From Lentisphaerae bacterium WC36 (GTDB taxonomy: Bacteria; Verrucomicrobiota; Lentisphaeria; Victivallales; SZUA-371): DNA of 64,000 nucleotides. Shown here in pieces: positions 1-64,000 of the stretch. The position numbers and the translations under genes are program-made. Positions within the stretch are counted from its first letter, which is position 1; each line of letters begins with the position of its first letter. The notes below the pieces were generated by a model, which saw nothing but the letters and a program-made list of their open reading frames with translations, was not told the DNA's origin and made no database searches. The stretch is from assembly GCA_020683205.1 (NCBI GenBank), contig CP085689.1, positions 2,412,230-2,476,229 on the forward strand, read 5' to 3'.

Positions 1-546
1 GTTATTGATAAAGTTGAAAAAAATGGTACTGTTTTAGATATTGGCACTGGGAGCGGTGTAATTGCGTTAAGCATAGCGACTGAGCGTAACGACTGCAGGA
101 TTACTGCCGTCGAAAAAAGCTCCAAGGCGATAATAATCGCCAAACAAAACTTCAAGAAATATCAAAGCCAATGCTATAACAATGAATGTATTAACTTAAT
201 CAAAAGCGATCTTTTTTCGGCGTTAGATAATAATCAAAAGTTTTCAGCAATAACAGCAAATTTACCATATGTAACTGCAGAAGAATATGCTATTTTGCCG
301 TTTGATGTAAAAAATTATGAACCTATTGAAGCCTTAGTAGCTGATGACGAGGGTTTAGCGTTAATCAAAAGAACTATTCTTGAGGCGCCAAGCCATTTAA
401 AAAAAAATGGTTTTATAGTTTTTGAATTTGGAGACTTGCAAACTGATGCAGTTTATGGTTTATTAAAAAGTAGTAATAAATATCAAAAAATAGAAATATT
501 TAGTGATTTAAATAATATCGAACGTTTTATTGCGGCGTACGTTTAA
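1..546 (+). CDS. prmC: PrmC/HemK peptide-release-factor glutamine methyltransferase, C-terminal part
   Basis: The gene enters from the left edge and lacks its N-terminus; 181 codons are visible before the TAA. PrmC methylates the glutamine of the GGQ motif in release factors RF1 and RF2 using S-adenosylmethionine. The visible part starts at the SAM-binding fold, with the glycine loop LDIGTGSGVIALS at visible residues 13-25. The catalytic NLPY motif (family NPPY, second residue Leu here) is near visible residue 88. An acidic segment and the closing beta strands follow. The start codon and the N-terminal helical domain lie outside the window. The NPPY-type motif makes PrmC likelier than a generic methyltransferase. 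Confidence 0.85.
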   Translation, partial: VIDKVEKNGTVLDIGTGSGVIALSIATERNDCRITAVEKSSKAIIIAKQNFKKYQSQCYNNECINLIKSDLFSALDNNQKFSAITANLPYVTAEEYAILPFDVKNYEPIEALVADDEGLALIKRTILEAPSHLKKNGFIVFEFGDLQTDAVYGLLKSSNKYQKIEIFSDLNNIERFIAAYV

Positions 547-568
547 ACAGAAAAGTGGAGAAAATATT

Positions 569-919
569 ATGAGTGATTATAGAGAAAAAGCAGTCAAAGC
601 TTTTACAGAAGATAAAATGAGTTGTGGGCAAAGTATTTTAAAAGGCTTTCAAGAACTTTATGATATTAAAGAAGATGAAATTCTTGACGCCAAAGCATTT
701 GGTGGCGGGCGAGCTGAAGGTGGTTTATGTGGCGCACTTTACTGTGGCAAAATGTTATGCAAAACCGATGTAGAACGCGATGAATTAACAACTGAATTCA
801 CTTCAAAAACTCAGTACGCTGAGTGTAAAGCAATTAAACAAAACAAAACAGCTTCGTGTACTGAATGTGTTGACCAAGCAGCAAAAATTTTAGAAGAAAT
901 TGCTAAAAAACGCAAATGA
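569..919 (+). CDS. C_GCAxxG_C_C family redox-type protein
   Basis: A 116-residue cytoplasmic protein. The start at 569 is chosen over an in-frame codon at 530 because GGAG at 557-560 sits just upstream and the upstream start would overlap prmC. The cysteine layout matches the C_GCAxxG_C_C family: an N-terminal SCGQSIL, then a glycine-rich stretch ending in GLCGALYCG, then single cysteines in AECKAI and SCTEC followed by a C-terminal helix. The family is widespread in anaerobes and has no firmly established function; a redox or metal role is inferred from the cysteines. It begins 22 bases after prmC and ends at a strong terminator. Confidence 0.75.
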   Translation: MSDYREKAVKAFTEDKMSCGQSILKGFQELYDIKEDEILDAKAFGGGRAEGGLCGALYCGKMLCKTDVERDELTTEFTSKTQYAECKAIKQNKTASCTECVDQAAKILEEIAKKRK

Positions 920-946
920 TTACTTCTAAAACATAATAATAAAATC

Positions 947-984
947 CACCTCTAAATTTTTAATTTGGAGGTGTTATTATTTTA
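947..984. terminator. Rho-independent terminator, probably bidirectional
   Basis: The inverted repeat CACCTC (947-952) / GAGGTG (968-973), with inner AAATT/AATTT pairing, is followed by a T-rich tract. It lies between the convergent genes ending at 919 and 982 and probably stops transcription from both. Confidence 0.8.
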
Positions 985-1314
985 GTTGCTTATTTGTTTT
1001 GTTTCTTTACATTTGCCAATATAACCAAATACACCAAGAGTACCAGTGACAACCGATGGAACAGCGGTTGGAATTGCGGTTAAAAGTCCCAATAAGACTC
1101 CCTTTCCTATCGCTGCCCCCCATGAGTCATTATAGCAATACTTTTGTAAAAAAATTGCCACAAATCCAAAAATGAAGCCAATAATTGCAGTTAGTACAAC
1201 ATTCAACCCCAAAGTAACAACTTCACCACTAAATAACATCATATCCAAACTAATAAAGCCAAATGCTACCGCTGGATTAATCCCAATTGATTTTAAAATG
1301 TGCATATTTTTCAT
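982..1314 (-). CDS. Small integral membrane protein of unknown function
   Basis: Not assigned to a known family. The start is placed at 1314 (MKNMHILKS, 110 residues) because AAGGA precedes it at good spacing. An in-frame ATG at 1359 would add 15 residues but lacks a ribosome-binding site. The protein has a hydrophobic N-terminal third, a clear transmembrane segment around residues 38-56 (rich in Val, Ile, Gly and Phe), and a Gly/Ala/Pro/Thr-rich hydrophobic C-terminal segment (TAIPTAVPSVVTGTLGV) that may form one or two more passes. It may be co-transcribed with the lipoprotein genes upstream (88-base gap). Confidence 0.6.
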   Translation of the reverse strand: MKNMHILKSIGINPAVAFGFISLDMMLFSGEVVTLGLNVVLTAIIGFIFGFVAIFLQKYCYNDSWGAAIGKGVLLGLLTAIPTAVPSVVTGTLGVFGYIGKCKETKQISN

Positions 1315-1447
1315 ATTAATCCTTGATGTCTTTCTAAGCTTTATGTCACCAAACTTCATTAAAAAATTAAAAATCTATACCACATAGATAAACTTAACAA
1401 AATATAATTTACCTAAGAAAATTCCACTACTATTCTTAATTATTTCA

Positions 1448-2095
1448 TTAATTACTTTTGTTAATTATTGCCTTATCATCTTTTATATTGACTTCAATAT
1501 CATAAAAATTCTTTAAAGTTGCTATATTCCAGCCATTGGGCAAATAGTAAAACATTGTCATTGTTTGATTTAATTTAATTTCATCAAAATATAGAAAAAC
1601 TTTAGGAGGAAATTTCTCTTTTCCATTTGGTATTATAGTCGTTATTACTTCAATATTATTAATTTTATTACTAGATTTTTTTGATTTAACATTAAAATAT
1701 TCTTTATTTCCCAGAATAAAGGTATTTACAACACCATCTTCAAAATCATTTATCATCCCTTTTGATAAACCATAATAACTAGGAGGACATTTTTGATTTC
1801 TTAATGATACAAAAGTCCCCTCAAGTTTTTCCATAACAATACTATCTTTAGCTAAAATTTTGCTCTTCCCTTTTTCATCAATGGTATAAATTTTTGCCTC
1901 AACTAAATATAAGATTTTTTCTTTATCCAGCGTTTCGGCATTAATTGGAGTTGTGGAATAATCCACCTCTTGAACAAGTAAAGTGCCTACTATAGCTTTT
2001 TCATTTATATGCGATTTATTTAAATTACAACATCCTGTTAAATAAACTGTCAAAACAATAAAAACTACATTCAAAATAAACTTAAATTTGTTCAT
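1448..2095 (-). CDS. Predicted lipoprotein, paralogue of the 3839-4414 product
   Basis: A 215-residue exported protein. A hydrophobic signal segment ends in the lipobox YLTGC, giving lipidation at Cys22. AGGA precedes the ATG. The mature part shares a clear pattern with the lipoprotein at 3839-4414. Both have a strand with KIYTIDEKGKSKI / KIYAIDKSGKSKL, then a variable core, and both close with LNxTxxxFxYLPxGW. This indicates one small lipoprotein family duplicated around the GH16-like gene. Function is unknown; the mature domain looks beta-rich. It is the fourth gene of a tight minus-strand operon (16-base gap from the gene upstream). Confidence 0.75.
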   Translation of the reverse strand: MNKFKFILNVVFIVLTVYLTGCCNLNKSHINEKAIVGTLLVQEVDYSTTPINAETLDKEKILYLVEAKIYTIDEKGKSKILAKDSIVMEKLEGTFVSLRNQKCPPSYYGLSKGMINDFEDGVVNTFILGNKEYFNVKSKKSSNKINNIEVITTIIPNGKEKFPPKVFLYFDEIKLNQTMTMFYYLPNGWNIATLKNFYDIEVNIKDDKAIINKSN

Positions 2096-2111
2096 TATAA
2101 ATATTCCTGTA

Positions 2112-2768
2112 TTAATTCACTTTTTTTAATTTTGTTACTTTAAAAGTTTTAATTATCTGTTTAAAATCTTCAAGCAAGGCTTGATTGCTTGTTTTAATAG
2201 TAACATTAACAATGAAACCATCATTATTAATCATTGTGCCAGAAAAAGCATATGGACCTCCAAAAGACATTTCAGCAAATTTTTTATTCCATGATGAATT
2301 TTTACCTATACAAGAATAACCTTGCGAATTTTCTGTTTTAAAGTCAAAAAATTTACCATCTTTAACAAAAACCTGTGCGAACCTTTTAGTTGTTGAAATC
2401 ATCATATCTTTTGATAGCAATGGATTTACTCCAGTAACTGTAAAAACAATTAAAGAGTTACTTTCATCATCGGTTTGTATATAAAAAGCTTTTATCATAT
2501 CCTGCATTTTTTTAATATTTTCATCAATATTTTTATCTTTCACAAGTGATTGAACATGACTATCACAATGCATTAGATACTCTTTTTTAGTGACGATTTT
2601 CAACTTCTTAGTTGTATTATTAACAAATGAAATCTTAATACTACCATCAGAATATGTCACCAAATTATTTTGTGTTTTACTTTTAAAAAAAACAACCGCA
2701 AAAATTAGTCCTACGGCTAAGCAAAAAGTCGCAGCTAAACTCAACAAAATTACTCTATTATTTTTCAT
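2112..2768 (-). CDS. Membrane-anchored protein of unknown function
   Basis: A 218-residue protein with one N-terminal transmembrane segment (about residues 7-28) acting as an uncleaved anchor or signal peptide; no lipobox is seen. The extracytoplasmic part is mixed alpha/beta with a central ITTKRFAQVFVKDGKFFDF-like strand pair and no known catalytic motif. It lies between the GH16-like gene (18-base gap) and the lipoprotein at 1448-2095 (16-base gap), so it belongs to the same transcription unit and probably the same envelope function. No family could be named. Confidence 0.7.
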   Translation of the reverse strand: MKNNRVILLSLAATFCLAVGLIFAVVFFKSKTQNNLVTYSDGSIKISFVNNTTKKLKIVTKKEYLMHCDSHVQSLVKDKNIDENIKKMQDMIKAFYIQTDDESNSLIVFTVTGVNPLLSKDMMISTTKRFAQVFVKDGKFFDFKTENSQGYSCIGKNSSWNKKFAEMSFGGPYAFSGTMINNDGFIVNVTIKTSNQALLEDFKQIIKTFKVTKLKKVN

Positions 2769-2786
2769 AAAATATCAGTACTCTTA

Positions 2787-3809
2787 TTATTTTTTATTTT
2801 TAGAATTCCCATCTTTATATACACGAATATAATCTACTTGCATTTTTACTGGGAAAATTTTATCATCAATAACTGGACTCCAACGACCGCCAATAATTAA
2901 ATCTAAATACAGACAAAATTGCTGATCAAAAGGCCAATACTTTAAGTCCTTACCCAAATCCTCATCTTTTTTAATTAATTGGTACAACTCGCCGTTAAAA
3001 TAAAATCTTAGCTCGCATTCATCCCACTCCATACTCCAAACATTAAAATCATTATCCATCTTCTCGCCATAGACTCTGCAATCCCAACGACTTTTTCCAG
3101 AAAAAACAGTGGTTACAAAAGAATTCTGGAGCTGACCTGTATAAGCCATCATCAACATTTCGCCACAGTATGGCCATGATAACGTATCATGTTTACTATT
3201 AATCACCGATAATTGACTCCAAGCTCCACTACCTGATTTAACCTTTGCCCTAATATCAACCTTTCCGTAGGTAAAATCAAATTTATTTTCTGACTTAAGC
3301 CGCCCTGATGTGTATTTGGCAAACTGTTGCTCTAACTTATGCTTACTCCCTTTTTTATAATTACTATTTGGATACTGTTCTTTATGGGCTTCTAAAACTA
3401 AACAACCATTTTCAACACGTACATTTTTAGGGCGTAAAGTGTAACAAGATTGTGCATCATTACGACGATAACCTTCAGCATAGGTCCATTTCTCAGGGTT
3501 TGGTTGCCCCCCCTCATTGAATTCATCAGACCAAATTAATTGCCAATTATAGCCCTTTTTGATATCAACTTTGCTAAAATTATAATTTTCATAATATGAA
3601 TGACAACCTGACTTTTTCTTAGCCTTATTAATACTTTTTTCTTGAATATATTTCTGTTTTTTATTAAAATGTGTTTGTTTATTTTTGTCTGCTTTGTTTT
3701 GCGATAAAGCATCCTGATATTTAATATTAATACTACTTGTGCAACCATTTAAAACTGTAGCTAACAACACTAAAAAAAACACTTTCATTTGATTTTCAAA
3801 TTTTTTCAT
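2787..3809 (-). CDS. GH16-fold lipoprotein lacking two of three catalytic acids
   Basis: A 340-residue lipoprotein. The ATG at 3809 is preferred to an in-frame TTG at 3818, because AGGAG ends only two bases before that TTG. The lipobox VLNGC gives Cys23; a Lys/Gln-rich linker runs to about residue 68. A concanavalin-like GH16 fold follows: WSDEFN, CYTLRPKNVRVENG, TSGRLKS, YGKVDIRAKV and the closing VDYIRVYKD. In GH16 endo-glucanases, agarases and carrageenases the active strand reads E-x-D-x-x-E. Here residues 217-222 read EMLMMA, so the nucleophile Glu217 remains but the helper Asp is Leu219 and the acid/base Glu is Ala222. Hydrolysis is therefore unlikely; glycan binding or an envelope scaffold role is inferred. 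Lipoproteins related to each other flank it. Confidence 0.85.
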   Translation of the reverse strand: MKKFENQMKVFFLVLLATVLNGCTSSINIKYQDALSQNKADKNKQTHFNKKQKYIQEKSINKAKKKSGCHSYYENYNFSKVDIKKGYNWQLIWSDEFNEGGQPNPEKWTYAEGYRRNDAQSCYTLRPKNVRVENGCLVLEAHKEQYPNSNYKKGSKHKLEQQFAKYTSGRLKSENKFDFTYGKVDIRAKVKSGSGAWSQLSVINSKHDTLSWPYCGEMLMMAYTGQLQNSFVTTVFSGKSRWDCRVYGEKMDNDFNVWSMEWDECELRFYFNGELYQLIKKDEDLGKDLKYWPFDQQFCLYLDLIIGGRWSPVIDDKIFPVKMQVDYIRVYKDGNSKNKK

Positions 3810-3838
3810 TGAATTCAATTCTCCTTCTAATTATTATT

Positions 3839-4414
3839 TTATTTAAACTTCACATCTTCTGCTTTCATTAAAACTTTTCTATCCCAACCTTTTGGCAAGT
3901 AGTGAAAAGACTCAAACGTTCTATTCAACTGTTCTTTATTGCTATATACACTATCAAGTCTTGGCAATTTTTTAAACTTTTCATTATTGCCTATAATAAC
4001 TGCACGACAACTCACCATAACTTCATTTTTTGCTAACTTTAACTTAGATGATTTTACTGCATCCTGATTTAAAATCAAGCATGATAATTTATATATTGGA
4101 TTTTCTGGGTTATAATTATCATTTAAAGCTACAGTTGCTTCTTTATTCCACACTGAAGTAACCCTTGGTGAATATATTAGCTTACTTTTACCGCTTTTAT
4201 CTATTGCATATATTTTACATGACACCAGAACCATGGCATTTTTATTAATTTTACTGCTTTTGATTATTTTCCCTTTTGCATTAAGTTGTTGAACTTTAAC
4301 AAAACCTTGTAGGGCTACCTCATTTTTATCAGAATCTCCACAAATAGCACAACCTGTAGCTAATCCTGTAAGCAGACACAAAACAACTCCAATAAATAAT
4401 CTTAAACGTTTCAT
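3839..4414 (-). CDS. Predicted lipoprotein, first gene of the GH16-like operon
   Basis: A 191-residue lipoprotein. The start at 4414 is chosen because GGAG sits seven bases upstream; the in-frame ATG at 4426 overlaps that ribosome-binding site. The signal segment ends in GLATGC, giving lipidation at Cys22. The mature domain shares the KIYxIDxxGKSKL strand and the C-terminal LNRTFESFHYLPKGWD block with the lipoprotein at 1448-2095. It heads a four-gene minus-strand unit with gaps of 29, 18 and 16 bases. Function is unknown; the paralogy and the GH16-like neighbour suggest a shared envelope-associated complex or glycan-binding role. Confidence 0.75.
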   Translation of the reverse strand: MKRLRLFIGVVLCLLTGLATGCAICGDSDKNEVALQGFVKVQQLNAKGKIIKSSKINKNAMVLVSCKIYAIDKSGKSKLIYSPRVTSVWNKEATVALNDNYNPENPIYKLSCLILNQDAVKSSKLKLAKNEVMVSCRAVIIGNNEKFKKLPRLDSVYSNKEQLNRTFESFHYLPKGWDRKVLMKAEDVKFK

Positions 4415-4470
4415 ACAAAACTCCATTTTGTTAAATAAATTTAAAAATGCTTTAAAATATAGACAAACTA

Positions 4471-4498
4471 AATATAGTCATATAATTGTTATATTCAA
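4471..4498 (-). promoter_or_regulatory. Predicted sigma-70 promoter for the lipoprotein operon
   Basis: Reading the minus strand, -35 TTGAAT (4498-4493), a 16-base spacer and -10 TATATT (4476-4471) lie 57 bases upstream of the lipoprotein start at 4414 and downstream of a terminator. Match by eye only. Confidence 0.4.
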
Positions 4499-4527
4499 AC
4501 CTAATAATAGTTACATAAAAATAATAA

Positions 4528-4572
4528 AATCCCTAATTTAAAGATATTAATATTAGGGATTTTATTATTTTT
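4528..4572. terminator. Bidirectional Rho-independent terminator
   Basis: ATCCCTAAT (4529-4537) pairs with ATTAGGGAT (4552-4560), flanked by A-rich sequence on one side and T-rich on the other. It ends the GH97-like gene read on the minus strand and isolates the downstream lipoprotein operon. Confidence 0.75.
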
Positions 4573-4594
4573 AAATTTATTTAAGAGATTTTAC

Positions 4595-6484
4595 CTACTT
4601 AATTTCATCAAAGATAATACACGCTCCTCCTCCTGCAGCCAAATTTAATGATAAAGAAGTCTGATTATCAACATTTTGCTCTTGTTGCTGATAAGATTCT
4701 TTATTGCTTTTATAATGAGTCTCATCCGTATCGGTAAAAATCTTTGCTTGGTAGTTTTTATTTTCTAGAAAATTTAATGGAACTTCAACGGTACGTTTAT
4801 AATTACCATTAACAACCGCTAATAACCATTGGCCATGCTTATTTTTACGTGCAACTGCAATATATTTATCAAACTCAGCCTTTACCGTTTTACTCTGCTG
4901 CCAAGGTTGTTGCTGTAAAGCGATAAATTTAAATAGTTCAGAATGTTTTTTATAGGCATCAGCCGCATCTGGAAGCACTACAAGCCCACTAAATGCGACT
5001 AAAGTTCGTGCGGTCTCTGCAACAATCGTTGAATTAATTTTTTGAAAAACTCGTGGACGCTTTGTAGTTGTATTCAAGTCAAAAAAACCATTAGTCATAT
5101 CAATTGGTCCAGCAATATTATCGACCATAACGATGCGCAAAAATCCTTGCGGATCATATGATCTTTTAGCATCAGCTTGAGCATGGCAAAACTCCTTAGT
5201 TACTGCATTTGGATAAGTATTAAATTCACCTGTTGGCAAAACTGGGTTATCATGGAAATCAATCATTAAATGATTTTTAGCACATTTTTCAATTAACATT
5301 TGAGTTTTAGCAATCTTGTTTTGTTGTCCTTTCACCCTCAAAAAGCCATATTTAACTCCTGCAACTCCTTTTTTATGATACATAGCAAAAACTTTATCAA
5401 TATCGTAATTATTTGAAGCAACATCATTTAAGTAAAGCAAAATTTTTACGTCTTTTTTCTTAGCATAATCAAGTAATGTGTTAATGCGATTCCACTGTGA
5501 TGGATCTAAAGGATTTGATTTAGGGTTGAATTCATGACCATACCAGTTTGCATCAAGCAATAAATATGGAACTTTTGTATCATGTGCAAAATCAACAAAC
5601 CTTAGCCATGATTCCAAATTTAATCCATATTTAAAACCATCATCTGCAGTATAACCCCATGCTCGCCAATCCCAAAAACAGACTCCTGGTTTAACCCACT
5701 TAAATTTTTCTTGATTAGCAACTGGGTTTAAATTTGCAATAGTGTCGCTATCCAACAATGAATTAATATTATCACTCAATAAAAATACACGCCAAGGAGA
5801 GTGTTGCTGATTTTTATATTTTACAGTTGTAGAAAAATAAAGTTCATTATCATTTTTTACCTTAAAATCTAAAAAATTATAATTTAAACAATTTGCTTCA
5901 GTTAAAGAAATAAAATATTTAGGTATCTTAAAATCATTTGATAGTAATATAGGGGTGCGTAGCTTATTTTTAAATTTAGTCAACTTTGCTGGAGTTTGTG
6001 GCGAATTTTCACCTCGATAACAAGTCGCTATCATCTTTTGAGTTAGTAAAACTTCACCATATTCAGTAAAATTTTTTACTGGAAAATTATTTTTTAAATT
6101 ATATCTAAAGGCAATGGCATCGTTATATATTCTAAAAGTTAAACCTGTAATATATGGATTTTTTTTATCAGCACTAAAAGTAACTTCAGAATAATCATTA
6201 TCTACTACCGCACGTTTGCCCCATACAACTTGCACCTTTTCTGAAACATTTTTTTGTTCTAGAAATTTTAAATTCGCAATTTTATTTTTAGTTTTAAATG
6301 ATAGATTTTTAAGAATTAATAACTCGCGATTATTACGGCAAAACTTAAAGCTGCTATTTGCATAATTAAAGTGTAGTGAATTTGTTCCATCAACAGATGT
6401 AAATTTTTTTGTAACTTGACAATCATTTGCCTGAACGCCGACAGCGCTTGCCAGTATCCCAATCAAAAATAATTTCTTTTTCAT
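4595..6484 (-). CDS. GH97-family secreted protein with altered active site
   Basis: A 629-residue exported protein: MKKK signal peptide with likely cleavage after VQA (residue 19), an N-terminal beta-sandwich, a TIM barrel from WVKPGVCFWDW (residue 263), and a C-terminal beta domain. This is the GH97 architecture (alpha-glucosidases/alpha-galactosidases). In the window's other GH97 (18556-20547) the barrel carries KIDFL with the nucleophile Asp, HGAYKPTG, and ESVLGLE ending in the acid/base Glu. The aligned positions here are KYGFL (Gly380), HDNPVLPTG, and EFCHAQA (Ala437). Both the retaining nucleophile and the acid/base residue are missing. It may be inactive, bind sugar only, or use other residues. 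AAGGA precedes the start; terminators flank it, so it is transcribed alone. Confidence 0.85.
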   Translation of the reverse strand: MKKKLFLIGILASAVGVQANDCQVTKKFTSVDGTNSLHFNYANSSFKFCRNNRELLILKNLSFKTKNKIANLKFLEQKNVSEKVQVVWGKRAVVDNDYSEVTFSADKKNPYITGLTFRIYNDAIAFRYNLKNNFPVKNFTEYGEVLLTQKMIATCYRGENSPQTPAKLTKFKNKLRTPILLSNDFKIPKYFISLTEANCLNYNFLDFKVKNDNELYFSTTVKYKNQQHSPWRVFLLSDNINSLLDSDTIANLNPVANQEKFKWVKPGVCFWDWRAWGYTADDGFKYGLNLESWLRFVDFAHDTKVPYLLLDANWYGHEFNPKSNPLDPSQWNRINTLLDYAKKKDVKILLYLNDVASNNYDIDKVFAMYHKKGVAGVKYGFLRVKGQQNKIAKTQMLIEKCAKNHLMIDFHDNPVLPTGEFNTYPNAVTKEFCHAQADAKRSYDPQGFLRIVMVDNIAGPIDMTNGFFDLNTTTKRPRVFQKINSTIVAETARTLVAFSGLVVLPDAADAYKKHSELFKFIALQQQPWQQSKTVKAEFDKYIAVARKNKHGQWLLAVVNGNYKRTVEVPLNFLENKNYQAKIFTDTDETHYKSNKESYQQQEQNVDNQTSLSLNLAAGGGACIIFDEIK

Positions 6485-6615
6485 GATTAAATCCTTTTTT
6501 ATTTTCTTTTTAAATGCTAATAAACTACTTTACAAATCACAATATTTCAAACTATAGTACACTACTTTACAAGTTAAATATCATTTTTACCATGTTTTAT
6601 ATGCCCATATAAAAA

Positions 6616-6654
6616 TTAAAAACCTAAACTTATAAAATAAGTTTAGGTTTTTAA
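6616..6654. terminator. Bidirectional Rho-independent terminator
   Basis: AAAAACCTAAACTTA pairs with TAAGTTTAGGTTTTT around a five-base loop, with A and T tracts at the ends. It lies just after the small lipoprotein gene read on the minus strand (stop at 6673). Confidence 0.8.
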
Positions 6655-6672
6655 AACGTTTTTTCTGACAAA

Positions 6673-6840
6673 TTATTTCTTTTCAGTATTAATTTTAATA
6701 AAATTTTGCTTATCACCTTTGGCATCCATTTGCTCATCATCACCCTTCTTACCTGGAACGCTAACATTAATACAACCGACTGCAGTTATTGCCAATAGTA
6801 AGCCAAAAACTAATACCGTTAATAAATTTCTTGTTTTCAT
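6673..6840 (-). CDS. 55-residue small lipoprotein
   Basis: A short gene. AGGAG lies seven bases upstream of the ATG at 6840, and a terminator follows the stop. The signal segment MKTRNLLTVLVFGLLLAITAVGC ends in the lipobox AVGC with lipidation at Cys23. The mature peptide is only about 33 residues, hydrophilic and charged (KKGDDEQMDAKGDK). The combination of ribosome-binding site, lipobox and terminator makes it a real gene despite its size. No family is recognised; small entericidin-like or envelope-stress lipoproteins have a similar shape. Confidence 0.7.
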   Translation of the reverse strand: MKTRNLLTVLVFGLLLAITAVGCINVSVPGKKGDDEQMDAKGDKQNFIKINTEKK

Positions 6841-6949
6841 AACATCTCCTCAGCATTTGTTATAATGTTTTATACTCAAAAATTAATTACTAATAAATAT
6901 ACAATACATTATAATACGTGAGTTAATTTTTTGCACAACTTTCTATTAA

Positions 6950-7903
6950 TTAGGCAGGATTAATCAAAGAACCAAAGTAACAATAATTTAAAAATAATCC
7001 ACTTAGAACAAATGTTAAAATTAAAATAATATTCCAAAATATCATAAATTTTTGTGAATGCTTTCTTATCATACAAATAAGCGCCAACAGTTCAAAACCT
7101 ACAATGAGTACAAATTCTTTAATAAATACCCAATCATCTCTAGTTAATCCTTTTCTTAAAACCGCCTCCCTAATATAATTTGGATTAACATAACAGTATT
7201 ATTGACGATTAAATTTATTAACGTTGTACTCTCCTTCATTATTTAGATTACCACTAAAACTATCTCCAAAATATTCCTTACCATCAACTTCATATTTATA
7301 CAATAAATTAAATTTCTCGTAATCTATCATTTCAAATTTTATAATTTCACACCGAACTTGTTCATATTTGTAAGTTCGCAAACCAAAATACAAAACTAAC
7401 CCCAAATATCCAACCATTATAACATTAAAAGCACTCCAAAAAGTAACAATGCCACATTTTTTTAGTATCTTTAGCCAACCAGACAATTCAAAAGCTTCAT
7501 TGCGCCGTTGAGCTTGATATTTTTTATAAGAATCAAAAAAATAGTAACCAAATGCACAAAATATAACAATGAAAGAACCTAACCCAATAATATTATCTAG
7601 GTACTCAAATAAAGATGGTCTATGTTTACGAAAAAAACAGCTTTTTTTGCAGAATTTTTATCTACGTAAAAATGTGCATCTTTTTTCTTTATAAACTTCT
7701 TTTGCAACCCCGCGCAACATTCATAATTATGACGATGAAAATCATGTCTGAAATATTTTTGACCTTAATAAAAATATGAATATTTAATTCATAGTCGTCA
7801 ATATCTTTAGTTGGAGGGAATAAACGAACTTTTTCAACTTCAGCAGGAATTTTTGCCAACTTAAGTGTTCTTTATATTGGTCATTTTTTAAATTAATATT
7901 CAT
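6950..7903 (-). pseudogene. Decayed membrane protein resembling two DUF3592 domains
   Basis: Joining reading frames gives one coherent protein. It starts MNINLKNDQYKEHLSW at 7903, runs through a first domain (IPAEVEKVRLFPP, GQKYFRHDF, KKDAHFYVDKNSAKKAVFF), a transmembrane segment (GSFIVIFCAFGYYFF), a second membrane segment, a second similar domain (YEVDGKEYFGDSF, CYVNPNYIREAVL) and two C-terminal membrane segments. The G-x-x-Y-F and Y-x-N-P-x-x-x-x-A-V-L pattern resembles DUF3592. Breaks: one-base losses near 7850-7854 (T5), 7765 and 7631-7637 (A7), plus an in-frame TAA at 7199-7201. The first ATG overlaps the 44-residue gene upstream. The intact family's function is unknown. Sequencing error in homopolymers cannot be excluded. 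Confidence 0.65.
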
Positions 7904-8027
7904 GATAAGTTTCTCTGAATAACACCAAAAACATAATTAAGAAAATTATAAACGCAACTATGCAGACAAATAAATTAAATAAGTTATTATCTCTTTTTAT
8001 ATTTAAAATTTCTTTAATTTTTGCCAT
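7893..8027 (-). CDS. 44-residue single-pass membrane protein
   Basis: A short gene directly downstream of pnp on the minus strand (34-base gap). GGAGG lies a few bases before the ATG at 8027. The product has a charged N-terminus (MAKIKEILNIKRDN), one strong transmembrane helix (residues 18-37) and a short RETYHEY tail. Its stop overlaps the ATG of the decayed gene that follows, which suggests translational coupling before that gene was lost. Function unknown. Confidence 0.5.
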   Translation of the reverse strand: MAKIKEILNIKRDNNLFNLFVCIVAFIIFLIMFLVLFRETYHEY

Positions 8028-8061
8028 TGCCCCTCCATTTTTTGCTAAATATTTTTATCGC

Positions 8062-10173
8062 TTACTTATTATCTAATTCAGCTAGAGCAGCCTTACGGCT
8101 TAAACGGATTTTTCCACCGTTATCAATATCAATAACTTTTACTGTTACATTATCGCCTTCTTTACAAATATCACTAACTTGAGCAACACGGTAATCAGCC
8201 ATTTCTGAGATATGTAACAATCCTTCGATACCAGGAAGAATTTCAACAAAAGCACCGAAATCACGACAATTTTTCACCTTTCCACGGTAAATTTTACCAA
8301 CTTCAGCCTCTGCAGTACAAGCTTCAACACGGAATAATGCTTGATCTAAAGCAGTTTTATCTTTTGCCATAACTTTTACTGTACCATCATCTTCGATTGC
8401 GATATCAGCTCCAGTTTCTTCACAAATACCTTTAATATTTTTACCACCAGGACCAATTAGACCACCAATTTTATCAGGATTAATTTTAATTGACACAATG
8501 CGTGGAGCATTGGCATTCAAGTCTTCACGAGGTTCAGCAATACATTCAGCCATCGAATCTAAGATTTTTAAGCGGCTTGTTAAGTTACGATCCATAGCTT
8601 TGAATAATAAATCTAAAGAGATACCAGGTAATTTTAGGTCAAGCTGGAAACCAGTAACCCCTTCACTAGTACCACAAACTTTAAAATCCATATCACCAAA
8701 ATGGTCTTCTGCACCAATAATATCTGTTAACAACAACTCTTTACCATTGCCATCGGTAACTAAACCACATGAAATACCAGCAACAGGAGCTTTAATTGGC
8801 ACACCTGCATCCATTAATGACAATGTAGCACCGCAAACTGACGCCATTGAAGTAGAACCATTTGAACCCATAACTTCAGATACGCAACGTACAGTATAAG
8901 GGAAATCCTCTGGAATAACTTGCGCAACAGAACGCTCAGCTAAGTTACCATGACCAACTTCACGACGACCTGGTCCCATAATTCTACCAACCTCACCCAC
9001 ACTATAATTAGGGAAATTGTAATGTAAGTAAAAACGTTTTACCTCATCGCCATTTGCTACTGTGTCAGCAATCTGTGCATCTTTTTCTCCTCCAAGAGTA
9101 GTCACAACTAATGCTTGAGTTTCGCCACGAGTGAAAATACCACTACCATGAACAACAGGCAATACAGCAACTTCTGAATGTAAATCACGTAATGATTCAG
9201 TATCACGTCCATCGGGACGGTAATTTTTCTCTAAAATTGCAGTACGAATCGTTTTCTTCACTAACGCATCAAATGCCATTCTAAATTTCTGTGCAATTTC
9301 ATCTTCTTCCATAACATCAGCAAATTTTGCGAACATCGCTTCTTCAACACCACTTTTTAAAGCATCTAAAGCGTTACCACGATCTTCTTTGCTCGCTATT
9401 AAGCATGCATCTTCAATAGTATCTTTTAATTGTTCTGCTAAGAAATCAGCCATTTCTTCAGGAACTGTTGTCAATGTAATTTCTTTTTTCGCCTTACCAG
9501 CTTTTGCTGCTAATTCCAATTGTGCAGCACATTGAACCTTCACAATTTCATTTGCAAATACCATTGCATCCTTAAGCACTTGTTCTGGAACTTCTTTTGA
9601 TTCACCTTCAATCATAATAACTTTATCAGGTAAACCAGCATAAATTAATTCAATTTCACTTTTTTGTTTTTCTTCGTATGTTGGATTAGCAATAAACTCA
9701 CCATCAATTAAACCAACTCGTACCGCTCCAATTGGACCTTGGAATGGTAAATCACTAAGCATTAACGCCGCAGATGAACCAATCATACATAAAATATCTG
9801 CATCATTAACACCATCAGCACTCAATAACAATGCTTGAACTTGTACATCATCATAAAAACCTTTTGGAAATAATGGGCGTAATGGACGGTCAGTCACACG
9901 ACATGTTAAAATTTCTTTCTCACTTGGACGACCTTCACGTTTAATAAATCCACCAGGAAAACGACCTGCTGCACTGTATTTTTCACGGTAATCTACCTGT
10001 AATGGGAAAAAATCTGCTCCAGGGCGAGCTGGACCGCTACAAGCACAAACTAAAAGATTAGTTTCTCCCATTGTAACAATTACAGAACCATTAGCTAATT
10101 TTGCCATCTTGCCAGTCGAAATTTCTATCGAACGACCAGCTGCTACTTCGAATGATACTTTTGCTTCACTCAT
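8062..10173 (-). CDS. pnp: Polyribonucleotide nucleotidyltransferase (PNPase)
   Basis: 703 residues, the normal bacterial length. PNPase phosphorolytically degrades RNA 3'-to-5' and forms part of the degradosome in many bacteria. Domain order is complete: first RNase PH domain (AAGRFPGGFIKREGRPSE, RPLRPLFP), helical linker, second catalytic RNase PH domain (FTRGETQALVVTTLG, GRREVGHGNLAERS), KH domain near residue 555 (IGGLIGPGGKNIK), S1 domain near residue 625 (DFGAFVEILPGIEGLLHIS). AAGGA precedes the start. The rpsO-pnp order is the conserved bacterial arrangement, and the leader between them holds a long duplex described separately. Confidence 0.97.
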   Translation of the reverse strand: MSEAKVSFEVAAGRSIEISTGKMAKLANGSVIVTMGETNLLVCACSGPARPGADFFPLQVDYREKYSAAGRFPGGFIKREGRPSEKEILTCRVTDRPLRPLFPKGFYDDVQVQALLLSADGVNDADILCMIGSSAALMLSDLPFQGPIGAVRVGLIDGEFIANPTYEEKQKSEIELIYAGLPDKVIMIEGESKEVPEQVLKDAMVFANEIVKVQCAAQLELAAKAGKAKKEITLTTVPEEMADFLAEQLKDTIEDACLIASKEDRGNALDALKSGVEEAMFAKFADVMEEDEIAQKFRMAFDALVKKTIRTAILEKNYRPDGRDTESLRDLHSEVAVLPVVHGSGIFTRGETQALVVTTLGGEKDAQIADTVANGDEVKRFYLHYNFPNYSVGEVGRIMGPGRREVGHGNLAERSVAQVIPEDFPYTVRCVSEVMGSNGSTSMASVCGATLSLMDAGVPIKAPVAGISCGLVTDGNGKELLLTDIIGAEDHFGDMDFKVCGTSEGVTGFQLDLKLPGISLDLLFKAMDRNLTSRLKILDSMAECIAEPREDLNANAPRIVSIKINPDKIGGLIGPGGKNIKGICEETGADIAIEDDGTVKVMAKDKTALDQALFRVEACTAEAEVGKIYRGKVKNCRDFGAFVEILPGIEGLLHISEMADYRVAQVSDICKEGDNVTVKVIDIDNGGKIRLSRKAALAELDNK

Positions 10174-10215
10174 TTTTTTAATCCTTTTTAATTAAAATAT
10201 TTTTTTCTATTTAAG

Positions 10216-10343
10216 TGAAGTGTATTGTTTAAAAATTTAGCGGAATTGCGTTATCAACCACAGAACAACTTATTCAATACCATGATTCTGGAGCTGATAA
10301 CGACAAATTCCACTTTACCAAAAAAATTAATCAACACACTTCA
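10216..10343 (-). promoter_or_regulatory. Long hairpin in the pnp leader
   Basis: Three nested helices lie 43-170 bases upstream of the pnp start: 10216-10227 with 10332-10343, 10242-10247 with 10306-10311, and 10249-10256 with 10295-10302, closing on a 38-base loop. The outer helix is 12 base pairs; its only mismatch (A/C on the plus strand) becomes a U-G wobble in the minus-strand transcript, which supports an RNA structure in the pnp message. Known parallel: in Escherichia coli the pnp leader hairpin is cut by RNase III and then mediates PNPase autoregulation. The same role here is inference. Confidence 0.55.
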
Positions 10344-10386
10344 TAATTTGCCAACTAATTTAACACCAATAAGTAAAAAATGCAAT

Positions 10387-10419
10387 AGCCGCTATGAAAT
10401 AAAATATATCATAACGGCT
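10387..10419 (-). terminator. Hairpin after rpsO, probable partial terminator
   Basis: AGCCGCTATGA (10387-10397) pairs with TCATAACGGCT (10409-10419) with one mismatch, 39 bases past the rpsO stop. On the minus strand a T6 tract follows a few bases later. It sits where E. coli has its rpsO attenuating terminator, and would partly uncouple pnp from rpsO. Confidence 0.55.
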
Positions 10420-10457
10420 AAACTGAAATAATCTTTTAACTAACTAATAGTTGACAA

Positions 10458-10724
10458 TTATTTTCTGCGGATACCTAACTCATCAGTTAATGAGATGTAA
10501 CGCTCATGATTTTCGCTATTTAAATAACGTAATAATTTCGCACGACGGCTAACCATTGCTAAAAGACCACGACGTGTGCTGTTGTCTTTTTTATTGCTAC
10601 GTAAATGCTCTGTCAAATCTTTGATACGTTGAGATAATACAGCAATTTGAACTTCTGGAGAACCAGTATCACCCTCTTGACGAGCGTATTTTGCGATAAT
10701 TTCTTGTTTTTTAGCCTTATCCAT
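10458..10724 (-). CDS. rpsO: 30S ribosomal protein S15
   Basis: 88 residues, the standard S15 length. S15 binds the central domain of 16S rRNA early in 30S assembly. The conserved [39 protein letters not shown] and RRAKLLRYL segments are all present. AAGGA precedes the ATG. It is followed by pnp, as in most bacteria. Confidence 0.97.
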
Positions 10725-10780
10725 GATAATAATTCCTTATTGGTTACGCGCTCGGCAGCTTGACCTTGTGTCATCTTATA

Positions 10781-10802
10781 AATTAAGAGGCAAACCTTAA
10801 TT
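10781..10802 (-). promoter_or_regulatory. Short hairpin in the rpsO leader
   Basis: AATTAAG (10781-10787) and CTTAATT (10796-10802) form a 7-base-pair stem about 57 bases upstream of rpsO, with no T tract after it. S15 mRNAs are often autoregulated through leader structures; a link here is only suggestive. Confidence 0.3.
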
Positions 10803-10838
10803 AACCACCATGAGCCGCTTTATCTATTTTGAACTAAT

Positions 10839-10866
10839 AATTTAGCAAACTATTTATAATTTTCAA
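10839..10866 (-). promoter_or_regulatory. Possible sigma-70 promoter for rpsO-pnp
   Basis: On the minus strand, TTGAAA (10866-10861), a 16-base spacer and TAAATT (10844-10839) lie about 115 bases upstream of rpsO. The -35 is good and the -10 only moderate; visual match. Confidence 0.35.
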
Positions 10867-10881
10867 ATTAAAAAAATGATT

Positions 10882-12078
10882 TTATAGCGAAAAACAGTAA
10901 ATTCTCGTCTGCAATGGCACGATTAACGCCAAATATTTTTTTTCCTGACCATTTTTCAATGTTTTGAAAATAGCAAAACTATTCAAGGTTCGTGGCAAAT
11001 ATTTTGGCACTTCACAAACAACAGACGTTTTCCCATTGCTTTTAGCTATTTTTATAATTCTACGATAATCCATTGAAAAAGCAAAAACTGCATCTTGATC
11101 ATGGCTTTCAATAATTGGCGCACGAGCTGCGCATTGCCATTGCTCTTGACCTTTCTTATTAAAATATTTTATTTTTGGTAACATTACATCGCCATGATGC
11201 GGATCTCGGCGCTTTTCTATGTTTGAAATACAAAAATTTTTATTATCAACTGTCACTAAAAAACTATCAATATTTTTGATAACAGGTAAAAAGAATGACA
11301 CTTGAAAATTCTTTTTATTAGCATTATCAACGAAACTTTGAATTGTCCGTCCACTCTTTAAGAGATAAACTTTTTCATTAGCAACCTTTGGTGCATTACG
11401 CTGACTAAAACTACCAAAAACTGCCCTTGACACCCAATTATCACTCCCCCATTGAATACCACTATTGCGTAAAATCTTAAAATTATAATTTAACCCAACA
11501 ATTGGAATTCCAGCTTGAACAAACGGATTATCATTTAATGGAAAGCGTGAACCATTTTGTCCCAACTCTTGAAACCAATAAAATTGATAATATGGCTGTT
11601 TGATTTCTTGATAATCTTTTTTAATTAACAAAGGAATGAAATTATTGGCATTATTTTCTGTTCCCCATGCAAAGTTACTGATGTAAACCATATTAAAATT
11701 CGCCCCACTAAAACCAAACGTCTTCGGGATATACTTCTCACCAAGTTTATCCGCTAAAACGACATCGTACTGATTTTCATTATCCATTCCTCCTGGACAC
11801 ACTGACAGCAGTGAATACTGATAAATACCATAACCGCTTGGATTACTATTATTAGCATTATTTAAAATCTGCTGGCGGCGTAAATTCGTCACCGTTTGAA
11901 TTGCACCTTGATTATATTTTTTGGTTAAATCTACAAAATTTGGTGTATCTGTGTATTCAAAAACAGCCGCTAACCCTGCAGCCTGAATATCTAAAATAAA
12001 CAAAATTGAAGCTGTTATAATTATTATAAATGTTAAAAATGAATGCCTTGATTGTTGGATATTCGCTAAATTCATCAC
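10882..12078 (-). CDS. Exported or membrane-anchored protein of unknown function
   Basis: 398 residues from a GTG at 12078, or 397 from the adjacent ATG at 12075; AGAGG fits either. A strong N-terminal hydrophobic segment (residues 14-33, ending IQAAG) is a signal peptide or anchor. The remaining sequence is soluble, Asn- and aromatic-rich and probably beta-structured, with no motif I recognise. It includes SVCPGGMDNENQYDV near residue 92 and a Tyr/Phe/Trp-rich stretch near residue 160. It is separated from der by a divergent intergenic region that contains a perfect inverted repeat. Confidence 0.65.
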   Translation of the reverse strand: MMNLANIQQSRHSFLTFIIIITASILFILDIQAAGLAAVFEYTDTPNFVDLTKKYNQGAIQTVTNLRRQQILNNANNSNPSGYGIYQYSLLSVCPGGMDNENQYDVVLADKLGEKYIPKTFGFSGANFNMVYISNFAWGTENNANNFIPLLIKKDYQEIKQPYYQFYWFQELGQNGSRFPLNDNPFVQAGIPIVGLNYNFKILRNSGIQWGSDNWVSRAVFGSFSQRNAPKVANEKVYLLKSGRTIQSFVDNANKKNFQVSFFLPVIKNIDSFLVTVDNKNFCISNIEKRRDPHHGDVMLPKIKYFNKKGQEQWQCAARAPIIESHDQDAVFAFSMDYRRIIKIAKSNGKTSVVCEVPKYLPRTLNSFAIFKTLKNGQEKKYLALIVPLQTRIYCFSL

Positions 12079-12179
12079 TACTTTACCTCTTTTATTATTA
12101 AAAAAGTTGATTAATTGTCTTTAGTAGCTTATTATTATAGACAAATAGAAATATAGTAAAAAGCTAACTTTAATTTTTA

Positions 12180-12235
12180 CAGTCATTCATAAATTAATTT
12201 ATGGTTATTTTCAATTAAACTTTTATGAATGACTG
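12180..12235. repeat. Perfect 14-bp inverted repeat between divergent genes
   Basis: CAGTCATTCATAAA (12180-12193) and TTTATGAATGACTG (12222-12235) are exact inverse copies around a 28-base AT-rich core, in the region upstream of both the 10882-12078 gene and der. No T tract follows on either strand, so an operator or spaced regulatory site is likelier than a terminator. Confidence 0.6.
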
Positions 12236-12365
12236 CGTGTTACCGAACAACCACGTCTATTATTAAATATATATTAATTAAACGTCATAATCAAAATTAA
12301 ATTTAGTAATTTATTATCAAATAATTAAATAAAAAACATATTAACATACTATAAAATAAATAATT

Positions 12366-13901
12366 ATGAGTAAATATAACAACAATAATAATATAAATAG
12401 TTTTGAAAAGCCATTTACTGTGGCAATTGTTGGTCGTCCAAATGTTGGAAAATCTTCATTATTCAATGCAATTTTGAAGCGTCGTTTAGCAATTGTTCAT
12501 GAAATGAGCGGAGTAACCCGTGATAGAATCATGGCACCAGCGTCATTTAAAGGTAAACATTTCCAGATTGTTGATACTGGAGGACTTGGAGTCTTTGCTA
12601 AAGAAAAACGTAAAGTGGACCGTTGGGATCAAGGAATTAGAACACAAATTGATGCAGCAATTGAAGACGCTGACGCATTAATTTTAGTAGTAAATGTGCA
12701 AGAAGGAATTTGCCCTCTTGATAAAGAAGTTGCTAAATATATTCGAAAAACTGGAAAACAGGTTTATTTGGCAGCAAATAAAGTTGATGATCCAGGGCAT
12801 GAAAGATTGATGGCAGATTTTACATCTTTAGGTTTTAAAAATATGTTTCCAATTTCATGTTTACACCGCCGCGGTATCGAAGACCTTTTATACCGTACAG
12901 TACGCAGTGTAAAAAGTAATAAAGAACTCGAAGAAGAAAACAAGTTAGCAAGCTTTAATATCGCAGTTGTCGGACGTCCAAACGTTGGTAAATCATCAAT
13001 GGTAAACCGCCTAATTGGTGAAGACCGTGTTATGGTTAGTGAAGTTGCAGGAACAACCCGTGATTCAGTTGATATTGATTTTCACTTGAAATTAAATGAT
13101 GAAGAGATCAAAGCAACGTTAATTGATACGGCTGGACTGCGTAAAAAAGCAAAAGTTAGCGATGCAGTAGAAATGTTTAGCGTAATGCGAGCGAACGACG
13201 CAATCAAGCGTGCTAATTTAATTTTATTTTTAATTGAAGCATCAAAAGATGGTGTAACTGCTCAAGATAAGCGAATTGCAGCACTAATTCAAGAAAGTGG
13301 AAAAGGATGCGTTATTGTTGCAAATAAGTGGGATGAATGCAAAAAAGTTGAAGCTGACAAAAAAGTTGTTTTAGACGAGATAAAATACCAAATGCCACAA
13401 ATGAATTATGCACCTGTCGTTTTTGCGAGTGCAATGACTGGCTTTAATATGGATAGCGTTCTTGATTATGTTGCAGAAGTTAAATCACAAAGTGAAGTTT
13501 CTGTACCAACTTCAGTTATTAATAAAGCAATTGAAGATGCATTTTTACGAAATTCTCCACCTGTAATTGGTCCTCGTCCATTTAAAATTTATTACTCAAC
13601 AATGATTAATAACGAACCTCCACACTTCGTGTTATTCGTAAATAGTACAAAATATTGTGCAGCAAATTATTTAAAATATTTAAATAATTATTTCCGTGAT
13701 CATTTTCAGTTTTTAGGTTGGCCAATTCGTATTGAATTAAGAGACCGTCCTAAAAAGATTGAAAGTATTCGCAGTAAAAAAACTTCAGTATCACGTTCGG
13801 TTTCTCCAGAAAAACGTGCGGCTGATAAGCGCCGTGGTATAAAAGGATCAACACGTCGCCGTGAAGCGGCTCAAAAACGAAATAAACGTCATAGACGTTA
13901 A
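12366..13901 (+). CDS. der: Ribosome-assembly GTPase Der (EngA)
   Basis: 511 residues. Der has two tandem GTPase domains and a KH-like domain and is needed for 50S subunit maturation. Both G domains are intact. The first has GRPNVGKSSLFN (residue 23), DTGG and NKVD. The second has GRPNVGKSSMVN (about residue 203), DTAGL and NKWD. The KH-like domain follows, ending near IRIELRDRPKK. A strongly basic C-terminal tail (RRGIKGSTRRREAAQKRNK) extends past the usual end and probably contacts rRNA. No obvious ribosome-binding site precedes the ATG. A terminator directly follows. Confidence 0.95.
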   Translation: MSKYNNNNNINSFEKPFTVAIVGRPNVGKSSLFNAILKRRLAIVHEMSGVTRDRIMAPASFKGKHFQIVDTGGLGVFAKEKRKVDRWDQGIRTQIDAAIEDADALILVVNVQEGICPLDKEVAKYIRKTGKQVYLAANKVDDPGHERLMADFTSLGFKNMFPISCLHRRGIEDLLYRTVRSVKSNKELEEENKLASFNIAVVGRPNVGKSSMVNRLIGEDRVMVSEVAGTTRDSVDIDFHLKLNDEEIKATLIDTAGLRKKAKVSDAVEMFSVMRANDAIKRANLILFLIEASKDGVTAQDKRIAALIQESGKGCVIVANKWDECKKVEADKKVVLDEIKYQMPQMNYAPVVFASAMTGFNMDSVLDYVAEVKSQSEVSVPTSVINKAIEDAFLRNSPPVIGPRPFKIYYSTMINNEPPHFVLFVNSTKYCAANYLKYLNNYFRDHFQFLGWPIRIELRDRPKKIESIRSKKTSVSRSVSPEKRAADKRRGIKGSTRRREAAQKRNKRHRR

Positions 13902-13924
13902 GTTATAATTTTTATTTGAATTAT

Positions 13925-13953
13925 AAGGCACAATTAACCGTTGTGCCTTTTTT
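13925..13953 (+). terminator. Rho-independent terminator of der
   Basis: AAGGCACAA (13925-13933) and TTGTGCCTT (13941-13949) form a perfect 9-bp stem with a T6 tract. It overlaps an in-frame upstream start for the next gene, which argues that tex starts at 13973. Confidence 0.85.
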
Positions 13954-13972
13954 AATAAGAGTATATAATAAT

Positions 13973-16063
13973 ATGAAAATTGATTATTTAAATTTTATTC
14001 ACCAAGCTACTAAATTAGCTGAAAAAAATATTTCGGCAGTATGCGAATTATTAAATGCAGGTGCGACAGTGCCATTTATTGTCCGTTACCGTCGTGATAA
14101 AATTGGTGCAAATTTAACTGAAAAAGATGTAGTGGCTATTCGTGATAATTTAACAAATTTTGAAACATTTACCAAACGTTATCAGGCGATTATTGACAGT
14201 TTAGAAAAACGTGATTTACTAGACAAAAATTTACTAAATAAACTAAATGAATGCACCAATATTAATGACCTTGAAGCAGTTTATTTCCCTTTTAAAGAAA
14301 GCCGCCAAAACCGAATGGCAAAAGCAATTGCTCTTGGTTTAGAGCCGATTGCTAATGAAATTATGGCTCAAAAAGATCAATTCATTGATTTTTTTGCAAT
14401 TCTAGGACATCGTGGTTTATCAATTGATGAAATTAATAGTGGAGTTACGGATATTATTGCGGCAAAATTAGCCTCCAATAATGAAGTTATTGAAGAACTA
14501 CGTAACTATTACGAAAAAACAGCGATTCTTGAATGTCAAGTTAAGAAAAACTGTGATGAAAAAAAAGCACAACTTTATAAAAATTATTTTGATTTTTCTA
14601 AAAAATTTTACCATTTATCTTCTCATCAATATTTAGCAATTAGCCGTGGCGTTAATGAAAAATTGTTACGCATAAAAACAGTTATTGATACCGAAAGATG
14701 CATTAAAATAATTCGCCGTATAACAGTTGAAAACCACCGAGCATATTATACAAAATTATTTTTAGCTGGTATTGATGAATGCTTTAAACGTTATGTAAAA
14801 CCAATGTTGGAACGTGAATTGATTAACACGACAAAAGAGCGTGCAGACCTAACTGCCATCGAAGTTTTCACAACCAATTTACAACAATTACTTTTAACGA
14901 CGCCCTTAGGAGAAAAAACTGTTTTAGCGCTTGACCCCGGCTTTACTAATGGTGTAAAATTCGCAATCATTAATGAAGTTGGCAAATTGCTTTATTCTGG
15001 GAAAATATTTCCTTTTAAAGATGCTACAAAGAGTACAAATATCATTAAAGATTCACTAGAAAAATATTCTGTCAAAGTAATTGCATTGGGAAATGGCACT
15101 GCATCAAACGAAACAATGAATTTTCTAAAATCATTTATTAAGGACATACCAATTATTGTAGTAGATGAGTGTGGTGCTTCAATTTATTCTGTTACCGAAT
15201 GTGCCGTTGAAGAATTTCCCGAACTTGATTCAACATTGCGTAGTGCAGTATCAATTGGACGACGTTTGCAAAACCCATTGGCAGAATTGGTCAAAATTCC
15301 TGTTGAATCATTGGGAGTTGGACAATACCAACATGACGTTAATAATAAATTATTGAAGAAAAGCCTTGATGATGAAGTTATTCACTGCGTGAACAAACAT
15401 GGTGTAAACTTAAACTTGGCCTCAAAGGAACTATTACAATATGTGTCTGGATTAAATGCCACGACTGCCAAAAATATTGTATCATATCGTGAACAACATG
15501 GTCATTTTAAAAATCGTGAACAATTAAAAAAAATTACCAGATTTGGAGCAAAAAGTTTTGAACAAAGTTCAGGTTTTTTAAAAATACTCAATGGCAACAA
15601 CCTGTTGGATGCAACCTGTATTCACCCTGAGTCATATTCTATTGCCCAACAAATTTATCAATTGATGGTTGATGAAAAATTAGATAAAGACTGCCTTCGA
15701 AATTTTAAAAATACTTATGGTGCGCAAACGGTTGACAATATTACAAATGAACTTAAACTTTATCTTAAAGAGGATGATTATGAATTTGATTATTCAAAAA
15801 TTACATTCGAAAAGACTGTTCATTCATTTAGTGAATTAATTGTAGGTGATAAAATTTCAGGTAAAGTTGTAAATATCACAAATTTTGGAGCATTCATTGA
15901 TGTAGGTATTCATGAAAATGGTTTTATTCATATCAGTAATATTGCCGATGAATTCATTGAAAATATTAACGATTACCTAAAATTAAACCAATTAATAGAA
16001 GCGACAATCATTGAAATTGATAAAGAAAAAAATAAATTTGCGTTGAGTTTGAAAAAAATTTAA
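13973..16063 (+). CDS. tex: Tex-family RNA-binding S1 protein
   Basis: 696 residues from the ATG at 13973. The in-frame start at 13916 is rejected because the der terminator lies between. Tex is a transcription-accessory factor conserved from bacteria to Spt6 in eukaryotes. Domains in order: N-terminal helical region with VPFIVRYRRDKIG, a YqgF/RNase H-like domain (VLALDPGFTNGVKFAI near residue 318), helix-hairpin-helix motifs (LLQYVSGLNATTAKNIV, FGAKSFEQSSGFLKI), and a C-terminal S1 domain from about residue 625 (NFGAFIDVGIHENGFIHIS). It is somewhat shorter than typical Tex proteins (about 720-780 residues) but all domains are present. Confidence 0.93.
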   Translation: MKIDYLNFIHQATKLAEKNISAVCELLNAGATVPFIVRYRRDKIGANLTEKDVVAIRDNLTNFETFTKRYQAIIDSLEKRDLLDKNLLNKLNECTNINDLEAVYFPFKESRQNRMAKAIALGLEPIANEIMAQKDQFIDFFAILGHRGLSIDEINSGVTDIIAAKLASNNEVIEELRNYYEKTAILECQVKKNCDEKKAQLYKNYFDFSKKFYHLSSHQYLAISRGVNEKLLRIKTVIDTERCIKIIRRITVENHRAYYTKLFLAGIDECFKRYVKPMLERELINTTKERADLTAIEVFTTNLQQLLLTTPLGEKTVLALDPGFTNGVKFAIINEVGKLLYSGKIFPFKDATKSTNIIKDSLEKYSVKVIALGNGTASNETMNFLKSFIKDIPIIVVDECGASIYSVTECAVEEFPELDSTLRSAVSIGRRLQNPLAELVKIPVESLGVGQYQHDVNNKLLKKSLDDEVIHCVNKHGVNLNLASKELLQYVSGLNATTAKNIVSYREQHGHFKNREQLKKITRFGAKSFEQSSGFLKILNGNNLLDATCIHPESYSIAQQIYQLMVDEKLDKDCLRNFKNTYGAQTVDNITNELKLYLKEDDYEFDYSKITFEKTVHSFSELIVGDKISGKVVNITNFGAFIDVGIHENGFIHISNIADEFIENINDYLKLNQLIEATIIEIDKEKNKFALSLKKI

Positions 16064-16182
16064 TTTTTTTTGCTCTTTTTTTTCAAAATCAAAATTGTTT
16101 TTTCTTTTAAAAGGTGTATTTATAACTGCCTTAAAAGTCATATTTAAAAAATTATTATTAATAATAGCAGGATTAACACACA

Positions 16183-17352
16183 ATGAATATTGATATAAAT
16201 AATTTTTTTACGCCACAAGAATGGCAAAAAATTCAAGAATTTAGCTCTCAAAAGGAAACGCCCTTTCTAGTAGTCCTTTTAAATATCGTTGAGCGTCGTT
16301 TCAATGAATTAAAAGAGGCAATGCCTTATGCAGATATTTATTACGCAGTAAAAGCTAATCCTGCTGTTGAAATATTACAGCTTCTTGATCAATTAGGTTC
16401 ATGCTTTGATGTCGCTAGTGTTTATGAACTACGCATACTACAAAGCTTAAACATCTCACCTGAACGAATGAGTTTTGGTAATACTATTAAAAAGAGCAAA
16501 GATATTAAAGAATTTTATGACGCTGGAGTGAGGTTGTATGTTTCTGACAGCGAAATGGACTTGAAAAATATCGCACAAAATGCTCCAAATTGTAAAGTTT
16601 TAATTCGTATTCTAGCTGAAGGTGTTTTAACGGCTGCTTGGCCACTTTCACGAAAATTTGGCTGTAGTCAAGAAATGGCGTATGATTTATTGGTAATGAC
16701 ACGTGATTTAGGGCTTGTTCCTTATGGAGTGTCTTTCCATCCTGGTTCTCAGCAGAGAGAAATTGGGGCATGGGATTCGGCAATTGCTAAAGTTAAATAT
16801 TTATACGATATGTTGCTAGAATCAGAAAATATAAAGTTACAATGTATAAATATGGGTGGAGGTTTACCAAGCCAATATCTTGATAAAATTAATACTACAA
16901 AAACATATGGCGATGAAATTAAACGTTTTCTAACTGATGACTTTGGTGACGATATGCCAAGAATTATCATTGAACCTGGTCGTTATATGGTTGCAAATGC
17001 CGGAGTATTAATTAGCGAAATTGTTCTCATTGCACGAAAATCAAGAACAGCATTAGCACGTTGGATTTATACTGATATTGGTAAATTTGGAGGACTTATG
17101 GAAACTCTTGATGAATCGATAAAATATCCTATTTATACTCCAAAATATGCTGAAAACGACAAAGAAAAAGCAATTATTGCCGGACCTAGTTGCGACAGCG
17201 TTGATACAATGTATGAAGATTTTCAATATCCACTGCCGTTGAGTCTAGAACAAGGTGATCGTTTATACTGGTTATCAACAGGTGCATATACTTCAAGTTA
17301 TTGCTCGGTGAACTTTAACGGTTTTCCACCACTAAAAGCGTACTATTTATAA
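16183..17352 (+). CDS. Fold-type III PLP decarboxylase, ornithine/lysine type
   Basis: 389 residues. The enzyme would decarboxylate ornithine (or lysine) to putrescine (or cadaverine), feeding polyamine synthesis. Alanine-racemase-fold features match eukaryote-like ornithine decarboxylase: the PLP lysine in YYAVKANP (Lys57), the HPGSQ loop (His186), the glycine-rich MGGGLP, the phosphate-binding EPGRYMVANAG (Glu264), and CDSVDTMYE carrying the active-site Cys337 donated across the dimer. GAYTSSYCSVNFNGF closes the active site. Substrate choice between ornithine, lysine and related amino acids cannot be read with certainty. It is not diaminopimelate decarboxylase, which has a different C-terminal motif. 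Confidence 0.88.
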   Translation: MNIDINNFFTPQEWQKIQEFSSQKETPFLVVLLNIVERRFNELKEAMPYADIYYAVKANPAVEILQLLDQLGSCFDVASVYELRILQSLNISPERMSFGNTIKKSKDIKEFYDAGVRLYVSDSEMDLKNIAQNAPNCKVLIRILAEGVLTAAWPLSRKFGCSQEMAYDLLVMTRDLGLVPYGVSFHPGSQQREIGAWDSAIAKVKYLYDMLLESENIKLQCINMGGGLPSQYLDKINTTKTYGDEIKRFLTDDFGDDMPRIIIEPGRYMVANAGVLISEIVLIARKSRTALARWIYTDIGKFGGLMETLDESIKYPIYTPKYAENDKEKAIIAGPSCDSVDTMYEDFQYPLPLSLEQGDRLYWLSTGAYTSSYCSVNFNGFPPLKAYYL

Positions 17353-17567
17353 CTTAGAACTTGACTTTATTTGCTAATAATAGTAAGTTGAATTGTTCAA
17401 GATTTGAACCACACTTTCAAATTTCTTTTTGAAAATGTGCACTATAGTATGCGAACAAGGGAATTTTTGCATTACATCAAAACTTTAAAAATATTTTTTT
17501 AATAAAAAAATCAAAATTAATTTCAGATGCGGTGAAAAATATTCTCATTAATTTAAGGCGAGTTAAA

Positions 17568-18302
17568 ATGAATTTAAATAGCGAAATTAAACAATACTTT
17601 CACAAAAAATATTTCAATAAATTTTGTGAAAATTTTACTACTCTGTATACTAAAGAACAAGGTCAAATAACACTTCCTGCAGATGATATTCATATTGATG
17701 TTGTAACTGAAAAAATTACTAAAGCTGAAGATGCAAAGTTAGTGCGTGTTAGTATTTGGCTAGATTATGTTGAATGTGCATTTTTAGATTTCACCTGTCT
17801 AAAACCATTAACATCGCAAGGAGTTAGCATTAGACTTTATGGTAATTGCAAAAGAACATGTGTTAAACTAGGTAGCAGAGTTAATATTGAAGTTGACTCT
17901 GAATTACAAAAACGTGGCCGTTTATACATTGCAAAAGAAGATGAAGAAGTTGATTCAACAATGATTATTACTCAATTGGAGTTTGATGGTGACGATATTG
18001 ACCCATCGCGAACAGAATACATTTCTATTGAAGAATACAACACAGCTTATGAAAAACGTCGCGCAAAATATCGGAAAAAATTAAATATTCCTTTTTTCAA
18101 AATTTCAGTAATTGCGATGATTGGAATTTTAATTGGTTTGGTATCATGGCTAGCATTCTATTTAGTAGAACAACAAAATGCTCAAGCTGAAAAATTAAGA
18201 GCTGTAACCCAAGAAAATGAAGCTTTAGAAATACACAATAAAAATTTAGTTGAAAAAACTAAAGCATTAAAAAAAGAGACTAATAACTCTAAAGATAAAT
18301 AA
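17568..18302 (+). CDS. C-terminally anchored protein with coiled-coil tail, unknown function
   Basis: 244 residues from the ATG at 17568, which has AAGGCG upstream; an in-frame GTG at 17532 is less likely. Residues 1-185 form a soluble, acidic domain with several Cys residues and no known motif. One transmembrane helix follows (residues 190-212, VIAMIGILIGLVSWLAFYLV). A Gln/Glu/Lys-rich coiled coil forms the C-terminus. A strong terminator follows. The arrangement suggests a membrane-anchored scaffold or adaptor; function unknown. Confidence 0.65.
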   Translation: MNLNSEIKQYFHKKYFNKFCENFTTLYTKEQGQITLPADDIHIDVVTEKITKAEDAKLVRVSIWLDYVECAFLDFTCLKPLTSQGVSIRLYGNCKRTCVKLGSRVNIEVDSELQKRGRLYIAKEDEEVDSTMIITQLEFDGDDIDPSRTEYISIEEYNTAYEKRRAKYRKKLNIPFFKISVIAMIGILIGLVSWLAFYLVEQQNAQAEKLRAVTQENEALEIHNKNLVEKTKALKKETNNSKDK

Positions 18303-18323
18303 CTTAGAGCAATAAATTATTTG

Positions 18324-18370
18324 AAAAGTTTTCACTTTATTATATAAATAGAGTGAAAACTTTTTTATTT
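18324..18370 (+). terminator. Rho-independent terminator
   Basis: AAAAGTTTTCACT (18324-18336) pairs with AGTGAAAACTTTT (18352-18364), followed by a T-rich tract. It ends the coiled-coil protein gene. Confidence 0.85.
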
Positions 18371-18469
18371 TTAAGATTCAATTTTTTTTATATCTATTAC
18401 CGTGTCACTTATACTTGTTTTAGCTTTATTTTATTTTGTTTTTACTATATAATTATTTATTTTGTTTGA

Positions 18470-18497
18470 TTGAATTTTTCCTTTTCTACCATATAGT
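18470..18497 (+). promoter_or_regulatory. Predicted sigma-70 promoter of the GH97 gene
   Basis: TTGAAT (18470-18475), a 16-base spacer and TATAGT (18492-18497) lie 58 bases upstream of the GH97 start, after the previous terminator. Confidence 0.4.
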
Positions 18498-18555
18498 TAA
18501 ATAACCAGTAAGAAAAAAATTTAATTATAATTTAACACAAAAAGGGAAAAAAAAA

Positions 18556-20547
18556 ATGAAAAAAAACTTACTATTTAGTAGCTGCCTAGCACTTCTTTAT
18601 TTAAGTTCAACCAACTTATTAGCAGAAAGTTATAGTGTAAAATCTCCTGATAAAAAATTAGTTTTTACATTTGACTTTGAAGACAAGAACTTAAGTTATT
18701 CAATTGAGGTTGATAGAAAAAAAACAATTGTTAATACACCAATTAGTATGACTATTGACAATAAAAAATATCCTCAAAGTTCTCAACAGCCTACCATTAA
18801 ACGTTCAAGTGTTAATAAAGTTTTCAAACTACCTGTCAAAAATATTAATTCCAAAATTACTGAAAACTACAATGAAATAATTTTAAAATTTGACAATAAT
18901 ATAGCAGTAACTGCGCGAGCGTATAATGAAGGAGTCGCATTTCGTTGGGAAACAATGTTTAACAAGAATGAAATTTTAATTGGTGATGAACAAAATTTAG
19001 TTAATTTTGCTAAAGATTTTGCAATTTATTATCCTCAATTAAACGGCAGAAATTTTATTTCTCACCAAGAAAATAAATACCATTATTTTAAGAAACTAAG
19101 TAAAATTTCACCAAAACTAGCAAAAATGAGAATGCCTGTCCCAGTACTAATTTGCTTAGATAATGACAAAAAAATGTTAATCTCAGAATCAGATTTAGAA
19201 TCATATCCAGGATGGTATTGGAAAAAATCTGATGCTAAAGCACTACAATTTTCAAGCGAATATCCGAAATACCCGTTAACTTTTAAGCAAACTTCATTCC
19301 GAACTGTAGAGCCTGCAAAACGTGCCAACTACATTGCTAAAGTTGCTGGTTCTAGAACATACCCATGGCGCGCGTTTTTAATTGGCAATGATAAAGACTT
19401 AATGGTAAACCAATTAATTTACAAATTAGCATCACCATCACGTATCAAAGATACATCATGGATTAAACCAGGAAAGGTACAATGGGACTGGTGGCATGCG
19501 ATGTATATTAAGGATGTGGACTTCAAAAGTGGCATTAACACACAAACATATAAACATTATATCGACTTTGCGGCAAAACATGGCAATCAATATGTTATCC
19601 TAGATGAAGGTTGGAGCTTAAAAGGTAAAGAAAATTTGCTTAAAGTAGCTCCTAATATGGATATTCAAGAAATTTGTGATTACGGTAAAAATAAAGGAGT
19701 AGGAGTTATTTTATGGACTACAGGTATAGCATTACATCATAATTTTGATAAAGCGTTTAAACAGTTTGCAAAATGGGGTGTGGCTGGGCTAAAAATCGAT
19801 TTTCTAGTGCGAGATGACCAAATTATGGTTGAATGGTGCTACAAATTTTTAAAGGAAGCTGCTAAACACAAAATGGTTGTCGATTTCCACGGTGCTTATA
19901 AACCTACTGGTTTTTCACGCACATATCCAAATCTATTAGCTTGTGAATCTGTGCTTGGGCTTGAACAATACAAGTGGAAAGGCAAATTAGCAAATCCAAA
20001 ATATGACACTATTATTCCGTTTATTAGAAATGTTGTAGGGCCTATGGATTACACACCTGGTGCAATGAAGAATCTTCACTTAAAAGATTACAAAATCAAT
20101 TATAGAGAACCATTTAGTATTGGTACCCGCTGCCACCAATTAGCAATGTATGTTGTCTATTACAGCGGTTTACAAATGTTAGCAGATTCGCCGACTAGCT
20201 ATCGATTAAATCCAGTTGCGATGCAATTTTTAGATAGAGTCCCAGCTGAATGGGATAAATCAATTGCACTTGCTGGCAAAACTGGGGAATATGCGATTAT
20301 GGCACGCAAAAATAATTCAACGTGGTTCGTTGGAGGTTTGAATAACTATGATGAACGAGAGGTGGTTATTAAGTTAAATTTTCTTGATGATAATAAAGTT
20401 TACGCTTTAAATTTATATTGTGATGGCGATAACATTGCTAAAAATGCACAAGATACCAAAGTAGTAGTGAAGCAAGTACGCAAGAACGATGAAATTAAAG
20501 TGAAAATGGCAAGCGGAGGGGGCTTTGCAGCAGTGTTAAGCAACTAA
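18556..20547 (+). CDS. GH97 glycoside hydrolase, retaining alpha-galactosidase type
   Basis: 663 residues with a cleavable signal peptide (cleavage likely after LLA, residue 23). It shows GH97 architecture: beta-sandwich, TIM barrel from WIKPGKVQWDWW, and C-terminal beta domain ending KMASGGGFAAV. GH97 enzymes cleave alpha-linked galactose or glucose residues. The retaining-type nucleophile Asp is present in KIDFL (Asp415) and the acid/base Glu in ESVLGLE (Glu470). These correspond to the residues assigned in the retaining Bacteroides GH97 alpha-galactosidase, so this copy should be active. Ca-ligand type Glu/His residues (HGAYKPTG) are intact. A single-gene unit with its own promoter and terminator. 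Confidence 0.92.
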   Translation: MKKNLLFSSCLALLYLSSTNLLAESYSVKSPDKKLVFTFDFEDKNLSYSIEVDRKKTIVNTPISMTIDNKKYPQSSQQPTIKRSSVNKVFKLPVKNINSKITENYNEIILKFDNNIAVTARAYNEGVAFRWETMFNKNEILIGDEQNLVNFAKDFAIYYPQLNGRNFISHQENKYHYFKKLSKISPKLAKMRMPVPVLICLDNDKKMLISESDLESYPGWYWKKSDAKALQFSSEYPKYPLTFKQTSFRTVEPAKRANYIAKVAGSRTYPWRAFLIGNDKDLMVNQLIYKLASPSRIKDTSWIKPGKVQWDWWHAMYIKDVDFKSGINTQTYKHYIDFAAKHGNQYVILDEGWSLKGKENLLKVAPNMDIQEICDYGKNKGVGVILWTTGIALHHNFDKAFKQFAKWGVAGLKIDFLVRDDQIMVEWCYKFLKEAAKHKMVVDFHGAYKPTGFSRTYPNLLACESVLGLEQYKWKGKLANPKYDTIIPFIRNVVGPMDYTPGAMKNLHLKDYKINYREPFSIGTRCHQLAMYVVYYSGLQMLADSPTSYRLNPVAMQFLDRVPAEWDKSIALAGKTGEYAIMARKNNSTWFVGGLNNYDEREVVIKLNFLDDNKVYALNLYCDGDNIAKNAQDTKVVVKQVRKNDEIKVKMASGGGFAAVLSN

Positions 20548-20572
20548 TTTTATAATTTAACAATATTTTTGG

Positions 20573-20613
20573 ACACCGAAATTAATTTTAATTTAGTTTC
20601 GGTGTTTTTATTT
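20573..20613 (+). terminator. Rho-independent terminator of the GH97 gene
   Basis: ACACCGAAA (20573-20581) pairs with TTTCGGTGT (20597-20605), followed by a T-rich tract. Confidence 0.85.
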
Positions 20614-20681
20614 TTCGGGAAAAAATTTTATTTTTTTATTTTTTTCGCTAAGAATCATAAAATCGTATCGTTTTAAGTATA

Positions 20682-20816
20682 GGAAGGAATAATAATGGAA
20701 GGATCTTAGTAATGTGGAAGGAATAAATGGGGGCAGGAAACAAAACTAAGGTGATAATGGAAGGAAATTAAATGGGAAGGTTTATCGGGGAAAAATTGGG
20801 GGAAGGCCCTTTTTGA
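20682..20816 (+). other. Purine-rich array of Shine-Dalgarno/ATG mini-ORFs
   Basis: A G-rich, purine-biased stretch unlike its AT-rich surroundings. GGAAGGA-type motifs recur (20682, 20697, 20716, 20759, 20776), several placed before an ATG. The resulting tiny reading frames nearly abut: 20695-20709 (4 residues), 20712-20726 (4), 20727-20771 (14) and 20772-20816 (14). The last three follow each other with no gap (TAA then ATG). Function is unknown; options are a translational-coupling leader, a ribosome-trapping RNA, a degenerate repeat, or chance in a purine repeat. Confidence 0.35.
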
Positions 20817-20877
20817 AACCAAAAGTTTAGAGACAAAGCGTTTCTAACTCTTAAAAATAATAATTTTTCAATCCTTA

Positions 20878-20913
20878 AAACAGCAAGGTTATCCTACAAC
20901 TTTGCTGTTTTTC
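20878..20913. terminator. Rho-independent terminator
   Basis: AAACAGCAA (20878-20886) pairs with TTGCTGTTT (20902-20910) and runs into T residues. It follows the mini-ORF array, so that array may belong to a short separate transcript. Confidence 0.65.
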
Positions 20914-21008
20914 TGAGCTTATATCTTAATTTATAGTAGCATAATATTATAATAAATACTAATTTAAAGGTATAATTTAAAATTAGACGAAGGAAACAAA
21001 CTAAAATA

Positions 21009-21921
21009 ATGAAAAAAATTATAGCTTTAATGATATTGTTTATATTAACAATTAGTTCAAATGCTAATATTATTATAAAAAATTGACCATGGAAAGCAAA
21101 AGAGACCATTAAGGTATTAAGTTCGCAAACCTTAAAGCCATTAGCTGATTGCGAAGTCACTATGATTTCCTTGATAAATGAGGTTCATAAAAAATATATT
21201 GGGAAAACTGATAAAAAAGGGATTTATGTTTTTGAGGATAATATTTTCAATTTGAAAGCTAAGTTTGCGAAGAAAAACTATTATAGTAGCTATACAGAAG
21301 TTCTGTTTGATAATTCGAAATTTGATTTTCAAAAAAACAGTATTTTTAAACATTGGAATCAATAAATTGTCGTAAAATTGTGTAAAAAATAGCGCCTACT
21401 CCAATGTATGTGCAAAAATTAATAAAAGAAGCAATTCCTAAAATGAATCATCCATGTGGTTATGATTTATTAATTGGAGATTGGGTTAAACCTTATGGAC
21501 AAGGTATTATAAATGATTTTATTATAAATGCATCTTATTACTCAAAAAATAATGGTTCATTACGGGACATTCATGATAAAAAAATTAACAATAACATTCT
21601 CTGACCCAAATGATGTAATTCAAAAAAAAGAAAACAGGGTATGTAAGTAGAATTAAATGTCCATTTAAATTTATTTATAAAGCTTCACTTACCGGTTATC
21701 AATCAATATTAAAAGAATATAAGTCTTTTGATGGAAAAACACACAGTCGTAGTCATAACAGAAATGCTAACTATATTTTTAGAATTCGCACTAAAACAGA
21801 TGAAAAAGGCAATATTGTTAGTGCATTATATGGTAAAATTTATGGTCAAATTGAACATGGTAAATACATTCAATTTACTTATTATGTAAATCCTACACCA
21901 AATTCAAGAAGTATGGAATGA
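21009..21921 (+). pseudogene. Decayed secreted protein with carboxypeptidase-regulatory-like domain
   Basis: It starts MKKIIALMILFILTISSNAN, a clear signal peptide, with GAAGGA upstream. An in-frame TGA at 21084-21086 interrupts it, and the same frame then continues (TIKVLSSQTLKPLADCEV, KYIGKTDKKGIYVF) to a TAA at 21365. The TxxPLAxxxV and KTDKKGxY pattern resembles carboxypeptidase-regulatory-like repeats. Coding sense then resumes in other frames: PTPMYVQKLIKEAIPKM, LTITFSDPNDVIQ, GYVSRIKCPFKFIYKAS and IQFTYYVNPTPNSRSME, ending at the TGA 21919-21921. Extra bases in A runs at 21578-21584 and 21622-21629 explain two shifts. Original function unknown. Confidence 0.6.
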
Positions 21922-21959
21922 TAACAATATTATTAAAAAACTGAAAGGGAAATTTTATT

Positions 21960-22025
21960 ATGTTCAAGAGTTATAAAATAATGAAAAAAAATTATAATGT
22001 CAGAGACTTTCATATGAGTCTATAA
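21960..22025 (+). CDS. Possible 21-residue peptide
   Basis: ATG at 21960 preceded by AAAGGGAAA; reads MFKSYKIMKKNYNVRDFHMSL and stops 16 bases before the convergent autotransporter gene. No homology is recognised. It may be a remnant of the decayed gene before it rather than a real gene. Confidence 0.15.
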   Translation: MFKSYKIMKKNYNVRDFHMSL

Positions 22026-22040
22026 TAATTTTAGCCATAT

Positions 22041-25000
22041 TTATTGGTCAAAAAATTCTTGAACTTCATCAAAATTCTTGGTCCAATCACTAAACGTATA
22101 ACTAATTGTCGCAAAGAAACCATTAACTATTAAGTCATTATTATAGCGCCCTTTATAAGCCATCTGGAATTGAACATTACTATTCCACTCAACCCCAAAT
22201 CCAGCCTCTGTTGCAATCGCCCAAGGTGCACTTCTTGCTGTAACGTGTGCAACTTCGCCATCGGCATTACTAATATCACCACTAACGTTATTACCAGTAA
22301 ATGTTTGCACCCAGTGTGTTGAAACATTTGGTGTAATAATAAAATTATCACTTACACGGTAACTTTTTGCTAAACGCAATCCAAAAACACCATCAACAAA
22401 ATTATGATTGATATCTTTATATTTCAATTCAAAAATACGCTCACCAGCGTCTTCAGAAACATTTTGGCTATGCAACCATTGATAATTGAAACCAACTTCT
22501 GGTAAAATATCAATCACCTCAAACTCTTGACGATAACCTAAACGAAGTTGCCCTCCTACGCCCAACGAATCATAATGCGCTGTGGTTCGCATATTTTCAT
22601 TCAAACCACGATATGCTCTTAAATCATTAAAACCATAGTTGAAGTTAGTAACACCAGTCGCATAGAACTGATCATAAGTATACGCTCCATAAGCACCAAA
22701 CTGAATAATATTTTGAATCAAGGCATCATTCCCATATCCACTACCATTAAAATGAGCATTATTATTTGCCCATCCTCCATAAATACCGACCAAACCATCT
22801 TCAAAGCGTTGATCCATACCTGCTAAAACTCCTCCCGCTACAGTTGTATATCCAGCTCGCGAAGCACCATCTTTTTGGCGACTATAGTAATTTACCCCCC
22901 TCACCCACACTGCCAAGCCATGTTCATCACGCAATGGGTCAATTGCTTTAGCATCATTTAATTCAATATTATTAATCAAATAAAAGTGAATATCATCTTG
23001 AAACTGTTGTACTAATGTACGTTGCATTTGTAGCCCTTGAGCAACATAATTATTTTTTACCTGAGCCATATCAGTCATCAATTCTAAACGTATTCCGTTG
23101 CCATCATTAACTAATGTTCCCTTAAGCATTGAATTTTCAACATTTACTTTGGTTTGACTTAAATTAACATTCTTCGTAACCCCATCAGCAGCTCCAATGA
23201 CATACACAGGTTTTGATAAATCCATATTAGAAGCTAAATTTGCATTAACTGTAACTGGTCCACTTAATGTTAACGAACCAGTTCCGCCATCATTTCGCAC
23301 ATAAATTGGCGCTAAAGTTAAACGGTTGCCACTGTTGTAATTTGACCCATAATTTGCATTAATTGTTCCACCTGTAACGCTCAATGAATTGGTATTTAAC
23401 TGATTATCAGTTGAAGCTGTAAACGATCCACCACTCATACTAAAAGTTGTAGTCATCAAATCACTATTTAAAACAATTCCACCATTCGTTAAATTAATAA
23501 TATTTGCTGTTGATGATAAATTATTACCACTTGAAACATCACGCACATACCATGTTCCTGTATTGCTTTTATTTATAGTACCACCGTTAAAAACTGCAAA
23601 TTCATCATCGCTGATACTGTTAATATTTAAAATATTTGAGTCTTCAGCAGTCGCGTAATTAATATTACCATTCAAATCTGAGCTACTAACAACTTGATTT
23701 CCCACCAATCTATCTGTTAAATTAATGATGAATTCCGGAGCGGTCACATCTATAGCATTACCATTTGAAGCAGTAATTGAACCTGTATTATCAAACTCCG
23801 ATCCACCAGTACCAGCGTCTTTTAGTTCAACAGCGTTTCCATTGGCAACGGAAATTGTTCCTTCATTTTCCACTTTGGTTCCTGTACCAGTTGTGCCAGA
23901 TTTATTAACATCAATACCAATCACTGAAATAGTATCATCCGTACTGCTAATTGAACCACTATTAAGAGCGTCTCCTCCAGTTACCATTAATCCTACACTA
24001 TTGTTGCCATTAAGATTAATTACTCCAGTTTCTTCATTTGTAATATCTTGTCCACGAATAGCAATAGTATTTTCACCATTCGCATTTATAACTCCGCTAT
24101 CATTTGGGTCATTTGGATTTTGTCCGTTAATTGAACCGTCTCCATCTAAACCTACGGCTCCAACTCCATTTAAATTAATAGTATTCCCACTAAAGTTAAA
24201 AAGATTGGTTCCTTGCATTGCGATAGAATCATCCCCGTCAACATTTATTGTTCCAAAGTTTTTGACGAGATCACCACTTATGCCAATTGCTTCATCAGCA
24301 AAAATATTGATGATATTATTATTTGCACTATTGTCTCCGTTAATGGCAATTGCTCCAGCAGTACTTACTCCAACAGTTTCTAAAATATTTATTGTTCCAA
24401 AATTCTTATTATTTTCCCCATCAACACCAATACTATCTTCTGTATATATGTTAATTAAACCTTCATTGTTTGAAAAATTACCAACAATACCTTTCGTGTT
24501 GGTTGCAGTTGGTTCAACATTACCGTCAATGTCTGCTCCTAAGTAAAATGTCCCTTGATTAACTACATTATCTCCAGCCTCAATAATACTATTTGCGCTA
24601 TCTGCATCAAGTTTTGCATCAGGACCAATAATAGTTCCATTTCCTTTGATAGCTATTGCATTTTCTCCAGTAACATTAATATTACCCATATCATAAGTAA
24701 CAAAATCTCCCTCAATACCAATTGCATTCTCACCCGTTACATTGATAACAGAACCATTTTCTAAAGTTGCATAGTCTCCTTGAATACCAACGGCATAACT
24801 ACCTTCAACATCAATATTACCCCCTGCTTTGTTAACCGCATTATCTCCAACGATACCAATTGCTCGGTCCCCTACGCCTGTTCCGTCATATGTAATTGTA
24901 ATAGTACAATCTTCCGCATTTATAGCATTAGCTCCCTCAATACCTACAGCATTTTTTCCACTGACAACTATATCACCTTCATTAGTAGCAGCTTCAGTTG

Positions 25001-28000
25001 ATATTGTACTATCAGATACCACTCCTTTTGCATTTTCTCCACTGACCGTAATAGTGCCTAAATTATTAAAATCATCTCCTTTTATCCCAATTGCGTTTGT
25101 ACCAGTAACATTTATTTCTCCAGAATTTTCAAATTCATCTCCTTCTATACCAATAGCGCTACTGCCAATTACATTAATTTCAGCTTCACTTCCAGCACTA
25201 TAAAGATTACTACCTTTCATTCCAATGGCATTAGCTCCTTCAATATCAATTTTGCCCCAATTAATATGACTATTACCATACACGCCTATTGCATAATCCC
25301 CTTCAACATCAATTAACCCCGTAGCCGTATTTGTTATCACAAAACCATCACCTAAGTCTGGATTATTGCCAGAAATACCTATCGCAGCATTACTTGCATC
25401 AGCAGCATCATAAGTAATAGTAATAGTTTTTTGATTTTGTGCATAAGATGCCGCATCATCCAACAAAATACCAACAGATTTTTGTCCTTGAAGATTAATA
25501 ATATTTTCATTGACTGTATACCCTGCAGTGTTTTTTATCCCAATACCATTGGCGCCATCAATATCTATAGTACCTTTGTTTATGGAATTTCCCCCCTGCA
25601 CTCCAATAGAATCAGTTCCAGATATTTCAATATCTTCATCATTAACAAAATTGTTTCCAACTACACCTGTTGCACCATCTCCAAAAATAAAAATATCGCC
25701 AATGTTTTTGGCATTATCTCCTTTAACACCTATTGAATCATCACTAAGAACAACAACTTGCAATTTATTTGTGAAATTGTCACCAACCACACCTGTAGCA
25801 TTAGTTGCAGAGACATTTTCATTGTAAAGACCAGTTCCAGCATCATAATATCCACCAACTGCAATACGTCCTTCATTAATATGATTATCCCCGCCAATAC
25901 CATTTGCATATGCTCCATTGACATTAATGATTCCTGTTGAAGCATTAGTTGTTACATAAGTTGAGCCACTGGCCTTATTATCGCCATAAACTGCATATGT
26001 ATTTCCTTCAGCTGTATCACTATATGTGACACTGATTACTCCAGAATTTTTTGTGAAAGCATTACTATTAGTTTTCATTCCAATTGAATCTTGACCATTT
26101 ACCGTGATGGTAGAATTTTGATTATTAAATACAAAACCAGAGCCAGCATTATCAATACCAATACTCGAGCCAGAGTTAATAGTAATAATTCCATTTTGAT
26201 CAATAACTCCTCCTCCCAAGTTTTGAACAGCAGTAAAATCTGTGGCACCATTATCTGAGATAATTGTTCCAGTATTTTCAATACGCCCTGTAGATTCATT
26301 TATGACAGCAAAACCACCAGACCCTGCTGAAGCAGTTATTGTTCCAGCATTAATAAATGTTCCAGTAGTTTGATTTCGTACTCCAATACTATTATCTCCG
26401 CTAATATTAATATCAGCATTTTCTTCGTTAATAGCAGCTCCAGATCCTTTATTATAAATACCTTCGGCTAAACTTCCCGAAACATTAATCGTTCCATAGT
26501 TATAGGTTGGTCCACTGAAAAAACTGGCCATACCATTGGCGTTTTCCCCAGTAACATTAATTTCAGCATTTGTATTATCTGAGCTATCACCATTATATAG
26601 AGTCCCATTTTGTCGTGAAAACATTCCAATGGACTCCGTAGCGCTTGCATTTATAGTTGCATAATTTCGTGATGTGCCAAAATTATATTCATTCATGCCA
26701 ATGGATGTTCCACCAGTTAAATTTATTGTTCCATAATTATATGTTTGATTACCAGCTGAGGCCGACGCAACCATACCATTAGCGAAACTACCTGCAACAT
26801 TAATCGTTCCAAGATTAGTAGCTTCAATACCTTCCATGCCACTAGCCGAATTACCATTGACATTTATGACTCCAGTAGCAGTATTTATATCGCCTGTACC
26901 ATTTGTACCAATTGCCCGATCATCGGTTAAATTTCCAGTTCCTGGACTGCTATTAGTACTATTATAATTGACATTAATTGTGCCTTGATTTTCCTCTGAA
27001 TCCCCATTCAAACCTAAACTATTTGCCGTCAAAACATAAATTGTTCCCTTATTAATGGCATTAGTTCCACGAATTGCAAAAGCATCTGTTGCATCAGGAT
27101 TAGCAACCACACTTGATGTATCAGGGTTGTAGTATCCGCCAACTACTATTGTTCCTTCATTTACAGCATTACCACCATCAATACCGAAGGCATTTTTTTC
27201 GTTTACATTAATTATAGCAGTAGAAGTAACAGTTGTGCCATCGCCCAAAATTGCTCTTGAAAATTCAGAATTCAAAGTAATAGTTCCTTCGGAGTAAATT
27301 ACATTAGCTCCATCAACAGCAACTCCACCATATCCCGTTACATTAATATTAGAGCCATTTTCCAAAGTTATATTATCTCCACAAATACCTACAGCAAATA
27401 TTCCATTAACATTAATTTGTCCCCCAGCCCTATTAATTGCATTATCACCTAAAATTCCAAATGCTCTATCGTCATAACCTGGCGCATCATAATTAACATT
27501 TATTGTTCCATAATTTTCAGCATTGTCACCTTCAATACCAACGCCATATGCTCCATCAATATTAATTACCCCTCCAGCTTGATTAACAGCACTATTCCCT
27601 GAAATTCCCACGGCTTTATATATTGAAGCAGGAGAATCATATGTTATATCTATTGTTCCAGCATTAGTTGCACTATCACCTTCAATACCAATTGAATTTT
27701 CGCGAGTGACAGAAATTTCTGCTCCTGAAGAATTAGTAGCATTATTACCATTTATTCCAACACTCTGAAATCCATCAACATTAATTACCCCTTTATTTTC
27801 TCCATTATTTCCTAAAATACCATCATTTCGACCACCAGAAATATTAATCACTCCAGTAGTATCATTCAAAGCATCATCACCATCAAGTCCTATATTATCC
27901 AATCCAGTTACATTTAAAATTCCTTCATTAATTGGTCCAGCACCGACAATCCCCGAAGCCCCACCTATTTCATTATTTGCCGTTACAGTACCAGTATCAT

Positions 28001-30194
28001 TATTATAAACTCCACCAACTGTGATTGTACCTTGATTTTTACCACTATCTCCTTTTATCGCAGCTGCATTGTTTGAATTTACATTTATATGCCCTTCAGA
28101 AAAATTTGTTACATCATCACCTTCAAAAGCAACACTGTCTTTAGCATTTAATGTAACAGTTCCATAATTTTTGATATCGTTTCCAATTACAACTCTACCT
28201 TGTTCATTATTTATTTCAACATCAACCCCACTATTTATATTAACATCATTTCCCTTAATATAAGTTGCACCAACTGCACTTTCAGAAATTTCAGTCATAT
28301 TACTGAAAAACAGTCCAGTTAAAGTAGATGCGCCACTTGTTTCAAACGCAACCGAATTATTCCCATTTAAAATTATATTTGGCTCAGAGTGATAATCATA
28401 ATAAAGTTGACCATAAACTGCTGTTGAATTATCTCCATTAACAACGATTTGTCCATGTTTGCCAGATTCATTGAAATCAATTAATTCATTAGTTAAATAT
28501 ACTCCATAAGAATTTTCCCCATTTACTTCAATATCGCCAATATGATCCACATAATTACCAATGATTCCTTCCGAATAAATACCTTTAGAATTATCTCCTT
28601 TTACTTTTATAGTTCCTTCATTGAGAAGCTTGTTCCCCTTAAGTCCAATATTATTGTTACCATCAACAATGATTTCACCCTTATTTTGAGTTAAGTTTCC
28701 AAGAATACCAACATTATTTTCACCTTCAATTTTTAAAACCCCATAATTGACAAACCCATCACCATTTACCCCAATAGCATTTTCAACATAATCAACAGAA
28801 CTGAAAGAAAACCCATCTGGCGCTTGGTATGCTAAGCTACTAATATTAATATTTCCCTCATTGACATGATAATCTCCATCAATACCAATGCCATAATCAC
28901 CATTAACATTAATTGTCCCATCCGTAGTATTTGTTACTAAGTATTGACCTTCAGAGTCAGTAACATTATCTCCATGTATGCCGCGCGCCATTTGATAACC
29001 AGTATCGTCAGTAGCGCTATAATCTAAATTAATCGTTCCAGAGTTTGACACTGCCATTGTTCCAGTAGTACTACTAGGATCAAGATTGCCAGTACTAACA
29101 ACAGCACGTCCTCCGTTTGCTAATACTTGAATAGTTCCTCCTTCATAAATCACATTATCTCCATAAACACCAATACTATTCAAGGCGGTATTATCAAGGC
29201 GAATTAAAGATTGATCGCCAAGCACCGCATTGTCACCCTCAATACCAATTGCATATCGCCCACTTACATTAATAATACCAGCCGATCCAGTAGATTCACT
29301 ATATGCAGCATTAACAGCATCATCTCCTTTTATTCCAATTGCCGCATTTGTATAGTCAGTTCCATCAAAACTAACATTTATCCTACCATAGTTTTCAGTG
29401 TTATTACCAGCAATGCCAACACCATCTTGTTGCGAAATATTTATTGTTCCACGGTTAATAGCACTATCACCACTAAGCGCAGTCATGTTAGAAAAATTGG
29501 TTCCGTAATTTATTGTTCCATTATTGATTACCCCAGTTCCCTGTAACCCAATTTGATTATCTCCTCTCAAGAAAAAATTAACACCCTCAGCTATTTGCAT
29601 ACCTTCACCTTGTAGCCCTATAGCGCCATCACCAGTTAAGTTCACAAAATTTTGACGATCATAAATATAATTTTTCCCTTTAATTGCTACAGCATTCGTT
29701 CCAGAAACAGTAATAGTTCCGCCATTATCAGCAAAAATTGTATTCCCAGAGCTTCCACTAGCATCCACACCAATAGCAGATTCACCACTAACTGTTAATG
29801 TAGAGCCCGACACTAAGGATGCATTATTGCCAACAATTCCAAGTCCATAGTTACCAATAACATTAATATCACCATACTGACCATTAACCGCATCATCACC
29901 TTGAATAGCTGTTGCAAAGTCACCAGCAGCAGAAGACCCATTATAATTAACATTAATTACGGCACGATTCGCACCATCTAAGCCATTATTAGTTGAGCCA
30001 TCGCCCGTTAATCCCACACCGCCTTGGGTATTAACATTAATAGTACCAGTATTATCTTGAGCAAAAGTTGGAATAATATTCAATAACGCAGCATAAAAAC
30101 AAAAACAAAAAAATGTTGATTTTGACATATATTTTATACTATTAATGCAAAATAACATTAACACAACATAGCGGTTTAAATTGCCTTTTTTCAT
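22041..30194 (-). CDS. Giant repeat-rich autotransporter (type Va secretion)
   Basis: 2717 residues. The start at 30194 is supported by AGGAGA a few bases upstream. The signal peptide is unusually long: about 22 extra residues precede MSKSTFFCFCFYAALL, with cleavage near TFAQ (residue 46), resembling extended autotransporter signals. The passenger (to about residue 2420) is built from short repeats of the type NxGTINVxGxNAIGIxGDxAxN, expected to form a right-handed beta-helix exposed on the cell surface. The C-terminal barrel domain begins near AVWVRGVNYYSRQKDG and contains the usual GIYGGWANN and GAYGAYTYDQFYATG strands. A beta-signal-like FFATISYTF is followed by 16 more residues. Probable adhesin or aggregation factor. 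Confidence 0.9.
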   Translation of the reverse strand: MKKGNLNRYVVLMLFCINSIKYMSKSTFFCFCFYAALLNIIPTFAQDNTGTINVNTQGGVGLTGDGSTNNGLDGANRAVINVNYNGSSAAGDFATAIQGDDAVNGQYGDINVIGNYGLGIVGNNASLVSGSTLTVSGESAIGVDASGSSGNTIFADNGGTITVSGTNAVAIKGKNYIYDRQNFVNLTGDGAIGLQGEGMQIAEGVNFFLRGDNQIGLQGTGVINNGTINYGTNFSNMTALSGDSAINRGTINISQQDGVGIAGNNTENYGRINVSFDGTDYTNAAIGIKGDDAVNAAYSESTGSAGIINVSGRYAIGIEGDNAVLGDQSLIRLDNTALNSIGVYGDNVIYEGGTIQVLANGGRAVVSTGNLDPSSTTGTMAVSNSGTINLDYSATDDTGYQMARGIHGDNVTDSEGQYLVTNTTDGTINVNGDYGIGIDGDYHVNEGNINISSLAYQAPDGFSFSSVDYVENAIGVNGDGFVNYGVLKIEGENNVGILGNLTQNKGEIIVDGNNNIGLKGNKLLNEGTIKVKGDNSKGIYSEGIIGNYVDHIGDIEVNGENSYGVYLTNELIDFNESGKHGQIVVNGDNSTAVYGQLYYDYHSEPNIILNGNNSVAFETSGASTLTGLFFSNMTEISESAVGATYIKGNDVNINSGVDVEINNEQGRVVIGNDIKNYGTVTLNAKDSVAFEGDDVTNFSEGHINVNSNNAAAIKGDSGKNQGTITVGGVYNNDTGTVTANNEIGGASGIVGAGPINEGILNVTGLDNIGLDGDDALNDTTGVINISGGRNDGILGNNGENKGVINVDGFQSVGINGNNATNSSGAEISVTRENSIGIEGDSATNAGTIDITYDSPASIYKAVGISGNSAVNQAGGVINIDGAYGVGIEGDNAENYGTINVNYDAPGYDDRAFGILGDNAINRAGGQINVNGIFAVGICGDNITLENGSNINVTGYGGVAVDGANVIYSEGTITLNSEFSRAILGDGTTVTSTAIINVNEKNAFGIDGGNAVNEGTIVVGGYYNPDTSSVVANPDATDAFAIRGTNAINKGTIYVLTANSLGLNGDSEENQGTINVNYNSTNSSPGTGNLTDDRAIGTNGTGDINTATGVINVNGNSASGMEGIEATNLGTINVAGSFANGMVASASAGNQTYNYGTINLTGGTSIGMNEYNFGTSRNYATINASATESIGMFSRQNGTLYNGDSSDNTNAEINVTGENANGMASFFSGPTYNYGTINVSGSLAEGIYNKGSGAAINEENADINISGDNSIGVRNQTTGTFINAGTITASAGSGGFAVINESTGRIENTGTIISDNGATDFTAVQNLGGGVIDQNGIITINSGSSIGIDNAGSGFVFNNQNSTITVNGQDSIGMKTNSNAFTKNSGVISVTYSDTAEGNTYAVYGDNKASGSTYVTTNASTGIINVNGAYANGIGGDNHINEGRIAVGGYYDAGTGLYNENVSATNATGVVGDNFTNKLQVVVLSDDSIGVKGDNAKNIGDIFIFGDGATGVVGNNFVNDEDIEISGTDSIGVQGGNSINKGTIDIDGANGIGIKNTAGYTVNENIINLQGQKSVGILLDDAASYAQNQKTITITYDAADASNAAIGISGNNPDLGDGFVITNTATGLIDVEGDYAIGVYGNSHINWGKIDIEGANAIGMKGSNLYSAGSEAEINVIGSSAIGIEGDEFENSGEINVTGTNAIGIKGDDFNNLGTITVSGENAKGVVSDSTISTEAATNEGDIVVSGKNAVGIEGANAINAEDCTITITYDGTGVGDRAIGIVGDNAVNKAGGNIDVEGSYAVGIQGDYATLENGSVINVTGENAIGIEGDFVTYDMGNINVTGENAIAIKGNGTIIGPDAKLDADSANSIIEAGDNVVNQGTFYLGADIDGNVEPTATNTKGIVGNFSNNEGLINIYTEDSIGVDGENNKNFGTINILETVGVSTAGAIAINGDNSANNNIINIFADEAIGISGDLVKNFGTINVDGDDSIAMQGTNLFNFSGNTINLNGVGAVGLDGDGSINGQNPNDPNDSGVINANGENTIAIRGQDITNEETGVINLNGNNSVGLMVTGGDALNSGSISSTDDTISVIGIDVNKSGTTGTGTKVENEGTISVANGNAVELKDAGTGGSEFDNTGSITASNGNAIDVTAPEFIINLTDRLVGNQVVSSSDLNGNINYATAEDSNILNINSISDDEFAVFNGGTINKSNTGTWYVRDVSSGNNLSSTANIINLTNGGIVLNSDLMTTTFSMSGGSFTASTDNQLNTNSLSVTGGTINANYGSNYNSGNRLTLAPIYVRNDGGTGSLTLSGPVTVNANLASNMDLSKPVYVIGAADGVTKNVNLSQTKVNVENSMLKGTLVNDGNGIRLELMTDMAQVKNNYVAQGLQMQRTLVQQFQDDIHFYLINNIELNDAKAIDPLRDEHGLAVWVRGVNYYSRQKDGASRAGYTTVAGGVLAGMDQRFEDGLVGIYGGWANNNAHFNGSGYGNDALIQNIIQFGAYGAYTYDQFYATGVTNFNYGFNDLRAYRGLNENMRTTAHYDSLGVGGQLRLGYRQEFEVIDILPEVGFNYQWLHSQNVSEDAGERIFELKYKDINHNFVDGVFGLRLAKSYRVSDNFIITPNVSTHWVQTFTGNNVSGDISNADGEVAHVTARSAPWAIATEAGFGVEWNSNVQFQMAYKGRYNNDLIVNGFFATISYTFSDWTKNFDEVQEFFDQ
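23720..30090 (-). repeat. Intragenic hierarchical repeats of the autotransporter passenger
   Basis: The coding strand repeats a unit of about 20-25 codons many dozens of times. A larger order is also visible: a block with a VGGYYxxxTGxV-type insert recurs near residues 727, 1021, 1448 and 1887, and blocks reading AGGxIxVxGxYAVGIxGDxxTLENGSxINVTG recur with similar spacing. Copies are diverged, not identical. Confidence 0.7.
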
Positions 30195-30236
30195 GGTATC
30201 TCCTGCATTATTTGTTTTTTAATCAATAAAACCCGT

Positions 30237-30265
30237 ATTCTAATATTTTATACATAAAAAAGCAA
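30237..30265 (-). promoter_or_regulatory. Predicted sigma-70 promoter of the autotransporter
   Basis: Minus strand: TTGCTT (30265-30260), a 17-base spacer and TAGAAT (30242-30237), 42 bases upstream of the start codon. Confidence 0.4.
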
Positions 30266-30515
30266 ATTTCAATGTTTTTTAGTATTTTTTTTATTAGTGT
30301 GCATAATTTTCATATTATTTTTATATATTATTCAATAAAAAATGGTTTAATCGCGCAAAAATTGCAGACTAAGTTACAAGCAAAATATAACAAAAAGAAA
30401 ATTAACCTCAATAAAAATAAAAGGAATAATTTTGGCATCAATTTTGCTAAAATAAATCCGTTAGATGTTTATCTAAAAATAAGTTGTAACAAATAATTCA
30501 AGATGCTATAATAAT

Positions 30516-32318
30516 ATGAAATCAAAATTCCAAAAAATTCTAAATAAAAGAACTCAAATAATGACTGCTAATGCTAATAATTCACTGAAAAAATATTCAC
30601 TATTTGTTTATATCACACTAGCAATAATTTTTATTATTGTAAGCCTATATAGCATAAGAAGACATAAAGATTATATTGAATCCGAAAAAAATATTCTTAA
30701 AGAACAAGCTCAAATTATCACTTCTACATTAACCTTAACAATTAATTCTCAAGTTAATCGAGGTGTTGTCCCTCGTGAAAAAATGGAAGCAGCTCTAGAA
30801 AATATTATTAACTACACTCAAATTATTGGCTTAGGAGTTTATAGCCGCGATGGCCAACTTGTATTTAACGCAGGGGACACCTCTGGGATTGCACAAACCA
30901 TTGACGACAAATTGCACGAATACTGGTTAAAAGATAAAATTATTTACTATAATGAGCTTTACGGTGGAGTTTTTAACCGTAATTATAATAAGCGCCAAAA
31001 AAATAGACCTATGGCGACAGGCCATCATAAACCACGTACATTGACTTTACCTGGACAGCGCCCAGAATCAAAAAAACTTCAAAGAAGAAAAGAACCCAAA
31101 AAGAAAACTAACAAAGTAAATGAGAAAAGAAAAGAATTTAAAATTCCATATAAGAAAAACGATGAAAGAACAAAAGAAAAACATAAACGTGATCCTCATT
31201 CATTAAGTATGCTTGAAGAGCGTGATAAAAAATTTATTGCATTTATTTCAACTTTAGAACAAATTAATTCACTGAAAAACAAAAAATTACCATATGATGA
31301 ATTAGTTAAATTATTATCAAATATCATTAGTAAGAAGGATGCTTCTATTGTTGCTCGTCGTTTAGTTGATAAGGAGCTGACTTTTCCATTGATTAGAGAA
31401 AGTTTACGTGACTACTTTAAAGACAAATACCGTGACCAATTACGCAGTGTTAAATTAGGTAAAATTGCAGTCTCAATTCCAATAGATGACTACAATTTAT
31501 CTATTAAAAGAAATTTTTGGGGCGTTATTGGGTTTAACATTTTCTTTTTTGCTGGTCTTTTAACATTAGCATTTTTATGGCGAGCTTTTCTTGGTATTGC
31601 ACAGTTAAAAATTAATTTGACTTTATCTGAGGAACAAATGAATAGCCTTAAAGATATGAATATGACAGCTGCAGGGCTGGTACATGAAACAAAAAATCCT
31701 TTAGGAGTTGTTCGCGGAATGGCACAATTAATTACAGCAAAAAAATATATTGATGCCGCTGATAAAGACCTTCTTGAAAAAATTATTGAGGAAACTGACC
31801 GTGTTTCAAGCCGTTTAAATCAATTTTTATCATATTCCAAACCACGCGATTTAAAAATTCAAAGTGTCAATATTGAATCATTAATTAATGATATTTTTGC
31901 AATTCTTGAATATGATTGCGAAGAGAAAAAAGTCATGCTTCAAAGAAAGATTGATCCAACTATTAATTTTATTGAAGCCGACGAAGAGATGCTGCGGCAA
32001 ATTATCTTCAATCTTTTGCTCAATGCATTACAAGCTGTTTCAGAAAATGAGGGAAAAATCACTTTATTAATGAAAAAAGATAGTGATGAATTAGTTACAA
32101 TAAAAATTATTGACAACGGACCAGGGGTTGAGGATAAAATCAAAAATGATATTTTTAGACCATATTTCACAGGCAATGAAAGCGGAACTGGTTTAGGACT
32201 TTCAATAGTAAAACAACTTTGCTTACTGCATGGTTGGCAAATTGAACTAAGTGATAACTCGAAAGAATCAGGCGCAGTTTTTAAAATTTCAGGAATTATA
32301 AACAATGACAACAAATAA
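30516..32318 (+). CDS. Sensor histidine kinase (NtrB/AtoS-like) with basic sensor insert
   Basis: 600 residues. It pairs with the response regulator overlapping its end by 14 bases. Transmembrane helix 1 is at residues 29-46; an extracytoplasmic domain spans about 50-330; helix 2 is at 334-356. HisKA follows with the phosphoacceptor His390 in GLVHETKNPLG. The ATPase domain has the N-box NLLLNALQAV (about 499), DNGPGVED (533) and GTGLGLSIVKQL (557). Residues 156-226 form a very Lys/Arg-rich insert (RRKEPKKKTNK, KNDERTKEKHKR), unusual for a periplasmic sensor domain. No clear ribosome-binding site is seen, so the start could also be the ATG at 30561. The signal sensed is unknown. Confidence 0.88.
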   Translation: MKSKFQKILNKRTQIMTANANNSLKKYSLFVYITLAIIFIIVSLYSIRRHKDYIESEKNILKEQAQIITSTLTLTINSQVNRGVVPREKMEAALENIINYTQIIGLGVYSRDGQLVFNAGDTSGIAQTIDDKLHEYWLKDKIIYYNELYGGVFNRNYNKRQKNRPMATGHHKPRTLTLPGQRPESKKLQRRKEPKKKTNKVNEKRKEFKIPYKKNDERTKEKHKRDPHSLSMLEERDKKFIAFISTLEQINSLKNKKLPYDELVKLLSNIISKKDASIVARRLVDKELTFPLIRESLRDYFKDKYRDQLRSVKLGKIAVSIPIDDYNLSIKRNFWGVIGFNIFFFAGLLTLAFLWRAFLGIAQLKINLTLSEEQMNSLKDMNMTAAGLVHETKNPLGVVRGMAQLITAKKYIDAADKDLLEKIIEETDRVSSRLNQFLSYSKPRDLKIQSVNIESLINDIFAILEYDCEEKKVMLQRKIDPTINFIEADEEMLRQIIFNLLLNALQAVSENEGKITLLMKKDSDELVTIKIIDNGPGVEDKIKNDIFRPYFTGNESGTGLGLSIVKQLCLLHGWQIELSDNSKESGAVFKISGIINNDNK

Positions 32319-33696
32319 ACACACTATTTTAATTGTTGATGATAATGAACGTCAACAAAACCTTTTTAAAACGTTTCTAGAACAATACAAGTATAATATT
32401 TTGGTGGCGGCAAATGGCATTGAAGCATTAGAAGTTTTAGCTGAAAAATCTGCAAAAATAAGTTTAATTATTTCGGATATTCGAATGCCACAAATGTCAG
32501 GAATCGAACTGTTGAAGAATATTAGTGACAATGAAAATTTTTCTCAAATTCCAATATTGTTAGTCACCGCATTTGCTGACGTAAAAGATGCAGTTAATGC
32601 AATTCGCTTTGGCGCCTGTGATTACCTTGAAAAACCTGTTGATTTACCTGAATTACTCAAAACAATAAAAAAATATATAAATACCTCAAACGAGGTAAAT
32701 GATAACGAATTTGAGAATCAAATGCCAAAAATTCCAGATTGGGCAATATTTAAAAGTAAAGTCATGTTAGAAGTTCTTAAAGATATTGCTATTGTGGCCA
32801 ACTCTGATGCGGGAGTGTTAGTTACTGGTGAAAGCGGAACAGGTAAAGAAGTAATGACAGATATTATTGTTGAATGGAGTTATCGCAAAGATAAACCATT
32901 AATTAAAATGAATTGTGCAGCAATTCCTGAAAACCTACTTGAAAGTGAGCTTTTCGGTCATGAAAAAGGCGCTTTTACAGGCGCAAATAATATGCGCAAA
33001 GGGATTTTTGAAGAAGCAAATGGCGGAACAGTATTTCTTGATGAAATTGGCGAAATGTCTCCAATGTTACAAGCAAAACTTTTAAGAGTGACTCAAGATG
33101 GAACTTTTTGTCGCTTAGGTTCAAGCAAAGTTCACACTACTGATGTACGTATTGTTGCGGCAACTAACCGAAACTTAGAAGAAGAAATTGAAAAAGGAAA
33201 TTTTCGTGAAGACCTTTATTATCGCTTAAATGTAATGGAAATTGCATTACCTCCACTACGCGAACGAATTGCGGACATCATGCCATTAGCTGAATTCTTT
33301 GCTCGAAAATTTAATCAAAACAGTCGAGTAAGATTTTCAAATGAAGCTATTAATTGTTTAGAAAGCTATACTTGGAGTGGCAATATTCGTGAATTACGTA
33401 ATGTCATTGAACGCGCGGTATTATTGGCTCGAGGCGATAATATTAGTATTGAATTTCTACCTAAAAAATTAACATTAAACTTTAATAATAATTCAATTAT
33501 ATCAGAAAACACCGAATCAAAAAACACTCAAAAAACAATGGCTGAAATTGAACGTCAAGCGATACTAAATTGCTTGCGCCAAAATGACTATAATCGTTCA
33601 CATACAGCAAAAGAACTTGGCATTGGTCGACGCACGTTAATTTATAAACTGCGTGTTTATGAAGAGGAAGGTTATCAAGTTAATAAAGAAAAATAA
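32305..33696 (+). CDS. NtrC-family sigma-54-dependent response regulator
   Basis: 463 residues with three intact domains. The receiver has phosphoacceptor Asp58 in LIISDIRMP, with Thr88 and Lys110 as conserved partners. The AAA+ sigma-54 interaction domain has Walker A GESGTGKE (175-182), the RpoN-contacting GAFTGA loop (222-227) and Walker [12 protein letters not shown] (240-250). A C-terminal Fis-type helix-turn-helix is at about 425-455 ([20 protein letters not shown]). When phosphorylated by the upstream kinase it should drive RpoN-dependent promoters. No convincing -24/-12 site was found nearby, so its targets are probably elsewhere. AtoC/ZraR-like in layout; the regulon is unknown. Confidence 0.93.
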
Positions 33697-33713
33697 CCTC
33701 TTAATTAAAATAA

Positions 33714-33747
33714 AAAATTCATGGAAAATAATTTCCATGAATTTTTT
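33714..33747. terminator. Bidirectional Rho-independent terminator
   Basis: AAAATTCATGGAAA (33714-33727) pairs with TTTCCATGAATTTT (33732-33745), a perfect 14-bp stem with a 4-base loop, between the convergent response regulator and pseudopilin genes. It resembles the hairpin at 34945-34974. Confidence 0.85.
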
Positions 33748-33778
33748 ATATAATCTCTTTTTATTACTTTAATATTTT

Positions 33779-34729
33779 TTAATCAGATAAAGTAGTCAGA
33801 GCCGCTGCATCTTTGTCTTGATCATAAACTTTCGTGATACGAATTCCTTTACGACCTTCAGCATTACCTAAATTATTCTTTTTATAATAAAGATTTTTAA
33901 CACCATTTGTATCAACAGCTTCCGCATGCATATCACTTAATAACATAGTTGTTTTTCCTTGATGAATCATACTTACTGATCCTTGACCATTTCCTCCACC
34001 AGTAAATATTGTACCATCTTGCAAAGCATTTCCACTTTTTTTGAAACTATATTTACCATTGTTTGCTGTTGTTGAACATGATAACAAAATAGTATTACTT
34101 GCTTCCGAATATTTATCGGTATTTAATACCGCAGTTTTTCCAACATTTTTTGGATAATTTACTTTCCAATTACTTGGAGGAGAAAAACTATAATTTCCAG
34201 AACTATTTACTCCATCACCTGATGGCATTCCATAACAAATATCACTATTTGCATAAGTATAACGGCTACGGCCTGGATAATTAATATCACCATAAGTGTT
34301 ACCTCCATGACGACCAGTGTCATCTAAAAAATATGGCGTTTTAGGACAGCGAAATACTTTTGAGACACTACTTCCATATATTGTCACATAACCTAAACCA
34401 TTAAGTTTACCAGCTGCATTCCACGCGTCTCTAGCTCCATTATAATTAATCGCAGCCATTTCATGACGTGTCATTGGTCCATTTGCAATAACTGTTAACC
34501 ATTGCAAACACTCATTACTTGGTCCTGCACCAGAATCGTTTGCATTCAAAATTTTATCAATGTCATTAATTTCCATAGCAAGATAATTACCTGTTTGCTT
34601 TTTATTATTCAAACAAGTTGTAGTACGAGCTTTTTCACGTGCAGCGCTTAATGCAGGCATCAACATTCCAGCGAGAATTGCAATAATTGCAACAACAACT
34701 AATAATTCTATAAGAGTAAACTTTTTCAT
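33779..34729 (-). CDS. Type II secretion/type IV pilus-like pseudopilin
   Basis: 316 residues from the ATG at 34729, which has AAGGTG upstream; the in-frame TTG at 34744 is less likely. The N-terminus [22 protein letters not shown] is a class III prepilin signal. The prepilin peptidase would cut before Phe4, and Glu8 (mature Glu5) is conserved. It lacks the usual Gly before the cut site and has Lys instead. The short pilin helix is followed by an [18 protein letters not shown] region and a large globular domain. Lentisphaerota and Planctomycetes encode many such pseudopilins with unclear cargo roles. It is flanked by similar hairpins; the ATPase gene pilT follows the upstream hairpin. Confidence 0.88.
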
Positions 34730-34798
34730 TTTATTCACCTTCAAACAATATTAAACTTATTGACTAATATTTCTCTCTAAACTTATCTTTATAGGTAA

Positions 34799-34863
34799 AT
34801 TATAACAGGTAATTGCCAAATTATAAATGCCAATTCTGGTATTTATAATACTAATTATGGCAA
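34799..34863 (-). promoter_or_regulatory. Nested inverted repeat over the pseudopilin promoter
   Basis: ATTATAAATGCCA (34820-34832) pairs with TGGTATTTATAAT (34837-34849) with one mismatch. An outer TTGCCA/TGGCAA pair lies at 34813-34818 and 34858-34863. On the minus strand a -10 TATAAT (34804-34799) sits 17 bases past a weak -35 TTTATA (34827-34822) that lies inside the repeat. It looks like an operator controlling the pseudopilin gene. Confidence 0.45.
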
Positions 34864-34941
34864 AATAAAAATAACAAATAACAACAAATTGAATAAAATT
34901 AAGCTACTATTAATTAATAATTGTGAACTAAAATGTACAAA

Positions 34942-34974
34942 AAAAAATCATGGGAAAAATATTTTCCATGATTT
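34942..34974 (-). terminator. Rho-independent terminator of pilT
   Basis: AAATCATGG (34945-34953) pairs with CCATGATTT (34966-34974) with further A/T pairing inside, and an A tract (T on the minus strand) lies at its left end. It is 48 bases past the pilT stop. Confidence 0.75.
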
Positions 34975-35021
34975 CATATAATTAAATACCTTTTTAAGCT
35001 ATAAATATTGAGAAAAATTTT

Positions 35022-36107
35022 TTAACCAATAATATTATTACTACTTAAGAAGATACCTTTCATATTCATTTTTAACTGTTCAGGGTTTTCAGCTGTTTTC
35101 AACGCCTCTTCCTCTGTAATTAAACCTTGATCCAAGAAATGAATTAATGCTTGGTTAAATGTTTGCATACCACTCTTACCACCCGATTCAATTGCTGCAG
35201 GCAATTTTTCCATACGGTCATCTTCCATAAGCTTTTGAACAACACTAGTGTTGATTAAAATTTCATTTACAGGCACAACACCTTTATCAACTCTAGGAAC
35301 TAGACGCTGAGCAATGATAGCTTTAATATTCAATGCCAACGATGTTTGAATTGCCGCTTGTTCATGGTGCTCATAAAGGTTTAGAATACGCTGAATTGAC
35401 TGTGATGCCGTAGATGCGTGAACTGTTGATAATACCAAGTGACCAGTATCGGCAGCTTTTAATGCCGCGTCAAAACTCGTACGGTTACGCATCTCCCCAA
35501 CCATGATTGTATCAGGATCCTGACGTAAAGCGTGGACTAATGCACTATCAAATGAAATTGTATCTAAACCAACTTCTCGTTGTTCAAAAATACAGTTTTC
35601 ATCCTGGAATTCAAACTCAATTGGGTCTTCTACTGTAATAATATGTTTACTAAAATTTTCATTAACGTGCTGCAACATTGCCGCCAACGTTGTAGATTTA
35701 CCAGAACCTGTAGTACCAGCTAAAAGAATAATTCCACGCTCTGATTCAGCTAATTCTAACAATACAGGAGGTAGATTCAAGCTATGGAAATTTGGAATCT
35801 TACTTTTTACATGACGAAATGTCATCGCATCAACACCACGCTGACGATGAATATTCAAACGAAAACGACCTACATCATCTTCCACAACAGACAAGTCCAA
35901 GTCTCCAGTTTCACGATATTTATCCAGTAAATGTGGTTCTGCAACCTGTTCGATAAATTCTTTTACCATCACTTCCTCTGTGACAAAATCTGTACCTGCT
36001 AATTGAGCATCAATTCGGTAATGCACAGGAGACCCAGCTTTAATATGAACGTCTGACGCACCAGAATCAACGCCAAGCTTTAATACATCATGTAAAACAG
36101 TTATCAT
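35022..36107 (-). CDS. pilT: PilT/PilU-type twitching motility ATPase
   Basis: 361 residues, the usual length. PilT is the hexameric ATPase that retracts type IV pili at the inner membrane. The N-terminal PAS-like domain (GASDVHIKAGSPVHYRID) is followed by the RecA-like domain: Walker A GTTGSGKST (131-139), Asp box IITVEDPIEFEF (157-168), Walker B IMVGEMR (201-207) and His box HLVLSTVHA (223-231). The AIIAQRLVPR arginine segment is intact. The canonical GEMRDLET reads GEMRNRTS here, a small deviation that some PilU-like members also show. AAGGA precedes the start. With the pseudopilin gene next door it points to a pilus or secretion system encoded elsewhere. Confidence 0.93.
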   Translation of the reverse strand: MITVLHDVLKLGVDSGASDVHIKAGSPVHYRIDAQLAGTDFVTEEVMVKEFIEQVAEPHLLDKYRETGDLDLSVVEDDVGRFRLNIHRQRGVDAMTFRHVKSKIPNFHSLNLPPVLLELAESERGIILLAGTTGSGKSTTLAAMLQHVNENFSKHIITVEDPIEFEFQDENCIFEQREVGLDTISFDSALVHALRQDPDTIMVGEMRNRTSFDAALKAADTGHLVLSTVHASTASQSIQRILNLYEHHEQAAIQTSLALNIKAIIAQRLVPRVDKGVVPVNEILINTSVVQKLMEDDRMEKLPAAIESGGKSGMQTFNQALIHFLDQGLITEEEALKTAENPEQLKMNMKGIFLSSNNIIG

Positions 36108-36207
36108 ATTATTTCAATCCTTATTATAGTGTTAAATTACCATTATATAATACATATAGTAATTATTTTTCAACTTCACTTTAGTTACATTTTTTTGAAT
36201 TTAAACA

Positions 36208-36927
36208 TTAATATTTTTTCATCAAGTCAATCATTTCGCTAACAGCTTGTTTCATTCCAACCATTACTGCATGAGACACAATACTATGACCTATATTTAA
36301 TTCATGTAAATGAGGAATCTTCAAAATATCCTCAATATTTTCATAATCAATGCCATGCCCAGCATTAACTTTAAGTCCTAAATTAGTAGCGTACTCTGCC
36401 ATCTCCATTAAACGAGACAATTCTTCTTTACGTTCAGAACTACCTGCTTTTGTATTAGCGAATGTTCCAGTATGTAATTCAATATATTCAGCACCACTTT
36501 CAACAGCAGCAGCAATTTGCTCAGCAACTGGATCAATAAATAAACTAACAATAATCTCATTATCATGTAATCTTTTTACGGCTGCGCAAATATTCTCAAA
36601 GTTATTAACGACTTCAAGTCCGCCCTCTGTGGTTAATTCTTGGCGCTTTTCAGGCACAATGCAGCAACTATTTGGCTTTAATTTTGTAGCAATTTGTAAC
36701 ATCTCATCAGTTAAAGCCATTTCCATATTTAATTTTTGAACATTTTCCACAAGCTCAACCATATCAGCATCTTGAATGTGACGACGGTCTTCACGCAAAT
36801 GAGCAGTAATCCCCCATGCTCCAGCCTCTTCACAAATCAAAGCGGCTTCTAATGGTCTTGGCTCAACGCCTAAACGAGCTTGACGAAGAGTAGCGACATG
36901 GTCAATATTAACACCCAATTTTAACAT
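36208..36927 (-). CDS. pdxJ: Pyridoxine 5'-phosphate synthase
   Basis: 239 residues from the ATG at 36927, where AAGGGA lies upstream and the family-standard MLKLGVNIDHVATLRQAR begins; an upstream in-frame ATG at 36969 would add 14 non-conserved residues. PdxJ condenses 1-deoxyxylulose-5-phosphate with 3-amino-1-hydroxyacetone phosphate to pyridoxine phosphate. TIM-barrel motifs are intact: GITAHLREDRRHIQDAD, the CIVPEKRQELTTEGGL loop, SLFIDP, IELHTG, VNAGHGIDY and ELNIGHSIVSHAV. It is transcribed in the same direction as pilT (100-base gap), possibly as one unit. Confidence 0.96.
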   Translation of the reverse strand: MLKLGVNIDHVATLRQARLGVEPRPLEAALICEEAGAWGITAHLREDRRHIQDADMVELVENVQKLNMEMALTDEMLQIATKLKPNSCCIVPEKRQELTTEGGLEVVNNFENICAAVKRLHDNEIIVSLFIDPVAEQIAAAVESGAEYIELHTGTFANTKAGSSERKEELSRLMEMAEYATNLGLKVNAGHGIDYENIEDILKIPHLHELNIGHSIVSHAVMVGMKQAVSEMIDLMKKY

Positions 36928-37120
36928 TATTATTTGTCCCTTTATAGCATTATCTTTTTTTATACACAATTTGATGGTTTCAAAAAATATTTAACTTTAT
37001 CTAAATACGATATAAATTACGATAAAGCAACCACTCAAAGGCTTAATATATACATCAGATTAACCTCTTTCAAGAATTTTTATACTCTCTTTTTCAATAA
37101 ATTTTAAATATTTTGATTTC

Positions 37121-37148
37121 TTGAAATATCAAAGGTTTATGTTATGTT
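37121..37148 (+). promoter_or_regulatory. Predicted sigma-70 promoter of htpG
   Basis: TTGAAA (37121-37126), a 16-base spacer and TATGTT (37143-37148), 76 bases upstream of the htpG start. No CIRCE element is seen. Confidence 0.4.
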
Positions 37149-37163
37149 GAATATTTGAGATAT

Positions 37164-37182
37164 TTTTAGGGCATTCCTAAAA
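37164..37182 (+). promoter_or_regulatory. Inverted repeat in the htpG leader
   Basis: TTTTAGG (37164-37170) and CCTAAAA (37176-37182) flank a 5-base loop, just after the predicted promoter and about 41 bases before the start. It could be an operator or a leader hairpin; it does not cover the ribosome-binding site, so a simple RNA thermometer is unlikely. Confidence 0.35.
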
Positions 37183-37223
37183 CTTGATTTTAAATAAAAA
37201 ATAACATAAAGGAATCATTTGTT

Positions 37224-39128
37224 ATGAGTAAAAATGTTAAACAATTCAAAACTGAAGTTCAACATTTATTGGATTTAATGATTCATTCATTATATTCAAA
37301 CAAAGACATTTTTCTGCGTGAAATCATTGCAAACGCAGCGGACGCTATTGACAAAGCTCGTTTTGAAGCGTTAACAAATAAGGACATTAATGCTGACTGG
37401 AAAGTTCGCATTGAAATCGACAAAGAAAATAATGCTATTAAAGTTATTGATAACGGTATTGGAATGACTGACGAAGAAGTTGTTGATAATATCGGAACAA
37501 TTGCTAAAAGTGGCACAAAAGCGTTTATGAAAGCAATGGAAGAAAGCTCTGAAGCTGATTTACCAGAATTAATTGGTCAATTTGGAGTTGGTTTTTATTC
37601 ATCATTCATGGTTGCAGATAAAGTCGAATTAGTAACGCGTAAAGTTGGCGAAACTGCAGACAAAGCAGTTAAATGGACATCAAATGGCAAAGAAAGTTAC
37701 GAGTTAGAAAATGTAAATAAATCAGAGCATGGAACAACTGTAACAATTTTCTTAAATAAAGAATTTTCCGTATACACTGAAGAATATAAAATAAAAACAA
37801 TCATCAAAAAATATAGTGATTATATCGAATACCCAATCGAAATGCCAATCACTAAACTTGATGAAGAAGATGAAGGCAAAGAAATTGTTGCTGATGAGAT
37901 TATCAATTCGCAAAAAGCGATTTGGTTACGTAATCCAAGCGACGTTACTGAAGAAGAATATCGCAACTTTTTTGAACATTTAGCACATTTTGGTGAACCA
38001 CTACGCACAATGCACTATGTTGCTGAAGGTAAAACTGAGTTCAAAGCTTTGTTATATCTTCCAAAAACAGCACCAATGCAATTTTATGCGCCAGACCCAG
38101 ATGCACGTAAACATGGACTTCATTTATATGTTAAGCGTGTTTTCATTACTGATGAGTGCAAAGAACTAATTCCTGAATATTTACGTTTTGTTAAAGGTGT
38201 GGTTGATTCATCTGATTTACCATTGAATGTATCCCGTGAAATTCTCCAAGAAAATGCACTTTTAGGAAAAATTCAAAGCAATGTAGTGCGTAAAATTTTA
38301 AGTGAACTAAAGAAAACTAAAAATAACTCTTTTGATGAATATTACGAATTCTTTAAAGAATTTGGTAAGACATTAAAAGAAGGTATTGCAACAGATAATG
38401 CAAACCGTGAAAAACTGCAAGAATTATTGATTTTTGAGTCAATGAATACAGATGCAACTAAGATGATTAGTTTTGCAGACTATGTTCAAGCAATGCCAGA
38501 AAGTCAAAAAGAAATATACTATATTACAGGTGAAAGCCGTAATATGTTAGAAAATTCACCTCACCTAGAGCAGTTAAAAAGTAAAGGATATGATGTGTTA
38601 TTTATGACTGACCCTATTGACGAGTGGGTTGTTCAACATATCCATAACTACGCTGACAAAAAACTTCAGGCAGTAGGCAAAGGAGAAATTGATTTAGGCG
38701 ATACAGCTGAGGTCGAAGAACAAAACAAAGAGGCAACAGAGAAGCACAAAACATTGTTGGAGTATTTACAAAAAACGCTTGATGTAAAAGTTAAAGAAGT
38801 GCGTTTTTCTAAACGTTTAACTGATAGCGCATGTTGCTTGGTAGCAGACCAATATGATCCTAGCGCACAAATGGAGCGTATATTCAAGGCGATGAATCAA
38901 GATTTGCCAGAATCAAAACGTATTTTAGAGTTAAATGCAAATCATCCACTAGTTGATGCACTTCAAGGATTATATGATGCAAATAATGAAAACCCTGTAC
39001 TAGGTGAATATGCTGAAATGATTTATGATCAAGCAGTTCTAACTGAGGGCGGAATTATTAACGATCCATTAAAGTTTACGCAGCGCGTTAGTAATTTGAT
39101 GGTACTAGGTGCGAAAAATAAAAAATAG
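37224..39128 (+). CDS. htpG: Chaperone HtpG (bacterial Hsp90)
   Basis: 634 residues, the normal length. HtpG is an ATP-driven dimeric chaperone in the cytoplasm. The N-terminal GHKL ATPase has ANAADAIDKARFE, DNGIGMT and GQFGVGFYSSFMVAD. The middle domain has LYLPKTAPM, YVKRVFI and LPLNVSREILQENALL with the catalytic Arg. The C-terminal dimerisation domain runs to the end (LEYLQKTLDVKVKEV, ELNANHPLVDAL). AAGGA precedes the ATG. It is divergent from pdxJ and alone in its unit. Confidence 0.96.
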   Translation: MSKNVKQFKTEVQHLLDLMIHSLYSNKDIFLREIIANAADAIDKARFEALTNKDINADWKVRIEIDKENNAIKVIDNGIGMTDEEVVDNIGTIAKSGTKAFMKAMEESSEADLPELIGQFGVGFYSSFMVADKVELVTRKVGETADKAVKWTSNGKESYELENVNKSEHGTTVTIFLNKEFSVYTEEYKIKTIIKKYSDYIEYPIEMPITKLDEEDEGKEIVADEIINSQKAIWLRNPSDVTEEEYRNFFEHLAHFGEPLRTMHYVAEGKTEFKALLYLPKTAPMQFYAPDPDARKHGLHLYVKRVFITDECKELIPEYLRFVKGVVDSSDLPLNVSREILQENALLGKIQSNVVRKILSELKKTKNNSFDEYYEFFKEFGKTLKEGIATDNANREKLQELLIFESMNTDATKMISFADYVQAMPESQKEIYYITGESRNMLENSPHLEQLKSKGYDVLFMTDPIDEWVVQHIHNYADKKLQAVGKGEIDLGDTAEVEEQNKEATEKHKTLLEYLQKTLDVKVKEVRFSKRLTDSACCLVADQYDPSAQMERIFKAMNQDLPESKRILELNANHPLVDALQGLYDANNENPVLGEYAEMIYDQAVLTEGGIINDPLKFTQRVSNLMVLGAKNKK

Positions 39129-39143
39129 TTTAAAAAAATTATA

Positions 39144-39189
39144 ATTGAGCTTGAAATTTACTTTTTCAAGATTAAATTAAGAGCTCAAT
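39144..39189 (+). other. Compound hairpin between htpG and the tRNA gene
   Basis: An outer stem, ATTGAGCT (39144-39151) with AGCTCAAT (39182-39189), encloses an inner CTTGAAA/TTTCAAG stem (39150-39156 with 39164-39170); the two overlap and would be alternatives at the base. There is no T tract after it, so a terminator or RNA-stability role is uncertain. Confidence 0.35.
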
Positions 39190-39237
39190 CGAATAACAAA
39201 TTATTGATTAAGTCAATTGATAAAGTTATTCCTCTGT

Positions 39238-39327
39238 GGAGGGATGGTCGAGTCTGGTTTAAGGCAACGGTCTTGAAAACCGTCGTAGTGCGAGCTACCG
39301 TGGGTTCGAATCCCACTCCCTCCGCCA
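39238..39327 (+). tRNA. tRNA-Ser(UGA)
   Basis: 90 bases including an encoded CCA. The acceptor stem GGAGGGA pairs with TCCCTCC. The D arm, an anticodon stem ACGGT/ACCGT with loop CTTGAAA (anticodon TGA at 39274-39276), the long type II variable arm typical of serine tRNAs, and a T arm with GTTCGAATC are all present. A strong terminator follows 17 bases later. Confidence 0.95.
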
Positions 39328-39343
39328 TTTTCTTAAAAATTTC

Positions 39344-39375
39344 AGCGTTCTAAATTACTTTAGAACGCTTTTTTA
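39344..39375 (+). terminator. Rho-independent terminator of tRNA-Ser
   Basis: AGCGTTCTAAA (39344-39354) pairs perfectly with TTTAGAACGCT (39359-39369) around a 4-base loop and runs into T6. Confidence 0.9.
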
Positions 39376-39624
39376 TTGCGTATATAGCTAAATTTATTTG
39401 TTTAATGCTTGTTTTTTTAAAAAAAATCAGATTTAAATGTCTTAATTTTATTTAAATCTAAATTACTTTTAATATAACCTATTTTAATAATTTCTATATT
39501 ATATTTATCCATTACTTCACAATTCCTTTTATATTATACTAAGTAATAAATAAATCAAACTTACTGCCTATAATCTGCTATTCATAGTAAGATGACACTG
39601 TAAATATAACTATTTAGAGCTAAA

Positions 39625-40223
39625 ATGAATACTGGTAAAATTATTCTTTTAAAACATAATCAGCACCTTTTAAAGCTGATTGATAGCGAACTTCAACAAT
39701 GTAGCGAAAACCTCCTCGAAGGCGATTTAGGGCATATAGGTGATTTTATAATTTTTATGATATTTTATAAAATAAACACCAAAATCGAACAAGAGCTTAA
39801 CGGATGGACAAAAACGATCTATTAGAAAAATTTACTCAAGAATATTGCTAACCTTGATATTGAAATTATCAATTCTGAAAGTCTATATCGTGATGAAGCT
39901 GAATATTATTGTACAACCATTATTAATAAAACTGATATGCCTTTTGAAGTTAAGCGTTTTGTTGTGTTTAAACTTAATGAAAGCAAATATATTCTTTCAA
40001 CAATTTCAACATGGTTTCGTTATGAGTAATTCAAACATTGGCATAATCAAAATAGAGAAATGATTATGCAACTCAAATGATCCAAGATCATGATAATTTA
40101 GGCAGAGGAAATGGCTATTGGCTTTTTGAGATAAAATTCCAAAAAGAGAAGCAATATTTCATAAAATCGAAAATACACAGCAGTAATTCACTGAGTAAGA
40201 AAAAATTCTTCAACGCATTTTAG
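39625..40223 (+). pseudogene. Decayed gene for an unrecognised soluble protein
   Basis: An ATG at 39625 opens MNTGKIILLKHNQHLLKL and runs to an in-frame TAG at 39823-39825. The same frame then continues with good coding sense (NIANLDIEIINSESLY, DMPFEVKRFVVFKLNESKY, ISTWFRYE) to a TAA at 40027-40029. A third segment (FKHWHNQNREMIMQLK) stops again, and a shifted frame gives NLGRGNGYWLFEIKFQKEK and SSNSLSKKKFFNAF, ending at 40223. The pieces together look like one protein of about 195 residues broken by stops and a frameshift. No family recognised. Confidence 0.5.
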
Positions 40224-40245
40224 AATTTGTTAAATATAAAATTCC

Positions 40246-40277
40246 AAACGTTTTAATTAATTCTTAAACGTTTTTTT
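40246..40277 (+). terminator. Rho-independent terminator
   Basis: Two copies of the self-complementary AAACGTTT (40246-40253 and 40266-40273) form an 8-bp stem with a 12-base loop and a T7 tract. It follows the decayed gene, supporting a former gene there. Confidence 0.65.
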
Positions 40278-40439
40278 GTGCTAAAATTTGGGATTCAAAA
40301 ACAATGATAATTACAAATATATTTTTTAAAATTTACAATAATAGCCAGTGATAGTTTTACATCATCAATGATTTGGTTCATTTATAGCCTTACTGCCATG
40401 CTGTTTTGGCGTAAATAAATATTTTTTAAACAGTTAGTT

Positions 40440-41630
40440 TTAATAGAATTTCTTCCCTCTGCGTCTTGAGTCAGCAGATGTCGCATCTTGAAATATATTG
40501 GATCCACGAGGAGAGACTAAACTCTTTGGAGAATTATGTTTGAACCTTCTAAATCCTGCAAGTAAGTATTCCGCATTTTCAGTTACTGTTCCACTACTAT
40601 CATAGATACTTCTCATAAAGTTGTGAATATTTGCAATATAAAAATTGAATGAACCATCAGCGTGAAACGCTAGTTCTTTAGGATCATCTTCTCCGGCATT
40701 CACTAATTTTAACAGTGTCTTATATGACTGAACAATAAAGTAACATGCTGCTATTTCACATGGCACATACTCCAATAAGCGAGTGCTTGAGTCAAAATAA
40801 ACCAAGGCTTCCCATGATTCTAATTTAAAACTGAAAGCAAGCAAATCTCTGGCTAATTCATTTTTAACTTCACTTTGAAAATTCATTTTTGAAGCAAAAG
40901 GAATAGGATATAACTCCCCGTTTACCTGAGTAAGATATGCTGAATCTCTTAAACCATATCTGCCTCCCCCTTGTGTTACGGCTTCTTGTGTAGCCGAATT
41001 AACTGCTTGATGTTTAATACAAAAATCTTCAAGCATATCCTTACAATGGGTCTCTAATAATTTTAAAGATTCAACAGATAAAGGCACTACTTGAAAAAGG
41101 TTGTTAGGATTCGGAATAAATGTAATCCCAGCAGTTTTTTCATGTTTATAATACAATGATGCCAACACCCAAAAATTAGACAAATTTTGTGAGTCTCTTT
41201 TAGCAACTTGTAACGCACGTCTTTGGACATAATTTTTTAATGTGTCCTTTGATTGTCCTGGCGCCACACTTCTACAAACCAGCTCACTTTCAAGTTCAGG
41301 AATTACTTTATCTATTTCTTTACAAAGTTGCTTAAAACAATGACTAAAGTTAGTTGACGGCGATTGTCTAAGAGCTCGCAATCCACGTTTTGTTTCACTT
41401 TGCACTATTGGAAGTAGGTCTCCATTTCTAGATGCTAGAGTGTAATATGCTTGTAGCGCAGGTAAAAAATAACTACTCAATGCCGAAGTCGTATTAGTTG
41501 CGCCTGGTCCAAATAATTCATCATGTCTAGCTTCAAGAAGTCTTGAAACATGATGGCGCAAATTTTTTGTTCGATTTACAGAATTTTTGACAACAGGATC
41601 GTTTTTTAATAAATCAATTAACTCAATCAT
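40440..41630 (-). CDS. Orphan 396-residue cytoplasmic protein, unknown function
   Basis: No signal peptide, membrane segment or known motif. The N-terminal 120 residues are helix-rich (LKNDPVVKNSVNRTKNLRHHVSRLLEARHDELFG). The middle has a Cys/Arg segment (ELVCRSVAPGQSKDTLKNYV) and a Tyr/Trp-rich part. The last 40 residues are basic and probably disordered (SADSRRRGKKFY). It stands alone between a decayed gene and a 361-base empty stretch, with no clear ribosome-binding site, which suggests a recently acquired or lineage-specific gene. Confidence 0.55.
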   Translation of the reverse strand: MIELIDLLKNDPVVKNSVNRTKNLRHHVSRLLEARHDELFGPGATNTTSALSSYFLPALQAYYTLASRNGDLLPIVQSETKRGLRALRQSPSTNFSHCFKQLCKEIDKVIPELESELVCRSVAPGQSKDTLKNYVQRRALQVAKRDSQNLSNFWVLASLYYKHEKTAGITFIPNPNNLFQVVPLSVESLKLLETHCKDMLEDFCIKHQAVNSATQEAVTQGGGRYGLRDSAYLTQVNGELYPIPFASKMNFQSEVKNELARDLLAFSFKLESWEALVYFDSSTRLLEYVPCEIAACYFIVQSYKTLLKLVNAGEDDPKELAFHADGSFNFYIANIHNFMRSIYDSSGTVTENAEYLLAGFRRFKHNSPKSLVSPRGSNIFQDATSADSRRRGKKFY

Positions 41631-41991
41631 TTTATATTATTTCCAGTTACTTTTTTCTTGATAATAGACTTATAGATCTAAATAACAGGATCGTATATAC
41701 CTATCTCTATACTGTCATATAATAATATATTAGTATGTCAATTAAATAATATCAATAAAAAAATTTGTGAGTTTAAACTTAGAAATAGTAAATCATAAAC
41801 TACTCAATTTTCTATTGGTTCGAAAAATTAAGCATAAATAGTAAATATCATCAATGATATAGTTACAATTGTACTAATAAACTTGCTCTCATGAATTAAA
41901 TTCTTTAAAAACGAAAATATTAGAAGATCTAGTAGTAAATTACGAGATAAAATATAAACAACTCAAAATACAATATTTAAAATTATTTTAC
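41631..41991. other. Intergenic stretch without recognisable gene
   Basis: AT-rich sequence between two minus-strand genes. No reading frame with coding sense, no convincing hairpin terminator and no strong promoter were found by eye. Confidence 0.5.
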
Positions 41992-43389
41992 CTATTCATC
42001 ATCTTTAAGCCGATCTAAGTTTTTGCCGATACAATTCACATTAAATCCTAAATTTTTAAGCTGTTCATGTTGTAGAATATTACAACCATCAAAAATAAAA
42101 GATGGCTTTTTCATAGTGCGATAAGCTTCCTCAAAATCCAACTCCTTAAATTCATCCCAAGCTGTTAAAACTAAAATTGCATGACTATCTTTTATTGCAT
42201 CTTCAGCATTATTATAAAAATGTAAATTGTTACTTTGAGAGTAGTCTGCCAAATCCAATTTAGCATTCTCAATTGCTTTAGGATCATAAATTGCCACATC
42301 AGCACGTTCTTTTAATAACATTTTGGTTACCGTTATTGCTGGAGACTCACGAGTATCGCCAGTATTTGCCTTAAATGCAAAACCTAAAACCGCTATTTTT
42401 TTGTCTACAACAGTGTTGAACATTTTATCAATAACTTTGTTTACAAAACGATTTTGTTGATATTCATTAATTATAACGACCTGTTCCCAATAGTCAGCCA
42501 CTTCATTTAATCCATAATAACGACAAATATAAACCAAATTCAAAATATCTTTTTTAAAACATGAACCTCCAAACCCAACACTTGTGTTAAGGAATTTTGA
42601 ACCAATTCTTGAATCCATACCAACAGCGTGTGAAACTTCCTCAACATCAGCATTAGTTTTCTCACAAAGAGCAGAAATACTATTAATAGAAGAAACTCTT
42701 TGAGCAAGCATTGCGTTAGCAACTAACTTAGATAATTCACTACTCCATAAATTAGTTAACTTTATTTTTTCAGTAGGAACCCAGTGTGTATAAATATTCC
42801 TTAAAATTTTAGCAGACTCAATACCGCTTTCAGTTTTCATTGACCCAATTAAAACTCTATCAGGGTGCTGTAAATCGTTAATAGCTGTACCTTCAGCCAA
42901 AAATTCTGGATTAGATAAAACTTCAAATTTTAACCCTTTATCATTTGAGTGCAAAACTCTACTCAAAGCCTCAGCTGTTTTAACAGGTAAAGTACTTTTT
43001 TCAATTACAAGCTTATCTTCCTGAGCATACTTTATAATATCACGTGCTACTAACTCAATAAATTGTAAATCAGAAGCCATCCCTGCCCCAAGTCCGAATT
43101 TTTTAGTTGGAGTATTCACACTCACAAAAATAATACTTGCCTCTTTTATACTAGTTGCGATATCCTCTGAGAAAAACAAATTTTTATTCCTGCGACGTTT
43201 GATAATATCTTCCAAACCAGGCTCATAAATTGGTAAACTATCAGAATTCCATGCACGGATTTTATCAATGTTTTTATCAACTACAATAATTTTATATTCA
43301 GGACAATTATCAGCAATAACAGCCATAGTTGGAGTTCCTACATACCCTGCTCCAATACATAGAATTGTTTTAATTTGATTTTCAACCAT
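41992..43389 (-). CDS. ugd: UDP-glucose 6-dehydrogenase
   Basis: 465 residues. It oxidises UDP-glucose twice with NAD+ to UDP-glucuronate. The N-terminal NAD site is GAGYVGTPT (about residues 13-21). The substrate region has AWNSDSLPIYEPGLEDII, a segment strongly reminiscent of animal UGDH rather than the short bacterial type. The catalytic Cys is in GFGGSCFKKDI. The C-terminal UDP-binding domain has AVLGFAFKANTGDTRESPA. It starts 23 bases after the UDP-glucuronate decarboxylase gene, so the pair forms one operon making UDP-glucuronate and then UDP-xylose. Confidence 0.94.
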   Translation of the reverse strand: MVENQIKTILCIGAGYVGTPTMAVIADNCPEYKIIVVDKNIDKIRAWNSDSLPIYEPGLEDIIKRRRNKNLFFSEDIATSIKEASIIFVSVNTPTKKFGLGAGMASDLQFIELVARDIIKYAQEDKLVIEKSTLPVKTAEALSRVLHSNDKGLKFEVLSNPEFLAEGTAINDLQHPDRVLIGSMKTESGIESAKILRNIYTHWVPTEKIKLTNLWSSELSKLVANAMLAQRVSSINSISALCEKTNADVEEVSHAVGMDSRIGSKFLNTSVGFGGSCFKKDILNLVYICRYYGLNEVADYWEQVVIINEYQQNRFVNKVIDKMFNTVVDKKIAVLGFAFKANTGDTRESPAITVTKMLLKERADVAIYDPKAIENAKLDLADYSQSNNLHFYNNAEDAIKDSHAILVLTAWDEFKELDFEEAYRTMKKPSFIFDGCNILQHEQLKNLGFNVNCIGKNLDRLKDDE

Positions 43390-43412
43390 AGCTTTTCTCC
43401 TGGGGTTGCTAG

Positions 43413-44345
43413 TTATAGAACAGTTCTGTAATATTCAATCGCAAAATCTAAACCTTCATTTAATTCAACCGATGGTTCCCAATTCAAATCAGCTTTCGCC
43501 TTAGTAATGTCAGGACGACGCTTAACAGGATCATCAGCAGGAAGTGGCATTTCAACTAATTTTGAATTTGAGTTTATTTTTTTTATAATCAATTCAGCCA
43601 ATTCTTTAATTGTAAATTCTTTAGGATTACCAATATTTAGTGGTCCAGTATACTCTTTAGGCTGTTTACTTAATCTTATAATACCAGCAATTAGGTCGCT
43701 TACATAACAAAAACTGCGGGTTTGCTCACCATCTCCATAAATTGTAATATCTTCACCACGTAAGGCTTGTGTAATAAAATTACTAACAACACGTCCATCA
43801 TCCTTATTTAAGCGCGGTCCATAAGTATTAAAAATACGCGCAATTTTTATATCAACTCCATACTGATGAAAATAATCATACATCAGTGATTCAGCACTAC
43901 GTTTGCCTTCATCATAGCAACTACGTTTGCCAAAACAGTTTGTATTTCCCAAATAAGATTCTCTTTGAGGATGCTGTAATGGATTTCCATAAACTTCGCT
44001 AGTTGATGCTTGGATTATCGTGGCGTTATTTTTTTTTGCCAGTTCAAGCATATTTAAAATGCCCCAAACTGAAGTTTTAAACGTAAAAACAGGATCTTTT
44101 TGGTACTGAGGCGGGGATGCAGGGCAAGCAAAATTAAAAATCGTATCAACCTCTATATCAATAGGCTCAATAATGTCATGATTTATAAATGTAAAATTTT
44201 CATACTGAAATAAATGCTCAACATTCTTTAATGACCCAGTATATAAATTATCCAAACAAATTACATTATCATCTTTTTTGATAAAGTATTCGCACAAATG
44301 AGAGCCTAGAAAACCTGCTCCTCCAGTTATTAAAATATTACGCAA
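43413..44345 (-). CDS. uxs: UDP-glucuronate decarboxylase (UDP-xylose synthase)
   Basis: 310 residues, an extended SDR enzyme. It decarboxylates UDP-glucuronate to UDP-xylose through a 4-keto intermediate. The NAD site GGAGFLGSHLCE is at the N-terminus. FACPASPPQYQKDPV is characteristic of the UXS subfamily. The catalytic triad is STSEVYG plus YDEGKRSAE (YxxxK), and RIFNTYGPR and GDGEQTRSFCYVSDL bind the nucleotide. It is first in the operon with ugd. A predicted promoter lies 47-75 bases upstream; GAGGAA is present but rather far (about 12 bases) from the ATG. Confidence 0.93.
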   Translation of the reverse strand: MRNILITGGAGFLGSHLCEYFIKKDDNVICLDNLYTGSLKNVEHLFQYENFTFINHDIIEPIDIEVDTIFNFACPASPPQYQKDPVFTFKTSVWGILNMLELAKKNNATIIQASTSEVYGNPLQHPQRESYLGNTNCFGKRSCYDEGKRSAESLMYDYFHQYGVDIKIARIFNTYGPRLNKDDGRVVSNFITQALRGEDITIYGDGEQTRSFCYVSDLIAGIIRLSKQPKEYTGPLNIGNPKEFTIKELAELIIKKINSNSKLVEMPLPADDPVKRRPDITKAKADLNWEPSVELNEGLDFAIEYYRTVL

Positions 44346-44391
44346 GGCTTGTTCCTCTAATGATAGAAATTAACTACTTTAGCTAAAGTTT

Positions 44392-44420
44392 AATCTATGA
44401 ACTTTTTTTTAAATTTTCAA
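44392..44420 (-). promoter_or_regulatory. Predicted sigma-70 promoter of uxs-ugd
   Basis: Minus strand: TTGAAA (44420-44415), a 17-base spacer and TAGATT (44397-44392), upstream of uxs and downstream of the terminator at 44541-44577. Confidence 0.45.
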
Positions 44421-44540
44421 GTTTAATATAGAAAAAAATCATATTATTTAGATAGTAAAAATGATTACATTAATTAAGTTTCAATATAACTAAATATTAA
44501 TTTCCCAAATTCTTGCTAATTCTTTAAATTAGATTGTAAC

Positions 44541-44577
44541 AAAAAAAATGCTCTAGTTCAAAGATATAACTAGAGCA
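44541..44577 (-). terminator. Rho-independent terminator of the 41-residue lipoprotein gene
   Basis: TGCTCTAGTT (44549-44558) pairs perfectly with AACTAGAGCA (44568-44577). On the minus strand a T8 tract follows (A8 at 44541-44548). Confidence 0.85.
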
Positions 44578-44603
44578 ATAATAAATAAAAAATTATTTAA
44601 AGC

Positions 44604-44729
44604 TTAACAACATCCACCTTCTGATTGTTCAGCTTTTTTTTGGTGAGGCTCATTTTTATGAGATTCATTACAACTTGTAGTAAAAACCACAGCACAGCAT
44701 AAAATAGAGAAAATAATTAAATTTTTCAT
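44604..44729 (-). CDS. 41-residue lipoprotein with Cys-Cys C-terminus
   Basis: A short gene with a near-perfect AGGAGGTC ribosome-binding site and its own terminator. The signal segment ends in FTTSC (lipidation at Cys20). The mature peptide is about 22 residues, with two His (NESHKNEPHQ) and ending SEGGCC. The His residues and terminal Cys pair suggest metal or thiol chemistry at the membrane surface, by inference only. Signals on both sides make it very probably expressed. Confidence 0.7.
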   Translation of the reverse strand: MKNLIIFSILCCAVVFTTSCNESHKNEPHQKKAEQSEGGCC

Positions 44730-44875
44730 TTCTTGACCTCCTGTTATTATTAATTACAAACTAATAGAATAATTATACAATATCAAAGTTTTATTAAAAA
44801 TGCAAGTTTTCTTTTTTATTACAATTAATTGCAATTTTAATTTTCTTTTTTACGCTTTTTCTTTTAAATAAAAAT

Positions 44876-45598
44876 TTAAGCATCTTGACGCGTATCAGCT
44901 ATTTGAATTTCTCGTAAATTCACTCCTTGCGGCATTTCATAGGCAAACTTAACTGTTTTGGCAATATCATTGGCAGTTATTGAACCAACTCCGGTTGTTT
45001 CAATCCATACTTTATAATTTGCTTTAATTTCATCACTAGTTGTATGACTCAATAGCTCAGTATTTACTGCGCCTGGACAAATTCGTATTACTCTTACGTT
45101 ATGTTCGGCTAATTCTCCACGAGCAGTTTCAGATAAACCTATAACCCCATATTTTGTCGCACAATATGCAGCGTGTAACGGAAATGGTTTAACTCCAGCA
45201 ATTGAAGCGATATTAACAATAGTTCCACATTTTCTTTGCTTCATATCCTCCATGACTATTTTCATTCCATTCATTACCCCCATGACATTAACATCTAACA
45301 TCGTTTGCCACTGTTGCGGATCTTGAGATGCAATATTTCCCAAAAACATAACGCCTGCATTATTAATAATTAAATCTGTTTTACCATAAAGTTCTTCTGC
45401 TTTTCGAACTGATTTTTCAAATGCTTCATAATTAGTTACATCAACTTTTTCACATATGGTATTTGCCAAGTTCAATTCTTCAAGCAATTCAACACGCCTA
45501 GCCAAAAGCAGCAATGGATAACCACCCTTACTGAACTCTAACGCTAAAGCTTTTCCAAAACCAGAGCTAGCACCTGTAATAACAACTAATTTTTTCAT
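44876..45598 (-). CDS. Short-chain dehydrogenase/reductase (classical SDR)
   Basis: 240 residues. It has the NAD(P)-binding TGASSGFGKALA (residues 8-19), the NNAG motif at about 80, active-site Ser in NIASIAG, and YCATK (YxxxK) carrying the catalytic Tyr and Lys. Arg33-Arg34 after the second strand favours NADP(H). The closest general type is the YdfG/serine 3-dehydrogenase-like group of oxidoreductases; substrate unknown. It lies 61 bases downstream of the flavoprotein gene, so the two are probably one unit. AAGGA precedes the start. Confidence 0.85.
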   Translation of the reverse strand: MKKLVVITGASSGFGKALALEFSKGGYPLLLLARRVELLEELNLANTICEKVDVTNYEAFEKSVRKAEELYGKTDLIINNAGVMFLGNIASQDPQQWQTMLDVNVMGVMNGMKIVMEDMKQRKCGTIVNIASIAGVKPFPLHAAYCATKYGVIGLSETARGELAEHNVRVIRICPGAVNTELLSHTTSDEIKANYKVWIETTGVGSITANDIAKTVKFAYEMPQGVNLREIQIADTRQDA

Positions 45599-45659
45599 GA
45601 TTTATTTTCCTTTATTTTAACGAAATCAACGTTTTTCAAAGATGCTCATTAATAAATTT

Positions 45660-46211
45660 TCAAATAAATGATTCATCTAAACATGCAATAAAACTATTAA
45701 TTACATTATCTTTTTGAGCGATTTCTTGTGCTTCATATGCTGTAGCATTAAAATTAAATAAATATTCCCAGTTCAAATATTTGCATATACACTCAAATTG
45801 TTGGTCAATAATTCTATACTGTGGATCATCTAACTCAGCTCCTCCAACTGTAATCAAAGCTAACTTTTTCTCTGTTTTTTGAAACAGATCAACTTTTGAA
45901 TAAAATTTATCAATAAATAATTTTAATTGAGCGGAAACAGCCCACCAGTAAACAGGAGTTGCAATTATTAAAATTTCAGCATTTGTAACTTTATTCATCA
46001 AAAGGTTAGTATCATCAGTATGAACACAATTATTTCTGTTATCAACATGGCAAGCATCACAATGTGTACATGCACTTTGTTGCATCTTTTGCAAAATTAC
46101 TTCATCTAGTTCATAGTTATTTGATAACTTTTCCTTTGCAATAGATAGCAAAAAACTATTATTCCCCTCTTTTCGTGGGCTGCCATTAATTAACAATACT
46201 TTTATGGTCAT
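45660..46211 (-). CDS. NADPH-dependent FMN reductase-like flavoprotein with Cys cluster
   Basis: 183 residues with a flavodoxin-like fold. LINGSPRKEGNNSFLL is the FMN phosphate loop and IIATPVYWWAVSAQLKLFIDKF the second flavin-binding segment. Between them, ACTHCDACHVDNRNNCVH has the C-x2-C-x2-C-x6-7-C pattern of iron-sulfur flavoprotein-type NAD(P)H oxidoreductases, often involved in redox stress or quinone/chromate reduction. GGAG precedes the ATG. It is divergent from the CopY/BlaI-like repressor gene and probably co-transcribed with the SDR gene, so the pair may be controlled by that repressor. Confidence 0.85.
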   Translation of the reverse strand: MTIKVLLINGSPRKEGNNSFLLSIAKEKLSNNYELDEVILQKMQQSACTHCDACHVDNRNNCVHTDDTNLLMNKVTNAEILIIATPVYWWAVSAQLKLFIDKFYSKVDLFQKTEKKLALITVGGAELDDPQYRIIDQQFECICKYLNWEYLFNFNATAYEAQEIAQKDNVINSFIACLDESFI

Positions 46212-46319
46212 AATTTACTCCAAATTTATTCTTGTTTATGACTATAGCTTGTTAGCTATTTTTATGCAAATTGTACTGAATTTTAAACTCAAAAACAAAA
46301 AATATCTAAAAAAATAATA

Positions 46320-46355
46320 TTTACATTTGTAAACATTTACATTTGTAACTATATT
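46320..46355 (+). promoter_or_regulatory. Promoter overlapped by two CopY/BlaI-type operators
   Basis: Two identical palindromes, TTACATTTGTAA, lie at 46321-46332 and 46337-46348, centres 16 bases apart. Each contains TACATTTGTA, which matches the TACAnnTGTA box of CopY-type repressors. They overlap a predicted promoter: -35 TTGTAA (46327-46332), 17-base spacer, -10 TATATT (46350-46355). This fits autorepression by the gene that follows, and perhaps control of the divergent flavoprotein gene. Confidence 0.7.
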
Positions 46356-46402
46356 AAAACCAAGGGGGGGAGCTTTTTACACATTACCAATGGAATAAAA
46401 TT

Positions 46403-46792
46403 ATGAATGACAAAAAACAAAAGTTGACACCATCTGAACTAAGAATAATGAAAGCTCTTTGGCAAAGAAATGAACAATCATTAGGTGAGATTTTAGAAAA
46501 AGTAAATTTTTTAGCAAACAAAAGTTTTAGTCGCTCAACAATCAATATGCAACTCATAAGGTTATTGAAAAAGGGCTGGATACAACAAATTAAAAAAGGT
46601 AATCGCTTATTTTATTCTCCAACGGTAGCTGAAAATGACGCTAGCTATAATATTATTAATGATATAAAAAAACGTGTTTTTGGAGGTTCATGTGTTGATC
46701 TAGTAAAATCATTACTAAATAATGATGAACAAATTTCTAAAGAAGATGTTCAGCAAATTAAAGAAATGATTGAAAATTTCAAGGAGAAATGA
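46403..46792 (+). CDS. BlaI/MecI/CopY-family transcriptional repressor
   Basis: 129 residues. The N-terminal winged helix matches the family: LTPSELRIMKALWQRNEQSLGEIL, FSRSTINMQLIRLLKKGWIQQIKKGNRLFYSP. The C-terminal dimerisation segment ends GGSCVDLVKSLLNN...ISKEDVQQIKEMI, as in BlaI and CopY. CopY's Cu-binding CxCxxxxCxC tail is absent; one Cys remains. In BlaI/MecI systems an M56 sensor protease gene follows, but none is present here; AAGGAG then ATGATATAA directly after the stop looks like a dead start. The family's DNA boxes lie in its own promoter. Confidence 0.85.
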   Translation: MNDKKQKLTPSELRIMKALWQRNEQSLGEILEKVNFLANKSFSRSTINMQLIRLLKKGWIQQIKKGNRLFYSPTVAENDASYNIINDIKKRVFGGSCVDLVKSLLNNDEQISKEDVQQIKEMIENFKEK

Positions 46793-46945
46793 TATAAAAC
46801 CATTTTTAATATCACCTTAAAATCTAATAATTAATGTATTATAATCTCTTTATTTTATTACAAAGTCTTTTTACCTTAAATGTTCCACAAAAAAATCATT
46901 TTTCATCCACAATGTTTTCTAAAATCACCATATAAACATTTATTA

Positions 46946-47473
46946 TTATAATTGAGGTTTTGTTTTATTCCCCTCTAAATCTATAATAAAATAAGATCCA
47001 TCGATGCCATATTTCTTTTCAATAGATTCACAGAATTTACCTAATTTTTTATTATAAAATCGTTTTGAAGCTTCATGCTTATTTATATAAAATTCGTCAT
47101 CTGAAGTCCATATAATTTCTATTTTATCTCCATTCTTCATATACACAAAAATCGAATCAAGGCTTAAACTTGGAATACGTATATTCCATTTAAAAAATGA
47201 TTCAGCATTAGAGTGTCGCAATAATTTTAATATTTTATCAGCATCACTTTTAGATATTTTCTTTTTGACAGTTTCATAGCTTGCTTTTGATACTCTTTCA
47301 TCATAGCATTTATAATCAGAAACCCAAACCATCTCGGCTGATTCAAGTTTATTTAATTTTCTTAAATAGTAAGTTGAACCTTTTCTAGTGTTAATAAACC
47401 ACATTTGATAAACAAAAATTGTCATAACAATAATTCCAACTGTTACAAAAAATATTTTCTTTATTCTTTTCAT
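46946..47473 (-). CDS. Membrane-anchored protein of unknown function
   Basis: 175 residues: a basic N-terminus and one transmembrane helix (residues 8-26) as anchor, then a soluble extracytoplasmic domain rich in Lys, Tyr and Ser. No motif is recognised. AAGGA precedes the ATG at good spacing. It may pair with the lipoprotein gene upstream (128-base gap). Confidence 0.6.
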   Translation of the reverse strand: MKRIKKIFFVTVGIIVMTIFVYQMWFINTRKGSTYYLRKLNKLESAEMVWVSDYKCYDERVSKASYETVKKKISKSDADKILKLLRHSNAESFFKWNIRIPSLSLDSIFVYMKNGDKIEIIWTSDDEFYINKHEASKRFYNKKLGKFCESIEKKYGIDGSYFIIDLEGNKTKPQL

Positions 47474-47601
47474 TATTTTCCTTCTGAATAAACGTCCACT
47501 ACTTAGCTTATGCTCATAAAGTATAATATTACCTTCTTAATCTATTTACAAACAAGATACTGTCATTAGCTTTGAACAATTAAAACATCAATTAATTTAC
47601 T

Positions 47602-48060
47602 TCAATCAAGAGTAAGTATTCTAATATTTTTTATATTTTTCAAAGTTAATTTATAATTTTCCCCTTCTTCATCGCAATCTTCTAAAAGCAAATAGGTATT
47701 TGAATTCGAGTTTTTTTGTTTAGTGTATTCGCCTAAATCTACTCTTCTATTATTGACGTACAAACTAAGAACAAAATTGATATCATTATACTTCATCTGA
47801 TCATGCATTAGCCATAAAAAGTAAATTTCTTCTTTTTCACTTTTTGCATTGTTAATTTCATTTATTAATGTTTTTTTATCTAGCCAACTTTTTTTTTCTT
47901 CTGCTAACCATTCTTTAAATGATATTTTACTGGCATAAATAATGTCTTTCCCATCGTTATTTTTTTGATATTTAATCTCTTTTTTAGTTTGACAAGAAAC
48001 TTGTAATAATAAACTTATAAACATAGTAAAGTGATAAATTTTATTTTTCTTTATTAACAT
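47602..48060 (-). CDS. Predicted lipoprotein of unknown function
   Basis: 152 residues with signal segment MLIKKNKIYHFTMFISLLLQ and lipobox LQVSC (Cys23). GAGG lies upstream of the ATG. The mature part is charged and includes a helix-like SFKEWLAEEKKSWLDKKTLI and a C-terminal beta-rich part (SNTYLLLEDCDEEGENYKLT). No family recognised. Confidence 0.6.
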   Translation of the reverse strand: MLIKKNKIYHFTMFISLLLQVSCQTKKEIKYQKNNDGKDIIYASKISFKEWLAEEKKSWLDKKTLINEINNAKSEKEEIYFLWLMHDQMKYNDINFVLSLYVNNRRVDLGEYTKQKNSNSNTYLLLEDCDEEGENYKLTLKNIKNIRILTLD

Positions 48061-48599
48061 CCTTTACCTCAATATTTATTGGTTTCAAACTCACAAGTCT
48101 CATCATCAATATTTTCTGAAACCCATTTTATCAATGTTATTTATTAAATCATTTCTCAGAAAGCCATTAAGATTGAACCTACGTTGTTTTTGGGTTGAGT
48201 TGCGTCTGAGTCACCTACCTGTACTTAAGTCATACTAATTATAATAGCATAAATTTATTTCTAAATCAAAGTTTTCGTTTCTGAATTTAAATAGCTACTT
48301 CATCACTTAACATCACAAATAGTAAATAGTCATAAATTATTGACTTTAGTTACACTTTCATCAACCTGTCGTCGACCATATAATAACTTGTGCTTATGTC
48401 ACTTCTTATTAAATGAATTTTGAAATTTGTCATTAATAGTTATTTCTATCAACTTGACGCATATATTTTTGTAGTGAAACAAAATTATAAAAATTTTTTG
48501 AAAGAATTCTATGTTATTGTTAAAGCATTCGCTTAGAATATTTAGATAAAATACAAAATCTTTTAAAAGTTCTTAAATTGGGCTTCATAGGTTTGTATT
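48061..48599. other. Long intergenic region before the polysaccharide cluster
   Basis: About 540 bases with no reading frame showing coding sense. It is somewhat less AT-biased around 48180-48230 but holds no tRNA, attachment site or repeat that I can recognise. It marks the boundary between mixed accessory genes and the polysaccharide cluster. Confidence 0.5.
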
Positions 48600-48627
48600 T
48601 TGATAAAAAATAGTCTATTTTTATAAT
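48600..48627 (+). promoter_or_regulatory. Strong predicted sigma-70 promoter of the rml operon
   Basis: TTGATA (48600-48605), a 16-base spacer and a perfect TATAAT (48622-48627), 39 bases upstream of rmlB. It probably drives the whole first polysaccharide operon to 56091. Confidence 0.6.
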
Positions 48628-48665
48628 GCTAAAAAAATTTATAGAATAACGTAAGGATTTTAATT

Positions 48666-49739
48666 TTGAAATTAAATATACTAATTACAGGTGGTGCGGG
48701 GTTTATTGGTTCGGCGTTAGTGCGGGAAATTATTAATAACACAGAGCATAATGTGTTAAATGTTGATAAATTAACATATGCGGGAAACTTAGAATCGTTG
48801 ACTTCAATTGAAAATAATGATCGCTATAGTTTTTCGCAAACTGATATTTGTGATAAAGATGGAATTGAAAATTTATTTAATAGTTTTAAGCCAAACATTA
48901 TCATGCATTTAGCCGCTGAATCACATGTAGACCGTTCAATTGATGGTCCAGGTGAATTCATCACAACCAATGTAAATGGCACTTATAATATGCTTGAATG
49001 TGCTCGCAAATATTTTAATTCATTATCCGAAGTAGAGCAAAAAGAGTTCCGTTTTCACCACATTTCAACGGATGAAGTTTATGGCGATTTGGCGGAAAAT
49101 TCTGATCCTAATGCATTATTTACTGAAGACACACCCTATGACCCTAGTTCTCCGTATTCTGCATCTAAAGCTGCGAGCGACCATTTAGTTCGTGCATGGG
49201 AACGCACATTCAATTTACCAACTATTGTGACAAATTGTTCAAATAATTATGGACCATTTCATTTTCCTGAAAAATTAATTCCGCTGATGATTCTTAATGC
49301 GTTGGAGTTAAAGCCGTTGCCAGTTTATGGGGATGGCGGTCAAGTACGTGATTGGTTATTTGTTGAAGATCATGCTCGAGCGTTATTTAAAGTTGTTACT
49401 GAGGGTAAAGTTGGTGAAACTTACAATATTGGCGGGCACAACGAAAAGAAAAATATTGAAGTTGTTAAAACAATTTGTGCAATTTTAGATGATTTACAAC
49501 CACGAATTGACGGTAAAAAATATCAAGAATTAATCACTTATGTAACGGATCGCCCTGGACATGATCTGCGTTATGCTATTGATGCAACCAAAATCAAAAA
49601 TGAATTAGGTTGGGTGCCCGCTGAAACATTTGAAAGTGGCATTTTAAAAACCGTTCAATGGTATTTAGACAATAAAGATTCATGGTGTAAACACGTTCAA
49701 GAAGGGACTTATAGCCGTGAACGTTTAGGTCATTCGTAA
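48666..49739 (+). CDS. rmlB: dTDP-glucose 4,6-dehydratase
   Basis: 357 residues from a TTG start with AAGGA upstream. RmlB converts dTDP-glucose to dTDP-4-keto-6-deoxyglucose. Extended SDR features: NAD site [30 protein letters not shown], catalytic STDEVYG (Asp-Glu pair) and [11 protein letters not shown] (YxxxK), [17 protein letters not shown] and a C-terminal [16 protein letters not shown]. The product feeds RmlC and, by inference, the VioA-like transaminase of the next operon. First gene of the operon. Confidence 0.96.
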
Positions 49740-49835
49740 TAATTTAGAGCACTTTAAGAGTGTTACAAAACTAATTGCTTAAGGCATTGATGTAGTATTG
49801 CGATGCAGAGCCAACGACATAATGAGGAACAATCA

Positions 49836-50711
49836 ATGAGAGGTATCGTTTTAGCTGGAGGAAGTGGAACTCGCTTATATCCTATTACTGAAGGAGTATC
49901 AAAACAATTATTACCAGTTTATGATAAACCGATGATTTATTACCCGATTTCAGTTTTAATGTTAGCAGGAATCAGAGAGATTTTAATTATAACAACACCA
50001 GAAGACCAAGCAGGATTCAAACGTATGCTTGGCGACGGGTCTAAGTTTGGTATAGAGTTAAGTTATGCGGTACAACCAGAGCCGAAAGGATTAGCTCAAG
50101 CGTTTACAATTGGTGAAGAATTTATTGGCGATAAACGTGTTGCATTAGTTTTGGGAGACAACATTTTTTATGGAGCTAATTTTCAAGAAATGTTTGTTAA
50201 CGCGGTGAAAAGAAATGAGGGGGCTACGGTCTTCGGCTACTGGGTTAATAATCCCGAAGCGTTTGGGGTAGCTGAGTTTGACAAAGATAACAATGTTATT
50301 TCGATTGAAGAGAAACCGACCGAACCAAAATCAAACTACGCAGTGACAGGGCTTTATTTTTATGATAATAAAGTTATCGAAATTGCTAAAAATATTAAAC
50401 CGTCACCACGCGGTGAATATGAAATTACCGACGTAAATAAGGCATATTTAGCTGAGGATAATTTACAGGTTGTAAAGTTAGGGCGTGGCTGTGCATGGTT
50501 AGATACTGGGACGCATGATTCATTACATGAGGCGGCTAGTTTTGTGCGAACGATAGAGAAGCGTCAAGGCTTAAAAGTGGCTTGTTTAGAAGAGATTGCA
50601 CTGGAAAATGGCTGGTTGTCAAAGGAAATAATTCTTAAACGTGCAGAGGTAATGAAAAATAATAATTATGGTGGTTACCTGAAAAAGATGGTAAATTTCC
50701 ATCAGGATTAA
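49836..50711 (+). CDS. rmlA: Glucose-1-phosphate thymidylyltransferase
   Basis: 291 residues from the ATG at 49836, where GAGGAAC lies upstream; the in-frame ATG at 49803 adds 11 non-conserved residues. RmlA makes dTDP-glucose from glucose-1-phosphate and dTTP. The signature [39 protein letters not shown] (metal Asp), the EEKP segment, and the C-terminal [15 protein letters not shown] are intact. Second gene of the operon, 96 bases after rmlB. Confidence 0.96.
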
Positions 50712-50728
50712 ATATTAGGAAGTAAAGA

Positions 50729-51298
50729 GTGTTAAAGGTTACGAAGACAAAATTAGATGAAGTTTTAATCGTTGAACCAAAAGTTTTTGGCGATAGTCGT
50801 GGATATTTTTTTGAAAGTTATAATAAGGAACGATTTCAAGAGGCTGGCATTGAAGCAGATTTTATTCAAGATAATGAATCATTTTCAAGTTATGGAGTTC
50901 TAAGAGGGCTTCATTTTCAAAAAATGCCATACACGCAAGCAAAGTTGGTGCGTGTTATTCAAGGAGAAGTTTTAGATGTAGCCGTCGATATTCGTGAAGG
51001 CTCTCCGACTTATGGCGAACATGTTGCAGTGAAGTTATCGGCTGAAAATAAACGTCAATTGTATGTGCCACGAGGTTTTGCTCATGGTTTTGCGGTTTTA
51101 AGTGAAGAGGTTATTTTTGCCTATAAGTGCGATAATTATTATCACCCAGAAGCTGATGGAGGAATTAAGTTTGATGATGAATCATTAAATATAGATTGGT
51201 TGATTCCAGCTAAAAAGATGATTTTGTCAGAAAAAGATAAGATTCAACCACTTTTAAAAGATGTATCAGTGTTTAATATTAATGATGAATTGTCGTAA
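50729..51298 (+). CDS. rmlC: dTDP-4-dehydrorhamnose 3,5-epimerase
   Basis: 189 residues from a GTG preceded by AGGAAG. RmlC epimerises dTDP-4-keto-6-deoxyglucose at C3 and C5. It is a cupin with FGDSRGYFFESYN, catalytic His in LRGLHFQ, AKLVRVIQGEVLDVAVDIR with the Asp partner, PRGFAHGF, and YKCDNYYHPEADGGIKFDD. The next pathway enzyme, RmlD, is not in the window. Confidence 0.95.
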   Translation: MLKVTKTKLDEVLIVEPKVFGDSRGYFFESYNKERFQEAGIEADFIQDNESFSSYGVLRGLHFQKMPYTQAKLVRVIQGEVLDVAVDIREGSPTYGEHVAVKLSAENKRQLYVPRGFAHGFAVLSEEVIFAYKCDNYYHPEADGGIKFDDESLNIDWLIPAKKMILSEKDKIQPLLKDVSVFNINDELS

Positions 51299-51322
51299 AA
51301 TCAACAATAAAGGAATCTTTTT

Positions 51323-52228
51323 ATGATTGATATTTTATTAGCGACATATAATTCAAAACAATTTTTAAACGAGCAAATAGATTCAATAATTGCTCAGGAT
51401 TATACAAATTGGCGCTTAATTGTTCGTGACGCAGGTTCAAGTGATAATACAATTAATATTTTGCAAAAATATCAGCAAAAATTAGGAACTGAAAAATTTA
51501 TTATTATAAATAATAATAAACCAAGTTCTTCACTTGAAAATTTTTGTGAATTATTAAAATATAGCGATAGCGAATATATCATGTTTTGCGACCATGATGA
51601 CGTATGGTTACCAAATAAAATTTCATTATCATTACATCATCTTCAAAAAATTAAGAATCAAAAGCAACCTTTAATAGTTTTTAGTGACAAAAAAGTTGTT
51701 GATGAAAATTTAAATTTATTGAATAAATCATTTTTTCGTTATTCAAAATTAAATCCTTACAAATTGGGGTTGAACAACCTCATTACTCAAAATGTAGCTT
51801 CAGGATGCACCATGTTATTTAATAACGCATTACTCAAAATAATAGATATTGATGTAATGAAAAAATGTGCAGTTATGCATGATCACTGGTTGATGCTGGT
51901 TGCAAAGTTATTTGGGGAAATTAGTTATTTAAATCAACCAACGATTTTGTATCGTCAGCATAAAAAAAATGTTCTCGGGGCACCTAGTTTTATGACAAAA
52001 TTAAAAAGGTATAAAAATTTTCATGATAGATTTAGAGAAAGCTGTAAACAGTGTCAGGGAATTTTGGATAACTATGGCGATAAAATTGATGGTAAAACAA
52101 CTATTATGCTAAAAAAATTTACTGATTTACCTAATTGTAATTTTTTTAGGAAGCGCTATATTATTCTGAAATATCGCTTTTTTAAACATGGACTTTTGCG
52201 AAACCTAGGAGTATTTTTTCTAATATGA
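51323..52228 (+). CDS. GT2 glycosyltransferase, probable rhamnosyltransferase
   Basis: 301 residues, GT-A fold. It has an N-terminal IDILLATYNSKQFLNEQI, the VRDAGSSDNT segment, and the metal-binding CDHDDVW motif. GCTMLFNNAL and the VMHDHWLMLVAKL motif near the C-terminus are typical of rhamnosyltransferase-like GT2 enzymes in O-antigen clusters. AAGGA precedes the ATG. Its stop overlaps the next start (ATGA), so the two glycosyltransferases are translationally coupled. Donor sugar unproven; dTDP-rhamnose fits the neighbouring genes. Confidence 0.82.
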   Translation: MIDILLATYNSKQFLNEQIDSIIAQDYTNWRLIVRDAGSSDNTINILQKYQQKLGTEKFIIINNNKPSSSLENFCELLKYSDSEYIMFCDHDDVWLPNKISLSLHHLQKIKNQKQPLIVFSDKKVVDENLNLLNKSFFRYSKLNPYKLGLNNLITQNVASGCTMLFNNALLKIIDIDVMKKCAVMHDHWLMLVAKLFGEISYLNQPTILYRQHKKNVLGAPSFMTKLKRYKNFHDRFRESCKQCQGILDNYGDKIDGKTTIMLKKFTDLPNCNFFRKRYIILKYRFFKHGLLRNLGVFFLI

Positions 52229-53076
52229 GTATGCCAATTGTAAATATCGTGATTCCAACATACAATGCTGGAGTACAATGGAAACTCGTTCTTGAAGGTT
52301 TGGCAAAACAATCATATCCAATCGAAAAAAAAATATTAATTGATACGTCCTCAGGTGATAATACTATTGCTTTAGCTGAGGAATATGGATTTGAAATAAC
52401 TAAAATTTCTAAACAAGAATTTAATCATGGTTTAACACGTAATCTGGGGTTAAATTTAACAACAAAGCAATGTGATTTAGTATTATTTATGACTCAAGAC
52501 GCGATATTAAATGATCATGATGCTATAAAAAAAATAGTCAAAGCCATAGATTCTAATAACAATATTGCTATGGCTTATGGAAGACAGATTCCTCGCGAAA
52601 ATGCAACGAAAATTGAAAAATTTGTGCGTTCATATAATTACCCTGCAAATTCAAAATTGAAAACTTTTAGTGATTCTGAGACTTTGGGGATTAAAACAGC
52701 TTTTTGTTCTAACAGTTTTGCATTATATTGCAAAGATAAGTTTTTAGAAATGGGTGGATTTAGAGGTACAAATTTTGGCGAAGATATGTTACTAGCGGCT
52801 GATTTTTTAATGAAAGGATGGGGCGTTTATTATTGTGCTGAAGCTGAAGTTGTGCATTCGCATAATAATAGTTTAAGCGAGGAATTTAAACGAAATCTTC
52901 ATATTGGAAAAATGCATAAAGAAAATAGTTGGCTAATAAATAAATTCGGCAAACCTCAATCTGAAGGGAAAAAATTATTAGCAAAAGCATTTAATGAACT
53001 TAGCTGGTGGGAGTTCTATAAATTTTTAATATATTGTACAGTCCGCTACTGTGGCTACAAGTTAGGGAACAAATGA
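52225..53076 (+). CDS. GT2 glycosyltransferase, RfbN-like rhamnosyltransferase
   Basis: 283 residues. It opens MPIVNIVIPTYNAGVQW, with IDTSSGDNT, and has FNHGLTRNLGL and FMTQDAILND (a DxD-like site). Both are characteristic of O-antigen rhamnosyltransferases of the RfbN/RfbF type. A C-terminal FGEDMLLAADFLMKGW segment holds the catalytic base region. It overlaps its upstream and downstream neighbours by 4 bases each (ATGA), indicating tight coupling in the operon. Substrate specificity is inferred from family resemblance and the rml genes. Confidence 0.83.
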   Translation: MSMPIVNIVIPTYNAGVQWKLVLEGLAKQSYPIEKKILIDTSSGDNTIALAEEYGFEITKISKQEFNHGLTRNLGLNLTTKQCDLVLFMTQDAILNDHDAIKKIVKAIDSNNNIAMAYGRQIPRENATKIEKFVRSYNYPANSKLKTFSDSETLGIKTAFCSNSFALYCKDKFLEMGGFRGTNFGEDMLLAADFLMKGWGVYYCAEAEVVHSHNNSLSEEFKRNLHIGKMHKENSWLINKFGKPQSEGKKLLAKAFNELSWWEFYKFLIYCTVRYCGYKLGNK

Positions 53077-54722
53077 AAAAAGAAAGAAAAATATTATGGT
53101 CACTTTTTGGTGCTTTTTTTCTATTATCAATAGTATTAAGTATTATCGACGTTATACCAGCTAGAGACGTTGCATTTCGTTATGCTCCAATGGCTGAAGC
53201 TTTTGCGCGTGGGGATTGGGATTTTGCTTTTCATCCACGCGTTCCAATGGCGTTGCCATTGATGGCGGGAATTGTCTGTTTTGTTTTTAAATGCAGTGGG
53301 TTTATGGCCTGCAAAATAATTAGTAGTTTATTTTATAGTTTAACAGTTTTTCCGATTTATGGAATCAGTATTAAAGTTTTTAAGAAAAATTACAACATCG
53401 CATTAACTTCTGTAATTTCAACTGGATTTTGCTCTCATTTAATTCGCTTGGGATATAGCGGGTTGCGTGACTCCTTAAAGGAATTTGCCATAATTTTAGC
53501 AGTTTATGGAATCGTCAAAATCTATCAAAATCGTGAAAAGCTTAGTGGATATATTTATGGTGCAGTAGGAATGGCATTATTAGTGACATGCCGAGTTGAT
53601 GCAGTTTTATTTGCTATTATTATCGGTTTAACCATGATGATATTTGATATTTTTGCTTCAAAACTACGTTTTCCATGGCGAACTATAATTGCAGCAGTAA
53701 CGTGTTTAGCAATTATTAGTCCTAACTTAATTTATAACTATCGAACAATAGGCTATCCTGTTTCCGAAGCTCGTCTTGCAGTTATTATGGATAAAGTTGT
53801 TCCTCAGATTTGTAATAAAAATGCGAAGTTAAGTTTACATCAAGCTACCAATGGAAAAAATGAAGAGAAAAAAGTTAACTCATCAATATCAGGAGTTCAA
53901 AAAAAAGTTTTATCTCAGCCTTTACATGATATCAAATCTGGAGGCGAAAATGATTTTGGAGAATATTTAAAAAATATTTTTACAGGTTGTTATCCATATT
54001 ATCTATTTTTAGCTTTAATAGTTATTGTCTATCGTATAAAAAGAAAACTGTGGACCAAAGAAGAAACTATTTTGTTGAGTGGTTGTGTGATTCATACTTT
54101 TGGAATTTTGGCGCAAATAAAAATTTTTCATAACCAATATTATGTTTCGCCAAGATATTTGCTGCCTGCTATGCCTTTGTATTTTGGATGGGTTGCGATT
54201 GGAGCTCTTTTTGTAATTAATTTTTTGCGTCAAATAGTTAATATTAAGCTAATTAAGTTCATTATTATAATAGGAATGTTTGGCTTGATTGCTGATGGAG
54301 CTGGACCACTTATCAAAAGTTATACTTCAAGTAAAAAATCGATGCGACGACAACATTCTCTTTTTGTGGCAAAAGTGATTACTGATGATTTTAAGCAACG
54401 TAATATCAGTAAATTTTATAAACCTAATTTAAATATATTCTCATATATAACTAATTATCAACCATTTATTTACAGTAATGATTTAAATACAATAAGTTAC
54501 TTATCTAAAGGCAATTGCGTAGGGTTAAAAAATATCTCTAATGCAGATTATATTGTTTATAGTTATCGAAAAAAATTAAAAGAACAAAATCATCCACAAA
54601 TTGAAGAAGATCAATTTAATGAATATGTTTTACTGAAAAAATTCTGCACTTATTCTCGCGGCAAAAAATATAGCTATGTGAGTAAAGTTTATTTTAATAA
54701 TTGGAGAAGTATTAATGAATAG
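53073..54722 (+). CDS. Polytopic membrane glycosyltransferase-like protein (GT-C fold)
   Basis: 549 residues from the ATG at 53073, which overlaps the previous stop (ATGA) and has AGGGA upstream; an earlier in-frame ATG at 53034 is unlikely. Around ten hydrophobic helices are visible. An acidic-aromatic loop after the first helix (IPARDVAFRYAPMAEAFARGDW) is in the place where GT-C enzymes of the ArnT/PMT type carry their catalytic Asp. A large periplasmic-type C-terminal part follows the last helix. Probably transfers a sugar from a polyprenyl-phosphate donor, or acts in glycan assembly; polymerase (Wzy) is an alternative. Confidence 0.65.
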   Translation: MKKERKILWSLFGAFFLLSIVLSIIDVIPARDVAFRYAPMAEAFARGDWDFAFHPRVPMALPLMAGIVCFVFKCSGFMACKIISSLFYSLTVFPIYGISIKVFKKNYNIALTSVISTGFCSHLIRLGYSGLRDSLKEFAIILAVYGIVKIYQNREKLSGYIYGAVGMALLVTCRVDAVLFAIIIGLTMMIFDIFASKLRFPWRTIIAAVTCLAIISPNLIYNYRTIGYPVSEARLAVIMDKVVPQICNKNAKLSLHQATNGKNEEKKVNSSISGVQKKVLSQPLHDIKSGGENDFGEYLKNIFTGCYPYYLFLALIVIVYRIKRKLWTKEETILLSGCVIHTFGILAQIKIFHNQYYVSPRYLLPAMPLYFGWVAIGALFVINFLRQIVNIKLIKFIIIIGMFGLIADGAGPLIKSYTSSKKSMRRQHSLFVAKVITDDFKQRNISKFYKPNLNIFSYITNYQPFIYSNDLNTISYLSKGNCVGLKNISNADYIVYSYRKKLKEQNHPQIEEDQFNEYVLLKKFCTYSRGKKYSYVSKVYFNNWRSINE

Positions 54723-56091
54723 CACACGATTGAGGGTTTTATGCTTAGCTATTAGCGATTTTATTACCTTTTATGGACTTTTAATTTTAGTTGCGTGGAT
54801 TTACAAAAAAATTGACGGGGTTTACGAGATGAGCTTGTACTACAACCTTTGGAAAGTTTCACTAATTTTTATTGTTTGCAATAGTTTTATAAAATTATAC
54901 CACGGCAATGTATTTTATCCTGGCGTTTCACTTAATGTAGTTGAAGAGATGCGTAGAATATTTTTTTCTGTTATTTTAACAATGTTAATACTAGGCTCAT
55001 ATTTAATTTTAGTAAAACACATCGATATTTACTCTCGATTTGTCATCACTGCAAGTACTATGCTAATAATTTTCTTTACTCCTATAACTAGATGGTTTGT
55101 GCGTTCTATTCTGAAAAAACTTGCTCTTTTTGAAACAAGGTGCATTATTATTTCATCTCGTGATTGTGATGTTAAAAATGTCATTGATGAGATTAAAAAA
55201 GATCGCCAAATGGGACTAAATGTAGTAAAAGTTAAAAAAGCTTTATTATCGAAAAGATTTTTGCATTCGCTAAGAAAATATCGGCATAAATATAATATTT
55301 CCTACGCTATTTTAATAATCAATTCTGAAGAGTTAAACAATTACATTTATGATTTATCGCAAATTTTTGAACATATTATGATTATTTCGCCAAATCAAAT
55401 TGGGTTTAGTAGTAGTATGTATAGATATGATTTAAATGGCATTAGTGGCAGTGAGCTTAAAAATCAATTACTTCTAAAAGGTCCGCGTATTTTAAAAAGT
55501 ATTACTGACTATTCATTTGCTCTTATTACTACAATAATTCTTTTGCCTTTTCTGTTAATGATTACAATCCTTGTAAAAATTACATCTCCTGGACCAGTTT
55601 TTTATAAGGCAAAACGTTTAGGAATCAAAGGCAAAGAGATAAAAGTTTTAAAGTTCAGAACCATGCATCAAGACGCTGATGAACGTTTACAATCACTGTT
55701 GGACAATGATAAAGAATTAGCTAAAGAATGGAAAGCAAACTTTAAACTAGAAAATGATCCTCGAATCACGCCTTTAGGGAACCTATTAAGGATAACAAGT
55801 TTAGATGAATTACCTCAATTCTTTAATGTTTTAAAAGGAGATATGAGCGTGATAGGGCCACGTCCAATAGTTAAAAAGGAGCTAGAATATTATGGAAACT
55901 GTTTTGATTTAATAAAACAAGTAAAACCTGGAATTACAGGATTTTGGCAGGTGTCAGGCCGTAGTAATACTACCTATTCGCAACGAATCCGTTATGATAT
56001 GTACTATATTACAAATTGGAATTTATGGTTAGATTATTTTATATTTTTGAAGACAATAAAGGAAGTTATTTTTTGTAAAGGAGCAAAATAA
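54715..56091 (+). CDS. Undecaprenyl-phosphate sugar phosphotransferase (WbaP/WcaJ type)
   Basis: 458 residues, overlapping the gene before by 8 bases. It transfers a sugar-1-phosphate from a nucleotide sugar to undecaprenyl phosphate, starting each repeat unit at the inner membrane. N-terminal membrane helices (about residues 8-130) and a CoA-binding-like middle domain precede a re-entrant helix (FALITTIILLPFLLMITIL). The catalytic domain has SPGPVFYKAKRLG, LKFRTM, the DE pair in ITSLDELPQFFNVLKGDMSVIGPRP and the closing GITGFWQVSGR. Last gene of the first operon; a small terminator follows. Confidence 0.92.
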   Translation: MNSTRLRVLCLAISDFITFYGLLILVAWIYKKIDGVYEMSLYYNLWKVSLIFIVCNSFIKLYHGNVFYPGVSLNVVEEMRRIFFSVILTMLILGSYLILVKHIDIYSRFVITASTMLIIFFTPITRWFVRSILKKLALFETRCIIISSRDCDVKNVIDEIKKDRQMGLNVVKVKKALLSKRFLHSLRKYRHKYNISYAILIINSEELNNYIYDLSQIFEHIMIISPNQIGFSSSMYRYDLNGISGSELKNQLLLKGPRILKSITDYSFALITTIILLPFLLMITILVKITSPGPVFYKAKRLGIKGKEIKVLKFRTMHQDADERLQSLLDNDKELAKEWKANFKLENDPRITPLGNLLRITSLDELPQFFNVLKGDMSVIGPRPIVKKELEYYGNCFDLIKQVKPGITGFWQVSGRSNTTYSQRIRYDMYYITNWNLWLDYFIFLKTIKEVIFCKGAK

Positions 56092-56137
56092 ATTATATTT
56101 TAAGTTTTCCTCTTGAAAAAATAACTTCGTCATCAAG

Positions 56138-56159
56138 TACCCATAGGGTAATTTTTTTT
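56138..56159 (+). terminator. Short Rho-independent terminator
   Basis: TACCC (56138-56142) and GGGTA (56146-56150) form a 5-bp stem with a 3-base loop followed by a T8 tract. It separates the two polysaccharide operons. Confidence 0.5.
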
Positions 56160-56457
56160 GTTTTGTAGTCAAACTGAAACTTTATCAAATATTTTTTCAA
56201 ATATCTGATGATTTATAACTCTCAAACAGTGATTTAGTAATATAAATAACACCTTATAGCTTTTAGCCTAACACAAAAAACTATATTCAGATAACTATAA
56301 TGAAAAATATATGTGATTTTGGCTCATATTTCTTGAATAAGGGCCTTATCTGACATATTGTAAAGTGATAATTGTTGTGGTACTATTAAAAAGCAATAGT
56401 GTAGGCTAAAAAAAGTATATTTTGATTGAATTAAAATACTTTTAACTTTATGGGGTA
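56160..56457 (+). other. Intergenic region between the two polysaccharide operons
   Basis: About 300 AT-rich bases without a gene. It holds the predicted promoter at 56358-56386. I see no JUMPstart/ops element. Confidence 0.5.
56358..56386 (+). promoter_or_regulatory. Predicted sigma-70 promoter of the second polysaccharide operon
   Basis: TTGTAA (56358-56363), a 17-base spacer and TACTAT (56381-56386), 71 bases upstream of the acetyltransferase start. Confidence 0.45.
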
Positions 56458-57048
56458 ATGGTGACAAATAATAGTTTTTATAGTTATGCAGAATTAAAAG
56501 CAATGGGCTTTAAAAAATTTGGAAAAAGTGTTTTAGTTTCGCGTAATGCCAAATTTTACGGCATTAATAAAATTGAGCTTGGCGATAATGTGCGAATTGA
56601 TGATTTCTGTATATTATCAGGTAATATTAAAATTGGTTCACATATCCATATTTCTGCAGGGGTTTACATTTTTGCTGGAAATTCTCTTGTGGAATTAGAA
56701 GATTTTGTAACAGTTTCATCTAGAACTTCGATTTATGCTATTTCAGATAATTATTTAGGAGATGTCTTGACTAATTCATGCATTGATGATGAATTTAAAG
56801 ACATTATAACTCAAAAAGTCACCTTGAAAATGTTTTCTATTGTTGGCAGTGGTTCAACTATTTTACCTGGGATTGTTGTCGAAACAGGCGCTGCCGTTGG
56901 AGCAAATTCTTTGGTGACTAAGTCAATACCTGAGTGGCAAATTTATGCTGGATCGCCTGCAAAAAAAATAAAAAATAGAAGTAAAAAAATGCTAGAATTA
57001 AAGAATAAATTTCTAGAAAAGTTTGAAGAACGAGAAAAAAATGATTGA
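56458..57048 (+). CDS. VioB-like sugar acetyltransferase (hexapeptide repeat)
   Basis: 196 residues forming a left-handed beta-helix acetyltransferase. FYSYAELKAMGFKKFGKSV, VRIDDFCILSG and IGSHIHISAGVYIFAG give the N-terminal pattern shared with VioB-type enzymes that N-acetylate dTDP-4-amino-4,6-dideoxyglucose. The later repeats (VGSGSTILPGIVVETGAAVGANSLVTKSIP) and the IYAGSPAKKIK cap are standard. It overlaps the transaminase gene after it by 8 bases. Acetyl-CoA is the expected donor; the acceptor is inferred from the coupled transaminase and the RmlA/RmlB genes. Confidence 0.8.
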   Translation: MVTNNSFYSYAELKAMGFKKFGKSVLVSRNAKFYGINKIELGDNVRIDDFCILSGNIKIGSHIHISAGVYIFAGNSLVELEDFVTVSSRTSIYAISDNYLGDVLTNSCIDDEFKDIITQKVTLKMFSIVGSGSTILPGIVVETGAAVGANSLVTKSIPEWQIYAGSPAKKIKNRSKKMLELKNKFLEKFEEREKND

Positions 57049-58207
57049 GAAATTCAAAAAAAATATACTAGTAACTGAACCTATTGCTCCAGATAAGGAT
57101 GCTATTTTATCTCAATTTAGTAGTATAATTGATTCGAAATGGTTTACAAACATGGGACAGTTGCATAATCAATTTGAAGAAAAGTTAAAAGAGTATCTAA
57201 AAGTTAAAAATATTTCGATATTCAATAATGGAACTATTGCTTTAATAACTGCTTTAAAAGCATTAGATTTACCAACAAATTCAGAAGTTATAACAACGCC
57301 ATTCACTTTTGCGGCAACACCACATGCCATTGCTTGGAATAACTTAAAGCCTGTCTTTGCAGATATTGATGAAAATACGATGGGTTTAGATCCAAAAGCT
57401 ATAGAAGCGGCTATTACTGATAAAACATCAGCCATTCTTGCTGTACATGTTTATGGTTTTCCTTGTGACGTTGAAAATATCGATAAAATTGCCAAAAAAC
57501 ACAATTTAAAAGTTATTTATGATGCAGCTCACGCATTTTCTACAGAAATTAATGGCAAGTCAATTTGTAATTGGGGCGATATTACTATGTTGTCTTTTCA
57601 CGCGACAAAGTTATTTAATTCTATCGAAGGTGGAGCTCTCGTTTACAATGATAAGAGATTAGGCAAAAAAATTTATGAATTGAGAAATTTTGGCATAAAA
57701 GAAATAAATCATGACGATGCGGTTAAGGATGGAATTAAGAATGAGAATTTCATTGATGATATTGGCATTAATGGGAAAATGAATGAATTTCAAGCAGCAT
57801 GGGGAATTCAAACATTAGAAATTGTTAAAGAAGAACAAGGTAAAAGAGCAACAGTTGCTCAAAAATATATAGAATTATTAAAAGATATTGATTTTATTGA
57901 AATACCAAAATTTCCAGAAAATGTCACTAATTCAATGCAATATTTACCAGTACTTATTAATAATTATAAGAGAGATGAACTTTATAATTTCCTTAAAAAT
58001 TATAATGTTTTTTCTAGAAAATACTTTTATCCACTTTGTTCAGAATTTGGCTGTTATAAAGATCTTCCTTCATCTAAACCAAGTAATTTAAAAATAGCCC
58101 ACCAGTTATCCCGCAAAGTTTTATGTTTGCCTTTTTATGGGGAGTTGGTTGAAAATGATTGTGAGATTGTAAAAAATATTTGTAAAATTATCAAGGAGTT
58201 TAAATAA
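57041..58207 (+). CDS. VioA-like dTDP-4-keto-6-deoxyglucose transaminase (DegT family)
   Basis: 388 residues from the ATG at 57041, which overlaps the previous gene; an in-frame TTG at 57023 is less likely. A PLP aminotransferase of the DegT/DnrJ/EryC1 family. ISIFNNGTIALITALKAL, TTPFTFAATPHAIAWN, VHVYGFPCDVENID, YDAAHAF and the PLP lysine in SFHATKLFNSIEGGA are present, as is GINGKMNEFQAAWG. This pattern is that of VioA-type enzymes producing dTDP-4-amino-4,6-dideoxy-D-glucose (viosamine) from the RmlB product. One base separates it from asnB (stop 58207, start 58208). Confidence 0.85.
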   Translation: MIEKFKKNILVTEPIAPDKDAILSQFSSIIDSKWFTNMGQLHNQFEEKLKEYLKVKNISIFNNGTIALITALKALDLPTNSEVITTPFTFAATPHAIAWNNLKPVFADIDENTMGLDPKAIEAAITDKTSAILAVHVYGFPCDVENIDKIAKKHNLKVIYDAAHAFSTEINGKSICNWGDITMLSFHATKLFNSIEGGALVYNDKRLGKKIYELRNFGIKEINHDDAVKDGIKNENFIDDIGINGKMNEFQAAWGIQTLEIVKEEQGKRATVAQKYIELLKDIDFIEIPKFPENVTNSMQYLPVLINNYKRDELYNFLKNYNVFSRKYFYPLCSEFGCYKDLPSSKPSNLKIAHQLSRKVLCLPFYGELVENDCEIVKNICKIIKEFK

Positions 58208-59773
58208 ATGTGTGGAATACATTTTACAAAAAATGTTTCTCGTAAAAAGTTCAAGAAATCTCTCGATTTACTTTATCATCGAGGACCTAACGCATCTGAT
58301 GTGAAACAATTTGATAATATATTTTTGGGACATACTAGACTTGCAATTATCGACTTGGATAAAAGAAGTTCTCAACCTTTCACAGGCTCTGATAATGAGA
58401 CTCATATTATTTTTAATGGAGAAATTTACAACTTTAAAGAATTAAAAAAACAATTCAACATTAAAACTCGCACAAGCTCAGATACTGAAATACTTTTGGA
58501 ACTGTATTTAAAGCTTGGAGAAGATGTTGTCAATCACTTAAATGGCATGTTTGCTTTTGTGATTTATAATTCAAGAACAAAAGATATTTTTATTGCAAGA
58601 GATAGGCTTGGCATAAAACCTCTTTATATTTATGAAAAGAACGACACATTAATAATTTCTTCTGAAATTGCTTCCATATTAGAATCATTAGAATTTGTTC
58701 CTGAATACGATTTAATAGGCATTAGACAATATTTAAAGTTACGAACATTTTTTAGAGGACATACTCTTTATAAAGATATCAAAATGTTTCCTGCTGGTTA
58801 TTACAGAAAAAATGATCAACTAGTACAATATTGGAATTTAGAAAATCATTACAGTACTGACTATAATGATGAAAAAGTCAAAGAACTAATTGAATCTTCG
58901 ATTGAGTACAGGTTGATTTCAGACGTAGAAACAGGCAGTTATTTAAGTGGTGGAATTGATAGCTCATTAATTGCTGTTTTGGCCCAAAAAGAATACACTT
59001 GGACAACTGGATTTAATGACTTTAATGAATTTGAATATGCTAGAATTGTTGCTGAACGATATAAATTTAATCATCAAGAAGTAATCACATCCCGAGACGA
59101 ATTCAAAGATGTTGCAAAATTTATGATAGAAAAAAGAAAAGAACCATTGTCTGTACCTAATGAAGTATCAATTTTTGAGATGACTCAAGCTGTAGCCAAA
59201 CATAACACTGTTGTGTTAAGCGGAGAAGGTGCTGATGAACTCTTTTTTGGTTATGATAGAATTTTTAGGTGGGCTCAAAACAATGAATTTGATTTAGAAA
59301 GTTTTGATAAATTATATTCATACGGAACTCACAAAGACGATGAAATTATTCAATATGTACTCGAACCTGTTGCTCATATTAAAGATAATTTATTGAAAAT
59401 ATCAACTTTTTTTCAATTATATCACTTACATGGTTTATTAAGACGCTTAGATAATGCTACAATGCTTTGCTCGGTAGAGGCAAGAGTTCCATTTGTTGAT
59501 CATAGATTAATCGAATACATGTATGGCATTGGTTGTGAATATAAAATGAAAAATGGCATTGTTAAGGAGCCTTTGAAAAGAATATTCTCTGACGTACTCC
59601 CATCTGAAATTATAAATAGAAAAAAAGTAGGATTTCCAATTCCAATTCATGATATTTTTCATAATAAAGATTGTTCCATGGATGGATGGTTACACTTTAA
59701 TATTGAAACTATTTTAAAAGACGATTGGACTAAAATAACTGAACAATTAAAAACTGAAGATATTTATGTTTGA
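58208..59773 (+). CDS. asnB: Glutamine-hydrolysing asparagine synthase-like amidotransferase
   Basis: 521 residues. The N-terminal glutaminase has catalytic Cys2 (MCGIHF), YHRGPNASD, HTRLAIIDL and FNGEIYNF. The C-terminal synthase domain has the ATP pyrophosphatase loop SYLSGGIDSSLIA, LSGEGADELFFGYDR and EARVPFVDHRLIEY. It is a little shorter than E. coli AsnB (554). Copies inside polysaccharide clusters often amidate sugar acids such as uronates instead of making asparagine; which applies here is unknown. It overlaps the cytidylyltransferase gene by 8 bases, suggesting a functional link. No other asnB is visible in the window. Confidence 0.9.
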   Translation: MCGIHFTKNVSRKKFKKSLDLLYHRGPNASDVKQFDNIFLGHTRLAIIDLDKRSSQPFTGSDNETHIIFNGEIYNFKELKKQFNIKTRTSSDTEILLELYLKLGEDVVNHLNGMFAFVIYNSRTKDIFIARDRLGIKPLYIYEKNDTLIISSEIASILESLEFVPEYDLIGIRQYLKLRTFFRGHTLYKDIKMFPAGYYRKNDQLVQYWNLENHYSTDYNDEKVKELIESSIEYRLISDVETGSYLSGGIDSSLIAVLAQKEYTWTTGFNDFNEFEYARIVAERYKFNHQEVITSRDEFKDVAKFMIEKRKEPLSVPNEVSIFEMTQAVAKHNTVVLSGEGADELFFGYDRIFRWAQNNEFDLESFDKLYSYGTHKDDEIIQYVLEPVAHIKDNLLKISTFFQLYHLHGLLRRLDNATMLCSVEARVPFVDHRLIEYMYGIGCEYKMKNGIVKEPLKRIFSDVLPSEIINRKKVGFPIPIHDIFHNKDCSMDGWLHFNIETILKDDWTKITEQLKTEDIYV

Positions 59774-60215
59774 AGAAAAGAAAAAAGTGGTTGGCTATAC
59801 AACTGGAGTCTATGATTTATTTCACATTGGCCATTTGAATTTATTACGAAATGCTAAAGGTATGTGTGATACATTAATTATCGGTTGCTCTTCTGATGAA
59901 GTAGTTAAAGAAATGAAAAATAAACTTCCAGTAATTCCTTTTAATGAACGTGTAGAAATTTTAGAAGCAATCCCTTATGTTGATGTCGTTGTAGAGCAAG
60001 GTATTGACGACTACAAAGATAAAATGGTTGCCTGGGAAAAATATAAATTTGATATTTTGTTTGTAGGTTCTGACTGGCAAGGAACTGATAAATGGAATAA
60101 AATAGAGAAAGATTTCAAAAAAATAGGTGTTAAAGTCGTTTATTTTCCATACACTAGAACAACGTCTTCTTCAAAAATAAACGCTATATTGGATCAATAT
60201 GACGATGAAAGATAA
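59766..60215 (+). CDS. TagD-like cytidylyltransferase
   Basis: 149 residues. The nucleotidyltransferase motifs are intact: GVYDLFHIGHLNLL (HxGH) and YTRTTSSSKI (the ISTS-type signature). GSDWQGTDKW completes the set. The closest named family is glycerol-3-phosphate cytidylyltransferase (TagD/TarD), which makes CDP-glycerol; other small alcohols such as ethanolamine are possible. No CDP-glycerol glycerophosphotransferase is seen in the window. It overlaps asnB (8 bases) and the sulfotransferase-like gene (17 bases), forming a tightly coupled trio. Confidence 0.85.
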   Translation: MFEEKKKVVGYTTGVYDLFHIGHLNLLRNAKGMCDTLIIGCSSDEVVKEMKNKLPVIPFNERVEILEAIPYVDVVVEQGIDDYKDKMVAWEKYKFDILFVGSDWQGTDKWNKIEKDFKKIGVKVVYFPYTRTTSSSKINAILDQYDDER

Positions 60216-61296
60216 CACATGCTTAAATATTGCTGTTAAAGGCTTTTGGTCTACAGGAGAGAGTGCAGTTAATGACTTTCTTTTTGAATTTGACAATACT
60301 TTTGGAATCAAACAACAAGAAATGTTAATATTTGACACTATTGACGGAATTGTAGATTTAGAAAATAAATACTTATTCAATAGTGCTCCAATTATAATTG
60401 GAGCTCAGATTGCACGATTTAAAAAGTTAGTCAATTTTTTATCTAAATATGGCATGTACTCTTTACCTTACGACTCTGAAGAGGTATTCGGCGGATTTTT
60501 TAAAAAAAGAAGCTATGAATTCATAGATAAAATTACCAGTGAAAATAAACTTGCCAGTTTAGAATTTGATTACCCAATAATTGAGGAACATATCAATAAT
60601 TTTGCTTATAAGTACAAGATTTGGCCATTCAAAAAACAAAAAATTGATCAACTATTAAAAAAAATTTCATTATCGCTACTGAATTATGTTAAGCCTTTAT
60701 CACACTATTTCCCTAGAGGAGATTTTTATATTCCTAAAGGTTATGATAATTTTAAAAAAGAACTAAATGACTATATAAATGATTTGACTTCGTACTTATC
60801 GAAACAAAACGCAGGGAAAAATATATTGTATCAACAACTTTTGACTCCTGCGAGCTTCAATTTATATAAGAATGCGATTCCTAATTTACGATATATTATA
60901 ATTGATCGTGACCCTAGAGATATTTATGTATTTCAACGTCACCTTTGGAAGAGTCTTGCAGTACCGAATAACCCGCAAGATTTTGCAGAATGGTATAAAC
61001 TTGCAAGAGCTCAATTAAATGAACTCGAAGGTAATTTTTTACATATTAAATTTGAAGATTTTGTTTATAATTATGAAAATACATCTTCAAAAATCATGAC
61101 CTTTTTAAATTTAACTAACGAGCAACATGTGAAAAAATTAAAATTTTTCGACCCATCAAAGTCTATAAAAAATACGCAAATGTGGAAGAAAACTAATAAA
61201 TACAATGATGAAATAAAAATTTTGGAAGATTTATTGCCTGAATTTTTGTACGAATTTCCATATTTTGAAGATGATAATCTAGAAGGGATTTGGTAA
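60199..61296 (+). CDS. Sulfotransferase-like protein
   Basis: 365 residues from the ATG at 60199; a second ATG at 60205 is possible. The N-terminal VKGFWSTGESAVNDFL occupies the place of the PAPS 5'-phosphosulfate loop, though it is not a canonical GxxRSGTT. IIIDRDPRDIYVFQRH matches the 3'-phosphate motif RDPRD, and HIKFEDFVYNYE is the usual following segment. Together this fits a PAPS-dependent sulfotransferase that would add sulfate to the glycan in the cytoplasm. A kinase-like P-loop protein is an alternative. It overlaps its neighbours on both sides. Confidence 0.7.
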   Translation: MTMKDNTCLNIAVKGFWSTGESAVNDFLFEFDNTFGIKQQEMLIFDTIDGIVDLENKYLFNSAPIIIGAQIARFKKLVNFLSKYGMYSLPYDSEEVFGGFFKKRSYEFIDKITSENKLASLEFDYPIIEEHINNFAYKYKIWPFKKQKIDQLLKKISLSLLNYVKPLSHYFPRGDFYIPKGYDNFKKELNDYINDLTSYLSKQNAGKNILYQQLLTPASFNLYKNAIPNLRYIIIDRDPRDIYVFQRHLWKSLAVPNNPQDFAEWYKLARAQLNELEGNFLHIKFEDFVYNYENTSSKIMTFLNLTNEQHVKKLKFFDPSKSIKNTQMWKKTNKYNDEIKILEDLLPEFLYEFPYFEDDNLEGIW

Positions 61297-62984
61297 TGAA
61301 TACAAAATTAACAATTTTATTAATAACATACAATCACGAGAAAACAATAGAGCAATCTATAAACTCTATTCTGGAGCAAAAAACTAATTTTGAATTTATT
61401 ATCAACGTGTTAGATGATGCATCAACAGATAACTCTTCAAATATTGTTGCCTCATATGTTGCTAAATATCCCTCAAAAATAAAATACACTTTGCGCAAAA
61501 AAAATGTCGGAGTAGTGCAAAATATTTTCCAAGGTATAAAGGACGTTAAAACCCAATATTATGCTACTTGCGAAGGCGATGATTACTGGTGTGATGAAAA
61601 TAAAATTCAGATGCAAGTTGACTTTCTTGATAATAATAGTGACTATAGTTTTTCTGGCCATAATACTATTTTTAAAAGCAATAATGGCGAAGAAAGAAAA
61701 ATATTTTCTGAAGAATCTTATACTATAAAGTCAACATACTCTATGCCTCTAAAATTTTCTAACAAAAATTTTGTCAAAGTTCACCCTTCAAGCAGAGTTT
61801 ATAGGACAAGTTGTATTGATTTTGCAAACTTAAAGTTTCCTGATAGTATTATTTGGGACAGCTGTTCATACTGGTATTTTTTAGCAAAAGGCAAGCTGCA
61901 TTATATTGATAAAGTTATGTCTATTTATCAATACACGGAAGATGGTATATTTTCTGGATCAAGTTCTAGAAAGCAACGATTTTTAGCATGTCGCAATATT
62001 TTAAATATAAATAAAGAATTTGATTACAAATACAATAATATTTTTATCCAGCAGTTAAAGCCTTTATGCCATGACTTAAATTTAAGCATCAAAGAACGAT
62101 TTTTAATGAAATTATTCCCTAGATTTTTTACAAAAAAAGGCGATGAACTTCTTGAAAAATTTAAAATTGAACTACTTTACTCTGATTATAAAAATAATTT
62201 TGGAGATATGTTAAGTCCAGAAATATTAGGTAAATATGTTAATTGCAAAATAGAAAAAAATCAATGTTTAAAATCTTGTGATACAGTCTTTATTGGATCT
62301 CATTTGGAGCTTTTTTTGAAAGATAAAACAGCAAAGATTAATAAAAATAATAAAACCCTAAATATTGTGGGAACTGGCTTCATTGCTCCTGAAAATTATT
62401 ACGATGACAAAGCAGAAGAATTTTCAAGAAATGTGAGAATTTTTGGATGCAGAGGTGAATTAACCAAAAATAGACTAGAAAAAATTATAGATAAAAAGCT
62501 AACAAACATCACTTTGGGCGATCCTGGACTATTAGCTTCAAGGATTTTTGATACCTCTAACGTAACCAAGAAATACAAAGTTGGAGTTATTGCGCACTAT
62601 ATTGATGAAAATAGCCCTGCCTTAGAAAACATTAATATTGAAAATATTCTATTAATTGACATCAAGGATTCCACCAAAAATATTGTTGAAAATATTACAA
62701 GTTGCGAATTTATTTTATCTTCTGCCATGCATGGATTAATTGTCGCAGATAGTTTTAATATCCCAAATAGACGTATTATTTTATCTGATAATGTAGAGGG
62801 GGGAAATTATAAATTTGATGACTATTACTCAATTTATAAAGAAAAAGTTGCATCTGCAATTGACTTGAGAAATGAAGTAATTATTGAAGAAAATATAGAA
62901 TCTTTAAAAAAAGAATATCATATTAAGAAAGATGAAATCACTAAAATCCAAAACAATTTAGAATTAATGTTAAGGAGAGTGTAA
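61296..62984 (+). CDS. GT2 glycosyltransferase fused to polysaccharide pyruvyltransferase
   Basis: 562 residues from the ATG at 61296 (AAGGG upstream; shares one base with the previous stop). Residues 1-230 are a GT2 domain: LTILLITYNHEKTIEQSI, VLDDASTDNS, and CEGDDYW as the metal site. After a linker, residues 290-562 match the CsaB/pyruvyltransferase family: NNFGDMLSPEI, FGCRGELTKNRL, LGDPGLLA, VGVIAHYIDE and ILSSAMHGLIVADSFNIP. The first would add a sugar, the second a pyruvate ketal from phosphoenolpyruvate. Both halves look intact, so this is a natural two-function fusion rather than a joining error. Confidence 0.85.
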   Translation: MNTKLTILLITYNHEKTIEQSINSILEQKTNFEFIINVLDDASTDNSSNIVASYVAKYPSKIKYTLRKKNVGVVQNIFQGIKDVKTQYYATCEGDDYWCDENKIQMQVDFLDNNSDYSFSGHNTIFKSNNGEERKIFSEESYTIKSTYSMPLKFSNKNFVKVHPSSRVYRTSCIDFANLKFPDSIIWDSCSYWYFLAKGKLHYIDKVMSIYQYTEDGIFSGSSSRKQRFLACRNILNINKEFDYKYNNIFIQQLKPLCHDLNLSIKERFLMKLFPRFFTKKGDELLEKFKIELLYSDYKNNFGDMLSPEILGKYVNCKIEKNQCLKSCDTVFIGSHLELFLKDKTAKINKNNKTLNIVGTGFIAPENYYDDKAEEFSRNVRIFGCRGELTKNRLEKIIDKKLTNITLGDPGLLASRIFDTSNVTKKYKVGVIAHYIDENSPALENINIENILLIDIKDSTKNIVENITSCEFILSSAMHGLIVADSFNIPNRRIILSDNVEGGNYKFDDYYSIYKEKVASAIDLRNEVIIEENIESLKKEYHIKKDEITKIQNNLELMLRRV

Positions 62985-62989
62985 ATTTA

Positions 62990-63919
62990 ATGAGTAAAGA
63001 AATCATACCAATATGTTTTACTTTTGATGATAATTATGTGAATCCAGCTCTAGTCGCATTTTACTCTATGCTAGAAAATGCTGACCAGAAATATTTTTAT
63101 AAAATTTATGTACTTCAAGCAAAAAACAATATCAGCGAGTTTTCAAAAGAAAAATTAACGAACATTGTCAAACTATTTAATAATGCTGAATTAGAATTTA
63201 AAAAAGTTAATTTTGATATTGATTTAGAATGGGATGGCGTTTTTTCAGCTCATTTTTCACCTGAAATCCTAATAAAATTGATTTTGCCGTCAATATTTAA
63301 TAATTATGATAAAATAATTGTTTCTGATGTTGATGTTGTTTTTACTGGAGATATATCAAAATCATTTACTAATTATAATTTAGATAATTATTATATCGCT
63401 GGAGTCAGAAGCCTTGAAAAACTCAATGATTTTTATGCAGCTCAAAGTTATTCTGATGAGGTTAAAGAAAAATTATTTGGCTCAATTGGAGCTGGATATA
63501 TGATATACAACCTCAACGCAATGAGAGAAAACAATTTAGAAGACCTGTTTTTAGATAATTTGAAAAGATATCGCAAAATTATAACCCAACCAGAGCAGGA
63601 TATTATTAATATTTCCATTGATAAAGATAAAATATTGTATTTACCCTTAAAATATATGTTTTGCACATATATGTATAGGTTGATAAAAAAAGAAAAACTT
63701 GATTTATCTTGCTCTGGAAAGTGGATTTATTATTTTGCAAAAAAATGGCTAAAAAAAATTAAAGAAGATAAATATAATACCAAAAATGAAATTTTAGAGG
63801 CATTTATTTCTCCAGTTCAAATTCATTATGCAACAGGAATTAAGCCTTGGAACGTATTATTTTGTTACAAAAAATTCATTTGGCTAAAATATTTCTCTAA
63901 AGTAAAAAAGGAAGGATAA
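62990..63919 (+). CDS. GT8 glycosyltransferase
   Basis: 309 residues. The start PICFTFDDNYVNPALVAFYSML and the metal motif SDVDVVFTGDI (DxD) match family GT8 (LPS galactosyl/glucosyltransferase, LgtC/RfaJ-like). GAGYMIYNLNAMREN and QIHYATGIKPW contribute the donor and acceptor pockets. It follows the fusion gene by 5 bases and is followed by another GT2 gene. Donor sugar (UDP-galactose or UDP-glucose) is inferred from the family. Confidence 0.87.
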   Translation: MSKEIIPICFTFDDNYVNPALVAFYSMLENADQKYFYKIYVLQAKNNISEFSKEKLTNIVKLFNNAELEFKKVNFDIDLEWDGVFSAHFSPEILIKLILPSIFNNYDKIIVSDVDVVFTGDISKSFTNYNLDNYYIAGVRSLEKLNDFYAAQSYSDEVKEKLFGSIGAGYMIYNLNAMRENNLEDLFLDNLKRYRKIITQPEQDIINISIDKDKILYLPLKYMFCTYMYRLIKKEKLDLSCSGKWIYYFAKKWLKKIKEDKYNTKNEILEAFISPVQIHYATGIKPWNVLFCYKKFIWLKYFSKVKKEG

Positions 63920-63923
63920 AAAA

Positions 63924-64000
63924 ATGTATGACGAACATCCCAAAATAACAGTTATTTTACCATCATACAAGCATGCAAGATGGATTTCAGAGGCTATTGA
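63924..64000 (+). CDS. GT2 glycosyltransferase, N-terminal fragment
   Basis: The gene runs off the right edge. GGAAGGA precedes the ATG at 63924 closely. The 25 visible codons read MYDEHPKITVILPSYKHARW and onwards, the typical nucleotide-binding start of a family GT2 enzyme. It continues the second polysaccharide operon. Confidence 0.75.
   Translation, partial: MYDEHPKITVILPSYKHARWISEAI

Follow-up and report, generated by a model that had tools for sequence, protein, structure and literature searches.

Gene organization of the locus

The window, by which we mean the whole stretch of 64,000 nucleotides analyzed here, carries a run of five genes on its minus strand. A GH97 gene (6484..4595) heads the run and is followed by four genes with gaps of 16–20 bp, and the third gene from the top encodes a GH16-fold protein (Table 1). 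Its product is 340 aa long when translated from the ATG at 3809, or 343 aa if the in-frame TTG at 3818 is the start; a lipobox and a charged linker precede its single GH16 domain. The PF00722 (GH16) profile recognized it with 54 bits, for a cut-off of 22 (E 1.9e-14), and its paralogue with 62.8 bits. An N-terminal signal and a lipobox cysteine were found by pattern match, and the lipobox has an unusual residue, Asn, at position -2.

Table 1. Position of the GH16-fold gene, of its main sequence features and of its small neighbours in the window (residues numbered from the ATG)
Feature	Position	Strand	Evidence
GH16-fold gene, putative pseudoenzyme	2787..3809	-	Pfam, AlphaFold model and structure match
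Lipobox LNGC, predicted lipidated Cys C23	3741..3752	-	Pattern match only
Charged K/N/Q-rich linker, residues 24–85, mostly low model confidence	3555..3740	-	AlphaFold model
S198-Q-L-S201 replacing P-A-[IL]-W; loss of W116 (T. maritima)	3207..3218	-	Alignment
W212, kept -2 subsite Trp (SCLam W139)	3174..3176	-	Alignment, PMC7961093
Former catalytic strand E217-M-L219-M-M-A222 (canonical E-I-D-I-M-E)	3144..3161	-	Alignment and codons
F236 in place of conserved His (T. maritima H151; SCLam H163, +1 subsite)	3102..3104	-	Alignment, PMC7961093
W310, kept +1/+2 subsite Trp (SCLam W240)	2880..2882	-	Alignment, PMC7961093
Small lipoprotein, 195 aa, upstream, 20 bp from the GH16 gene	3839..4426	-	ORF list
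Secreted or membrane-anchored protein, 218 aa, downstream, 18 bp from the GH16 gene	2112..2768	-	ORF list
Small lipoprotein, 215 aa, paralogue of 3839..4426	1448..2095	-	28% identity, E 8e-18

The 218-aa downstream protein is single copy in the genome, and no family scored above the Pfam cut-off for it. No relatives of the two small lipoproteins were found in 197 genomes of the class, and the structure model of this pair has a pLDDT of 59. The GH97 protein at the head of the run (4595–6484, minus strand) has the KYGF and FHD motifs of an outlier group of that family, which is devoid of the usual nucleophile and base (PMC2670981). At the position of the catalytic acid E532, termed invariant in the same study, it has an Ala, and two aligned relatives (L195 and L196) have a Ser; catalysis may thus be changed or absent in this glycosidase as well. 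Two other GH97 genes of the genome, one in the window (18556–20547, plus strand) and the other L197, have the retaining-type FHG motif. Further along the window (22041–30194, minus strand) lies the gene of a 2717-aa secreted protein with an autotransporter-like C-terminus and many repeats of the kind GVINVNGxxAxGIxGDNAxNxG, for which no Pfam match was obtained at E 0.001.

The fold is conserved

The AlphaFold model of the window protein, with a pLDDT of about 90 over most of the GH16 domain, has the beta-jelly-roll fold of the GH16 family and suggests an open groove. Its best structure matches were laminarinases; with that of T. maritima (3azx), the superposition gave a Z score of 31.7 and an rmsd of 1.8 Å over 235 residues, with a TM of 0.86 (target length). 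An earlier note, made from the sequence of the gene, had proposed a lipoprotein with a well-kept GH16 fold and a dismantled catalytic site, and the Pfam score together with the model agree with it as to the fold.

Two of the three GH16 genes of the genome have an altered catalytic motif

A PF00722 search of the source genome (one contig, 3.66 Mb) yielded exactly three GH16 genes, unlinked, at 0.70, 2.42 and 3.23 Mb. The copy at 0.70 Mb (G000:C1:704246-705214), called hereafter the sister copy, is 48–49% identical to the window protein. The third paralogue (L003, at 3.23 Mb) is 38% identical and has an intact motif, GEIDIMEY (WPKCGEIDIMEY).

Codons 217 to 222 of the window gene read GAA ATG TTG ATG ATG GCT. 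The nucleophile Glu of the ExDxxE motif is thus present (E217), the helper Asp is replaced by Leu (L219), and the acid/base Glu by Ala (A222). This reading, already given by the earlier note, was borne out by translation, codons and alignment alike. The sister copy, whose motif is GEMLLCAY (WPDCGEMLLCAY), has the same Leu and Ala, encoded by other codons (TTA, GCA). In a curated alignment of 88 rows, made of 85 relatives, the two altered copies and the T. maritima laminarinase, E-D-E was found in 86 rows and E-L-A in the two altered copies. One relative, L035, had appeared as an exception to E-D-E; this was an alignment slip, and its true reading is WPDAGEIDILEF.

The same Leu and Ala thus occur at a second, independent locus with other codons, and 86 of the 88 rows keep E-D-E, so that the change is due neither to chance nor to read error. 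A decaying pseudogene, or an assembly or base-calling artefact, might account for the loss of two residues and for the long stem branch reported below, but it is hardly credible, given that both loci have full-length open frames, that dN between the two copies is 0.48 with dS saturated, and that the new residues are conserved.

The two copies differ in their surroundings. The sister copy has an ordinary Sec-type signal at its N-terminus, without lipobox, so that the lipoprotein assignment of the earlier note suits the window copy and does not extend to its closest relative. Its neighbour, 27 bp upstream, encodes a secreted protein with a DA1-like peptidase region and Cys-rich, zinc-finger-like motifs. 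In this neighbour (L002, 2446–3558, minus strand, the same as L167, 10240–11352, minus strand) the Cys-rich motifs resemble LIM zinc fingers, and the peptidase region has HELAHDYF. From spacing alone, both the GH16 cluster and the sister-copy locus would be operons.

The cleft is rebuilt largely in the same way in both copies

The earlier note, right about the strand, had understated the damage, since many more conserved cleft positions are replaced. The relatives conserve 48 positions at a level of 85% or more; 30 of these are kept by each altered copy, compared with 45 by the intact paralogue. The replaced positions include, in T. maritima numbering, E47, Q49, P113, A114, W116, D134, E137, H151, N225, A227 and G234, and in most cases the new residue is identical in both copies. 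Under a stricter limit of at least 95%, which 32 positions reach, both copies depart from the relatives nine times and share the new residue in eight of these nine; at variable positions they share it in 31 of 98 cases (Fisher p 0.001). These shared residues favour constraint and support the view that the rebuilt cleft is itself maintained, though such sites may simply change slowly.

The subsites of the laminarinase SCLam are made up of N53, D146 and W129 (-1), of N53, H169 and W139 (-2), and of T161, H163, Q174 and W240 (+1) (PMC7961093). According to the alignment, the residues lost in the window protein are W129 (now S201), D146 (L219), E149 (A222) and H163 (F236). W116 of T. maritima is likely the -1 stacking Trp, by equivalence to SCLam W129 if one residue of gap is allowed. 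Kept residues are, besides the two tryptophans of Table 1, T234 (SCLam T161), N117 (SCLam N53; replaced by Lys in the sister copy) and, equivalent to residues of the Ca site, E96, G135 and D326. Both altered copies have also gained an Asp, D303, where relatives carry Asn. Judged from these alignments, the protein has lost its catalytic centre along with the contacts on either side, and has kept the fold and the outer stacking positions.

The cleft (SQLS, L219, A222, F236, I305, P312) could instead have become a protein–protein surface, the dead GH16 domain serving as a scaffold or partner, possibly of the small lipoproteins of the tight gene cluster. We consider this somewhat unlikely. Several cleft residues have changed from polar or charged to hydrophobic in both copies (D to L, H to F, A to I, G to P), and orphan secreted proteins are encoded 18–20 bp away, two of them paralogues absent from other genomes of the class, as would suit such a role. 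However, T234 and the two substrate-stacking Trp are kept, and the sister copy adjoins a different gene, that of the DA1-like protein, and has no such cluster around it.

A single loss before duplication

On a tree built with the catalytic strand masked, the window and sister copies group together (SH-aLRT 99). Their common stem, 0.86 changes per column long, lies inside a clade of intact enzymes of the same class. Their nearest relatives by tree path are L006 and L008, and the intact paralogue of the same genome is not the nearest. This sister grouping and its long stem point to a single loss of catalysis, before the duplication, with fast change accompanying or following it. The values of dN and dS given above mean that, since the duplication, the proteins have changed far less than the synonymous sites. 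Constraint on the fold, which the earlier note had described as purifying selection, is supported.

In a profile search with the two copies, covering the order (137 genomes), the class (197) and a draw of about 387 genomes from the phylum, both copies scored more than 630 bits and all other matches at most 203 bits. The clade therefore gained no third member from the 197 class genomes or the roughly 387 sampled across the phylum. The gene is also missing from the three partial genomes available for its own family. A search of named genomes with the single window protein gave no confirmed relative, and with the two-copy alignment it gave only relatives at most 36% identical (Bacteroidota, Acidobacteriota, Mycoplasmatota and others). 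A viral scan gave a single distant match. The L and A are thus conserved in a clade, as the earlier note had wondered, but a clade of only two paralogues of one genome. The refuting case named by the earlier note, close homologues with ExDxxE, does not hold for the closest homologue; the motif appears in relatives only from about 41% identity down.

Possible role of the window protein

The explanation that we hold to be just probable is that the window protein is a maintained, lipid-anchored, non-hydrolytic GH16 protein of the laminarinase type, which would hold an oligosaccharide as a surface glycan-binding protein. Of its parts, the lack of hydrolysis, taken alone, is very probable, and glycan binding is a best guess. 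The ancestor would have been an active laminarinase-like enzyme, in which the -1 subsite and the catalytic dyad were rebuilt once, duplication then giving a second dead copy. The N-terminal lipid and the charged linker of about 60 residues would anchor the protein to the cell envelope, and the outer Trp platforms would hold an oligosaccharide chain in a cleft that no longer cuts. Persistence of an intact GH16 paralogue in the genome supports this explanation. Against binding as a shared function, the sister copy lacks both N117 (K) and the lipobox, so site and anchoring are only partly shared.

As to affinity, GH16 enzymes mutated at the nucleophile are good glucan binders (PMC7961093, PMC4606783), while laminarin is not bound by Rv0315, for want of subsite residues (PMC4606783). 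The window protein falls between Rv0315 and the binding mutants; since its -1 and +1 subsites are damaged, its affinity for glucan may be gone. A variant that we think unlikely is that rebuilding of the -1 subsite produced a site, conserved and in part hydrophobic, for a new ligand, either a modified glycan or a protein.

Catalysis might also have been altered rather than lost, E217 acting with another proton donor (D303 or water) in a slow hydrolase, transglycosylase or lyase-like reaction. This is quite improbable: both copies keep E217 and have gained D303, but the nucleophile-positioning Asp and the -1 Trp are also gone, and, by Bacillus lichenase numbering, the N225 position (D303 here) may fall beyond the -1 site. 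In favour of altered catalysis, the catalytic residues of some pseudoenzymes are reported to have migrated (PMC10211241). Less probable still is a regulator or decoy of the intact paralogue, acting by substrate competition or by pairing. One intact and two dead paralogues do coexist in one genome, but the three genes are at unlinked loci, and on the tree the pair has nearer relatives than the intact copy.

Relation to known GH16 proteins

Thermotoga laminarinases (3azx, 4dfs) and SCLam (6xof), which probably belong to GH16 subfamily 3, are 30–39% identical to the window protein in structure alignments. They have in common with it the fold, the Ca-site residues, the outer Trp positions and the nucleophile Glu, whereas the window protein has other residues at the helper Asp, the acid/base Glu, the -1 Trp, the +1 His and the NxExQ motif.

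GH16 homologues that no longer cut are known. The insect beta-GRP/GNBP proteins have lost the catalytic glutamates and serve as binders (PMC6403176). These are animal immune proteins, and the likeness is an analogy only; the window protein has lost the acid/base and keeps the nucleophile Glu. A bacterial GH16 fold is that of Rv0315 of M. tuberculosis (4wzf; structure match Z 26.4), an inactive beta-1,3-glucanase whose inactivity was blamed on missing subsite residues and a wide cleft (PMC4606783). That protein is described as having the catalytic Glu positions, Glu-176 having been mutated (PMC4606783), whereas in the window clade the helper Asp and acid/base Glu are themselves lost. In two Neomarinimicrobiota loci (L105 and L112), an intact GH16 frame is accompanied by another with GEIDIMHYG, that is E-D-H, in which His stands for the acid/base Glu; this second frame may be a GH16 pseudoenzyme of separate origin, or the change may reflect a small deletion.

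In the literature searched, chiefly openly available papers, no GH16 clade of bacteria turned up that combines the Asp-to-Leu and Glu-to-Ala changes with a kept nucleophile and a shared, rebuilt -1 site. The new pseudoenzyme group suggested by the earlier note would accordingly be new as a bacterial variant; dead GH16 homologues as such were already known from beta-GRP/GNBP and Rv0315, and the group has only two genes. The small clade and the putative ligand temper the weight of the finding. In practice, a glycosidase annotation relying on profiles only would label both altered genes laminarinases. If the -1 subsite does serve a new ligand, then, with the odd GH97 nearby, this lineage would be one in which secreted glycosidases are converted to binding proteins of the cell surface. 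The pair would offer a natural bacterial case, with one loss, a later duplication and an intact paralogue in the same cell, of how a GH16 cleft may be reused after cutting ends.
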